From: Clostridia bacterium
GTDB taxonomy: Bacteria; Bacillota; Clostridia; Christensenellales; Aristaeellaceae
DNA: 39,119 nucleotides
Assembly (NCBI GenBank): GCA_017471885.1
Contig: JAFURI010000120.1
Span: forward strand, 1 to 39,119
Reading direction: 5' to 3'
Of the stretch, positions 1 through 39,119 are shown one piece after another. The notes below the pieces were generated by a model. The model saw only the letters and a list, made by a program, of their open reading frames with translations, made no database searches and was not told where the DNA came from. The translations under genes and the position numbers were made by a program. The first letter of the stretch is position 1; each line of letters starts with the position of its first letter.

Positions 1-200
1 AGACGACTCAAAAAGCGCTCCCAGTCCTCATAGTGCGCGGCGCCATCGTTGGGGAAGGCATCCGCGTCCAAAAAGAGCGAAGCGGTGAAGTCTGACCGCG
101 TCACAGGCGTGGTGAAATCCATATCCGCCAGTGCCATCACCGGAAGCAGACATAGCGCGAGACAGATGGCCAGCGCACGTTTCATCAAAGTAGCAAGCAT
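1..200 (-). CDS. Secreted protein of unknown function, C-terminus beyond window
   Basis: The reading frame starts at the ATG at 200, behind an AAAAGGGGG ribosome binding site 7 nt away, and runs off the left edge after about 66 codons. The N-terminus is a clear signal peptide: MKR, then a hydrophobic stretch (ALAICLALCLLPVMALA) with likely cleavage after ALA. The mature part begins DMDFTTPVTRSDF and matches nothing I recognise. It lies about 50 nt downstream of typA on the same strand with no terminator between them, so it may be cotranscribed. A second ATG at 185 is possible but worse placed. Export is well supported; function is unknown. Confidence 0.6.
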   Translation of the reverse strand, partial: MLATLMKRALAICLALCLLPVMALADMDFTTPVTRSDFTASLFLDADAFPNDGAAHYEDWERFLSR

Positions 201-250
201 CGGATAACCCCCTTTTGGAGAGGTGTAAAAGCAAGTTGAAGAGCGAGTCA

Positions 251-2080
<1,830 letters not shown>

Positions 2081-2127
2081 TGTAGAATCACTCCTTATTG
2101 CAGGGGCGCTGCCCCTCGCGGCTCCCC

Positions 2128-3747
2128 TTACAAACGGTTTGCGGTCTCCGCCAGTTCGAGACCTTCGTTGTTTTCGCAGGCGAGACGGATGCTCCACTCG
2201 TTCTCGAAGAGCAGCACGTCGCGACCGCGGCTGTCCTTGGCGCGGCCGGAGGTGGAGGTCAGCTTCAGCTTATCCACTTCCCTGGGGGTCTTGACCACCC
2301 AGCGCACATAGCGGAAGGGCATGCCCTCCATCACGATGTTCACCTGATACTCGCTCTTCAGGCGGTGTTCCAGCACTTCAAACTGCAGCACGCCGACCAC
2401 GCCCACCATGAATTCTTCGCGGCCGGTCTCGGTACGGATGAAGGTCTGGATCGCGCCCTCCTCGGCCAGCTGGCTGATGCCCTTCTGGAACTGCTTGCGC
2501 TTCATGGAATCCTCGGGACGCACGCGGTTGAAGAACTCGGGCGCGAACACGGGGATGTTCTCATAGTGCAGCTTGGGGCCGGAGGACAGGGTATCGCCCA
2601 GCTGATAGATGCCGGGATCAAACAGGCCGATGATATCGCCGGCCCAGGCGGTTTCGACAGCCTCGCGCTCATCCGCCATGAACTGCTGGGGCTGCTTGAG
2701 GGCCACCAGCTTGTTCGTGCCGGAATGCCACACCTCCATACCCTTCTCAAACGCGCCGGAAACAATGCGCATGAAGGCCAGACGGTCGCGGTGGGCGGGG
2801 TTCATGTTGGCCTGAATCTTGAAGATGAAGCCGGAGAAGTAGGGCTCCTCCGGGCCGATGAGGCCCATGTCGCTCTGGCGGGGCAGGGGAGGATTGGTAT
2901 ACTGCAGGAAGCGCTCCAGGAAGGGCTCCACGCCGAAGTTGGTTACGGCGGAGCCAAAGAACATGGGGGTCAGCTCGCCCCGGAGCACCTGCTCCAGATC
3001 AAAGGCGTCGCCGGCCTCGTCCAGCAGCTCCACTTCCTCCTGCAGACGCTCGATGTAGTGCTCCTCCAGCACATTGTACAGCTCAGGATCATCCACGCCG
3101 ATGCTGGTCTTCTCCACCATGGTCTGGCCGTGGTTGCCGCCGGTATACAGCTCCACCATCTTCGTATCGCGGTGATACACGCCCTGGAAGTCGCCGTCCA
3201 CGCCGATGGGCCAGTTGACCGGGCAGGAACGGATGCCCAGCACCTGCTCCAGCTCCTCCATCAGGGAGAAGGGATCCTTGGCGGCACGGTCCATCTTGTT
3301 CACGAAGGTGAAGATGGGAATGTTGCGCATGCGGCAGACCTTGAACAGCTTGATGGTCTGGGCCTCCACGCCCTTGGCGGCGTCAATCAGCATGACGGCG
3401 GCGTCAGCGGCCACCAGCACGCGGTAGGTGTCCTCGGAGAAGTCCTGATGGCCGGGGGTGTCCAGAATGTTGATGCGGTAGCCGTCAAACTCAAACTGCA
3501 TGGCGGAGGAGGTCACGGAGATGCCGCGCTGCTTCTCGATATCCATCCAGTCGGAGGTCGCATGCTTGTCCGTCTTGCGGGCCTTGACGCTGCCGGCGCT
3601 GCGGATGGCTCCGCCGTAGAGCAGCAGCTTCTCGGTCAGGGTGGTCTTACCTGCGTCAGGGTGGGAGATAATGGCAAAGGTCCTGCGCTTGTCCACCTGC
3701 TGGTGGAGCATATCGCGGAAGGCCTGGGTGTCGGTGCTGGGCAGCAT
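2128..3747 (-). CDS. prfC: Peptide chain release factor 3
   Basis: A 539-residue class II release factor GTPase, which recycles RF1/RF2 from the ribosome after peptide release. The G1 motif SHPDAGKTT is at residues 28-36, followed by the RF3-specific SDWMDIEKQRGISV switch I, DTPGHQDFSEDTYR, and NKMDR. Domains II and III (QFEVLEHRLKSEY near the C-terminus) are typical. The start at 3747 is preferred over 3774 because AGGAGG lies 6 nt upstream of it. A promoter lies at 3785-3812. The gap to typA contains a short perfect hairpin (AGGGGC/GCCCCT) without a T-run, so read-through into typA is expected. Confidence 0.96.
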   Translation of the reverse strand: MLPSTDTQAFRDMLHQQVDKRRTFAIISHPDAGKTTLTEKLLLYGGAIRSAGSVKARKTDKHATSDWMDIEKQRGISVTSSAMQFEFDGYRINILDTPGHQDFSEDTYRVLVAADAAVMLIDAAKGVEAQTIKLFKVCRMRNIPIFTFVNKMDRAAKDPFSLMEELEQVLGIRSCPVNWPIGVDGDFQGVYHRDTKMVELYTGGNHGQTMVEKTSIGVDDPELYNVLEEHYIERLQEEVELLDEAGDAFDLEQVLRGELTPMFFGSAVTNFGVEPFLERFLQYTNPPLPRQSDMGLIGPEEPYFSGFIFKIQANMNPAHRDRLAFMRIVSGAFEKGMEVWHSGTNKLVALKQPQQFMADEREAVETAWAGDIIGLFDPGIYQLGDTLSSGPKLHYENIPVFAPEFFNRVRPEDSMKRKQFQKGISQLAEEGAIQTFIRTETGREEFMVGVVGVLQFEVLEHRLKSEYQVNIVMEGMPFRYVRWVVKTPREVDKLKLTSTSGRAKDSRGRDVLLFENEWSIRLACENNEGLELAETANRL

Positions 3748-3784
3748 GAGATACCTCCTGATTGTAATCGTCACAACTGTTTAT

Positions 3785-3812
3785 TTTATATCTCCGGGGC
3801 CAGTATTGTCAA
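3785..3812 (-). promoter_or_regulatory. Promoter of prfC-typA
   Basis: On the minus strand a perfect -35 TTGACA (3812-3807) is followed after 16 nt by TATAAA (3790-3785). It lies about 40 nt upstream of the prfC start and faces away from the gene at 3915. Confidence 0.7.
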
Positions 3813-3873
3813 GGCTTTGAACGCTGTTTTAAGCACTTTGCGAAAGAAGGGTGCGCATGCCGGAAAAATGTGG

Positions 3874-3879
3874 TATACT
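3874..3879 (+). promoter_or_regulatory. Extended -10 element for the gene at 3915
   Basis: TGG-TATACT gives an extended -10 (TGn) about 36 nt before the start codon. No convincing -35 is visible at the correct spacing. Confidence 0.5.
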
Positions 3880-3914
3880 GCAGAGGTGTGAATCAGAATA
3901 CGGAGGACAAACCG

Positions 3915-4382
3915 ATGAAGAAGCTGCTCTATCGTCTTGTACAGTGTACATGGGGCGCGCCCCAGACGCTTATGGGCCTGTGCGTGTTTCTGCTGCATCT
4001 GAAGGACCGGCACGAGGCATATCACGGCGCGGTCGTCACATATTGGAAGGGGAAATCCAGCGTGTCGCTGGGTATGTTTGTCTTTCTGACGGATGAACCG
4101 TACTTCGCAGAGAAATACGCCGGGAGCATTCCGAAGGCGGAACTGTCCCGTCGGCTGCTTGTACACGAGTACGGGCATACGATCCAGTCGTTGATGCTGG
4201 GCCCGCTGTATCTGATCGTTATGGGAATTCCCTCCACGCTGTGGGGCTTTCTGCCGCAGCTGAACCGTATGCGCAGGGAGAAGCAGATCTCCTACTTTGA
4301 TTTCTTCACGGAGAGCTGGGCCAACCGGCTGGGCGAAAGGATCACGGGGGAGAAGAGCATGGGGCGGCTGCTGATTGACTGA
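3915..4382 (+). CDS. Small membrane protein with an HExxH...E metalloprotease-like signature
   Basis: A 155-residue protein that I do not recognise as a named family. Two hydrophobic stretches are visible, around residues 18-30 (TLMGLCVFLLHL) and 97-112 (GPLYLIVMGIPSTLWG). Between them is HEYGHTIQS, with HExxH at residues 84-88, and further on FTESWANRLG, whose Glu133 could be the third zinc ligand. That arrangement resembles gluzincin metallopeptidases, but the chain is very short for a full protease. The start at 3915 is chosen for its GGAGG 8 nt upstream; the upstream in-frame ATG at 3870 overlaps the -10. It stands alone, with its own promoter and terminator. Protease function is an inference from the motif only. 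Confidence 0.75.
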   Translation: MKKLLYRLVQCTWGAPQTLMGLCVFLLHLKDRHEAYHGAVVTYWKGKSSVSLGMFVFLTDEPYFAEKYAGSIPKAELSRRLLVHEYGHTIQSLMLGPLYLIVMGIPSTLWGFLPQLNRMRREKQISYFDFFTESWANRLGERITGEKSMGRLLID

Positions 4383-4383
4383 C

Positions 4384-4418
4384 AAAAAAGGACAGGGCGT
4401 GCAGGCCTTGTCCTTTTT
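4384..4418 (+). terminator. Rho-independent terminator after the HEYGH gene
   Basis: AAAAAGGACA pairs with TGTCCTTTTT around a GC-rich centre, ending in five T residues, immediately after the stop codon. The A-run on the other side means it could also serve the convergent phosphatase/esterase operon. Confidence 0.85.
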
Positions 4419-4451
4419 GCATGGGGATATATGCAGCGTGGTGCGGGAGGA

Positions 4452-4901
4452 TCAGTAACCCAGATGCTTCAGCAGACCCTCGCAGCCCTCCAGAATATCC
4501 CGATAGGCGATATCAAATCTGTCGGAATACCAAGGGTCGCTGACCTCGCCGGGCCGGGAGGTGAAGTCCATCAGCAGATGGCACTTACCCTGGGGATCAC
4601 CGCCCAGAATGCGGTGCATCAGGCGGATGTTCCATTCGTCCATGGCGATGAGGTAATCGAAAGCCTGATAATCCTGCCGCATCAGCTGCCGGGCAGCGCG
4701 CCTTTCGCAGGGAACGCCGTGACGGGCAAGCTCCGCGCGGGCGGGCGGATAAACCGGATTGCCGATCTCCTCACGGCTGACCGCGCAGGACTCGATGATG
4801 AACTGCGCCTCCAGCCCTCTCTGGCGCACAAGGTGCTTGAGCACCATCTCCGCCATGGGGCTGCGGCAGATATTGCCGTGGCAGACAAACAGGATTTTCA
4901 T
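4452..4901 (-). CDS. Low-molecular-weight protein-tyrosine-phosphatase
   Basis: A 149-residue cysteine phosphatase of the LMW-PTP family, which dephosphorylates phosphotyrosine in proteins and, in Firmicutes, often arginine phosphate. The P-loop CHGNICRS is at the N-terminus (Cys7, Arg13) and the general-acid Asp lies in DPWYSDRFD near residue 120. The length is normal. AAGGAG lies upstream of the start. It is the second gene of a pair, 27 nt downstream of an esterase. A tyrosine versus arginine phosphatase role cannot be decided from context, as no kinase is nearby. Confidence 0.93.
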   Translation of the reverse strand: MKILFVCHGNICRSPMAEMVLKHLVRQRGLEAQFIIESCAVSREEIGNPVYPPARAELARHGVPCERRAARQLMRQDYQAFDYLIAMDEWNIRLMHRILGGDPQGKCHLLMDFTSRPGEVSDPWYSDRFDIAYRDILEGCEGLLKHLGY

Positions 4902-4928
4902 GATGATACACTCCTTTGCACAGGGCGG

Positions 4929-5762
4929 TCAGGCGTTCTGATCCGCGCTGTAATGCGCAGCGGCGAAGAGATACTGCCGCTCGAATTCGCGGATGGCGCG
5001 GCGGCTGATTTTGCGGAAGGGGGTCAGCATGTCGAAGGCGTGGAAGCCGGTGGGGTATACGTCTGCGCGGGCGGGAATACCGGCGGACTGGAGAGCCTTT
5101 ATGTAGGCGATGGTTTCGCCGTGGAAGGGCTCCCGGTCGCCCACGAAGGTGTAGGCGGGCGGGAGACGGCTGTAATCGGTCTGCCGGGCCGGCGCGGCGT
5201 AGGGCGTCAGGCTGGAGCGGTCGGCCTGAGCCAGATAGGCTTTCCATGCGGCGTGGTTGCGCCGTGTGTTCCATACCAGGCCGTGGTTGTCGCGGGAGGA
5301 AGGTGTGTCCCGGTCGTCCAGCATGGGATAGAGGGGCATCTGGAAGGCAATGCTGACCGTGCCCCGGTCGCGGGCCATCATGCACACGGCTGCGGTGAGG
5401 CCGCCGCCGGCGCTTTCGCCGCCAACCATCAGCCGGGAGGGGCTGCAGCCCAGCTCCGGGGCGTGCTCCTTCAGGTACATAAGGGCGGCGTGGCAGTCCT
5501 CCGCTGCAGCCGGATAGGGATGCCGGGGTGCAAGGCGATATTCCGGCGTGATCACCACCGCGCCGTATTTTTTCACCAGAGCCATGGCGCGGGAGATGTA
5601 AATCATCCCGGCCATGCCGGTGACGTAGCCGCCGCCGTGGATCCACAGAACGCCGGGCGTTTCCTCCGGAGCGCGGCGGCTTGCCGTGGGCTGGAGAATC
5701 AGCAGGTTCATGGAGCCTCCGGGGGAAGGAATGCGCTGGCGGCGGAGCGTGTATTTTTTCAT
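4929..5762 (-). CDS. Alpha/beta hydrolase, hormone-sensitive-lipase-type esterase
   Basis: A 277-residue cytoplasmic esterase of the HSL (family IV) type. The oxyanion motif HGGGY follows VLWI, the nucleophile is in GESAGG, the acid Asp probably in VGDREPF, and the His in GFHAFD, so the triad is complete. The substrate is probably a short acyl or acetyl ester, but nothing here identifies it. Two ATGs are adjacent (5765 and 5762); 5762 is 6 nt from AGGAGG and is preferred. It has its own promoter and is followed closely by the phosphatase gene. Confidence 0.9.
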   Translation of the reverse strand: MKKYTLRRQRIPSPGGSMNLLILQPTASRRAPEETPGVLWIHGGGYVTGMAGMIYISRAMALVKKYGAVVITPEYRLAPRHPYPAAAEDCHAALMYLKEHAPELGCSPSRLMVGGESAGGGLTAAVCMMARDRGTVSIAFQMPLYPMLDDRDTPSSRDNHGLVWNTRRNHAAWKAYLAQADRSSLTPYAAPARQTDYSRLPPAYTFVGDREPFHGETIAYIKALQSAGIPARADVYPTGFHAFDMLTPFRKISRRAIREFERQYLFAAAHYSADQNA

Positions 5763-5793
5763 CATGAGCCTCCTGTAGCGGGAGTATGGCACT

Positions 5794-5822
5794 ATTATAC
5801 GCCCGAAGCGCGCCGCCGTCCA
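5794..5822 (-). promoter_or_regulatory. Promoter of the esterase-phosphatase pair
   Basis: On the minus strand TGGACG (5822-5817) and a perfect TATAAT (5799-5794) are 17 nt apart, 32 nt before the start codon. Confidence 0.65.
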
Positions 5823-5862
5823 CCGGAGGATGGAAAAAGAATCGCTTTTTGCGGCAGGAAGA

Positions 5863-5891
5863 ATGACTTCCCGCCGGCGATGTGCTATACT
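5863..5891 (+). promoter_or_regulatory. Promoter of xpt
   Basis: ATGACT (5863-5868) and TATACT (5886-5891) are 17 nt apart. The resulting leader is only about 20 nt, so there is no room for a purine riboswitch, which often precedes xpt in Bacillus. Confidence 0.6.
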
Positions 5892-5918
5892 GTCATAAGG
5901 AATGCGGGAGGTGTACGG

Positions 5919-6503
5919 ATGAATTTTCTGGAGGAGCGGATCATCAGGGACGGCGAAGTCAGGCCCGGTCAGGTGCTGAAGGTGGACGGTTTTCTCAATC
6001 ATCAGATGGACGTGGCGCTGCTGGAGGAAATCGGCCGTGAGTTCAAGCGCCGCTTCGGGCATAAGCGGATCACCAAGGTGCTGACCATTGAGGCCTCGGG
6101 TATCGGTATTGCGTGCTTCGCAGCGAGGGAATTCGGCGTGCCGATGGTGTTTGCCAAAAAGTCGAAGTCCCTGAATGTGGGCAGCGACGTGTACATGGCG
6201 GAGGTGGAATCCTTCACCCACGGGAACCGCAATCAGGTGATTGTATCCCGGAAGTACCTGAGCGGAGAGGACCGTCTGCTGATCATTGACGATTTTCTGG
6301 CCAACGGCAGCGCGCTGCAGGGGCTGATTGCCATCGCAGAGGCTGCGGGCGCGTCGGTGGAGGGGCTGGGAATCGTAATTGAGAAGGGATTCCAGCCCGG
6401 CGGCAAATTGATCCGCGAGAGGGGTTTTGATCTGCAGTCGCTGGCGATTGTGGACGCCATGGACGAAGAGACCGGGGAGATTACCTTCCGCCGGCAGGAA
6501 TGA
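5919..6503 (+). CDS. xpt: Xanthine phosphoribosyltransferase
   Basis: A 194-residue type I phosphoribosyltransferase, the same length as Bacillus Xpt, which makes XMP from xanthine and PRPP in purine salvage. The PRPP-binding motif is LLIIDDFLANGSAL; IEASGIGIA and the FAKKSKSLN segment are characteristic of Xpt. The start is at 5919 behind GGGAGG. It is monocistronic, with its own promoter and terminator. The usual downstream xanthine permease (pbuX) is absent here. Confidence 0.93.
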   Translation: MNFLEERIIRDGEVRPGQVLKVDGFLNHQMDVALLEEIGREFKRRFGHKRITKVLTIEASGIGIACFAAREFGVPMVFAKKSKSLNVGSDVYMAEVESFTHGNRNQVIVSRKYLSGEDRLLIIDDFLANGSALQGLIAIAEAAGASVEGLGIVIEKGFQPGGKLIRERGFDLQSLAIVDAMDEETGEITFRRQE

Positions 6504-6522
6504 ACAAAGCAGCATGTGACAG

Positions 6523-6563
6523 GCGCGTCTGTCCCGGTCAGCCGGGGCGGCGCGTTCTTTTTG
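6523..6563 (+). terminator. Terminator after xpt
   Basis: GTCCCGG pairs with CCGGGGC around a TCAG loop, the stem is extended by CGCG/CGCG, and it is followed by TTCTTTTT. Confidence 0.75.
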
Positions 6564-6598
6564 ATCCGGATATTACTGTAAACAAAGAAAAAACCGCC

Positions 6599-6629
6599 CA
6601 ATATGGTGAATTTTTCCGTGCAATATGGT
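6599..6629 (+). repeat. Two direct CAATATGGT copies at the fibro-slime gene promoter
   Basis: CAATATGGT occurs at 6599-6607 and again at 6621-6629, 22 nt apart start to start, directly upstream of an AT-rich stretch (TATATTATAA, 6629-6638) that could hold the -10. The spacing is about two helical turns, which suits a dimeric or side-by-side regulator. Confidence 0.4.
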
Positions 6630-6684
6630 ATATTATAAGGTAATACATATAGTAATGAATTGTTCTGACTGGAGTGTTGGAATC

Positions 6685-9195
6685 GTGAAGAAAAAGCTGT
6701 TTGCGCTTGCCGTGTGTCTGATGATGATTCTGGGCGCGGCGGTTTGCCTTGCAGAGGGCGAAACCTTCGGCATAGACGTCGTGTCGGGCGGGCAGGCGAT
6801 TGCCCGTCTCCACATGCTGTGCGTGGACTCGGAGGGAAATCCGCTGGAGCTGGACGCCTGGTCCGGCGAGAGCTGTACCATCACGCAGGGCTACAGCTAC
6901 AATATCTGTATTTACCATAACATGGCGGCGCACGACGGCTATACGGTCTCCCGCTATTATGTGGAGGGAGACGGCGGGCAGACGGAGCTGACGCACGTCG
7001 CTCAATCTGCCAGCAGGGGATGGCTGATCCGGGGCGGCAATAGCTACAGCTGGGAAAACCCGCCTGCAGACGCGATAGATGCACAGGGAAATCTGACCGT
7101 CCGTATGGAGCTCAAGCGGATTGTCAGCCCGCTGAAGAACAACCCGGCGCACAGCGACATCAGCCTGACGCTGTTCGATTACGGCTCCTATATCAACGTG
7201 GGCGCGGACAAGGATCTGCTCTTCGGTCACAATACCCGCGTGTACGAGGGTATCGACGGACAGCCCGTGTACCGCAACCATACCAACGGTTACGGGAAAA
7301 AGCTGAACGGCGCCGCGCCGCTCATGAAGATGACGCTGGTGGACGGTCTGCCCGAAACCAGGCAGGGCGTAAGCTACGGATACCTGTTCCGCATGGACGG
7401 CCCGGCGCTGTACACCGGCGAGGCTCCCGTACCTCTGACCAGCTATGACAGGCTGCGGCAGGAGACCGTCTATGACGCGGGTTTTGGCTACACCAGCCCC
7501 TACGAGAGCATGCGCTTTGAGATGGAGGGCGATGGCGGCCTGTTCTACGAGGACGAGGACGGCTATCTGGTGTACGACTGCAGCGAGCTGTCCGCCTTCT
7601 ACAACACGAAGACGAATCGCTTCGAATTCGGCAGCGTCATGCTCTATCCCGGCCATGTGTCCTATGCCACGGTGAAGAGCTCTCCCGTATACGGAATGAA
7701 TTTCGTTCCCTTTGACCGGGTGGGGAGCGGCTCGGAGCTTGCGGCATTCCCCTTCAGCGCAAGGAAGCTGTACAGGATGCCCTACAGCACCACGGAGGAT
7801 GAGCGCAGCGGCGTGTCCAACATGTTCTTCGGCATGTGTCTGGAATTCGACTTTTATATGCCCGAGGACGGAAAGATCAACGGCAGGGACATGGTCTTCC
7901 AGTTCGGCGGCGATGACGACGTATGGTGCTATGTGGACGACGTGCTGGTGCTGGATATCGGCGGATGTCACGGCGCGACCTACGGCTCCATCAACTTCTC
8001 CAGCGGCAGGGTGCTGGATCCCAATGTCAGCGGAAATCATTCCAGCAAGGTGCGCACGCTGCGAAAGACCTTCGAGGACTCCGGCGTATCCACTGCGCTC
8101 TTTGACGGCGATACCTTCGCCCCTTATACCCGGCATACAGTCAAGTTTTTCTATCTGGAGCGCGGCGGCAATATCTCCTTCTGTCGCCTGCGGTTCAATA
8201 CACCCATGCTGCCCCAGAAGTCTCTCACCGTGCGCAAGCAGCTGGAGCCCCATGAGAACAGCGGCGTGGTGAATCTGGTCAAGAACGCGCTGAGCTACGA
8301 GTTCCGCGTCCTGCAGACGGATGCGGACGGAAATCCCACGGACAAGCTGTTCGTCAGGCCCGGCACGAAATACAGCGTGATCAGGGATCAGCAGGTTGTG
8401 CGGGAGGACACGGTGGACGCGGACGGCGTGTTCCGCCTCAAGGCGGACGAATCCGCCCAGTTCAGGGATATGTGGACCATCGCCGAAAACACGGGCGCTG
8501 CAGGCTATGTGGTGGAGGAACGGCTGCCCTCGGAGCTTGCAGGCATCTACGGCGCGGTGGAATATATAGTGGACGGCTCCACCAACGTGGTTACCGGCGA
8601 GGACGGCGGACAGGCGGCGTTCACTACCTTCCGCACGGCGGAGCTGGATCCGCACCAGACCCAGATGGTGCTCTACAGCAACAAGGTGCAGACCACCGTG
8701 CCGCTGCGCATTACCAAGCAGGAGACCGGCGAGGCCTTCGCCGACTGGCAGGAAAGCTATGCCGTGCAGGTGCTGGTGGGCGGCATGGATGACGCGCAGA
8801 GCAGCCTCCAGCCCATCACGGAGGGCACTGTCTACACTGTAAACGGCAGGGAGCGCGCGGCGGGCGCGGACGGCGTGATTGAGCTGAAAACCGGCGAAAC
8901 GGCGGTGCTCCGGCTTCTGAGCGGCACAAAGTATAAGGTGCAGGAGCTGGCGGATCCCGCCTACAGCTACTACGACAGCTATACCCTGAACGGTGCGGCG
9001 ACGGGTACGGACTTTGCGCTGGGGACGATCCTTCCCTCCCAGACGGAGGCGGCGAACGTCACGATAATCAATACCTACTATGATCCGGCTCATCCGCCGG
9101 AGACCGGCGATTCCGCCATGCCGCTAATGTGGCTGCTGGGCGCCGCGCTGGCGCTGTGCGTGCTGATGCGGCTCCGCCGGCCTGGGCGTGCGTAA
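6685..9195 (+). CDS. Cell-surface protein with fibro-slime domain and LPxTG-like anchor
   Basis: A protein of about 836 residues. The best start is the GTG at 6685, giving a textbook signal peptide (KKKLFALAVCLMMILGAAVCLA) with GGAG 10 nt upstream; the ATGs at 6625 and 6655 would add a non-signal extension. Residues about 370-508 form a fibro-slime domain (FDFYMPEDGKI, MVFQFGGDDDVWCYVDDVLV, DIGGCHG). Two Cna-B/SpaA-like beta domains follow (about 510-660 and 670-810). The C-terminus is PPETGD, a hydrophobic helix, then RLRRPGRA, an LPxTG-variant sorting signal. A sortase would attach it to the wall; none lies in this window. Likely role is adhesion or a surface scaffold, perhaps to plant or host glycans. 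Confidence 0.85.
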   Translation: MKKKLFALAVCLMMILGAAVCLAEGETFGIDVVSGGQAIARLHMLCVDSEGNPLELDAWSGESCTITQGYSYNICIYHNMAAHDGYTVSRYYVEGDGGQTELTHVAQSASRGWLIRGGNSYSWENPPADAIDAQGNLTVRMELKRIVSPLKNNPAHSDISLTLFDYGSYINVGADKDLLFGHNTRVYEGIDGQPVYRNHTNGYGKKLNGAAPLMKMTLVDGLPETRQGVSYGYLFRMDGPALYTGEAPVPLTSYDRLRQETVYDAGFGYTSPYESMRFEMEGDGGLFYEDEDGYLVYDCSELSAFYNTKTNRFEFGSVMLYPGHVSYATVKSSPVYGMNFVPFDRVGSGSELAAFPFSARKLYRMPYSTTEDERSGVSNMFFGMCLEFDFYMPEDGKINGRDMVFQFGGDDDVWCYVDDVLVLDIGGCHGATYGSINFSSGRVLDPNVSGNHSSKVRTLRKTFEDSGVSTALFDGDTFAPYTRHTVKFFYLERGGNISFCRLRFNTPMLPQKSLTVRKQLEPHENSGVVNLVKNALSYEFRVLQTDADGNPTDKLFVRPGTKYSVIRDQQVVREDTVDADGVFRLKADESAQFRDMWTIAENTGAAGYVVEERLPSELAGIYGAVEYIVDGSTNVVTGEDGGQAAFTTFRTAELDPHQTQMVLYSNKVQTTVPLRITKQETGEAFADWQESYAVQVLVGGMDDAQSSLQPITEGTVYTVNGRERAAGADGVIELKTGETAVLRLLSGTKYKVQELADPAYSYYDSYTLNGAATGTDFALGTILPSQTEAANVTIINTYYDPAHPPETGDSAMPLMWLLGAALALCVLMRLRRPGRA

Positions 9196-9221
9196 TCACC
9201 ACAAAAGAAAGGGTGCGGTGT

Positions 9222-10640
9222 ATGCAGGCTTACAATCCTTATCTGCCCAGCTGGGAGTATACTCCCGACGGCGAGCCCCACGTCTTTGGCGACAGGGTTT
9301 ATGTGTACGGCTCCCATGACCGTTTCAGGGGGCATGTGTACTGCCTGAACGACTATGTGTGCTGGTCTGCGCCTGTGGAAAACCTGAAGGACTGGCGGTA
9401 TGAGGGCGTGATCTTCCGCAAGACGGATGATCCGGACAACCGCCATGGCAGGGGCTGCCTCTACGCTCCGGACGTGACGCAGGGCCTCGACGGCCGCTAC
9501 TACCTGTACTATGTGGTGGACAAGCACTGCTGGGTATCGGTGGCGGTATGCGATACGCCTGCGGGCAAGTATGAGTTTCTGGGCCATGTGCGCTATGCGG
9601 ACGGAACCCGCCTGGGCGAAAGACCCGGTGATGACGGGCAGTTCGATCCCGGCGTGCTGACCGAGGACGGGAAAACATACCTGTACACAGGCTTCTGCTG
9701 GGGACACGACAAATCCCGCAGGGGCCCCACGGTTACCGTGCTGGACAGGGACATGCTGACCATCATCGAAGAGCCCAGAACGCTGATCCCCTCCGCGCCA
9801 TACAGCGCGGGATCCGGGTTTGAGGGGCATGAGTTCTTCGAGGCGTCCTCCATCCGCCGATTCGGCGATACGTACTACTTCGTCTATTCCTCGGTGGTGA
9901 TGCACGAGCTGTGCTACGCCACCAGCCGGTATCCGGACAGGGATTTCGTCTACCGGGGCGTGATCGTCAGCAACAACGATATCGGTATTGACGCCTATAA
10001 GCCTGCCCTGAAGCCCATGTACTACGGCGCGAACAATCACGGCGGACTGGTCAGGGTGGGGGAGAAATATTATATCTTCTATCACCGGCATACCGACGGC
10101 ACCAACTTCAGCCGTCAGGGCATGGCGGAGGAGGTGCGGATCCTGCCGGACGGCTCCATTCCGCAGGTGGAGATGACCTCCTGCGGCCTCAACGGCGGCC
10201 CGCTGAAGGGCTGTGGAACCTATCCGGCGTACATCGCCTGCAATCTGTTCACGCAGGAGGACAATATGTACACCGGAGGATCCGGCAGCAACGGCTTCTG
10301 GCTGGACGGTCGTTTCCCCCGCATCACCCAGGACGGACGGGACGGCGACGAGGAAGACGGCTATATCATGAACATGACCGATACCGCCACCTGCGGCTTC
10401 AAATACTTTGACTGCCTGGGCGTGAAGCGGATCACCCTGCGGGTGCGGGGCTATGCCGGCGGATACTTCGAGATCAAAACCGCGTGGGACGGACCCGGGC
10501 TGGCCCGGATCCCGGTGGAGTTCACCAACGAGTGGACGGATTACGCTGCGGAGGTTTCCATCCCCGACGGCGTGCAGGCGCTGTATTTTACCTATTGCGG
10601 CAGCGGCAGCGCGGCGCTGAAGTCCTTCACGCTGGAGTAA
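9222..10640 (+). CDS. GH43-type glycosidase (beta-xylosidase/arabinofuranosidase-like)
   Basis: A 472-residue protein with a five-bladed propeller pattern of glycoside hydrolase family 43 or a near relative. Repeated blade edges are visible (RVYVYGSHD, YYLYYVVD, KTYLYTGFCWG, TYYFVYSS, KYYIFYHR). Candidate catalytic residues are an Asp in FDPGVL and a Glu in FEASSIRRFG. The C-terminal 120 residues (from about YIMNMTDTATCGF) look like a CBM6-type beta sandwich. There is no signal peptide, so it probably acts on imported oligosaccharides. AAAGGG lies upstream, 26 nt after the surface protein's stop, so cotranscription is possible. Exact substrate is not determinable. Confidence 0.85.
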   Translation: MQAYNPYLPSWEYTPDGEPHVFGDRVYVYGSHDRFRGHVYCLNDYVCWSAPVENLKDWRYEGVIFRKTDDPDNRHGRGCLYAPDVTQGLDGRYYLYYVVDKHCWVSVAVCDTPAGKYEFLGHVRYADGTRLGERPGDDGQFDPGVLTEDGKTYLYTGFCWGHDKSRRGPTVTVLDRDMLTIIEEPRTLIPSAPYSAGSGFEGHEFFEASSIRRFGDTYYFVYSSVVMHELCYATSRYPDRDFVYRGVIVSNNDIGIDAYKPALKPMYYGANNHGGLVRVGEKYYIFYHRHTDGTNFSRQGMAEEVRILPDGSIPQVEMTSCGLNGGPLKGCGTYPAYIACNLFTQEDNMYTGGSGSNGFWLDGRFPRITQDGRDGDEEDGYIMNMTDTATCGFKYFDCLGVKRITLRVRGYAGGYFEIKTAWDGPGLARIPVEFTNEWTDYAAEVSIPDGVQALYFTYCGSGSAALKSFTLE

Positions 10641-10643
10641 AAA

Positions 10644-10665
10644 GCGCAAAAAAAGAAATCTCTCT
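10644..10665 (+). repeat. Left half of a terminator apparently split by an insertion
   Basis: Just after the GH43 stop, GCGC, an A-run and AGAAATCTCTCT form one arm of a hairpin whose complementary arm, AGAGAGATTTCT plus a T-run and GCG, is found only at 11727-11745, beyond the AT-rich gene. Confidence 0.6.
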
Positions 10666-10845
10666 TTTCAAGAAGGATGATGGAAAGGAAAAATTTATCC
10701 TTCACTATATATTTTGCCTGTGATGAATTTGTGGTGAAAACTCAGCACGCATTTTGCAATGCTCCGTTTCAGTCGATGCAATATGAGCATTATCAATGCC
10801 AACGGCGTAATCCATATTACAACCCCAATGTACGGAGGAAAGAAC

Positions 10846-11562
10846 ATGGAACAACTATATCGCGAACTATACGCTCAAATGAATCTTTTCATAGCTAATG
10901 ATCCACGAATGAGACAACGCGGATTGTCCCTGCACGTCCCAATGAAAGGTAAACGTTATGATGCGCAGCAGAAAGTACGACTAATGTGGATTGGCAGAGC
11001 GATTAACGGTTGGCCCGATGCCTCATTTTTCAATCTTCAAATCGACGAGTATTCAGAAAAAGTCAATCATCTCGAAGCATGCTGTACGAGATTTGGATGG
11101 TTAAAGGAATACAACTATCGTCATAGTCCCTTTTGGAGAACATGTAAACTACTGCATCAGAAGTTAACATCAGCAGAATCCCCCGTAGAAGACTGGTTTG
11201 AAGATATTGTTTGGACTAATCTCTATAATGTATCGCCCGCGGATAAAGGAAATCCATCGGGAAGGCTTTGTAAAGTGCAGCAGGATATAGGCAGGCAACT
11301 ACTCAAAGCACAGATCGCTGCGTTTTCGCCTACACATATCGTGTTTGTGACCGATAACGATTGGTTTTTCGATTTTAACAAACCAAAATTGTCAGACAGT
11401 TGCCTGTTTCCCAACATATCTCAAATAGAAAAAACGGAAGACGCCGTGGTAGCCAGTGGAATGATAGACAATAGTAAGGTTGTTGTAACAAAACGCCCTG
11501 AATATCGTTATTCTGATGTGGATTTTACAGATGCAATAATCCGAGCGTTTGCTGTACTATGA
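10846..11562 (+). CDS. Hypothetical protein of foreign-looking base composition
   Basis: A 238-residue soluble protein. The start at 10846 has GGAGG 7 nt upstream; the frame is open back to 10759, but that extension lacks a ribosome binding site. I cannot name the family. Visible landmarks are VRLMWIGRAINGWPD, HSPFWRT, WTNLYNVSPADKGNPSG and a C-terminal HIVFVTDNDWF strand. The alternation of strands with conserved aromatic/Asn-Pro segments is reminiscent of uracil-DNA-glycosylase-like folds, but this is a weak inference. Codon use is clearly more AT-rich than all neighbours (AAA, TTT, ATT, CAT common), and the gene sits between the two arms of what looks like one interrupted terminator. It is probably horizontally acquired. 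Confidence 0.8.
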   Translation: MEQLYRELYAQMNLFIANDPRMRQRGLSLHVPMKGKRYDAQQKVRLMWIGRAINGWPDASFFNLQIDEYSEKVNHLEACCTRFGWLKEYNYRHSPFWRTCKLLHQKLTSAESPVEDWFEDIVWTNLYNVSPADKGNPSGRLCKVQQDIGRQLLKAQIAAFSPTHIVFVTDNDWFFDFNKPKLSDSCLFPNISQIEKTEDAVVASGMIDNSKVVVTKRPEYRYSDVDFTDAIIRAFAVL

Positions 11563-11653
11563 TGGGAAGAAGCAACCTTTCAACTTGATCATCACCATGA
11601 GAGCGCAATTATACGCACGTTGTCCGTGCATTGCGTTTGTTGGGCTCCATAAG

Positions 11654-11690
11654 CAAAGGAGCATCCGAATGCCGGATGCTCCTTTGTTCG
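11654..11690 (+). terminator. Terminator of the AT-rich gene
   Basis: CAAAGGAGCATCCG pairs perfectly (14 bp) with CGGATGCTCCTTTG around a 5-nt loop, followed by TTCGTTT. Confidence 0.85.
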
Positions 11691-11711
11691 TTTCAGGATA
11701 AATTGTTCCTT

Positions 11712-11745
11712 AAGAAACCTCCCATCAGAGAGATTTCTTTTTGCG
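11712..11745. terminator. Right half of the split terminator, itself able to fold
   Basis: AGAGAGATTTCTTTTTGCG (11727-11745) matches the left arm at 10644-10665 in inverted orientation. Locally it can also pair with AAGAAACCTCCC (11712-11723), giving an imperfect hairpin followed by a T-run on the + strand. It sits directly downstream of the permease gene on the minus strand. Confidence 0.5.
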
Positions 11746-11755
11746 TTCCGGTGAA

Positions 11756-12652
11756 TCAGCCCTTCAGGGAGCCCACCATCACGCCCTTGACGAAGTGCTT
11801 CTGCACGAAGGGGTACAGCAGGATGACCGGCAGGGAGCCGAAGACGATCACGGCGTACTTCAGCACCTCCACCAGCGCCAGACGCTGACTCTGCTCCACG
11901 GTGGCATCCGCCATTTCCTCAATCATCTTGGCGTTGGCCAGGATGTTGCGCAGCACCACCTGCAGGGGCAGCTTGTCCTCGGAGGACAGGTAGATGAAAG
12001 CGTCAAAGTAGCTGTTCCAGTGGCTGACGGCGTAGAACAGGGTCAGTACCGCCAGAATGGACTTGGACAGGGGCAGCACCAGGTGCCACACCACCTGCAG
12101 GTCGCTGGCGCCGTCCAGCTCGGCGGCTTCGATCATCTCGTCCGGGATGGTGCTCATGAAGAAGGTGCGGGCCACCACCATGTTATACACATTGATGGCG
12201 CCGGGCAGCAGCATCACCCACAGGGAGTCCAGCATGCGCAGGTTGCGGATGTTCAGGTAGGTGGGGATCAGGGGCGCGGAGAAGATCATGGTGAACACGA
12301 ACAGCCACATCATCCACTTACGGCCCAGGAAGTCCTTGCGGCTCAGGGGATAGGCGCACAGGATCGTCATGGTGATGTTGACGATGGTACCCAGCACCGT
12401 GTACAGGATGGAGTTGCCGTAGCCGGAGAGCAGCAGCTTGGAGCGGAAGATCTCCTTGTACGCCATGAGGCTGATGTCCTTGGGGATGATGAACACGCGG
12501 CCTGCGATGACCTGGTTGGGCGAGGACAGGGACTGGGCGATGACGTGCAGCAGGGGAATGAGCACGATCACCAGGGAGAAGGTCAGCAGCAGAGTGTTGA
12601 TAACGTCAAAGACCCATTCGGAAGTGGTTTTCTTCAGATGCTTGGCTTGCAT
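11756..12652 (-). CDS. Sugar ABC transporter permease, YtcP/LplC type
   Basis: A 298-residue inner permease of the carbohydrate uptake transporter-1 family, with about six membrane helices (first at VINTLLLTFSLVIVLIPLLHV). The EAA loop that docks the ATPase reads EAAELDGASDLQVVWHLVLPLSK. The end KHFVKGVMVGSLKG is characteristic of the YtcP/LplC branch. GGAGGACC lies directly before the start. It is the last gene of a binding protein-permease-permease operon, 15 nt after the first permease. The ATPase is not in the operon, which is normal for this subfamily, where a shared MsmX-like ATPase is used. Confidence 0.93.
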   Translation of the reverse strand: MQAKHLKKTTSEWVFDVINTLLLTFSLVIVLIPLLHVIAQSLSSPNQVIAGRVFIIPKDISLMAYKEIFRSKLLLSGYGNSILYTVLGTIVNITMTILCAYPLSRKDFLGRKWMMWLFVFTMIFSAPLIPTYLNIRNLRMLDSLWVMLLPGAINVYNMVVARTFFMSTIPDEMIEAAELDGASDLQVVWHLVLPLSKSILAVLTLFYAVSHWNSYFDAFIYLSSEDKLPLQVVLRNILANAKMIEEMADATVEQSQRLALVEVLKYAVIVFGSLPVILLYPFVQKHFVKGVMVGSLKG

Positions 12653-12667
12653 GGTCCTCCTCCTTTC

Positions 12668-13615
12668 TTACCACAGACTGTTGTCGCTCAGCTTGCGGGA
12701 CAGGCCGTTCACCAGCGTCAGCATCAGCAGGGATACCACGGACTGGAACAGGCCGATGGCCGTGGAGTAGCTGAACTGCATGCCTTCCGCAAGGCCGATG
12801 CGGTACACATAGGTGGAAATAATATCAGAAGCCCGCATGTTCTGCAGGTTCTGCATCAGCAGCACCTTTTCGTAACCCATGGTGAGGATACGGCCGCAGG
12901 CCATAATGGTCAGGGTAATGGCCGTGGGCAGGATGCCGGGAATGTCGACGTGAAGGATGCGCTGCCAGATGTTGGCGCCGTCCACGATGGCGGCCTCATG
13001 CAGCTCGGGGGAGATGGCGGCCAGCGCGGCGATATACACCACGGCGTTGTAACCGGTCTTCTGCCACACTTCGGAGAAGACGTACAGCGTCTTGAACCAG
13101 CCGGGCTTGCTCAGGAACTGGATCGCCTTGCCGCCCGTGGCTTCAATGGCCTTGTTGACGATGCCGGACAGGGAGAGCATCTGCGTCAGAATGCTGACCA
13201 CCAGCACCGTGGAGATGAAGTAGGGCATGTAGGTGACCATCTGAACCGTCTTGCTGTAGACCTTGCTGCGGCAGTAGTTCAGCGCGATGGCCAGGATGAT
13301 GGGCGGGAAAATGCCCACAAGAATGTTGTACAGCGACAGACCGATGGTATTGGTCATCAGCCGCTGGAACTGGTTGGAGGTGAAGAACTTGAGGAAGTGC
13401 TTGTAAATGGGCGTGGCCCATGCGCTTCCTGCGATGCCGTGGGCAAACTTGTAGTCCTTGAAGGCAATCTGGGAGCCCCAGATGGGTACATACTTGAAGG
13501 TGATGACCCATACGATCGGCAGGAGCATCAGCAGATACAGCTGCCAATGCCGCATGATGCCGTGATAGATCACGCGGGCACGGGATTTCTTGTTAATGGC
13601 AGGGGGTGTCGTCAT
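12668..13615 (-). CDS. Sugar ABC transporter permease, LplB/YteP type
   Basis: A 315-residue permease with six predicted membrane helices. The subfamily signature follows the first helix (LLMLLPIVWVITFKYVPIWG, IAFKDYKF), and the EAA loop is EAAIVDGANIWQRILHVDIPGI. The start at 13615 is preferred over 13636 because GGAGG is 7 nt upstream of it. LplB/YteP-type permeases pair with YtcP-type partners and typically import di- and oligosaccharides, including pectin or hemicellulose fragments. The adjacent glycosidases fit such a substrate, but it is not proven. Confidence 0.93.
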   Translation of the reverse strand: MTTPPAINKKSRARVIYHGIMRHWQLYLLMLLPIVWVITFKYVPIWGSQIAFKDYKFAHGIAGSAWATPIYKHFLKFFTSNQFQRLMTNTIGLSLYNILVGIFPPIILAIALNYCRSKVYSKTVQMVTYMPYFISTVLVVSILTQMLSLSGIVNKAIEATGGKAIQFLSKPGWFKTLYVFSEVWQKTGYNAVVYIAALAAISPELHEAAIVDGANIWQRILHVDIPGILPTAITLTIMACGRILTMGYEKVLLMQNLQNMRASDIISTYVYRIGLAEGMQFSYSTAIGLFQSVVSLLMLTLVNGLSRKLSDNSLW

Positions 13616-13650
13616 GCGGATTCCTCCCGAAAACAAATCATCATAGATAG

Positions 13651-13677
13651 GGGACGCCGGGGGATACCCGGCGTCCC
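13651..13677 (-). promoter_or_regulatory. Intercistronic hairpin between binding protein and permease genes
   Basis: GGGACGCCGGG pairs perfectly (11 bp) with CCCGGCGTCCC around a 5-nt loop. There is no T-run, so it is unlikely to be a full terminator. Similar hairpins after binding-protein genes stabilise the upstream message and lower permease expression. Confidence 0.65.
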
Positions 13678-13693
13678 GCTGAGAATGCGTATC

Positions 13694-15337
13694 TTACTTG
13701 GCAGCGAAGGCGCTGGCGTCGTAAGCTTCCTGGTACAGGGCCAGGTAGTCGTCCAGACCGATGGAGCTCAGGGTTTCCACATAGGAATCCCACTCGGTCT
13801 CGATGTCCATGGTGCCGGTGATGAAGGCCACCATGCACTCCTGCTGATAGTCGGTCACAGCAGTCTGGTACAGGGCGATCTGCTCGGACATTTCCTCGGT
13901 GAAGTACAGGCCGGGCAGGACGCTCTCCAGGGGCTGCTGAACAGCCTCATGCAGCTTGGAGCCCTGATACAGCACGACCTGACGGCCGTCCAGAGGAGCC
14001 ACGTCGGCAGCATAGGGATCGGGGTTGGTGGTCAGGAAAGCGGTGAACTTGGGGTTACGGACCAGGCCGCACAGCTGGGTCCAGGAGTAGTTCTCGTCGC
14101 TGTGCTCCAGAGCGGTGACCTCAGCCTGTTCGCCGTCCAGACCGATTTCGCCCTCGGTAGCCTTGCGCCAGTGCACGCCTTCCACACCGAAAGCGGAGCG
14201 CATGGAGCCTTCCTTGGTGGCGAGGTAGTCAACCAGACGGAAAGCAGCCTCGGGGTTGGTGGCGCCCACGGGGATGAAGGCCATGCCGGTCTGATACATC
14301 ACGTAGGGGTTCCAGTCGGAGATAGCCTGGCCGGAGGGGCCCTTCAGGGGAGCCAGCACGCGGTACTCTTCCCACTTGCGGGCGCCGTCGGCAGCCATGT
14401 TCACGCCGTAGCCGGGACGCATGGCCAGGAAGCAGCCGATCACAGTGTGCTCGCCGTTCTCGTTCACGTTGACCTGGTTGGAGGACTGCTGGGTGAAGGA
14501 TTCGGGGTTGATCAGACCCTCTTCATACATCTTGTTCAGCCAGCGCAGGCCCTCACGATAGCCATCCTGCACGGGGGCATAGGTGATCTTGCCGTTGTCC
14601 ACGTACATACGATGGGTCATGGGAGTCAGCTGGAAGGGAGCCATCAGGAAGCCGTCGATCATGGCGGACACGCCGTTCTTGGAGGTGGACAGCGGGATCT
14701 CGTCGTTGGGGTCGCCGTTGCCGTTGGCGTCCTGCTCCTTGAAGGCCTTCATCACCTGATAGAACTCTTCGGTGGTGGTGGGCTGCTTCAGGTTCAGGTT
14801 GTCCAGCCACTGCTGGTTGATCCAGCACTTCAGCTGATACTGGACGTGGAAGGAGCCGTCAACATTGGGCAGGGAGTAGATGTTGCCGTCGGGGGTGGTG
14901 ATGTACTCACGCATGCCGGGCAGATCCGCGAAAGCGGCCTTGTAGCCCACGGAGATGGTGTCATAGTACTCGTTCAGGGGCATCAGCAGGCCCTGGGAAG
15001 CCAGCTGGGCCTCGGTGACCATGTCCAGACGGTCGCCGACGCCGACCAGGATCAGGTCGATGCCTTCGGAGTTGCCGCCGGCGAAGAGCAGGTTCATCTT
15101 CTCACGGCTGGAGCCGGTGGGAGCGATGTGCCACTCGATCTTGATGCCGAGCTTCTCTTCCAGTTCCTTGGTCTGGAGGTTGTCGGAGCGGCTGTATTCG
15201 CCGTCCTGGGGAGCGAAGACCTTCAGGGTGATCACTTCGTCAGCGATGGGATAGGTGCCGGGCTCGTTGTAGGTGAGGGCCAGCGCGTTGGACGCGACCA
15301 TCAGCAGGCACAGAACCATAGCAAGCAGTTTCTTCAT
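13694..15337 (-). CDS. Extracellular sugar-binding protein, LplA/YtcQ type
   Basis: A 547-residue solute-binding protein with an N-terminal signal sequence (MKKLLAMVLCLLMVASNALA). No lipobox Cys is present, which is unusual for a Gram-positive binding protein; anchoring may depend on an uncleaved helix or the permeases. The length and motifs (KLGIKIEWHIAPTG, DLILVGVGDRLD, NEYYDTISVGYKAAFADLPGMR, YQLKCWINQQWLDNL) fit the long LplA/YtcQ family. The start at 15337 follows AAGGGAG; the frame continues upstream to 15523, but that region holds the promoter. It is first in the operon and divergent from the AraC regulator. Confidence 0.92.
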   Translation of the reverse strand: MKKLLAMVLCLLMVASNALALTYNEPGTYPIADEVITLKVFAPQDGEYSRSDNLQTKELEEKLGIKIEWHIAPTGSSREKMNLLFAGGNSEGIDLILVGVGDRLDMVTEAQLASQGLLMPLNEYYDTISVGYKAAFADLPGMREYITTPDGNIYSLPNVDGSFHVQYQLKCWINQQWLDNLNLKQPTTTEEFYQVMKAFKEQDANGNGDPNDEIPLSTSKNGVSAMIDGFLMAPFQLTPMTHRMYVDNGKITYAPVQDGYREGLRWLNKMYEEGLINPESFTQQSSNQVNVNENGEHTVIGCFLAMRPGYGVNMAADGARKWEEYRVLAPLKGPSGQAISDWNPYVMYQTGMAFIPVGATNPEAAFRLVDYLATKEGSMRSAFGVEGVHWRKATEGEIGLDGEQAEVTALEHSDENYSWTQLCGLVRNPKFTAFLTTNPDPYAADVAPLDGRQVVLYQGSKLHEAVQQPLESVLPGLYFTEEMSEQIALYQTAVTDYQQECMVAFITGTMDIETEWDSYVETLSSIGLDDYLALYQEAYDASAFAAK

Positions 15338-15395
15338 GGTTGGGTCTCCCTTCTCAAATTTTCCAGCCCTGATCAGAGGCTGAATCGATATATTA

Positions 15396-15424
15396 ATTAT
15401 CCGATAAGTTAACAAAAAAATCAA
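15396..15424 (-). promoter_or_regulatory. Promoter of the sugar ABC operon
   Basis: On the minus strand TTGATT (15424-15419) and GATAAT (15401-15396) are exactly 17 nt apart, about 59 nt before the start codon. The surrounding sequence is strikingly AT-rich for this genome. The divergent regulator would bind hereabouts. Confidence 0.75.
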
Positions 15425-15633
15425 GTCATGAAGAAATAAAAAGAACACAATTCCCGTGGATTCAAATGATTTGTGCGGAACCGAATCAAAAGGCTGTTTT
15501 TGCCCCGAAAGGCCCGAAAACAAAGGGTTTGTACGCTGTGAAAGCAGCTTATCCTTTACAAGGGAGGGGGATTCTGCTAAAATCAGAGAAGATAAGCGGA
15601 CGGCTGATCAGCCGGAAGGGCGGGTGATGAACA

Positions 15634-17859
15634 ATGCGCGGCGGCGAGGGCTCCTTTTCCTTTGCAAGGAGGGGCTTCAAGAGAGTGTTTTCCATTTATC
15701 TGATTTCCTATCTGGTGATGCTGATGCTCCCGGTGGCGGGCGTATTGTATCTGAATCACCGGGTGAATGAGATGTCCGAGCGCAACTGCGCCCGCGACGC
15801 CGAGGCGGCCCTGCAGGACGTGAGCGCGTCCCTGCGCGCGCAGCTGGCGTGGATGGACAGCACTGCAGGCCGGTTCCTGCTGGATTATCAGACCACGGGC
15901 ATGATCTATGCCGGGCCCCTGACCTACGGTGATACGCGGGTGAACACCTTCACCGCCTTCAGCAAGCATCTGAATGAGCTGATCGGCGTATACGACGCGG
16001 ACTCGCTGGGCTACCGCATGCTGTTTCAGGACAGCGAGCTGGTCTTTGATGAACTTGCCATGGCTCAGGGCCTGGAGTTTGTATTCAGCACCTCCCTTCA
16101 TTATGAAGGCATGAGCTATGAGGAATGGTACGGCGCGGTGTTCTCCTGCAATGAGCGGGTGCTGCTGCCGGCGCACGACATCCGCATCGACAATGTGCGT
16201 GTGCGGGCGCTTTCCTATAATTTCCCCATTGTCCGGCGCAGCGCAAATGGCGACCGCAAGGCGGTGCTGCAGTTTTTTATCCCCGAGAGCGACTTGATTC
16301 CCGATTCCTTTGATCCGCGAAGCACCGGATATCTCCTGACCAGGGACGGACGGACGCTGGCGCAGTTCGGCAGCCAGACGCCCTTTCCGCTGGAGGTGAA
16401 CGCCATCAGCGGTCAGACGGGATGGCTCCGGCATGGCGGCGGATTGCTGGCGTATACGGAGGTAGTCCCCGGCATGACCCTGGCCATGCTTATTCCCGAG
16501 GAGGTAGCCTTCCGGGATGCGCTGGCCATGCGCACGCCCATGCTGCTGATGATTCTTTTGTGCGCGGCGGTGGAAGGAATCATGTGCCTGCTGATGGCGC
16601 GGCGTAATGCCCGGCCCATCGAAAACCTGGCCAGCAATGTGAATCAGATGCTCAATACGCCCCGACAGGGCAACGAGCTGGCTTATCTGCATCAGAGCAT
16701 GCAGCAGCTGAAGGAGGACCGCCGCATGGCGGAACAGGCCGTGCAGCGCAGCCGGCAGGTGGAGACTGCCATGCTGCTCAGCCGCGTGCTGTATTATCAG
16801 ACGGAGGATGCGCGGGAGCATCTCCGGCAGGGCGACCGGATCGGCGTGGAGCTGCGGGCCGGCGGCTATTGTGCGGCCGTTGCGGCGCTGAGCGGCGGAG
16901 CGGAGCCCGCTCCCTCCTTCGACGTGCCGGATGCGCCCCGGGGAATGCGCTTCCTCATCAGCGAGGGGCAGCACAGCTCCATCAATATGCTTTACATGCT
17001 GGAGGGGGAGGTTCAGGCACAGAGCATGGAGCAGATCCTGCAGCACCTGCAGCAGGTGTATGCCCTGCTGCCCGCTGGCAGCCGCATCGGCGTAGGCCGC
17101 TGCTGCCAGACGCTGGAGGATGCGCCCTTCTCCTACAATCAGGCGGTATACTGCCTGCAGTTGGATCAGCCGGCGCAGGGCGTGATCCAGTTTGACCAGG
17201 TCAGCCCCAGCTTCAACTCGCTGCATTTCCCGCTGGAGCAGCAGCAGAGGATCCTCAACGCGGTGAAGCACAACAACGAAGCGGTGATTGATCAGGAGTT
17301 CGACGTCCTCCTGCATGAAAATTCCGTCAAGCGCCATCTGTCCTCCCTGCTCAAGCGTACGCTGCTGTCCAGCGTGGAGGCGCTTTTGCTGATGGCGGCC
17401 GAGGATGCGGCGAGGAACGAAAACCTGTCCGACTATCTGCGCTCGGTGCATCAGTCTGCGGACTTCCGCACGGAGCTGGAGATTCTGCGGGAGGAGTTCA
17501 AGAAGATCGCCCGGCAGACCGGCGAGAAGCATACCCGTCATGAGGACGGGCAGCGCCGGGAAATGCAGGAATGGCTTGAGAAGAACCACAGCGATTCCAT
17601 GCTGTCCATCGGCGGCATGGCGGAGCACTTCGGCTTCTCGGAGAGCTACTTCTCCGTGCTGTTCAAGGAGCTGATGGGCGAGCCGTACAGCATCTATCTG
17701 GAAAGGCTGCGCCTGAACCGGGCGGCGGAGCTGCTCAAAACCACGGATATTTCCGTGGAGGAGGTGGCCCAGCAGGTGGGCTACAACAACTCTACCACCT
17801 TCCGGCGCGCCTTCAAGCGCGTGCAGGGCATATCGCCCCTGCAGTACAGGAATCAGTAA
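15634..17859 (+). CDS. Membrane-bound AraC-family regulator with extracellular sensor
   Basis: A 741-residue one-component sensor-regulator. One membrane helix is at about residues 17-40 (VFSIYLISYLVMLMLPVAGVLYL) and a second at about 300-325 (MRTPMLLMILLCAAVEGIMCLLMA); the segment between is an extracellular sensing domain. A HAMP-like linker, a long helical region and two C-terminal helix-turn-helix motifs follow (MLSIGGMAEHFGFSESYFSVLF; ISVEEVAQQVGYNNSTTFRRAF). The frame cannot start earlier because TGA precedes by one codon; the ribosome binding site is modest (GGGTGA). It is divergent from the ABC operon, the usual arrangement when such regulators control the transporter. Confidence 0.92.
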   Translation: MRGGEGSFSFARRGFKRVFSIYLISYLVMLMLPVAGVLYLNHRVNEMSERNCARDAEAALQDVSASLRAQLAWMDSTAGRFLLDYQTTGMIYAGPLTYGDTRVNTFTAFSKHLNELIGVYDADSLGYRMLFQDSELVFDELAMAQGLEFVFSTSLHYEGMSYEEWYGAVFSCNERVLLPAHDIRIDNVRVRALSYNFPIVRRSANGDRKAVLQFFIPESDLIPDSFDPRSTGYLLTRDGRTLAQFGSQTPFPLEVNAISGQTGWLRHGGGLLAYTEVVPGMTLAMLIPEEVAFRDALAMRTPMLLMILLCAAVEGIMCLLMARRNARPIENLASNVNQMLNTPRQGNELAYLHQSMQQLKEDRRMAEQAVQRSRQVETAMLLSRVLYYQTEDAREHLRQGDRIGVELRAGGYCAAVAALSGGAEPAPSFDVPDAPRGMRFLISEGQHSSINMLYMLEGEVQAQSMEQILQHLQQVYALLPAGSRIGVGRCCQTLEDAPFSYNQAVYCLQLDQPAQGVIQFDQVSPSFNSLHFPLEQQQRILNAVKHNNEAVIDQEFDVLLHENSVKRHLSSLLKRTLLSSVEALLLMAAEDAARNENLSDYLRSVHQSADFRTELEILREEFKKIARQTGEKHTRHEDGQRREMQEWLEKNHSDSMLSIGGMAEHFGFSESYFSVLFKELMGEPYSIYLERLRLNRAAELLKTTDISVEEVAQQVGYNNSTTFRRAFKRVQGISPLQYRNQ

Positions 17860-17869
17860 AAGGCAAAAC

Positions 17870-17900
17870 AAGGCCCTCTCTTTTGCAAGAGAGGGCCTTT
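17870..17900. terminator. Bidirectional terminator between convergent genes
   Basis: AAGGCCCTCTCTT pairs perfectly (13 bp) with AAGAGAGGGCCTT around TTGC, 10 nt after the regulator's stop and 8 nt before the end of the convergent gene. Confidence 0.85.
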
Positions 17901-17907
17901 GTCATGC

Positions 17908-19140
17908 TTATTTGCAGCGCGCAAGCCGCGCGGCGAAGTCCTCAAGGAAGTCTCTGCGCCAGCGGCTGACCGTCTTCGCGCCCCGGTGAGGGCCTTCGGA
18001 CAGATCCGTTTCCAGCCGGTCCGACCACCAGTGGGTCAGGTTGCCCCGGAGATTTTCCCGCGTGGCGGGGATTTCTGCCACGGCGCGGATCACGCCCGTC
18101 AGGCCGTCCATTTCCGGGATCGTACTGCGGGTGATATAGTGGAAGTCGCCCGTCTCCTTGGGCACGAAGCGGACGCGGTACTCGCCGCCGCCCAGATAGA
18201 AGCCCTCAAACTGCTGACGGAGCACCTCCAGCATGAATACAGGCTTCCCGGTAGGCTCAATGACCGGGCCGCGGAAGATCAGCTCCGCCACGGCGAAGGC
18301 CTCGGTGGGCTGATCCGCCGACGTAGGATGCTCATAGACGCGTTCCGGCATATCCTTCACCGGGGCGTAGCTTCCGCCCCAGCTCTCGCTCTCCGGATCT
18401 TCCGGATTGCCCCGCAGCAGCCATGCCACGGTGGGCGTATCGCCCATCTTGATCACGCCGCCCAGATGGGTATTGAAGTAATGCCCCAGCGCGCCGCTGT
18501 CCGCCGCATAGGTGGAGACAAAGGTGTCGTTGCCCCAGGGCGCGGTCATGTCGCCGCCGTTGAACCAGCCCCGGTAGGTGGAGTTGTTTTCGATCATCCA
18601 CAGATCGGGGAAGTTTTTCCGGATGTAGGCGTAGGCGTTGGGGCCCCATTTCTTGTTGGGGCCGCCGATGTAGTGCACCCGGAGCCTGGGCAGGATATCG
18701 GGCGCGTCATGCAGCGCCTGCGCCAGATCCTCCAGCAGTCCCCACATCAGCAGATACAGGGGGCGCTCGTCCTCTTTGCGGGCGCAGCGGATGATGTGCT
18801 CCGACGCTTCCGTGGGCTGCGACCAGCCCTTGTAGGGTGCAAAATCAGGCGTACCCTGAAAGGTCACGGCGCGCAGCTCATCCGGATAGGGGTAGCGGGG
18901 GGAATGGGCGCGCAGCTTCGGGTAATCCTTTTCGTATTCGTCGATGACGGCGTGGATGTCCGAGGCGCGCCCCTCGCCCCAGGGCGAGGAGATCAGGCCT
19001 TCGGTGTCAAACACGTCCGAATAAAGCAGGTAATGCACCATGGACTGGAAATCGTCAGGGTCGCTGCCGCCGATGTCCGTGGTGACGATGACGCGGAAAC
19101 GCTCGCCTTCAAGCGCGCCGCGGCGGAGAATGTGGTTCAT
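17908..19140 (-). CDS. DUF1593 / Sde182-type nucleoside-hydrolase-like protein
   Basis: A 410-residue protein whose N-terminus (RVIVTTDIGGSDPDDFQSMVHYLL) is the Asp-rich metal-binding signature of nucleoside-hydrolase-like folds, in the variant found in DUF1593/Sde182 proteins. The C-terminal 90 residues (EYRVRFVPKETGDFHYITRST) look like a beta-rich accessory domain. Family members are linked with plant polysaccharide degradation, but their substrate is not established. No signal peptide is present, so it should act inside the cell. AAGGAG lies 5 nt before the start. It follows the next gene by 18 nt and is surely in its operon. Confidence 0.85.
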   Translation of the reverse strand: MNHILRRGALEGERFRVIVTTDIGGSDPDDFQSMVHYLLYSDVFDTEGLISSPWGEGRASDIHAVIDEYEKDYPKLRAHSPRYPYPDELRAVTFQGTPDFAPYKGWSQPTEASEHIIRCARKEDERPLYLLMWGLLEDLAQALHDAPDILPRLRVHYIGGPNKKWGPNAYAYIRKNFPDLWMIENNSTYRGWFNGGDMTAPWGNDTFVSTYAADSGALGHYFNTHLGGVIKMGDTPTVAWLLRGNPEDPESESWGGSYAPVKDMPERVYEHPTSADQPTEAFAVAELIFRGPVIEPTGKPVFMLEVLRQQFEGFYLGGGEYRVRFVPKETGDFHYITRSTIPEMDGLTGVIRAVAEIPATRENLRGNLTHWWSDRLETDLSEGPHRGAKTVSRWRRDFLEDFAARLARCK

Positions 19141-19158
19141 ATGCGCTCCTTATTCCGA

Positions 19159-21198
19159 TCAGAAATAGGGGTGGATGCCTTCGGCCGCGACCTGCCAGCC
19201 CTCGCTCTCCGGGAAGCCGGGGAGGGGCTTGCCGCCGTCCCAGCCTGCGGCCATCATGGCGGCGGCCAGCAGGAGGCTGCCGTTGCCGGGCAGGTACAGG
19301 GGCAGATCCCGGCGGGTAATCTGCCGGTTGTTGCCGCTGGCCACATAGGTGTTCTTGTTGGTCTGGCACAGCAGCTGATCCAGCGCCACGCCGGGCCGGT
19401 CCAGCCTTGCGGCGGTCATGGCCATCACGGCGAAGTCCCAGCCCCACAATGTGCCGTAATCCCAGCAGCCGATCACCGTATCAAGGGTGCGGGTCATGGT
19501 TTCGCGGTCGATATCGACTCCGGGGAGCATACCCATGCACTGCAGCATGGAGGGGTGATCAATCGCTACCTTTTCAAAGGTTTCCGGACAGTCGGCATGA
19601 GCGGTGTATACGCCGTGATGAACGGGCGGCGGGGCCATGCGGGCATGCACCTCGATCCAGCGGCCGTCGGGCTCCGCGCCCAGCAGCTCCGCCCAGTGGA
19701 TGGCGACGCCCAGACCGAATTTCCAGTACGCCACCTCAAAGGAGGGATCGCGGGTGACCTCGGGCAAATGCCGCTCCTGCACGGGGATCAGCGGCGGCGC
19801 AATGTGGAACAGGCCGTCGTCCGGCACGGGCATGGCGTAATCTGCCATGAAGTCAGCAGTCTCCTTCACCAGAGGCCAGTTTTCGCGGAGGAACTCGTCC
19901 ATCGCAGGATCGCCCTCGGCGGCGCGGGCGCGGCGGATCAGCTCCAGCATGGTGATGATGTGGGGCTGCTGCCAGATCAGCACCACCGCCACATTGGAGG
20001 GGCTGTCCAGCGCGTCGTCGCCCACCATCTTGGGCCAGCGGGCGCCCTTGTACAGGTTGCGCGCGGCATTGGCCCGGGCCTCGGGCAGATGCTCCCGGTA
20101 CCACGGGATGCCCCGCTCCAGCAGCTCCCGGTGTCCCCACAGCGGGGCCCAGGCCATGTGCCAGAAGTGCATCTCCAGATGCGCCTTGCCGAACCAGCTG
20201 TTGCAGGTCAGGCCGGTTTCCGCCGGGGGAACCGTACCGCTGCTGTTGATGATCAGAAGATACAGGGACAGGATAATTCTCCGCTCCAGCTCCATGGCGC
20301 GGGGATCCTCCGCCTGTGCAAAGTCAATGGCGCCGCCCTTTTCCCAGAAGGCGTTCCACATTTTCTGACCGCGCAGGATGGCCTCGCTTCCGTCCGCTGC
20401 GGCGGGATCGCCGGAGGCAAGCGTCAGGGCGATGACGATCTCATCGCTGCCTGCGGTGATGCGGATGCGGTGTGCCGCCGTCTGTTCAAGGGCTGCGCCG
20501 GGGGCGCTGATCCGCAGGGTGTAGCGCAGCGCATCCATCTCGCGGCGGATGATATCCCCCTCCAGTCGGGTGACGTGCCGCTCGGGAGAAGTCCAGTCGG
20601 CGCCGGTGATGTTGCCCGCGCCGTAGGGAAAGTCAAGATCCACGGTGAGGCCCTTTGTCAGCAGCGGAGAGGCGATGCGGAAAACGAGCGTATCGCTGTC
20701 GCTGTCGCAGGCGGTAAGCACCTGACACGCTTCGCCACGGAGCAGATAGCTGCTGCGGATGCAGCCGTCATACAGGTGAAGCTCCTGATGCACCTGAGTG
20801 AAATCCTGTGTATGCAGCTCCTCGCCGTGGAGGCGGAGACTGGCGCGCACCATGCTGAATTTGTGGGGATTCATGCGCAGCCAGTCGTACACATGCTCAT
20901 TGCCCGGATGCTTGGTGCGGGCATAGGTGACCTCGCGGCCGCAGAAGTCGTATGTGTCCATTTCCACGTCCCGGAGGGTGTAAGCGCCGGAGGGCGTGGG
21001 AGCGGGGATGGTATGCCAGCCCCAGTTGGCCATGGTGCACAGAGGCGTTTCCACGGCGTAATCTTCATAGAGGGTTTGCAGGCCGGTCACGTCCACGCTC
21101 ATGGCAACGGAGCCGTTGCCCACAGTCAGGGGAGCCAGTGCGTCGGGCTGGGTCAGGACGGGATTGTGGCGGGATACCCATGCTTTGCGGTTGATCAT
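19159..21198 (-). CDS. Six-hairpin glycosidase-like protein
   Basis: A 679-residue cytoplasmic protein. The N-terminal third is beta-rich (SRHNPVLTQPDALAPLTVGNGSVAMSVDVTGLQTLY), which is how many GH65/GH95-like glycosidases begin, and the rest is alpha-helical with aromatic-rich segments (CNSWFGKAHLEMHFWHMAWAP, WDYGTLWGWDFAVMAMTAARL), as in an (alpha/alpha)6 barrel. The exact family and substrate cannot be assigned by eye. AGGAGA lies 9 nt from the start. It forms an operon with the DUF1593 protein and probably processes the sugar brought in by the adjacent ABC system. Confidence 0.8.
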   Translation of the reverse strand: MINRKAWVSRHNPVLTQPDALAPLTVGNGSVAMSVDVTGLQTLYEDYAVETPLCTMANWGWHTIPAPTPSGAYTLRDVEMDTYDFCGREVTYARTKHPGNEHVYDWLRMNPHKFSMVRASLRLHGEELHTQDFTQVHQELHLYDGCIRSSYLLRGEACQVLTACDSDSDTLVFRIASPLLTKGLTVDLDFPYGAGNITGADWTSPERHVTRLEGDIIRREMDALRYTLRISAPGAALEQTAAHRIRITAGSDEIVIALTLASGDPAAADGSEAILRGQKMWNAFWEKGGAIDFAQAEDPRAMELERRIILSLYLLIINSSGTVPPAETGLTCNSWFGKAHLEMHFWHMAWAPLWGHRELLERGIPWYREHLPEARANAARNLYKGARWPKMVGDDALDSPSNVAVVLIWQQPHIITMLELIRRARAAEGDPAMDEFLRENWPLVKETADFMADYAMPVPDDGLFHIAPPLIPVQERHLPEVTRDPSFEVAYWKFGLGVAIHWAELLGAEPDGRWIEVHARMAPPPVHHGVYTAHADCPETFEKVAIDHPSMLQCMGMLPGVDIDRETMTRTLDTVIGCWDYGTLWGWDFAVMAMTAARLDRPGVALDQLLCQTNKNTYVASGNNRQITRRDLPLYLPGNGSLLLAAAMMAAGWDGGKPLPGFPESEGWQVAAEGIHPYF

Positions 21199-21236
21199 GT
21201 CAGTATCTCTCCTGTCGGATGCGTATTTGTACCTCT

Positions 21237-21242
21237 ATTATA
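21237..21242 (-). promoter_or_regulatory. Extended -10 of the glycosidase-DUF1593 operon
   Basis: TGG-TATAAT on the minus strand, 38 nt before the start codon, is an extended -10. No -35 matching the consensus is seen at 17 nt, as expected for an activator-dependent promoter. Confidence 0.6.
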
Positions 21243-21331
21243 CCACAAACTGAGCCCCTGCGGCGGGACAAATGCCGCGATGGGCGCACATTGCTTTGGA
21301 TGGCGGATTTCCTCCGCCGCAGCCTGAAATG

Positions 21332-21365
21332 AAAAAACGCCATTCCGGCATCGGCGGGAATGGCG
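21332..21365 (-). terminator. Terminator of the M56/BlaR1-like gene
   Basis: CGCCATTCC pairs with GGAATGGCG (9 bp), followed by six T residues on the minus strand, about 50 nt after the stop codon. Confidence 0.85.
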
Positions 21366-21417
21366 GCAGACCATAGACAGACTTGCTTATTTCCCGCTCG
21401 GGCGGGGAGGTTCGGCG

Positions 21418-23007
21418 TTACCCGACGATCGGCAGCAGGCTGATCACCCGCCCGGCGGGGGCTACCTGCACCACCGCCTGCCAGCAGGGCTCGCGCTGCG
21501 CGTCCAGCAGGGAGATGGTGATATACTGTTCGCCGTCGGAGCGGCCGGAGGAGACGATCTCCATGGCCTCGTAGCGGGACCACAGCTCCGGCATGTGAAT
21601 CTCGATAAAGCCGGACAGGAAGGCGCACCACTGCTGGCCTTCGCCGTTGTGGGTGGTGATGGGCCGGGCAAGGGGACGGAGATTGCCGGGAATCACGTCG
21701 CCGCTGACGTAGCCCAGAATCTCGCCCTCTTCGGTGAAGATCAGCTGACTGGTCAGCTCTGCACCGGGGACGTACCACTCCACAGTCCAGCCTGCGGAGG
21801 ATTTCATCAGCGCAGGCTCCACAAAGCCGTCGTCCGCGTCGATGCCCTCCAGTGCAAGGAAGGCTGCGGCGTATTGCCGTGCAGTATCCGCGTCGGAAAG
21901 CGAGACGGACTGCTGACGCAGGGCGGGGGAGGTCAGCGCGGGAAGGTTGGCCAGCGAGGACTGCTCCGCCGTCGCGAACATGCCTGCAGCAGCCAGTGCG
22001 CAGCAGACCAGATATACCGCGCAGGTGCAGCGGGAGGGCTTCTCGGGATGGAGAATCATTCGGATGCGAAGCGCCAGCTGCCTGTCCCGCAGCGCGGCGG
22101 GGCTGGAGGCTACGGTGACGGCAGGCTGGGCGCGATGGGTTTCGGCGGTGTGAATCAGGGGCGATGCGTACAGGCGGCGGGCGTTGTCGTCCGCGCCGCG
22201 CAGGGCATATTCGTCGCAGGCCAGACACTGATCCGTCCGGCTCAGGAAGGCGGCCAGCCATACCAGCGGATTGAACCAGTGCAGGATGCAGCATGCGCTG
22301 CGCACCACGGCCCAGAACCGGTCGCCGCAGCGAATATGGCACAGCTCACGGTCCAGCATGGCGGGTACGTCCTCCGCCGAGGCATGGAGCGGCAGGGCGA
22401 TGACGGGGCGCATGAGGTCAAAGGAGCAGCTGCCGGGCAGCCCCTCTACCATCCATACCCGGGGCGGATGCTTCAGCCTGCGCCGGGTGCACAGCTGTAA
22501 AAAGACGTCGCGGTACTCCGGCGGAAGTTTGTGTCTGCGCCGCCGCCGGATCTGCAGAATGAACAGCGCGTTGCACCCGATGGATCCGGCAAGGGTCAGC
22601 ATGGCGCCGGAAAGGTAAATGATCAGCGCTGTGCGTGAAAGCCTGCCGCTGCGGGTGGCGTACACCAGGCGCCATATTAGCGAATGAATGATGGATTTGT
22701 CCGTATCCTCGCCCAGCGCCTTCCAGTACAGATTGTGTGCAGCATCGCCCACGCGCACGCGCACCTGATCCGCCATGGGGCGGATACCCGCATCCTGCGA
22801 GAGATTGGGCTTGAGCCAGTTCATTACCGGATTGGGCAGGGCGATGGGCAGCAGCAGCCGCATGGCGACCAGTACCCACAGGATCATCAGACGGCGGCTG
22901 CCCAGCTCCCGGCGGATGAGCGCACGAAGTACAAGGGCAGCGAGAATCAGCAGGCTGCCGATGAGCGTGGCCTCCACCAGAAAGTTGAATACGGTTGCTG
23001 TGCGCAT
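21418..23007 (-). CDS. M56/BlaR1-like membrane protein with altered HExxH motif
   Basis: A 529-residue protein. Membrane helices lie at about residues 8-30, 38-60, 127-152 and 312-330, and a 190-residue extracellular tail follows. The cytoplasmic loop between helices 3 and 4 carries the M56 zinc-peptidase region, but the motif reads RELCH (residues 220-224) where the family has HExxH: the first zinc-binding His is an Arg (codon CGT, one base from CAT). LACDEY follows, as in BlaR1/MecR1. The tail is not a penicillin-binding domain. No BlaI/MecI-type repressor gene is adjacent. It may be a non-proteolytic signalling protein. It is monocistronic, with a good promoter and terminator. Confidence 0.85.
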   Translation of the reverse strand: MRTATVFNFLVEATLIGSLLILAALVLRALIRRELGSRRLMILWVLVAMRLLLPIALPNPVMNWLKPNLSQDAGIRPMADQVRVRVGDAAHNLYWKALGEDTDKSIIHSLIWRLVYATRSGRLSRTALIIYLSGAMLTLAGSIGCNALFILQIRRRRRHKLPPEYRDVFLQLCTRRRLKHPPRVWMVEGLPGSCSFDLMRPVIALPLHASAEDVPAMLDRELCHIRCGDRFWAVVRSACCILHWFNPLVWLAAFLSRTDQCLACDEYALRGADDNARRLYASPLIHTAETHRAQPAVTVASSPAALRDRQLALRIRMILHPEKPSRCTCAVYLVCCALAAAGMFATAEQSSLANLPALTSPALRQQSVSLSDADTARQYAAAFLALEGIDADDGFVEPALMKSSAGWTVEWYVPGAELTSQLIFTEEGEILGYVSGDVIPGNLRPLARPITTHNGEGQQWCAFLSGFIEIHMPELWSRYEAMEIVSSGRSDGEQYITISLLDAQREPCWQAVVQVAPAGRVISLLPIVG

Positions 23008-23044
23008 ACGTTGCCTCCGTCAGAGCGGACTGGATTCTATCAGC

Positions 23045-23073
23045 AGTGTACGGTCTTTGCGTGACGCTGTCAA
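23045..23073 (-). promoter_or_regulatory. Promoter of the M56/BlaR1-like gene
   Basis: A perfect TTGACA (23073-23068) and TACACT (23050-23045), 17 nt apart, lie 37 nt before the start codon. No dyad typical of BlaI operators overlaps them. Confidence 0.8.
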
Positions 23074-23110
23074 GGCGGTTGGACGAAATGTAAGGTATGT
23101 AACGCGTTTT

Positions 23111-24883
23111 TTATTCTGCAGGGGCAAGGAAGCTGGCCATGACGTAGCCCTCGGCCACGTCGGTCTTGACGCGCACCCACGCGGGATCCTCGCAGCTTTC
23201 CAGCACGATCAGCTGCTGATGCCTGTACAGGCGCATCAGCACGGGGGATGCGGTGTTGGGCTCCTGGCGCAGGTTCAGGCTGCTGTTGTCTGCAATGCCT
23301 TCCACGCTGGCCAGATACGCGCCCGCAGGGAGATTGTCTGTGCTGACGGGCATCAGGGTGGGCCGGGGCGTGGGCGTGGCGGGAGGCTCGGGAGAATTGG
23401 CCAGCTGGGGCTGGGCGGTGGGGAGGATTGCTTCGCCGGCCGCCACCTGCCGCAGCTCCATGCCCGGGTAATAGAAGGAGAGAATCTCGCGGAAGTTCTT
23501 GCCGTAGCGGAAGGCCATCCACTGCGCGCCGCGCTGGCTCATGCCCACGCCGTGACCGTAGCGCCGGCTTTCCAGCACAAAGTGGGTATCCGTTTCCTTC
23601 ACAGTGAGGATTTCGTTGTCCGCGCCGTACACGGAAAGATCCAGCGCGCGGATCAGGTTGGGGAAGATATCCAGCGTGACCGTAGCGGGTTCCTTTACTT
23701 TGCGGAAGGGGCTGTATACGGGCTTGGGCGTGGGGGTGGCGGTGGGCTGCGGAGTGGGCTGCTCCGTCGCGCCGGCCGGGGCGGGGGTGATCACCGGCAC
23801 AGGGGAGGGCGTGGAGAACAGAGAGATCTCCGTATCCTCGGTGGTGGGCAGGGGCGCGGAGGACAGCTGATTCCGTCCCGACCAGGTGAAGGTCAGGGTC
23901 AGCTGGGTCATGAGCTTGCTGTTTTTCCCGTGCTTCGGGCTGCCGAGCTTCACGTCGGTGATGCTGTCGATGCGCAGGCAATCGCTGCCGGAGCCGAAGC
24001 CCTCCTTCGCCATCCTGCTGCCGATGGCCTCTGCCAGCACCTCTGTGAGGGCTGCGGACTGACTTCCCTCCTTGGGGAGGCGGGCCTTGAGTACTACGCT
24101 CTCGGGGTTTTCCAGATCATAGGGGTCGTCGGTCATGGCGTAATAGCCCCAGTCTCCGCCGCCGCTCCACACGTTCTGCACCAGCTCGGTCTGTCCGCCG
24201 TTGGATGCGCTGTAGTAGCAGTTGGCCAGCTTGCCCTTGTAGGCGCCTACCACGCCTGCGGTTTCGCGCACGGCGCGGATAGCGTTGGTATCGGTGAGAT
24301 CCACGCCTTTGAACACCTGGTCGTTGGTGGTGTCCACCACGTCGTAATCCGAGGACTTGTCCACATGGGCCAGCGCGTAGGTTCTGGCGCACACGGCCTG
24401 GGCCTTGAGAGCTTCCAGCGGGAAGGAATTGCTCATTTCGTAGGGCACCACGCCCAGCAGATAATCCTCCACAGACAGGGTGAGGACAGGCCGCAGCGCG
24501 CCGCCGGAGATGGTAAGGGACAGGTCGCCGGGATAGAAATTGCCGTCCTTGGCGAAACGGAGTCCGTCGCTTTGCTGCGTATCCGAGGCGTTGCGGATAA
24601 AGCGCACGCCGGAGCCCAGCTTCAGGCTCATGCCTTCGTAGAACAGGTACAGCTGTCCTTCGCGGATCTGCACCACCACCTGGCTGCCCCGGGGGAAGGC
24701 CATGACCGTATCGCCGTTTACAGCGGCGGTGTACACGCCGTCCAGAATCAGATCGGCGCGGTCGGTCAGCTCCAGCCGGCGCAGCAGCACGCGGATGGAG
24801 GGCGCGCTGTCCTCCGCCGCAGCGGGCAGGGGAAGCAGCGCCAGCATCAGCATAAGGCATATCATGCGGACCAGTTTCTTCAT
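23111..24883 (-). CDS. SpoIID/LytB-domain protein with SH3-like C-terminus
   Basis: A 590-residue exported protein. A signal peptide (residues 1-23) is followed by a SpoIID domain with the catalytic-type Glu149 in VPYEMSNSF, the hallmark EALKAQAVCARTYAL, and later GHGVGMSQRGAQWMA. SpoIID is a lytic transglycosylase that removes denuded glycan during spore engulfment; LytB relatives act on vegetative walls. Two low-complexity Pro/Thr linkers interrupt it (about residues 353-390 and 497-515), and the last 60 residues (SSLNLRQEPNTASPVLMRLY) form a bacterial SH3 wall-binding domain. The SH3 tail is absent from classical SpoIID. AGGAGG lies near the start at 24883. Confidence 0.9.
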   Translation of the reverse strand: MKKLVRMICLMLMLALLPLPAAAEDSAPSIRVLLRRLELTDRADLILDGVYTAAVNGDTVMAFPRGSQVVVQIREGQLYLFYEGMSLKLGSGVRFIRNASDTQQSDGLRFAKDGNFYPGDLSLTISGGALRPVLTLSVEDYLLGVVPYEMSNSFPLEALKAQAVCARTYALAHVDKSSDYDVVDTTNDQVFKGVDLTDTNAIRAVRETAGVVGAYKGKLANCYYSASNGGQTELVQNVWSGGGDWGYYAMTDDPYDLENPESVVLKARLPKEGSQSAALTEVLAEAIGSRMAKEGFGSGSDCLRIDSITDVKLGSPKHGKNSKLMTQLTLTFTWSGRNQLSSAPLPTTEDTEISLFSTPSPVPVITPAPAGATEQPTPQPTATPTPKPVYSPFRKVKEPATVTLDIFPNLIRALDLSVYGADNEILTVKETDTHFVLESRRYGHGVGMSQRGAQWMAFRYGKNFREILSFYYPGMELRQVAAGEAILPTAQPQLANSPEPPATPTPRPTLMPVSTDNLPAGAYLASVEGIADNSSLNLRQEPNTASPVLMRLYRHQQLIVLESCEDPAWVRVKTDVAEGYVMASFLAPAE

Positions 24884-24930
24884 CAGGTAAACCTCCTTCA
24901 GGGGGTTGAAAACAGAGTTCACAAATGTAA

Positions 24931-24957
24931 ACGGATGAACCCGGTGGATTCATCCGT
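24931..24957 (-). terminator. Terminator-like hairpin after the AraC gene
   Basis: ACGGATGAATCC pairs with GGGTTCATCCGT (12 bp, one G-T pair) around a 3-nt loop; TTTACATTTG follows on the minus strand. The T-run is broken, so termination may be partial and allow some read-through into the SpoIID-like gene. Confidence 0.55.
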
Positions 24958-24973
24958 CATGCAGGAAGTGGCA

Positions 24974-26053
24974 TTATTCGTGAGGCTTCATGCCGCGCTG
25001 CTGCTCATATTCGCCGGGAGTCATGCCGGTAAATTTTTTGAATACCTGACAGAAGTAGCTCTTGTTGGGGTAGCCGCAGGCGGCGCTGATTTCCGCCAGC
25101 GTCTTCCCTTCGCCGGAGGAAAGCAGCTCCTGCGCCTTTTCCATGCGGGTGCTGGTGAGAAAGGTGGAAAAGTGCAGACCGGTCTTCTCGTGGAACAGGC
25201 GGCAGAAGTAAGCCGGGGTCAGACCCAGCGAACGGCTCAGGTTCTGCTGGGAATAGGGCAGGGAGCAATCGGCGCGGATGGAGAGAATCACCCGTTCGAT
25301 GGGTGCGGCGTTGCCTGCGGCAGGGCATGCGCGGAGCCGGGCAGGCAGGCTCTGGAGCCACGCCAGCAGCGCTTCGCGGGGGCGGCGGGTCATCTCCTGC
25401 AGGTTCAACTCCTCGGTCATGCGGTGCAGCCCCATTTCGGCATGCTGGCTCCATACGGCCTCAATCACCAGCGGCACAAAGCCGAAGCAGATCCGGCCCG
25501 GCTCCGGCTCGCTGCGCAGCGCGCGGGTGATATATCCGCCCAGGGCCGTATACTGGCGGCGCTTGATAATGGTCTGCAGCTGTCCGCGGTGGGCGTGGGC
25601 GGCAGACCCGTCCATGGGGGACACCTGGTTCCACCAGTCGGAGATCTCCATCAGCGAATCCAGCTGATCCTGCCAGTTTTCGGGCTGATCCATCTCGTGA
25701 CCGATGAACATGGTGCCCTCCTGCTCAAGGGATACGGAGGCGTTCTCCATCAGTGCATGGGCGCACAGCCACATCACCGTCTCGCGGTGGGCGCGGGCGG
25801 GGAAGCGCGTATGGGCCAGCAGGATGAGCATGGTATCGCCGTCTCCGGTAAAGCAGGCTGCGCATTCGCCGGCGACGGACGTGGCCTTGTCCACGGATGC
25901 AAGCAGCGACGCGCGTTCCTCGTCGGTCAGAGGCATATCAGCCTCCCAGCGCATAAGTCGCCATGCATACACCTGACGGGGCCAGGGGGAGGTATCGGCT
26001 TCGCCCGAAAGCACAAGGGCAAGCCTTGCGCGCAGTTCAGACACAGAGCTCAT
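24974..26053 (-). CDS. AraC-family transcriptional regulator
   Basis: A 359-residue cytoplasmic regulator. The C-terminal 100 residues hold two helix-turn-helix motifs (YSQQNLSRSLGLTPAYFCRLFHEKTG; LAEISAACGYPNKSYFCQVFKKFTG), as in AraC/XylS proteins. The N-terminal 240 residues are helical, contain several Trp and Cys residues, and match no effector domain I recognise. The start at 26053 has AAAGGAG 5 nt upstream; an upstream GTG/ATG at 26101 lacks one. A promoter and a structured leader with a small overlapping ORF precede it. The target genes are unknown. Confidence 0.88.
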   Translation of the reverse strand: MSSVSELRARLALVLSGEADTSPWPRQVYAWRLMRWEADMPLTDEERASLLASVDKATSVAGECAACFTGDGDTMLILLAHTRFPARAHRETVMWLCAHALMENASVSLEQEGTMFIGHEMDQPENWQDQLDSLMEISDWWNQVSPMDGSAAHAHRGQLQTIIKRRQYTALGGYITRALRSEPEPGRICFGFVPLVIEAVWSQHAEMGLHRMTEELNLQEMTRRPREALLAWLQSLPARLRACPAAGNAAPIERVILSIRADCSLPYSQQNLSRSLGLTPAYFCRLFHEKTGLHFSTFLTSTRMEKAQELLSSGEGKTLAEISAACGYPNKSYFCQVFKKFTGMTPGEYEQQRGMKPHE

Positions 26054-26084
26054 GGGCGCTCCTTTCGTACAGGGGTAATAAGCA

Positions 26085-26117
26085 ATGCAGACGCGGTTCA
26101 ATCAGCCGCGCCTGCAT
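26085..26117 (-). promoter_or_regulatory. Hairpin in the 5' leader of the AraC gene
   Basis: ATGCAGGCGCGG pairs with CCGCGTCTGCAT (12 bp, one G-T pair) around a 9-nt loop, starting about 10 nt into the predicted transcript. The ATG in the first arm opens a short ORF overlapping the regulator's start. Confidence 0.5.
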
Positions 26118-26133
26118 GAAGGAACTCCACCCT

Positions 26134-26162
26134 ATTATAACTTCTTTTGGTTTGTTTGAAAA
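26134..26162 (-). promoter_or_regulatory. Promoter of the AraC gene at 24974
   Basis: TTTTCA (26162-26157) and a perfect TATAAT (26139-26134) are 17 nt apart on the minus strand. Confidence 0.6.
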
Positions 26163-26209
26163 GGGGAAAAGGATTGGATTCTGCTGAAATCGACAGGAAT
26201 CGCCGTCCG

Positions 26210-27283
26210 TCAGTCCCGGGGCATGCCGCGGAAGAAGTCTGCATCCGCAGTATGGATGCGGCACTGGCCGATCCTGTCCAGCAGGATGATCCGTAGCGCC
26301 TTGCCGGAGGCCTTTTTGTCCATGCCCATGGCGGCGACAAGGTCGCTCTCGGGGATATCGGGCAGGCGCATGGGCAGATCAAGGGCGCTCAGCAGCGCAT
26401 CCAGCCGGGCGGCGGAGCCGGCTTCGGTCAGCCGACGGCTCTCCGACAGCCGGGTGATGACGCTCATGCCCAGCGACACCGCTTCGCCGTGGCGGAAACC
26501 TGTGTAATGCTGGCACTTTTCCACAGCATGGGCGATGGTGTGGCCGAAGTTCAGCGTCATGCGCAGACCGGTATCATGCTCGTCCTGCTCCACCACGTCG
26601 GCCTTGTGCCGGATACAGCGGCGGAGGATTTCATCAATATGGGTCATTACGCCCCTGCGTCCGCCGGGCGCGGCCGCCTCCAGCAGACGGAAGAGCTCCG
26701 GATCGCCGATGCAGCCGTACTTGACCACTTCGCCCAGACCGTCGCGCCAGTATTCGGGGGTGAGCGTGTTCAGCGTTTCAGGATCGCACAGCACAAGGCT
26801 GGGCTGCCAGAACGCGCCCACCAGATTCTTGCCCTGCGGCAGATCCACCGCTACCTTGCCGCCTACGGAGGAATCCACCTGTGCCAGCAGCGTGGTGGGA
26901 ATCTGCACAAAGCGAACGCCGCGCAGATAGGTGGCGGCGGCCAGCCCTGCCAGATCGCCGATCACGCCGCCGCCCAGCGCAATGACGGCGTCCCTGCGGG
27001 TGATGCGGCTGTCGCACAGGAAGCTGTACACCTCGCTCAGCTTGTCCAGGCATTTGGTCTGCTCGCCGTGGGGAAGCACGATGCTGGCGGTGCGGTATCC
27101 TGCAGCGGCAAGGGATTGCTCCACGGTCTGCAGATACAGGGGCGCCACGTGATCATCGGTGATGATCGCCAGGCTGCATTCGCCCAGCGCGCGGCGAAGA
27201 TATTCCCCCGCCTGCCCCATAAGACCGTGACCAATATGGACGGGATACGAACGCTCGCCCAGCGCAACAGTAATGGTCGGCAT
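26210..27283 (-). CDS. aroB: 3-dehydroquinate synthase
   Basis: A 357-residue enzyme, of normal length, for the second step of the shikimate pathway (DAHP to 3-dehydroquinate, NAD+ and Zn2+ or Co2+ dependent). The motifs are clear: ALGGGVIGDLAGLAAATYLRG, QIPTTLLAQVDSSVGGK, GEVVKYG, and the metal ligands in RMTLNFGHTIAHAVE and RHGEAV. The start at 27283 has AAAGGAG 8 nt upstream. It lies 152 nt downstream of aroF on the same strand with no strong terminator between, so it should share the attenuated aroF transcript. Confidence 0.96.
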   Translation of the reverse strand: MPTITVALGERSYPVHIGHGLMGQAGEYLRRALGECSLAIITDDHVAPLYLQTVEQSLAAAGYRTASIVLPHGEQTKCLDKLSEVYSFLCDSRITRRDAVIALGGGVIGDLAGLAAATYLRGVRFVQIPTTLLAQVDSSVGGKVAVDLPQGKNLVGAFWQPSLVLCDPETLNTLTPEYWRDGLGEVVKYGCIGDPELFRLLEAAAPGGRRGVMTHIDEILRRCIRHKADVVEQDEHDTGLRMTLNFGHTIAHAVEKCQHYTGFRHGEAVSLGMSVITRLSESRRLTEAGSAARLDALLSALDLPMRLPDIPESDLVAAMGMDKKASGKALRIILLDRIGQCRIHTADADFFRGMPRD

Positions 27284-27375
27284 AAACCGGCTCCTTTCAA
27301 TAAAGCAAATCCGCCCGCGCCGCGCGCACACAACAGGAACGGAGGAAACAGGAAAGACCGCAAAACGGGATTCTT

Positions 27376-27419
27376 AAGGGGTGAACCCTTTGGGCAGGGT
27401 GCAGGGACGGATTCCCTGC
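27376..27419 (-). repeat. Palindromic spacer between aroF and aroB
   Basis: Two inverted repeats stand close together: GCAGGGA/TCCCTGC (27401-27419) and AAGGG/CCCTT (27376-27390). There is no T-run. It resembles dispersed intergenic palindromes rather than a gene-specific terminator; the rest of the 152-nt gap shows nothing else. Confidence 0.4.
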
Positions 27420-27435
27420 GTCCGTATCCTCACCG

Positions 27436-28449
27436 TCAGATTTCGCGACCCACCACAGCGGCAATCTTGCGGATATCATCCATTACCTCGGAGAACAGCT
27501 CCGGACGGATGGACTGCGCGCCGTCGCACAGTGCGTGGGCGGGATCGTTATGCACCTCGATCATCACGCCGTCCGCACCCACGGCGATGGCGGCGCGGGC
27601 CAGAGGCTCCACCATCCAGAACTTGCCCGTGGCGTGGCTGGGATCCACAATCACCGGCAGATGGCTCAGCTTCTTTACGGCGAGGATCGCGGACAGATCC
27701 AGCGTGTTGCGGGTATAGGTCTCATAGGTGCGGATGCCGCGCTCGCACAGGATCACGTTGGGGTTGCCGCCGGACATGATATACTCCGCGCTCATCAGCC
27801 ATTCCTCGATGGTGGAGGACAGACCGCGCTTGAGCAGGATCGGCTTGAGGGTCTGGCCCAGCAGGCGCAGCAGGTCAAAATTCTGCATATTGCGTGCGCC
27901 CACCTGAATGCAGTCCACCTTCTCATCGAAGATCTCGATGTCATAGGGGCTCATGATCTCCGTCACAATGGGGAGCCCCGTGGCAGCGCGGGCTTCCTCC
28001 AGCAGTCGGAGACCTTCGTATTTCAGGCCCTGAAAGGCGTAGGGCGAGGTGCGGGGCTTGAAGGCGCCGCCGCGCAGCACGGTTGCGCCGGCTTTCTGCA
28101 CCTCCTGCGCCACATAGGTGATCTGCTCCTTGCTCTCCACAGAGCAGGGGCCGGCCATGACGCTGAGCTTCCTGCCGCCGACCTCGGTATTGCCTACCTT
28201 GATAACGCTCTGCCCGGGGTGGAACATCCTGTTGGCCTTCTTGAAGGGTTCGGCCACCTTCATGATGCGTTCCACGCAGCGGAAGGATTCAATCTGCGCC
28301 GGATCGACCTGGCTGGTATCGCCGATCAGACCCAGAATGGTAAGATCAGAGCCGAACATGGGATTGACGCTGATGCCCTTGGTGACAAGAATGCTGGTCA
28401 GCTTGTCGATATCCTGCTGCTGTGTGCCCTGCCGCAAAACGATGATCAT
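27436..28449 (-). CDS. aroF: 3-deoxy-7-phosphoheptulonate (DAHP) synthase
   Basis: A 337-residue type I-beta DAHP synthase, the entry enzyme of aromatic amino acid synthesis (phosphoenolpyruvate plus erythrose 4-phosphate). An N-terminal ferredoxin-like regulatory domain of about 70 residues (MIIVLRQGTQQQDIDKLTSIL) precedes the barrel with MAGPCSVES, LRGGAFKPRTSPYAFQG, LLKRGLSSTIEEW and VIVDPSHATG. The N-terminal domain is where Phe/Tyr feedback occurs in relatives. The start at 28449 follows AAAGGAGG. The upstream region carries a Phe/Tyr-rich leader peptide and a terminator, so expression is almost certainly set by aromatic amino acid supply. Confidence 0.97.
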   Translation of the reverse strand: MIIVLRQGTQQQDIDKLTSILVTKGISVNPMFGSDLTILGLIGDTSQVDPAQIESFRCVERIMKVAEPFKKANRMFHPGQSVIKVGNTEVGGRKLSVMAGPCSVESKEQITYVAQEVQKAGATVLRGGAFKPRTSPYAFQGLKYEGLRLLEEARAATGLPIVTEIMSPYDIEIFDEKVDCIQVGARNMQNFDLLRLLGQTLKPILLKRGLSSTIEEWLMSAEYIMSGGNPNVILCERGIRTYETYTRNTLDLSAILAVKKLSHLPVIVDPSHATGKFWMVEPLARAAIAVGADGVMIEVHNDPAHALCDGAQSIRPELFSEVMDDIRKIAAVVGREI

Positions 28450-28482
28450 GCGTGTTCCTCCTTTGATCTGTACTTTCTGCAA

Positions 28483-28511
28483 TAAAAAACGGAGGCCCGT
28501 AAAGAGCCTCC
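28483..28511 (-). terminator. Attenuator terminator in the aroF leader
   Basis: GGAGGCTC pairs with GGGCCTCC (8 bp, one G-T pair) around TTTAC and is followed by GTTTTTTATT. It lies 34 nt upstream of the aroF start and inside its own transcript, so it can only act as an attenuator. The 9 nt CTCTTTACG (28506-28498), covering its inner stem and loop, are perfectly complementary to CGTAAAGAG at 28560-28552. Confidence 0.85.
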
Positions 28512-28551
28512 TCATCCATCAGCAGCGTTCCGGAGGAAACGTGCCGTCAGC

Positions 28552-28560
28552 CTCTTTACG
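28552..28560 (-). promoter_or_regulatory. Antiterminator arm of the aroF leader
   Basis: CGTAAAGAG here can pair over 9 nt with 28506-28498 and prevent terminator folding. It begins 7 nt after the leader-peptide stop codon, so a ribosome resting on that stop would cover it, while one stalled earlier would not. Confidence 0.7.
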
Positions 28561-28566
28561 ATACGC

Positions 28567-28629
28567 TTAATACCCGGTGCAGCAAAAGCTGACCGGGAAA
28601 CGAAAAGTAAAGTAAGAAGCGTACAGCAT
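28567..28629 (-). CDS. Phe/Tyr-rich leader peptide of the aroF operon
   Basis: A 20-codon ORF with AGGAGG 6 nt before its ATG encodes MLYASYFTFRFPVSFCCTGY. Four Phe and three Tyr make up 7 of 20 residues, concentrated at codons 3-15. No Trp is present. The last part of the ORF forms its own hairpin (CCCGGTCAGC with GCTGCACCGGG). It precedes a mutually exclusive antiterminator and terminator, the classical architecture of ribosome-mediated attenuation. Low charged tRNA-Phe or tRNA-Tyr would stall the ribosome inside the ORF, leave the antiterminator arm free and allow aroF transcription. The peptide itself probably has no function. Confidence 0.85.
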   Translation of the reverse strand: MLYASYFTFRFPVSFCCTGY

Positions 28630-28666
28630 GCGCAACCTCCTGAAATACTGGGGAAATCTACATACG

Positions 28667-28696
28667 ATTATACCTTTTCTGCCGGGGTGGTGTCAA
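28667..28696 (-). promoter_or_regulatory. Promoter of the aroF leader
   Basis: Perfect -35 TTGACA (28696-28691) and -10 TATAAT (28672-28667) with an 18-nt spacer, about 38 nt before the leader peptide and 218 nt before aroF. It is strong and appears constitutive, as suits control by attenuation. Confidence 0.88.
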
Positions 28697-28729
28697 GGGA
28701 AGTACATGATAAGAACAAAACTGTCCCTT

Positions 28730-28748
28730 GCAGGAGAATCCCTCCTGC
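28730..28748. promoter_or_regulatory. Possible operator upstream of nadR
   Basis: GCAGGAG-AATCC-CTCCTGC is a perfect 7-bp dyad. It sits where the -35 of nadR would be: the nearest -10-like sequence is TATGAT (28760-28765) and no consensus -35 is visible. A repressor of NAD synthesis is an attractive but unproven ligand. Confidence 0.4.
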
Positions 28749-28791
28749 CGGGCGAATTGTATGATAATACCTGCACAGGAGGAGAAGCTTG

Positions 28792-29835
28792 ATGTACAAG
28801 ACCGGCGTATATTTCGGCCGTTTCTGCCCGCCGCACCGCGGACATCTGTACCAGATTATGATGGCGTCCACCCGCTGCGAGAAGCTGGTGGTGGTCATTT
28901 CCGATAACAAGCACCAGACAGAGGCCATCTGCCGCGAGGCCGGTCTGCCTACCATTACCTATCAGCTGCGCAAACAGTGGATGGGCCAGCAGCTGCAGGA
29001 CATGAGCCACATTCAGGTGCGCGTGCTGGATGAAACCGACATTCCCGTCTATCCTGCGGGCTGGGAAAAGTGGTCGCAGCGCATGCGCGAGGTGGTGCCG
29101 GAGGGCATCGACGCGTTCTTTGTGGGCGACCGGGAGATGGATCAGCCCCTGCAGGAGTATTTCCCGGAGAGCGCCATCGAGCTGTTTGATCCCGCCCGCA
29201 GCCGTTATCCCATCTCTGCGACGGAAATCCGGCATGATATCCTCAACAACTGGCACTATATTCTCGGCCCGGCACGTCCCTTCTTCGCCAAGAAGGTGCT
29301 GATTGCCGGTACTGAGTCCACCGGCAAGACCACGCTTACCAAGTGCCTGGCCAAGCTGTACAATACCTCCTGGTCGGAGGAGGTGGGCCGCTACTACGCC
29401 GAGAAGTATCTGGGCGGCGACGAGACCATCTACACCGACGAGGATTTCGGCCGCATGGCCCATCTGCAGGCGGAACAGGATTATCACGCCATGCGTACCG
29501 CCAACAAGGTCTGCTTCTTTGATACGGACGCGGTGGTGACCGACTACTACAGCGAGCTTTACATGAAGCACCGCAACAAGCTGGTGGAGGCCTACATCAA
29601 TCCGGACAAGTACGACGTGCTGCTGTTCCTCACTCCGGACGTGAAGTGGGTGGACGACGGCCAGCGTCTCAACGGCAGCCAGGACCGGCGCGAGATGCTC
29701 AACAGCCGCCTGCTGGACATGTACCGGGAGTTCGGTTTCGAGGACAAGATCATCATGGTGGGCGGCGATTACAACCAGCGCCTGACCCGGGCCATCCAGA
29801 TTGTGGACGACCTGCTGGATCTGGATCAGAAGTAA
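28792..29835 (+). CDS. nadR: NadR-type nicotinamide-nucleotide adenylyltransferase/ribosylnicotinamide kinase
   Basis: A 347-residue bifunctional protein for NAD salvage. The N-terminal nucleotidyltransferase has GRFCPPHRGH (HxGH, residues 15-18) and the matching SRYPISATEIR (137-147). The C-terminal kinase half starts with the P-loop GTESTGKT (173-180) and has DTDAVVTDYY and LFLTPDVKWVDDGQR. It lacks the helix-turn-helix domain of enterobacterial NadR, so it is an enzyme and not a repressor. The start at 28792 follows AGGAGG; a TTG codon lies immediately before. It is transcribed alone and divergently from aroF. Confidence 0.92.
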   Translation: MYKTGVYFGRFCPPHRGHLYQIMMASTRCEKLVVVISDNKHQTEAICREAGLPTITYQLRKQWMGQQLQDMSHIQVRVLDETDIPVYPAGWEKWSQRMREVVPEGIDAFFVGDREMDQPLQEYFPESAIELFDPARSRYPISATEIRHDILNNWHYILGPARPFFAKKVLIAGTESTGKTTLTKCLAKLYNTSWSEEVGRYYAEKYLGGDETIYTDEDFGRMAHLQAEQDYHAMRTANKVCFFDTDAVVTDYYSELYMKHRNKLVEAYINPDKYDVLLFLTPDVKWVDDGQRLNGSQDRREMLNSRLLDMYREFGFEDKIIMVGGDYNQRLTRAIQIVDDLLDLDQK

Positions 29836-29868
29836 GCAGTCCGAAGTGGCAAAACGGACAACAGAAAA

Positions 29869-29916
29869 AAAGCTCCCCCTGATGCAGGATAGTGGAACTG
29901 CGTCAGGGGGAGCTTT
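29869..29916. terminator. Bidirectional terminator between nadR and the DUF2798 gene
   Basis: A 19-bp stem (AAAGCTCCCCCTGATGCAG with CTGCGTCAGGGGGAGCTTT, one G-T pair) with a 10-nt loop, flanked by A-run and T-rich sequence, between two convergent genes. Confidence 0.9.
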
Positions 29917-29945
29917 CTTGTCAGAGAAATCTTGAGGGATCGCAA

Positions 29946-30512
29946 TCAGGCAGCTGCATGCAGCTGTGCGGCAATCTGCTTGCTGAAGAGTTTCTTGAAC
30001 AGGATTCGCACGATGGGCTGGATGAAGAACAGCTGGCTGAACCATGCAAAGGGGAAGTTGTAGCACGTCAGCTCAAGCCAGTTGGCCAGGAGCGTAAAGA
30101 TGCTGAAGCCGTTCATGTAGGGATAATACATCCAGGCTGCGATGAAGGACATTGCCGGACACATGATGCCCACGGTGGCGGACACGATGGCGGTTTCAAA
30201 CAGCACCGGATGGGTGCTGCGGGGATCAAACCTGCGGCAAGCCAGCTTGAAGGACAGCGGGCTTCCGATGGTCATCTCCAGCGTGTAGGCCAGCACAAAC
30301 TCCACCGCCACCAGCGCCCAAATGGGCAGGTTGGTGCCGAACATCATCACGCCGCCCATCTTGTTGATAGCGGCCAGAACGCTGCTTGCACCCGTCCACT
30401 GCATGAAATCCGGGCCATGCAGGACGTACAGACTGTAGAATACATAAGCGTGAACGGTGATGATCACCGTCAGCAGGGCGTAGATCGACTTCTGAAACTT
30501 GGACTGAGGCAT
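29946..30512 (-). CDS. DUF2798-type integral membrane protein
   Basis: A 188-residue protein with four hydrophobic segments (about residues 10-32, 50-72, 102-125, 135-175). The N-terminus (MPQSKFQKSIYALLTVIITVHAYVFYSLYV) resembles DUF2798 proteins, seemingly as two copies of the domain in one chain: the Lys-Phe start is echoed before TAIVSATVGIMCPAMSFIA. No enzymatic motif is visible and the function of the family is unknown. The start at 30512 is chosen for AAGGAG 8 nt upstream. The unusual part is its leader of about 140 nt, whose folding can bury that ribosome binding site. Confidence 0.75.
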   Translation of the reverse strand: MPQSKFQKSIYALLTVIITVHAYVFYSLYVLHGPDFMQWTGASSVLAAINKMGGVMMFGTNLPIWALVAVEFVLAYTLEMTIGSPLSFKLACRRFDPRSTHPVLFETAIVSATVGIMCPAMSFIAAWMYYPYMNGFSIFTLLANWLELTCYNFPFAWFSQLFFIQPIVRILFKKLFSKQIAAQLHAAA

Positions 30513-30515
30513 ATG

Positions 30516-30639
30516 GCACACTCCTTTTCGATTGCACACAAAAACGACACATGCCTGACCGTTACGCCTGATACGGACGAAAACTCGTGCCGTGATCAGA
30601 TTTACGTACCGGAGTACCACATGTGTCGTGCGAGTGTGC
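30516..30639 (-). ncRNA. Structured leader RNA (riboswitch-like) of the DUF2798 gene
   Basis: Between promoter and gene lie nested pairings. P1 is ACGACACATG (30629-30620) with CATGTGTCGT (30553-30544), a perfect 10-bp stem, extended by GCACAC (30639-30634) with GTGTGC (30539-30534). Inside P1 are a short hairpin (GTAC/GTAC, 30617-30606) and a long one (CTGAT...ATCAG, 30599-30568; 13 pairs, two bulges). Competing with the P1 extension, GCACACTC (30639-30632) is perfectly complementary to GAGTGTGC (30523-30516), which overlaps the ribosome binding site. This is a three-way-junction fold with a translational switch. I do not recognise the class. Confidence 0.6.
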
Positions 30640-30656
30640 TGTTCTGTTGCTCGCGT

Positions 30657-30685
30657 ATTATGGCAGATTTTTCTGAAAAAGTCAA
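30657..30685 (-). promoter_or_regulatory. Promoter of the DUF2798 gene
   Basis: TTGACT (30685-30680) and CATAAT (30662-30657), 17 nt apart on the minus strand. The start codon is about 138 nt downstream of the predicted transcription start, leaving room for the structured leader. Confidence 0.75.
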
Positions 30686-30716
30686 GCTGACTGCACCGTG
30701 CGCACATCCATCAAAC

Positions 30717-31985
30717 TCAGATGACTTGCGACTCCTGCAGCATCCAGTCAATGTATAATCCATACCCCTGCGTGGGGTCTGATACAAACACATGCGTCAC
30801 CGCGCCGATCAGCCGACCGTCCTGAATGATGGGGCTGCCGCTCATGCCCTGCACGATGCCGCCTGTCTTTTCCAGAAGCTCCGGGTCGGTGACGCGGATA
30901 ACCATGCTCTTTGGCGCGGGGGCGGACTGGGGATTCACCCGGGTGATCTCTATGTCATAAGCCCGCAGGCCTTCGCCGTCTACGGTGGAGAGAATCGTCG
31001 CCGGGCCGGTATGCACCCCCGACCGCAGCCCGATGGGAATTCCCTGGGGATACAGGCTGTTCCGTGCTTCTGCATCCATGCTGCCGTAGATGCCCAGCAC
31101 GCTGTTGCGGCGGATGTCGCCCAGCGTCACCTTCTCCCGAAGGAAGCTGCCCTTCAGTTCGCCCGGCGCACCCTTTGCGCCCTTCTGCACCGCCACAATA
31201 TCTGCCTGAAGAATCTGCCCATCACCCACGGTCAGTACCTGACCGGTGTCGCCGTCGGTGATGGCGTGACCCAGCGCAGCATAGCGGCCCGTGTCCGGGT
31301 CATAGAAGGACAGGGTCCCCACGCCTGCGGTGCTGTCCCTGACCCATGCGCCCATGCGGTAGCTGCCGGTGGATTGATCCAGTCCTGGGGTTAAGGTGGT
31401 GGTCAGCGCCTCGCCGTCCCGGGCGTACTCCAGCTTCAGGGGACGCTGACCCGCCGCGGCTACCAGCTCCGCCAGCTGGGCTGCGCTTTCCAGATTCACG
31501 CCGTCCAGGCGGCGCAGCACGTCTCCCGCCCTGACGCCGCATCGGGCCGCAGGGCTTTGTCCGCCTTGCAGCTCGCTCACGCCCACCACCAGTACGCCGT
31601 CGGTATGCAGGGCCACGCCGATAGCCTGACCGCCGGGAATCAGCCGCTTCTCCGGGCTGACCTGCACCTCCACCCGCTTCAGGGGGATGCCCATCAGCGA
31701 GAGCAGCAGCTCCGACGTGCCTGCCGTTTCGCTGACCAGCTCCACCGCGCCCTTGTCCTTCAGCGATTCATCCGTTGAGGAGGAGACAGCCACCCCGCCC
31801 GCCGGTGATTCCAGATGAAGCCCGGAGCCCAGCAGGAAGGTCTGCATCTGTCCCTGCGTCAGGGCGATGGTATCCGGCATGGTGCGCAGCGTCTGCTGCA
31901 TGGGGGAAAAGTAGCTCAGCGACAAAAACAGCGCTGCGGCCAGCCCCACGCTGCGGCGCAGCACGGAGGGTTCCTTGCGTCTCAT
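30717..31985 (-). CDS. spoIVB: SpoIVB sporulation serine peptidase
   Basis: A 422-residue protein, as long as Bacillus SpoIVB (about 425). The forespore secretes it across the inner membrane, where it triggers activation of pro-sigma-K in the mother cell. An N-terminal membrane anchor (residues 12-27) precedes a PDZ domain (about 115-200) and the peptidase domain with His240 in ALGHAITD and Ser384 in GMSGSPI. The start at 31985 is preferred to the GTG at 31994, which lies too close to AAAGGAA. It follows the YeeE/YedE pair on the same strand. sigK lies 6.5 kb away in this window. Confidence 0.94.
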   Translation of the reverse strand: MRRKEPSVLRRSVGLAAALFLSLSYFSPMQQTLRTMPDTIALTQGQMQTFLLGSGLHLESPAGGVAVSSSTDESLKDKGAVELVSETAGTSELLLSLMGIPLKRVEVQVSPEKRLIPGGQAIGVALHTDGVLVVGVSELQGGQSPAARCGVRAGDVLRRLDGVNLESAAQLAELVAAAGQRPLKLEYARDGEALTTTLTPGLDQSTGSYRMGAWVRDSTAGVGTLSFYDPDTGRYAALGHAITDGDTGQVLTVGDGQILQADIVAVQKGAKGAPGELKGSFLREKVTLGDIRRNSVLGIYGSMDAEARNSLYPQGIPIGLRSGVHTGPATILSTVDGEGLRAYDIEITRVNPQSAPAPKSMVIRVTDPELLEKTGGIVQGMSGSPIIQDGRLIGAVTHVFVSDPTQGYGLYIDWMLQESQVI

Positions 31986-32068
31986 GGTCAGCACTTCCTT
32001 TCATACTGGGACACCTTCCATGGCATTTTCCCTCCGGATATGCCCCCGTATGCTGGGAATGGATGCCG

Positions 32069-32839
32069 TCAGCCCATATGATTTTCCCCGTCCGTCTCCT
32101 GCTCCGTCTCGCTCCGCTCTTCCTCTTCTTCTTCCTTCCTGCTCTCTTCCCCGGCGCCGTCTGCGGAATCCACCACCAGCGGCTCCTCTCCGGGCAAAAG
32201 CGCCACCACCGTTTCCTCCTGCACCGTTTCAGGCTCGGCAGATACCTCCTGAGGAGCTTCCTCCTCCGGCGCTGTCTGTACCGGCTCCTCCAGCGGCTCC
32301 GGGCGAATCAGCATGGCGACGACCATCATTCCCGCGCCTGTCAGCCCCAGGGCCAGAAAACCTCCGGGCAGCAGATACGGCTCGTCCAGCGTGACGCGGA
32401 AAAGCGTATACCCGCTTCCGGGCAGCAGCGTCCGTACGCCTTCCAGAATGGGCAGTACCCGGGGCAGCGCCATCGTGCCGATCAGGCAGCCTGCCGTGCC
32501 GCACACACCCTCCAGAAAGCGGCCTCCGCCGATCATCGCCGGGGCTGTGCCCGTCTGGAGGCCGGTCAGTCCAGCCGCTGCGCCGAAGATGATCGCCCCC
32601 GCCACCGTGCCGCCGTGCAGGGGAATCACCTGCAGCAGATCCACGTCGATCACCGCCAGCCAGCCCAGCAGCGCCGTCAGGGCCACCGCCCAGCCGATCC
32701 CGTACAGTACCCGCCGGGTTATGCTCCGCCGCAGCAGGGCGATGGAGCCCCGTACGTTGTCCCGGTTGGTCAGGCCCAGCCGCTGCACGGCCATACCCAG
32801 CAGCAGCCCCGCCGCGCCGCCCGCAATCAGCTCCGTCAT
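32069..32839 (-). CDS. YeeE/YedE-like membrane protein, second half
   Basis: A 256-residue membrane protein with about five hydrophobic segments in the first 190 residues (LIAGGAAGLLLGMAVQRLGL; VALTALLGWLAVI; GAIIFGAAAGLTGLQTG). This resembles YeeE/YedE sulfur-compound transporters. The Cys that usually ends the first motif (QRSGFC-like) is absent here, so thiosulfate transport is doubtful. The last 65 residues are extremely acidic (runs of Glu) and predicted disordered. Its ATG overlaps the stop of the upstream gene by 4 nt (ATGA), indicating translational coupling. Function is unknown; confidence in the fold is moderate. Confidence 0.7.
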   Translation of the reverse strand: MTELIAGGAAGLLLGMAVQRLGLTNRDNVRGSIALLRRSITRRVLYGIGWAVALTALLGWLAVIDVDLLQVIPLHGGTVAGAIIFGAAAGLTGLQTGTAPAMIGGGRFLEGVCGTAGCLIGTMALPRVLPILEGVRTLLPGSGYTLFRVTLDEPYLLPGGFLALGLTGAGMMVVAMLIRPEPLEEPVQTAPEEEAPQEVSAEPETVQEETVVALLPGEEPLVVDSADGAGEESRKEEEEEERSETEQETDGENHMG

Positions 32840-33231
32840 GCCTTCTTCCTCCTTACCAGCCAGTACGCCGCCAGTCCGCTGATCCAGCTGACGAGCAGAA
32901 ACACATACGCGCTGACGCTGCCCTGCAGCACGCCCGTCAGCATCAGTCCGTCGCCGCCCTCTGCCAGCCCTGCGCCCAGCGCCAGCGCAAGTCCGCCCGC
33001 AAAGCAGGCTGCACAGCCCTTCCATGTGGATTTCTTCCGCGGTTCCCTGCGATGGCGGATCCGCCGGGGCAGGCTCATCAGGAATGCGCCGGGGATCATC
33101 ATCACCGCCATGGCCGTGAAGAAGGCCGACGTGTTTCCGTAGGCCGCCATCAGGTCGATGCGGCCCTTCATCACCATGATTACTGCCGCCGCAAGGGCCA
33201 GCAGCATGCCTCTGCCGATTTGTCTGCCCAT
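32836..33231 (-). CDS. YeeE/YedE-like membrane protein, first half
   Basis: A 131-residue protein with four hydrophobic segments (about residues 7-22, 33-50, 70-90, 105-125). The third and fourth (CAACFAGGLALALGAGLAEGGDG, GLMLTG) resemble YeeE/YedE repeats but lack the GC motif. It overlaps the following gene by 4 nt, and together the two would make one two-repeat YeeE/YedE protein. The start at 33231 has GGAGG 8 nt upstream, but that ribosome binding site lies in the 3' arm of a terminator-like hairpin shared with the upstream pcp gene. Confidence 0.65.
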   Translation of the reverse strand: MGRQIGRGMLLALAAAVIMVMKGRIDLMAAYGNTSAFFTAMAVMMIPGAFLMSLPRRIRHRREPRKKSTWKGCAACFAGGLALALGAGLAEGGDGLMLTGVLQGSVSAYVFLLVSWISGLAAYWLVRRKKA

Positions 33232-33232
33232 G

Positions 33233-33287
33233 AAAAACGCCTCCCGGATGATGGATGTGTTCCCATCCTGCCCGGAAGGCGTTTTTT
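33233..33287. terminator. Terminator hairpin between pcp and the YeeE/YedE pair
   Basis: AAAAACGCCT pairs with AGGCGTTTTT (10 bp) and continues with CCGG/CCGG and GGATG/CATCC. In the minus direction the T-run ends one base before the start codon of the next gene, and the 3' arm contains its ribosome binding site (GGGAGG). Confidence 0.75.
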
Positions 33288-33295
33288 CTATTCTC

Positions 33296-33862
33296 TTATC
33301 GGATCGCGGTGCGCAGACAGATTTCCAGTGCGCGGGCGGTTTCCTCCGTACAAAGCGCCGTCGTGGGCGGCACATGGATGAAAAGCGCCCGGTAGCCGCC
33401 TTTCTTCTGCCCCTGCATGGCGGCGTAATACAGATCGTTGCACACATACGCGCCGGCGGACAGGGAAAGCTTTGCCGGAAGCCCGGCCTGCTTCATATCC
33501 TCCACCATGGCGGTAACTGGCAGATCCGTCATGATTGCGTCCGGCCCTGCGGGATCAATCTTCTGTCCGGTGTACTGCACGCCGGCGTTATCCGCAATGG
33601 AGCCCATGCGCCAGTTGACCGCCAGCAGCTCCGGCGTTACCTCGGTGCGGTTGCCCGCCACGCCGCATAAGATGACCACGTCCGGCTGATACGCCTGAGC
33701 CTCGGCAGCAAGCCGTTCCCCGCATTCGCCGAACACCACAGGCAGCTGTACCCTGTGCAGCTGTGCGCCATCCACGCTGTCCGGAAGAAGCCTTACCGCC
33801 TCCCAGGAAGGATTCACACTGTCCCCGCCGAAGGGCTCGAAGCCCGTTATCAGAATCTTCAT
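33296..33862 (-). CDS. pcp: Pyroglutamyl-peptidase I
   Basis: A 188-residue cysteine peptidase of family C15, which removes N-terminal pyroglutamate from peptides. The triad is in place: Glu78 (TPELLAVN), Cys141 (GAYVCND) and His163 (FIHVP). The N-terminus MKILITGFEPFGGDSVNPSWEAV is diagnostic. It is about 25 residues shorter than typical Pcp, mainly at the C-terminus. GGAGG lies 7 nt before the start. It ends next to the hairpin at 33233-33287. Confidence 0.93.
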   Translation of the reverse strand: MKILITGFEPFGGDSVNPSWEAVRLLPDSVDGAQLHRVQLPVVFGECGERLAAEAQAYQPDVVILCGVAGNRTEVTPELLAVNWRMGSIADNAGVQYTGQKIDPAGPDAIMTDLPVTAMVEDMKQAGLPAKLSLSAGAYVCNDLYYAAMQGQKKGGYRALFIHVPPTTALCTEETARALEICLRTAIR

Positions 33863-33921
33863 CCTGCCGCCTCCCGCCTTGCATTCGTCAGGGACAGCAT
33901 ATCATGCTCCGGGCAGAATCG

Positions 33922-34338
33922 TCAATAGCGGCGGCTGAGCAAACCTCTGCTGCTGAGCAGATCCTGCCCCGGGGGCAGGGTAGTCATGTCTGCAGGTGTG
34001 GCGGCGTTCTGCGACGGTTCATCCTCCATCGCCTGACGCACCGCAGCCTTGACGGCTTCGCTGGTGACGGTGGCTCCGCTGATTGCGTCCACGTCCCACG
34101 TACCCTGTGCCGCCATCCTCTCCGGCAGCGCGTCGATGGCCCGGGTGCCCACACCCTGCGTCTCATGATGCTCCGTCACCTGCACTCCGGCCAGATGGCC
34201 CCGATCCAGGGTAACCAGCACCCGCAGTCTGCCGCCGTAGCCCTGGGCTTCGCCTGAAAGCTCGTCCGCCGTCACCGAGCAGGCGCACAGCAGCGCGCCC
34301 GCCGTGAGCACAAGCGCCGTCCGCAGCCGTTTTTTCAT
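33922..34338 (-). CDS. FMN-binding-domain lipoprotein
   Basis: A 138-residue exported protein. The signal ends in LLCAC, a plausible lipobox with Cys20 as the lipidated residue. The rest is a single FMN-binding domain like those of RnfG/NqrC, with SGATVTSEAV (residues 87-96), where the Thr is normally joined to FMN by ApbE. The domain would carry electrons outside the membrane, but no partner oxidoreductase, Rnf complex or apbE is next to it. AAAGGGGG lies upstream of the ATG. It is 59 nt before pcp on the same strand. Confidence 0.85.
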   Translation of the reverse strand: MKKRLRTALVLTAGALLCACSVTADELSGEAQGYGGRLRVLVTLDRGHLAGVQVTEHHETQGVGTRAIDALPERMAAQGTWDVDAISGATVTSEAVKAAVRQAMEDEPSQNAATPADMTTLPPGQDLLSSRGLLSRRY

Positions 34339-34553
34339 GGAGGAATCCCCCTTTCTGTCCTCTGACGGGGTTAATATGCATCTGCTGCAGTTGTTTCATG
34401 CTCAAAAAGAAGGAACTTCCAATGCGGATGGAGAATATTTTCCTGAAGAATACGGATATCTCTGCCTGATTCTCCCTCCGATGGATGAAAACGGCGGCGG
34501 CGTCCGTTGACTTGATACCCAATGACCTTGCGGAAGGCAGGTGCTTCCACCAT

Positions 34554-35684
34554 ATGAAGCAGCAGAAAAGACGCGATCCCATCAAGGTTGTGCTCGTACT
34601 GACCGTGTGTCTGGCCGTTCTGGCCGCGGCATGCATGTTCGCGGGCAACGCCATCACCTCCTACCGGCAGACCATTCTGGCCCAGCGTCAGGACGAGGTT
34701 GAAGCCATCAACGCCGAGCGTGATCAGGAATATGCCAAGGCGCTGGCCGAGTTTGAGGCTGCCTCCCAGTCCGGCGCTAATCTGGCCTGGCCCCCTCAGA
34801 AGACCGAGGGCTGGGACGTGGTCGACCTGACCAACTATCCTCTTGAGAGTCCCGCCACCGTCACCCTGACCCGCGCCGAGGTGATGAACAACGGCATGCT
34901 GCTGGTCAACGAGTGGCATTCCCGCCCGGACGACTTCAGCGAAGCCAATCTGGTGAGCGTCGGCAGCTATACCGACGGCAAGATTCAGGTGTCCAACTAC
35001 AGCCTGAAGCTGTTCCCCGTGGTCATTGACGCGCTGCAGGCCGCCCTTACCGACGCTGCCGCACAGGGCTACCAGAACTACATGGTGGACGAGGCCTACC
35101 GCTCCTATGAGGATCAGAACGCCCTGTTCAACAAGTATATGGAGCAGTACGCCAGCCGCTACTCCGGCGACGCGCTGATTGCCCGCACCAAGCGCGACGT
35201 GAACTATCCCGGCACCAGCGAGTTCAACTCCGGTCTGGGCTTCACCATGCGCCTGTACAAGCGCGGCGACGCGGCGGTCAACGGCTCCGACTATGTGACC
35301 ACGCCCGAAGGCCAGTGGATGAACGAAAACTGCTGGAAGTACGGCCTGATCTTCCGCTTCCCCAAGACGGACTACCCCGTCAAGGGTCAGGCAGACAAGA
35401 GCTACAAGACCGGCGTGGGCGTCAGTCTGCGCGCCTACCGCTATGTGGGCAAGGGCAACGCCGCAGTCATGCACACGCTGGGCCTGTGCCTGGAGGAGTA
35501 CATCGAGTACCTGCAGGAGCATCCCCACATCGCCGTGTTTGAGGACGGCGCGCTGCGCTATGAGATCGTCCGGCAGTATGTGGGCGACAGCGCGGCCTTC
35601 CAGGTTCAGCTGACCGGCAAGGCCAAGAGCTACACCGCTTCTCTGGACAATATGGACTGCGTGATCACGGTCTTCGAATACTGA
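34554..35684 (+). CDS. VanY-like (M15) protein without zinc-binding residues
   Basis: A 376-residue protein with a cytoplasmic KR-rich start, one membrane helix (residues 11-31) and a coiled-coil-like stalk (about 40-72). The extracellular domain has the VanY D,D-carboxypeptidase fold: DEAYRSYEDQNALF, YPGTSEFNSGLGF, WKYGLIFRFP, AYRYVG, LCLEEYIEYL. The SxHxxGxAxD motif reads SEFNSGLGFT (His to Phe224, Asp to Thr231) and the E-x-x-H before RYVG reads SLRA (Glu to Ser291, His to Ala294). All usual zinc ligands are gone, so it is probably a pseudoenzyme that binds peptidoglycan or a partner. The start at 34554 is chosen to open directly before the helix; 34485 is the alternative. Confidence 0.82.
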   Translation: MKQQKRRDPIKVVLVLTVCLAVLAAACMFAGNAITSYRQTILAQRQDEVEAINAERDQEYAKALAEFEAASQSGANLAWPPQKTEGWDVVDLTNYPLESPATVTLTRAEVMNNGMLLVNEWHSRPDDFSEANLVSVGSYTDGKIQVSNYSLKLFPVVIDALQAALTDAAAQGYQNYMVDEAYRSYEDQNALFNKYMEQYASRYSGDALIARTKRDVNYPGTSEFNSGLGFTMRLYKRGDAAVNGSDYVTTPEGQWMNENCWKYGLIFRFPKTDYPVKGQADKSYKTGVGVSLRAYRYVGKGNAAVMHTLGLCLEEYIEYLQEHPHIAVFEDGALRYEIVRQYVGDSAAFQVQLTGKAKSYTASLDNMDCVITVFEY

Positions 35685-35697
35685 TCCCATGCAAAAA

Positions 35698-35720
35698 GAG
35701 CGCCGGCAAAGCCGGCGCTC
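35698..35720 (+). terminator. Hairpin after the VanY-like gene, first copy of a 24-nt repeat
   Basis: GAGCGCCGGC-AAA-GCCGGCGCTC is a perfect 10-bp stem 13 nt after the stop, but no T-run follows. The same 24 nt (one mismatch) recur at 35907-35930, where a T-run does follow. Confidence 0.65.
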
Positions 35721-35721
35721 A

Positions 35722-35906
35722 GACCATCAAAAAAGCCTGCAACCGCAAAGACGTCTGCTGAAAAGCAGACGTCTTTGCTTGCTGTGTTGACTGCGGCAGC
35801 AAATTCGGTCATTTACGTCTGTGTAAACTCCCTCATTTGCAGCCTTGTCGCCTTGCCTTGCAGACTTTTTTGAAGCTCTGCAAACCATCGACTTTGTCGA
35901 TGCTTT
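35722..35906. mobile_element. MITE-like palindromic element inserted in a terminator
   Basis: About 185 nt without a gene, bounded by near-identical 24-nt copies of a terminator hairpin. An inverted repeat of 21 nt (18 matching) pairs 35722-35742 with 35858-35878. Inside are a perfect 15-bp stem with GAAA loop (35745-35778), a core palindrome (GGCAGCAAAT/ATTTGCAGCC, 35795-35844, with TTTAC/GTAAA nested) and a 7-bp hairpin (CATCGAC/GTCGATG, 35886-35902). The core resembles short repeats I recall from other gut Clostridia, but I cannot check this. It looks like a small non-autonomous element or a structured RNA; no transposase is nearby. Confidence 0.5.
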
Positions 35907-35935
35907 GAGCGCCGGAAAAGCCGGCGCTCATTTTT
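35907..35935 (+). terminator. Terminator, second copy of the 24-nt repeat
   Basis: GAGCGCCGG pairs with CCGGCGCTC (9 bp) and is followed by ATTTTT. This is the functional-looking copy of the hairpin at 35698-35720. Confidence 0.8.
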
Positions 35936-35969
35936 CATATCCGCACGCGGGGAGCCGGCTGATTCCCGG

Positions 35970-35998
35970 TTGAATTCTCCCGCTTTTGCGTCTATAAT
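35970..35998 (+). promoter_or_regulatory. Promoter of the metallophosphoesterase gene
   Basis: TTGAAT (35970-35975) and TATAAT (35993-35998), 17 nt apart and 27 nt before the start codon. Confidence 0.82.
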
Positions 35999-36025
35999 AT
36001 ATCCATCACAGTCAGGGAGGCGCCT

Positions 36026-37105
36026 ATGCGGGTCAGAAGACGGAGAAGCCAGTATATTTTCGCACCGGAGAAGCAGGGGGTGTCCGGCCGCAGCGTTCTG
36101 CTGTGGACGAGCGTGTTCCTCCTGCTGGCTGCTGCAACGGTGTTTACCGTCAATTTTGTGATGGATCATCAGGTGGTCTTCCACAAGCAGACCGTCACCG
36201 TGCAGAATCTTCCGGATGAGCTGGAAAACTGGACCATCCTCCACTTCTCCGATCTGCACGGACGGGAACTGGGCGAGGATCAGGCTGCTATCCGGGCCGC
36301 CATCAAGGATCAGGCCTACTCCTCCGTGGTCTTCACCGGCGATATGATCGGCGAGGACGGCGATCTTCAGCCATTCCTTGATCTGGTGGCTCTGCTGCCG
36401 GAAAAAACGCCCAAGCTGTACGTGCCCGGCGACAGCGATCCCGAGATGCTGGACGCCGCAGCTCACGGCAGCCTCAGCGTGTATGCGGACTGGGCCGTGC
36501 GTCTGCAGGATGCGGGCGTGACGCTGCTGGATGAGCCCATCTGCTTTACCCGGGGTAAGAGCAGTATCTGGTTTATTCCCGAATACCTGTACAGCCTTGA
36601 TCTGGACAGCATGGAGGACGCGTATCAACGCCAGCTGGAGCAGCTGAGCGGCAGCGTCATCCTTACGCCCGATCAGGCCGCGCAAAAGCGCGTATGCCAG
36701 CATCACCTGGCGAGGATTGAGCGCATCCGCACGGTGAAGAAAAGCCTCACCGAGAAGGATATCCAGATCGCCCTGACTCACACGCCCGTTACCCGGGATT
36801 ATGTGACCACCATGCTCAGCTGGAGGGACAAGAGCGAGATCTTCTCCCTCCGCCACGTTTCGCTGGTGCTGGCCGGACACTACTGCGCCGGACAATGGCG
36901 GCTGCCCGGTCTGGGCGCGCTCTATGTGCCGGATTACGGCTTCTTCCCGGACGACAGCCTGATCACGGGGCTTTCCTACATTGCGGGCATTCCGCAATAC
37001 ATCAGCCCGGGCCTGGGCGCGTCGGATTATTACGCATGGCAGCCTGGGCGCGTGTTCAACAGCCCCACCGTCACCATGATTGCTCTCACTTCAAGGATTC
37101 AGTAA
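36026..37105 (+). CDS. Membrane-anchored metallophosphoesterase
   Basis: A 359-residue protein with a basic cytoplasmic N-terminus, one membrane helix (residues 24-45) and an extracytoplasmic calcineurin-like phosphoesterase domain. Metal-binding motifs seen are FSDLHG (Asp76, His78), TGDMIG (Asp106), LTHTP and LAGHYCAGQ. Two motifs are altered: the usual GNHD/E reads GDSDPE (135-140), and GHxHxGQ reads GHYCAGQ, with Cys instead of the second His. One or both metal sites may therefore be changed, although the GHYC form may define a clostridial subfamily. YkuE-like relatives act on phospholipids or nucleotides; the substrate here is unknown. GGGAGG lies 5 nt before the start. Monocistronic. 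Confidence 0.85.
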   Translation: MRVRRRRSQYIFAPEKQGVSGRSVLLWTSVFLLLAAATVFTVNFVMDHQVVFHKQTVTVQNLPDELENWTILHFSDLHGRELGEDQAAIRAAIKDQAYSSVVFTGDMIGEDGDLQPFLDLVALLPEKTPKLYVPGDSDPEMLDAAAHGSLSVYADWAVRLQDAGVTLLDEPICFTRGKSSIWFIPEYLYSLDLDSMEDAYQRQLEQLSGSVILTPDQAAQKRVCQHHLARIERIRTVKKSLTEKDIQIALTHTPVTRDYVTTMLSWRDKSEIFSLRHVSLVLAGHYCAGQWRLPGLGALYVPDYGFFPDDSLITGLSYIAGIPQYISPGLGASDYYAWQPGRVFNSPTVTMIALTSRIQ

Positions 37106-37111
37106 CGCGAT

Positions 37112-37155
37112 ACGGGCCGCTGCATGAATTGCTCACGCAGCGGCCCGTGCTTTCT
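37112..37155. terminator. Terminator after the metallophosphoesterase gene
   Basis: ACGGGCCGCTGC pairs perfectly (12 bp) with GCAGCGGCCCGT around a 13-nt loop and is followed by GCTTTCTCT. It also lies just beyond the end of the small convergent gene at 37170. Confidence 0.75.
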
Positions 37156-37169
37156 CTATTGTTCCGGCC

Positions 37170-37322
37170 TCAGCCGTTTACACATTCCTCCTCCATCAGG
37201 CTGACGTCCGCCTGCTCCTGCACGGGGTCGTTCATCAGGATCGCCGCCGCATCCTCCGCAAGGGCGGGAACGCTGGCCATCAGCATCATGGCGACGAGCA
37301 CAGCGTCGGCAATCTTTTTCAA
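37170..37322 (-). CDS. Small secreted peptide, 50 residues, TTG start
   Basis: A 50-codon gene that starts with TTG, with AGGAGG placed 8 nt upstream. The first 22 residues are a signal peptide (KKIADAVLVAMMLMASVPALA, cleavage after ALA). The predicted mature peptide is about 28 residues, strongly acidic, and begins EDAAAILMNDPVQEQ; it ends MEEECVNG with a single Cys. No homologue comes to mind. It lies between the convergent metallophosphoesterase and an AraC regulator gene of the same orientation. A secreted signal, a microcin-like peptide or a minor wall component are all possible; none is supported beyond export. Confidence 0.65.
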   Translation of the reverse strand: MKKIADAVLVAMMLMASVPALAEDAAAILMNDPVQEQADVSLMEEECVNG

Positions 37323-37410
37323 TGCTCACACCTCCTTTCTGCATTCTTATCATCGCACAGCCGTTTGTCCTGTGCATGAAGGAAATGTGAATAATCTTTG
37401 TCCGCGCACG

Positions 37411-37438
37411 AAAAAAGCAGGAGCGTTTGCGCTCCTGC
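37411..37438 (-). terminator. Terminator of the AraC gene at 37449
   Basis: GCAGGAGCG pairs with CGCTCCTGC (9 bp) around a 4-nt loop, followed by six T residues on the minus strand, 11 nt after the stop codon. Confidence 0.88.
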
Positions 37439-37448
37439 TCTTTTATCC

Positions 37449-38348
37449 TTACTTTTTGCCGTTCTTGCGGATGGTCGCGTCCGGCTTGGCGGCCTGCTTC
37501 ATGAAGGCCGAGGGGCTGATGCCCACAATATTCTTGAACTGCTTGGAGAAGTGGTAGGGATCCTGCATGCCCACCTCGATGCCGGCCTGACGCACGGTGT
37601 AATCCTGCTCGCGCAGCAGCTCCTTGGCGCGCTCCATCTTGCAGTGCAGTACATAGCTCAGCGGCGGCATACCCACCTCGCTGACAAAGCGCTTGCGGAA
37701 GGTCTCCATGGGCATACGGGAAATAGCCGCCATCTCCGCCAGAGAGAAATTATCCTTGTACTGATTGGCGCGCAGCGTATCCACCACCTTGGCGATCTCG
37801 TGAGAGAGCATCGCGTCCATGGCTACGGGCTGCCCCCAATGACTGGCCAGCATGCCGTACATCAGGTGCTGGAGCTGATAGGTAGCGTCGCTGGTGCCGG
37901 AATGACGCACCATCACCTGCACAATCTGCTTGGCCAGATACATCTGGCTGGGCAGCGCGCCCTGCTTGAGGGGCATGTGCAGCAGCGCGCCCATCTTGCG
38001 CACCACCATGGGAGCCAGCGGACCCTCCAGCGCAACCCACAGGCAGCGGGCGGCGCCCTCCACCTTCACCTCGGTGGATTTGTCGCCTGCAGGCAGGAAG
38101 CATGTCTGATCCGCCTTCAGCGTCAGTTCATTGCCCTGCCAGGACAGCACGGCCTCGCCGTCCTCCATTGCAAACCATACCCACTGCTCATGGGGCTTGA
38201 TCGCATAAGCGCCGCTCTCCAGCATCACGCTGCCGGCGGCGTGGATCCAGGCGCCGCTGGATCGGGTGAGACTGCCGGGCTTGTGCCAACCCTCTACCAC
38301 CAGGGTATCAGCGCCCGCTTCCAGCCCCGCGAACAGATAGGACTCCAT
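37449..38348 (-). CDS. AraC-family transcriptional regulator with cupin-like sensor domain
   Basis: A 299-residue regulator. The N-terminal 110 residues are beta-rich (WIHAAGSVMLESGAYAIKPHEQWVWF) as in AraC cupin domains that bind sugars or other small ligands. The C-terminal 100 residues have two helix-turn-helix motifs (FSLAEMAAISRMPMETFRKRFVSEVG; VRQAGIEVGMQDPYHFSKQFKNIVG). Of two nearby ATGs, 38348 is 6 nt from AAGGAGG, whereas 38354 directly abuts it. It has a consensus promoter with a dyad over the start site, suggesting autoregulation. Target and ligand are unknown; the only same-strand neighbour downstream is the small secreted peptide gene, beyond a terminator. Confidence 0.9.
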   Translation of the reverse strand: MESYLFAGLEAGADTLVVEGWHKPGSLTRSSGAWIHAAGSVMLESGAYAIKPHEQWVWFAMEDGEAVLSWQGNELTLKADQTCFLPAGDKSTEVKVEGAARCLWVALEGPLAPMVVRKMGALLHMPLKQGALPSQMYLAKQIVQVMVRHSGTSDATYQLQHLMYGMLASHWGQPVAMDAMLSHEIAKVVDTLRANQYKDNFSLAEMAAISRMPMETFRKRFVSEVGMPPLSYVLHCKMERAKELLREQDYTVRQAGIEVGMQDPYHFSKQFKNIVGISPSAFMKQAAKPDATIRKNGKK

Positions 38349-38369
38349 GGTCATCCTCCTTACAAAGAC

Positions 38370-38387
38370 ACAAAATTGCCATTTTGT
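38370..38387. promoter_or_regulatory. Dyad downstream of the AraC promoter, probable operator
   Basis: ACAAAAT-TGCC-ATTTTGT is a perfect 7-bp inverted repeat that starts 3 nt after the -10 and covers the predicted transcription start. A protein bound here would block initiation. Confidence 0.55.
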
Positions 38388-38389
38388 CC

Positions 38390-38418
38390 ATTATACATCC
38401 CATTCAGGCCAATGTCAA
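38390..38418 (-). promoter_or_regulatory. Consensus promoter of the AraC gene at 37449
   Basis: Perfect TTGACA (38418-38413) and perfect TATAAT (38395-38390) with the ideal 17-nt spacer; the strongest-looking promoter in the window, so repression is likely to be the means of control. Confidence 0.9.
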
Positions 38419-38508
38419 TATTTCTGTCAGAACAATTCGACCATTTTTGACATTTTTCAGCGTGATTTTCCCGCCGCCTTCCGCATAGGCTCCACGGGAG
38501 GGATTGTA

Positions 38509-39119
38509 ATGCTGGAATTGCTGTCGGTCATGCTTCAGGAGTGCCTTTTCTTTCTCGGATACGTCACAGGCAAGTCCCAGTTTCCAAAGCCGCTGAGCCG
38601 CAGGGAGGAGGATGAAGTCATCCGCCGCATGCACCGCGGCGACGACGACGCCCGCAAGGAGCTGATCACCCGCAACCTTCGCCTCGTCAGCCATATTGCC
38701 CGTAAGTATCAGGTTCCCGGCTACGGTCAGGACGACCTGATCTCCATCGGCGTGATCGGGCTGATCAAGGCCGTGAACAGCTACAAGCCGGATTCCGGTA
38801 CGGCGCTGGGCACCTATGCGGCGCGGTGCATTGAAAATGAAATCCTTATGACCCTGCGTGCGTCGCGCAAACGGCAGGGGGACGTTTCGCTGCAGGATCC
38901 CATCGGCACCGACGGCGAAGGCAACGACATTACCTTTCAGGATATTCTGGGGACGGATCAGGACGCGCTGGAGGAGGAGGTTATCCGCCGGGTCACCATC
39001 GACAAGGTGCAGCGGGTGCTGCGTCTTTTGCCCGCCCGGGAACGGCTTGTGCTGGAGCTTCGCTACGGCCTGCAGGACGGTCAGCAGCATCCCCAGCACG
39101 AAATCGCCGGACTGCTCGG
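38509..39119 (+). CDS. sigK: RNA polymerase sporulation sigma factor sigma-K, 3' end beyond window
   Basis: About 203 codons are present; some 30 remain beyond the edge. The body has sigma-70 region 2 (ITRNLRLVSHIARKY, DDLISIGVIGLIKAVNSY, ALGTYAARCIENEILM) and VSLQDPIGTDGEGNDITFQDILGTD, diagnostic of SigK, which directs late mother-cell transcription. The first 17 residues (MLELLSVMLQECLFFLG) are a hydrophobic pro-sequence ending before YVTGKSQFPKPLS, which matches the site cut by SpoIVFB in Bacillus. No skin-type insertion interrupts the visible part. GGGAGGG lies 6 nt before the start. No clear sigma-E or sigma-K promoter could be assigned between it and the divergent AraC gene. Confidence 0.95.
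   Translation, partial: MLELLSVMLQECLFFLGYVTGKSQFPKPLSRREEDEVIRRMHRGDDDARKELITRNLRLVSHIARKYQVPGYGQDDLISIGVIGLIKAVNSYKPDSGTALGTYAARCIENEILMTLRASRKRQGDVSLQDPIGTDGEGNDITFQDILGTDQDALEEEVIRRVTIDKVQRVLRLLPARERLVLELRYGLQDGQQHPQHEIAGLL

What the first reader, a model, noticed from the sequence alone, without database searches (positions are those of the whole stretch)
28483..28696. Phe/Tyr leader-peptide attenuator controlling aroF-aroB
Seen directly: a consensus promoter, a 20-codon ORF with AGGAGG and 4 Phe plus 3 Tyr codons, a hairpin within the ORF, a 9-nt arm (28552-28560) beginning 7 nt after its stop, and a terminator (28483-28511) whose inner stem and loop are perfectly complementary to that arm. 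A six-base CTTTAC segment at the Tyr6-Phe7-Thr8 codons (28612-28607) can also pair with GTAAAG of the arm. The geometry fits ribosome-mediated attenuation: stalling frees the arm and opens aroF, finishing the ORF covers it. Established: Phe attenuators are classic in enterobacteria, whereas Firmicutes aromatic genes are more often under T-box or TRAP control. A peptide attenuator for DAHP synthase in this group may be undescribed.
Basis: partly seen in the sequence, partly recalled or inferred. Interest (0 to 1): 0.82.

Follow-up and report, generated by a model that had tools for sequence, protein, structure and literature searches.

The report
Phe/Tyr leader-peptide switch before aroF
Ahead of the first gene of aromatic amino-acid synthesis, this gut Clostridia genome carries a tiny Phe-rich reading frame and RNA hairpins that look like a classic starvation-sensing attenuator, and in some relatives with two copies of the gene one copy seems to have a Phe sensor and the other a Tyr sensor.

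Summary
An SD-led Phe/Tyr-rich ORF plus terminator precedes DAHP synthase in 104 of 157 related regions (2 of 628 shuffles) and in 40 of 89 regions of a class-wide sample. Phe+Tyr is the most enriched of 210 residue sets. Helices covary, though the arm2:arm3 energy test is weak in the window's own group. Leader and T-box were never found together in those 246 regions.

Corrections: in 23 window-type leaders, chosen by eye, Phe7 and Phe9 are invariant and Tyr is not, so this copy probably senses mainly Phe. The likelier arm 1 is 28620-28612. It is not wholly undescribed: Stav 2019 and Brewer 2021 report candidate uORFs with such codons before shikimate genes.

Possibly new: of 37 two-copy genomes examined, 14 have both leaders; in 11 of these one leader has more Phe and the other more Tyr. 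Thirteen of the 14 are from one family. Single-copy leaders are mixed in 65 of 69 cases, two-copy leaders in 10 of 26. Expression was not testable.

The parts
28667..28696 (-). sigma-70-type promoter, TTGACA-18-TATAAT
   Evidence: 12 of 12 positions
28636..28641 (-). Shine-Dalgarno AGGAGG of the leader ORF
   Evidence: 7-nt anti-SD match
28567..28629 (-). leader peptide ORF MLYASYFTFRFPVSFCCTGY*, Phe codons 7, 9, 11, 15
   Evidence: F at codons 7 and 9 in 23 of 23 window-type leaders chosen by eye
28612..28620 (-). arm 1 (GCTTCTTAC, codons 4-6), pairs with arm 2 when the leader is not translated (inferred)
   Evidence: minimum-energy fold of the full leader; arm1:arm2 swap test 0 of 5000 in group I, 3 of 5000 dereplicated
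28573..28597 (-). hairpin inside the ORF, just downstream of the Phe codons
   Evidence: (own arms 6.52 pairs, swapped 4.27, 0 of 5000)
28552..28560 (-). arm 2 (CGTAAAGAG), antiterminator 5' arm, starting at the 7th nt after the stop codon
28520..28546 (-). spacer hairpin that brings arms 2 and 3 together
28498..28506 (-). arm 3 (CTCTTTACG), in the 5' stem and loop of the terminator
   Evidence: antiterminator fold -24.6 kcal/mol
28484..28511 (-). intrinsic terminator (arms 3 and 4) and T run
   Evidence: hairpin -13.8 kcal/mol
27436..28449 (-). aroF, DAHP synthase with N-terminal ferredoxin-like domain
   Evidence: PF00793 and PF18152
26210..27283 (-). aroB, 3-dehydroquinate synthase, next gene downstream
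   Evidence: (26210-27280 searched): PF01761, PF24621

Best explanation
A ribosome-mediated transcription attenuator of the trp/phe type. Shown by sequence: a leader ORF with Phe codons 7 and 9, three competing helices (arm 1:arm 2; arm 2:arm 3; terminator arm 3:arm 4) and their conservation in relatives. Inferred: when charged tRNA-Phe is plentiful, or when the leader is not translated, arm 2 is covered by the ribosome at the stop codon or held by arm 1, the terminator forms and aroF is off. When tRNA-Phe is uncharged the ribosome stalls at Phe7 or Phe9, covers arm 1, and leaves arm 2 free to pair with arm 3, so RNA polymerase reads into aroF (and probably aroB). With codon 6 in the P site and a typical toeprint about 16 nt on (recalled), a Phe7 stall would end just before the ORF hairpin at ORF nt 33. 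The second DAHP synthase gene of this genome carries a leader of similar build with a Tyr run.
For: Anatomy. Conservation: leader plus terminator 104 of 157 regions against 2 of 628 shuffles; class sample 40 of 89. Specificity: F+Y top of 210 residue sets; score 3 or more in 5 of 784 flank windows and 61 of 155 aroF regions. Helices: arm2:arm3 swap test group II 0 of 5000; arm1:arm2 0 of 5000 in each of three groups; ORF hairpin 0 of 5000; pair counts on A1 88.8% paired, covariation score 0 of 500 shuffles. RNA-level constraint: ORF more stable than 95% of synonymous recodings in 13 of 17 group I leaders and 36 of 72 in all. T-box and leader: 40 leader only, 0 both, 10 T-box only, 39 neither in 89 regions.
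Against: No expression data. For the window's own group the arm2:arm3 energy swap test is weak (285 of 5000; dereplicated 153 of 5000), and the number of pairs with changes on both sides is not unusual (73 of 500). Folding ORF through arm 2 alone leaves the last five nt of arm 2 unpaired and uses another partner, and folding without the terminator's 3' arm forms the antiterminator, so arm 1:arm 2 is not dominant by energy. Group III swap tests are confounded by base composition: its control regions also score (1 and 66 of 5000). 53 of 157 regions lack leader plus terminator under the strict filter, 49 of them any leader; by eye some of these have one, others do not (L014 of the same genus, several Christensenellaceae contigs, L112). 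Groups were delimited by eye, and group I of the swap tests also holds four leaders of another build (L009, L013, L016, L017); the invariance of Phe7, Phe9 and Pro12 is partly by choice.
Confidence: 0.88

Rival explanations
1. Nascent-peptide arrest (TnaC-like): the peptide itself, with free Phe or Tyr in the ribosome, causes the stall, rather than uncharged tRNA at the codons.
For: Clostridium leaders share a peptide motif such as WGFYFSAGY, and Anaerotruncus leaders a similar one.
Against: Window-type peptides after the Phe codons differ widely (PVSFCCTG, PGGFAVPG, PADEIVRV) while the RNA hairpin they encode is kept; ORF RNA is more stable than 95% of synonymous recodings in 36 of 72 leaders, so peptide conservation may be partly RNA conservation.
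Confidence: 0.06
2. The ORF encodes a small functional (membrane or toxin-like) peptide, and the terminator is merely its own 3' end.
For: Peptides are short and rich in aromatic residues.
Against: F and Y are strongly enriched, K only weakly, and L, I, V and W are not; peptides diverge; arm 2:arm 3 pairing covaries; no Pfam (3 peptides) or NCBIfam (5 peptides) match. Only DAHP synthase regions were surveyed widely, so the ORF's absence elsewhere is not shown.
Confidence: 0.03
3. A non-ribosomal device (T-box, TRAP-like protein or riboswitch) makes the choice and the ORF is incidental.
For: T-boxes precede the same gene in other Clostridia families.
Against: No Rfam match in the window at gathering and only chance-level ones at E up to 10 around the leader; leader and T-box were not found together.
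Confidence: 0.03

Closest known systems
Candidate uORFs before shikimate metabolism genes, Stav et al. 2019 (PMC6429828; passages, Fig. 6 legend and section 13 seen; figure and supplements not seen)
   Same: Two candidate uORFs with Phe and Tyr before shikimate genes, from a scan of five genomes that included Clostridium novyi.
   Different: Which genes and organisms, and whether competing arms were noted, could not be read; no Phe/Tyr division between paralogs in the passages seen.
uORFC-13-1 motif, Brewer et al. 2021 (PMC8632094; passages seen)
   Same: Upstream of aroF; possible promoter, RBS, uORF with at least one Phe, adjacent terminator; attenuation proposed.
   Different: 24 representatives, only Acholeplasma and environmental sequences; no antiterminator arms described in the passage, though a further base-paired element is mentioned.
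Enterobacterial Phe leaders (pheA recalled; pheST mentioned in PMC1262725 passages)
   Same: Phe codons in a leader ORF, alternative hairpins, terminator (recalled).
   Different: Different gene and phylum; the window matches no Rfam family at gathering.
His leader of hisS/hisZ in Bacilli (PMC2965389 passages) and Leu-rich attenuator of S. aureus ilv-leu (PMC5794164 passages)
   Same: Leader-peptide attenuators proposed or supported in Firmicutes.
   Different: Other amino acids and genes.
T-box leader RF00230
   Same: Precedes the same gene in other Clostridia families (cmscan at gathering confirmed 7 of the 10 class-sample loci with a T-box core).
   Different: Senses tRNA directly, without a leader peptide (recalled); absent here.

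Membership tests
classic ribosome-mediated transcription attenuator | translatable leader ORF enriched in codons of the pathway's product | tested here: met
   SD plus ORF with 4 Phe and 3 Tyr; F+Y top of 210 sets across 155 regions
classic ribosome-mediated transcription attenuator | intrinsic terminator between leader ORF and first gene | tested here: met
classic ribosome-mediated transcription attenuator | antiterminator (2:3) exclusive with the terminator | tested here: met
   9 of 9 pairs in window; helix 3, 92.4% paired; swap test strong in group II, weak in group I
classic ribosome-mediated transcription attenuator | protector helix (1:2) that lets the terminator form without translation | tested here: inconclusive
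   present in the full-length minimum-energy fold and favoured in swap tests (0 of 5000), but two shorter folds prefer other pairings
classic ribosome-mediated transcription attenuator | read-through depends on the leader codons and amino acid supply | not testable with these tools
   needs reporter or RNA-seq
Rfam Phe leader or any Rfam leader | match at the family's gathering score | tested here: not met
T-box | RF00230 match or GGTGGNACCGCG core | tested here: not met
uORFC-13-1 (Acholeplasma aroF) | match to its consensus model | not testable with these tools
   model is not held; only the text passage was read

The most novel reading that the evidence does not exclude
In this family of Clostridia, genomes with two DAHP synthases have divided the sensing work: one leader counts mainly Phe codons, the other mainly Tyr codons, while single-copy genomes use one mixed Phe+Tyr leader. 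This would be an attenuator-level counterpart of enterobacterial isozyme specialisation (AroG for Phe, AroF for Tyr; recalled), reached by changing leader codons. One genome of another family (G256) shows the same split.
Probability: 0.5. Interest if true: 0.6.

Novelty: new member of a known kind. Interest (0 to 1): 0.45.

Why it matters
It indicates that leader-peptide attenuation, which a 2010 survey knew only from Proteobacteria and Actinobacteria before adding a His leader in Bacilli (PMC2965389 passages), controls the entry step of aromatic synthesis in many Clostridia (40 of 89 sampled regions), with T-boxes in others. The Phe/Tyr split between paralogs gives a directly testable rule for how gene duplication and leader codons co-evolve.

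Tried and rejected
Energy of the arm2:arm3 duplex against single-sequence shuffles was a blunt test because GC-rich terminator stems pair with much: 40 of 104 reached rank 10 of 200 or better, 20 of 104 rank 2 or better. The swap tests were added after it. pheA (PF00800): 12 loci, none with a leader candidate in the 400 nt before the chosen start; in the genus it follows coding sequence that looks like aroC (aroC by eye). TrpE (PF04715): no match in 9 of 9 genus genomes including the own one (77% complete), so no Trp leader could be compared there. Second aroF: an ECF-like sigma factor follows, not tyrA (by eye). Six wider regions (L324-L329) were fetched and not analysed. Literature one search was useless (one term matched unrelated words). 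Passages of PMC2494555 and the listing were seen and not used.

Rows dropped and choices made: of 37 genomes with two places, 15 gave a leader call for both; the others had one leader, a T-box or nothing. Of the 20 drawn from the class sample only G256 and G194 gave two, so the split rests on one family (13 of 14). G194 was left out because L188 is a T-box and L314 looks like the end of the upstream gene; with it the count was 14 of 15. In one search I had entered G053 with its Phe copy first; orders copies by similarity to the window AroF, giving 13 of 14. Strict opposition (one leader with more Phe, the other with more Tyr) holds in 11 of 14; G071 and G096 have a tied second leader, and in G010 both lean to Phe. 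Dereplicated to 8 pairs, 579 of 10000 random pairings differ as much, so kinship is not excluded. The window's own leader (4 Phe, 3 Tyr) counts as mixed. One search omitted three single-copy loci by oversight (L025, L204, L244); one search repeats the count with them, at a score threshold of 1.3 instead of 1.5. Of the family search, 91 places were examined, not every listed match. Of 115 class genomes with a match, 89 were examined, one place each. Of the phylum sample, 28 newly returned best loci were looked at, out of 135 genomes with a match: 4 strict leaders, 2 T-box cores. Odds of the novel reading were lowered from 0.55 to 0.5 on recount.

Full report
What is there. On the minus strand a perfect TTGACA-18-TATAAT promoter is followed by an AGGAGG, a 20-codon ORF, an in-ORF hairpin, a 9-nt arm, a spacer hairpin and a terminator whose inner stem and loop complement the arm. 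The gene behind it is a DAHP synthase with a ferredoxin-like domain, then 3-dehydroquinate synthase. No Rfam family matches at gathering, and the peptide matches no Pfam or NCBIfam model.

Is it more than chance. Upstream regions of DAHP synthase were collected from 91 places in family genomes and 80 named contigs; 157 were distinct. An SD-led ORF with an F/Y score of at least 1.5 was found in 108 and with a terminator behind it in 104; dinucleotide shuffles gave 17 and 2 of 628. Testing 20 residues and 190 pairs, F+Y was the most enriched set; F and Y were the two top single residues, K was weakly enriched and W not at all. Score 3 or more was reached by 5 of 784 windows from the flanks of the named loci and by 61 of 155 aroF regions.

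RNA architecture. In the window the antiterminator (arm 2 to arm 3 with the spacer hairpin) folds at -24.6 kcal/mol and the terminator hairpin alone at -13.8. The minimum-energy fold of the full leader pairs GCTTCTTAC (codons 4-6) with arm 2 and leaves the terminator formed, but it is 0.7% of the ensemble; the ORF-through-arm-2 stretch alone folds otherwise, and without the terminator's 3' arm the fold holds the antiterminator. I infer that the choice hinges on timing. Swapping arms among loci of one group: arm 1:arm 2, own better than all 5000 permutations in groups I (n=19), II (60) and III (25), and 3, 0 and 0 of 5000 after dereplication; arm 2:arm 3, 0 of 5000 in groups II and III but 285 of 5000 in group I, which holds the window (153 of 5000 dereplicated). 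Control regions were at chance in groups I and II but not in group III (1 and 66 of 5000), so group III counts for little. The groups were drawn by eye. The ORF hairpin of 23 window-type leaders: own arms 6.52 pairs, swapped 4.27, 0 of 5000. Pair counts on alignment A1 (17 sequences): 88.8% of cells paired, covariation score 0.212 against 0.154 in shuffles (0 of 500), and at most 53.1% paired when the partner is slid; the number of pairs with changes on both sides is not unusual (3, reached by 73 of 500). ORF RNA is more stable than 95% of synonymous recodings in 36 of 72 leaders, 13 of 17 in group I.

Which amino acid. In 23 window-type leaders, picked by eye, codons 7 and 9 are Phe in all, codon 12 is Pro in all, and codon 6 is Tyr in 9. 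In 72 leaders with a full aroF, Phe is written TTT in 80% of leader Phe codons and in 41% of aroF Phe codons. The own genome has a second DAHP synthase (59% identical) with leader MLSNRFGYYYYALLM and a terminator behind it. Of 37 genomes with two places examined, 15 gave two leader calls and one of these was dropped as spurious. In the 14 left, the copy nearer to the window's AroF has the higher Phe share in 13 (means 0.70 and 0.33), and in 11 one leader has more Phe and the other more Tyr. The within-genome difference exceeds random pairing (21 of 10000), but after dereplication to 8 pairs only weakly (579 of 10000); 13 of the 14 are from one family. Single-copy genomes: 65 of 69 leaders hold at least 2 Phe and 2 Tyr; two-copy genomes: 10 of 26, the window's own among them (Fisher p 2.8e-8, not corrected for kinship; draft genomes may hide copies).

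Spread. In a class-wide draw of 157 genomes, 115 had the gene; of 89 regions examined, one per genome, 40 had leader plus terminator under the strict filter, in 24 of 44 families, and several more leaders are visible by eye. T-box cores were found in 10 of the 89, and in none of the 157 family and named regions; none had a strict leader. Cmscan at gathering confirmed RF00230 near aroF in 7 of those 10; an eighth match, in L055, lies more than 2 kb from its aroF.

Literature. In the listings of searches (56 was useless) I saw no paper on this device in the window's group, but the idea is in print: the Fig. 6 legend of Stav 2019 (PMC6429828) names two candidate uORFs with Phe and Tyr before shikimate genes, and Brewer 2021 (PMC8632094) describes uORFC-13-1 before aroF of Acholeplasma with proposed attenuation. 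Naville and Gautheret 2010 (PMC2965389) reported a His leader in Bacilli, and a Leu-rich attenuator was reported in S. aureus (PMC5794164). I read passages or sections, not whole papers; supplements were not available. The library lacks most subscription papers.

Verdict. By comparative sequence evidence a ribosome-mediated attenuator, a new member of a known kind; the paralog split is the part worth following.

Noticed in passing
L282 and L290 upstream of aroF; also L002, L245, L254, L286, L288, L301: A short repeat AGNAYGGNAG (as in GTAGGATGGTAGGACGG) lies within 170 nt upstream of DAHP synthase in 26 of 290 regions (5 of 1450 shuffles, 21 of 2800 flank windows), more often where no leader is found (leader in 6 of 26, against 142 of 264 of the rest). 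Perhaps another control element.
   Followed up: partly
own genome and 8 genus relatives: No TrpE (PF04715) match in 9 of 9 genus genomes including the own one, which is 77% complete: possible Trp auxotrophs, so the pathway here may serve only Phe and Tyr.
   Followed up: partly
27284-27435: The aroF-aroB gap holds a GC-rich palindrome-like stretch (GCAGGGAATCCGTCCCTGC...), by eye similar to the gap in L003; whether it ends or processes the transcript is unknown.
   Followed up: no
28789-29835: Divergent NadR-like gene (name by eye from the sequence, not searched) starts about 90 bp from the leader promoter.
   Followed up: no
L180, L186, L188, L190, L253, L256, L258: The same gene is under a T-box (RF00230) in other Clostridia families; no strict leader was found in the 10 regions with a T-box core.
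   Followed up: yes
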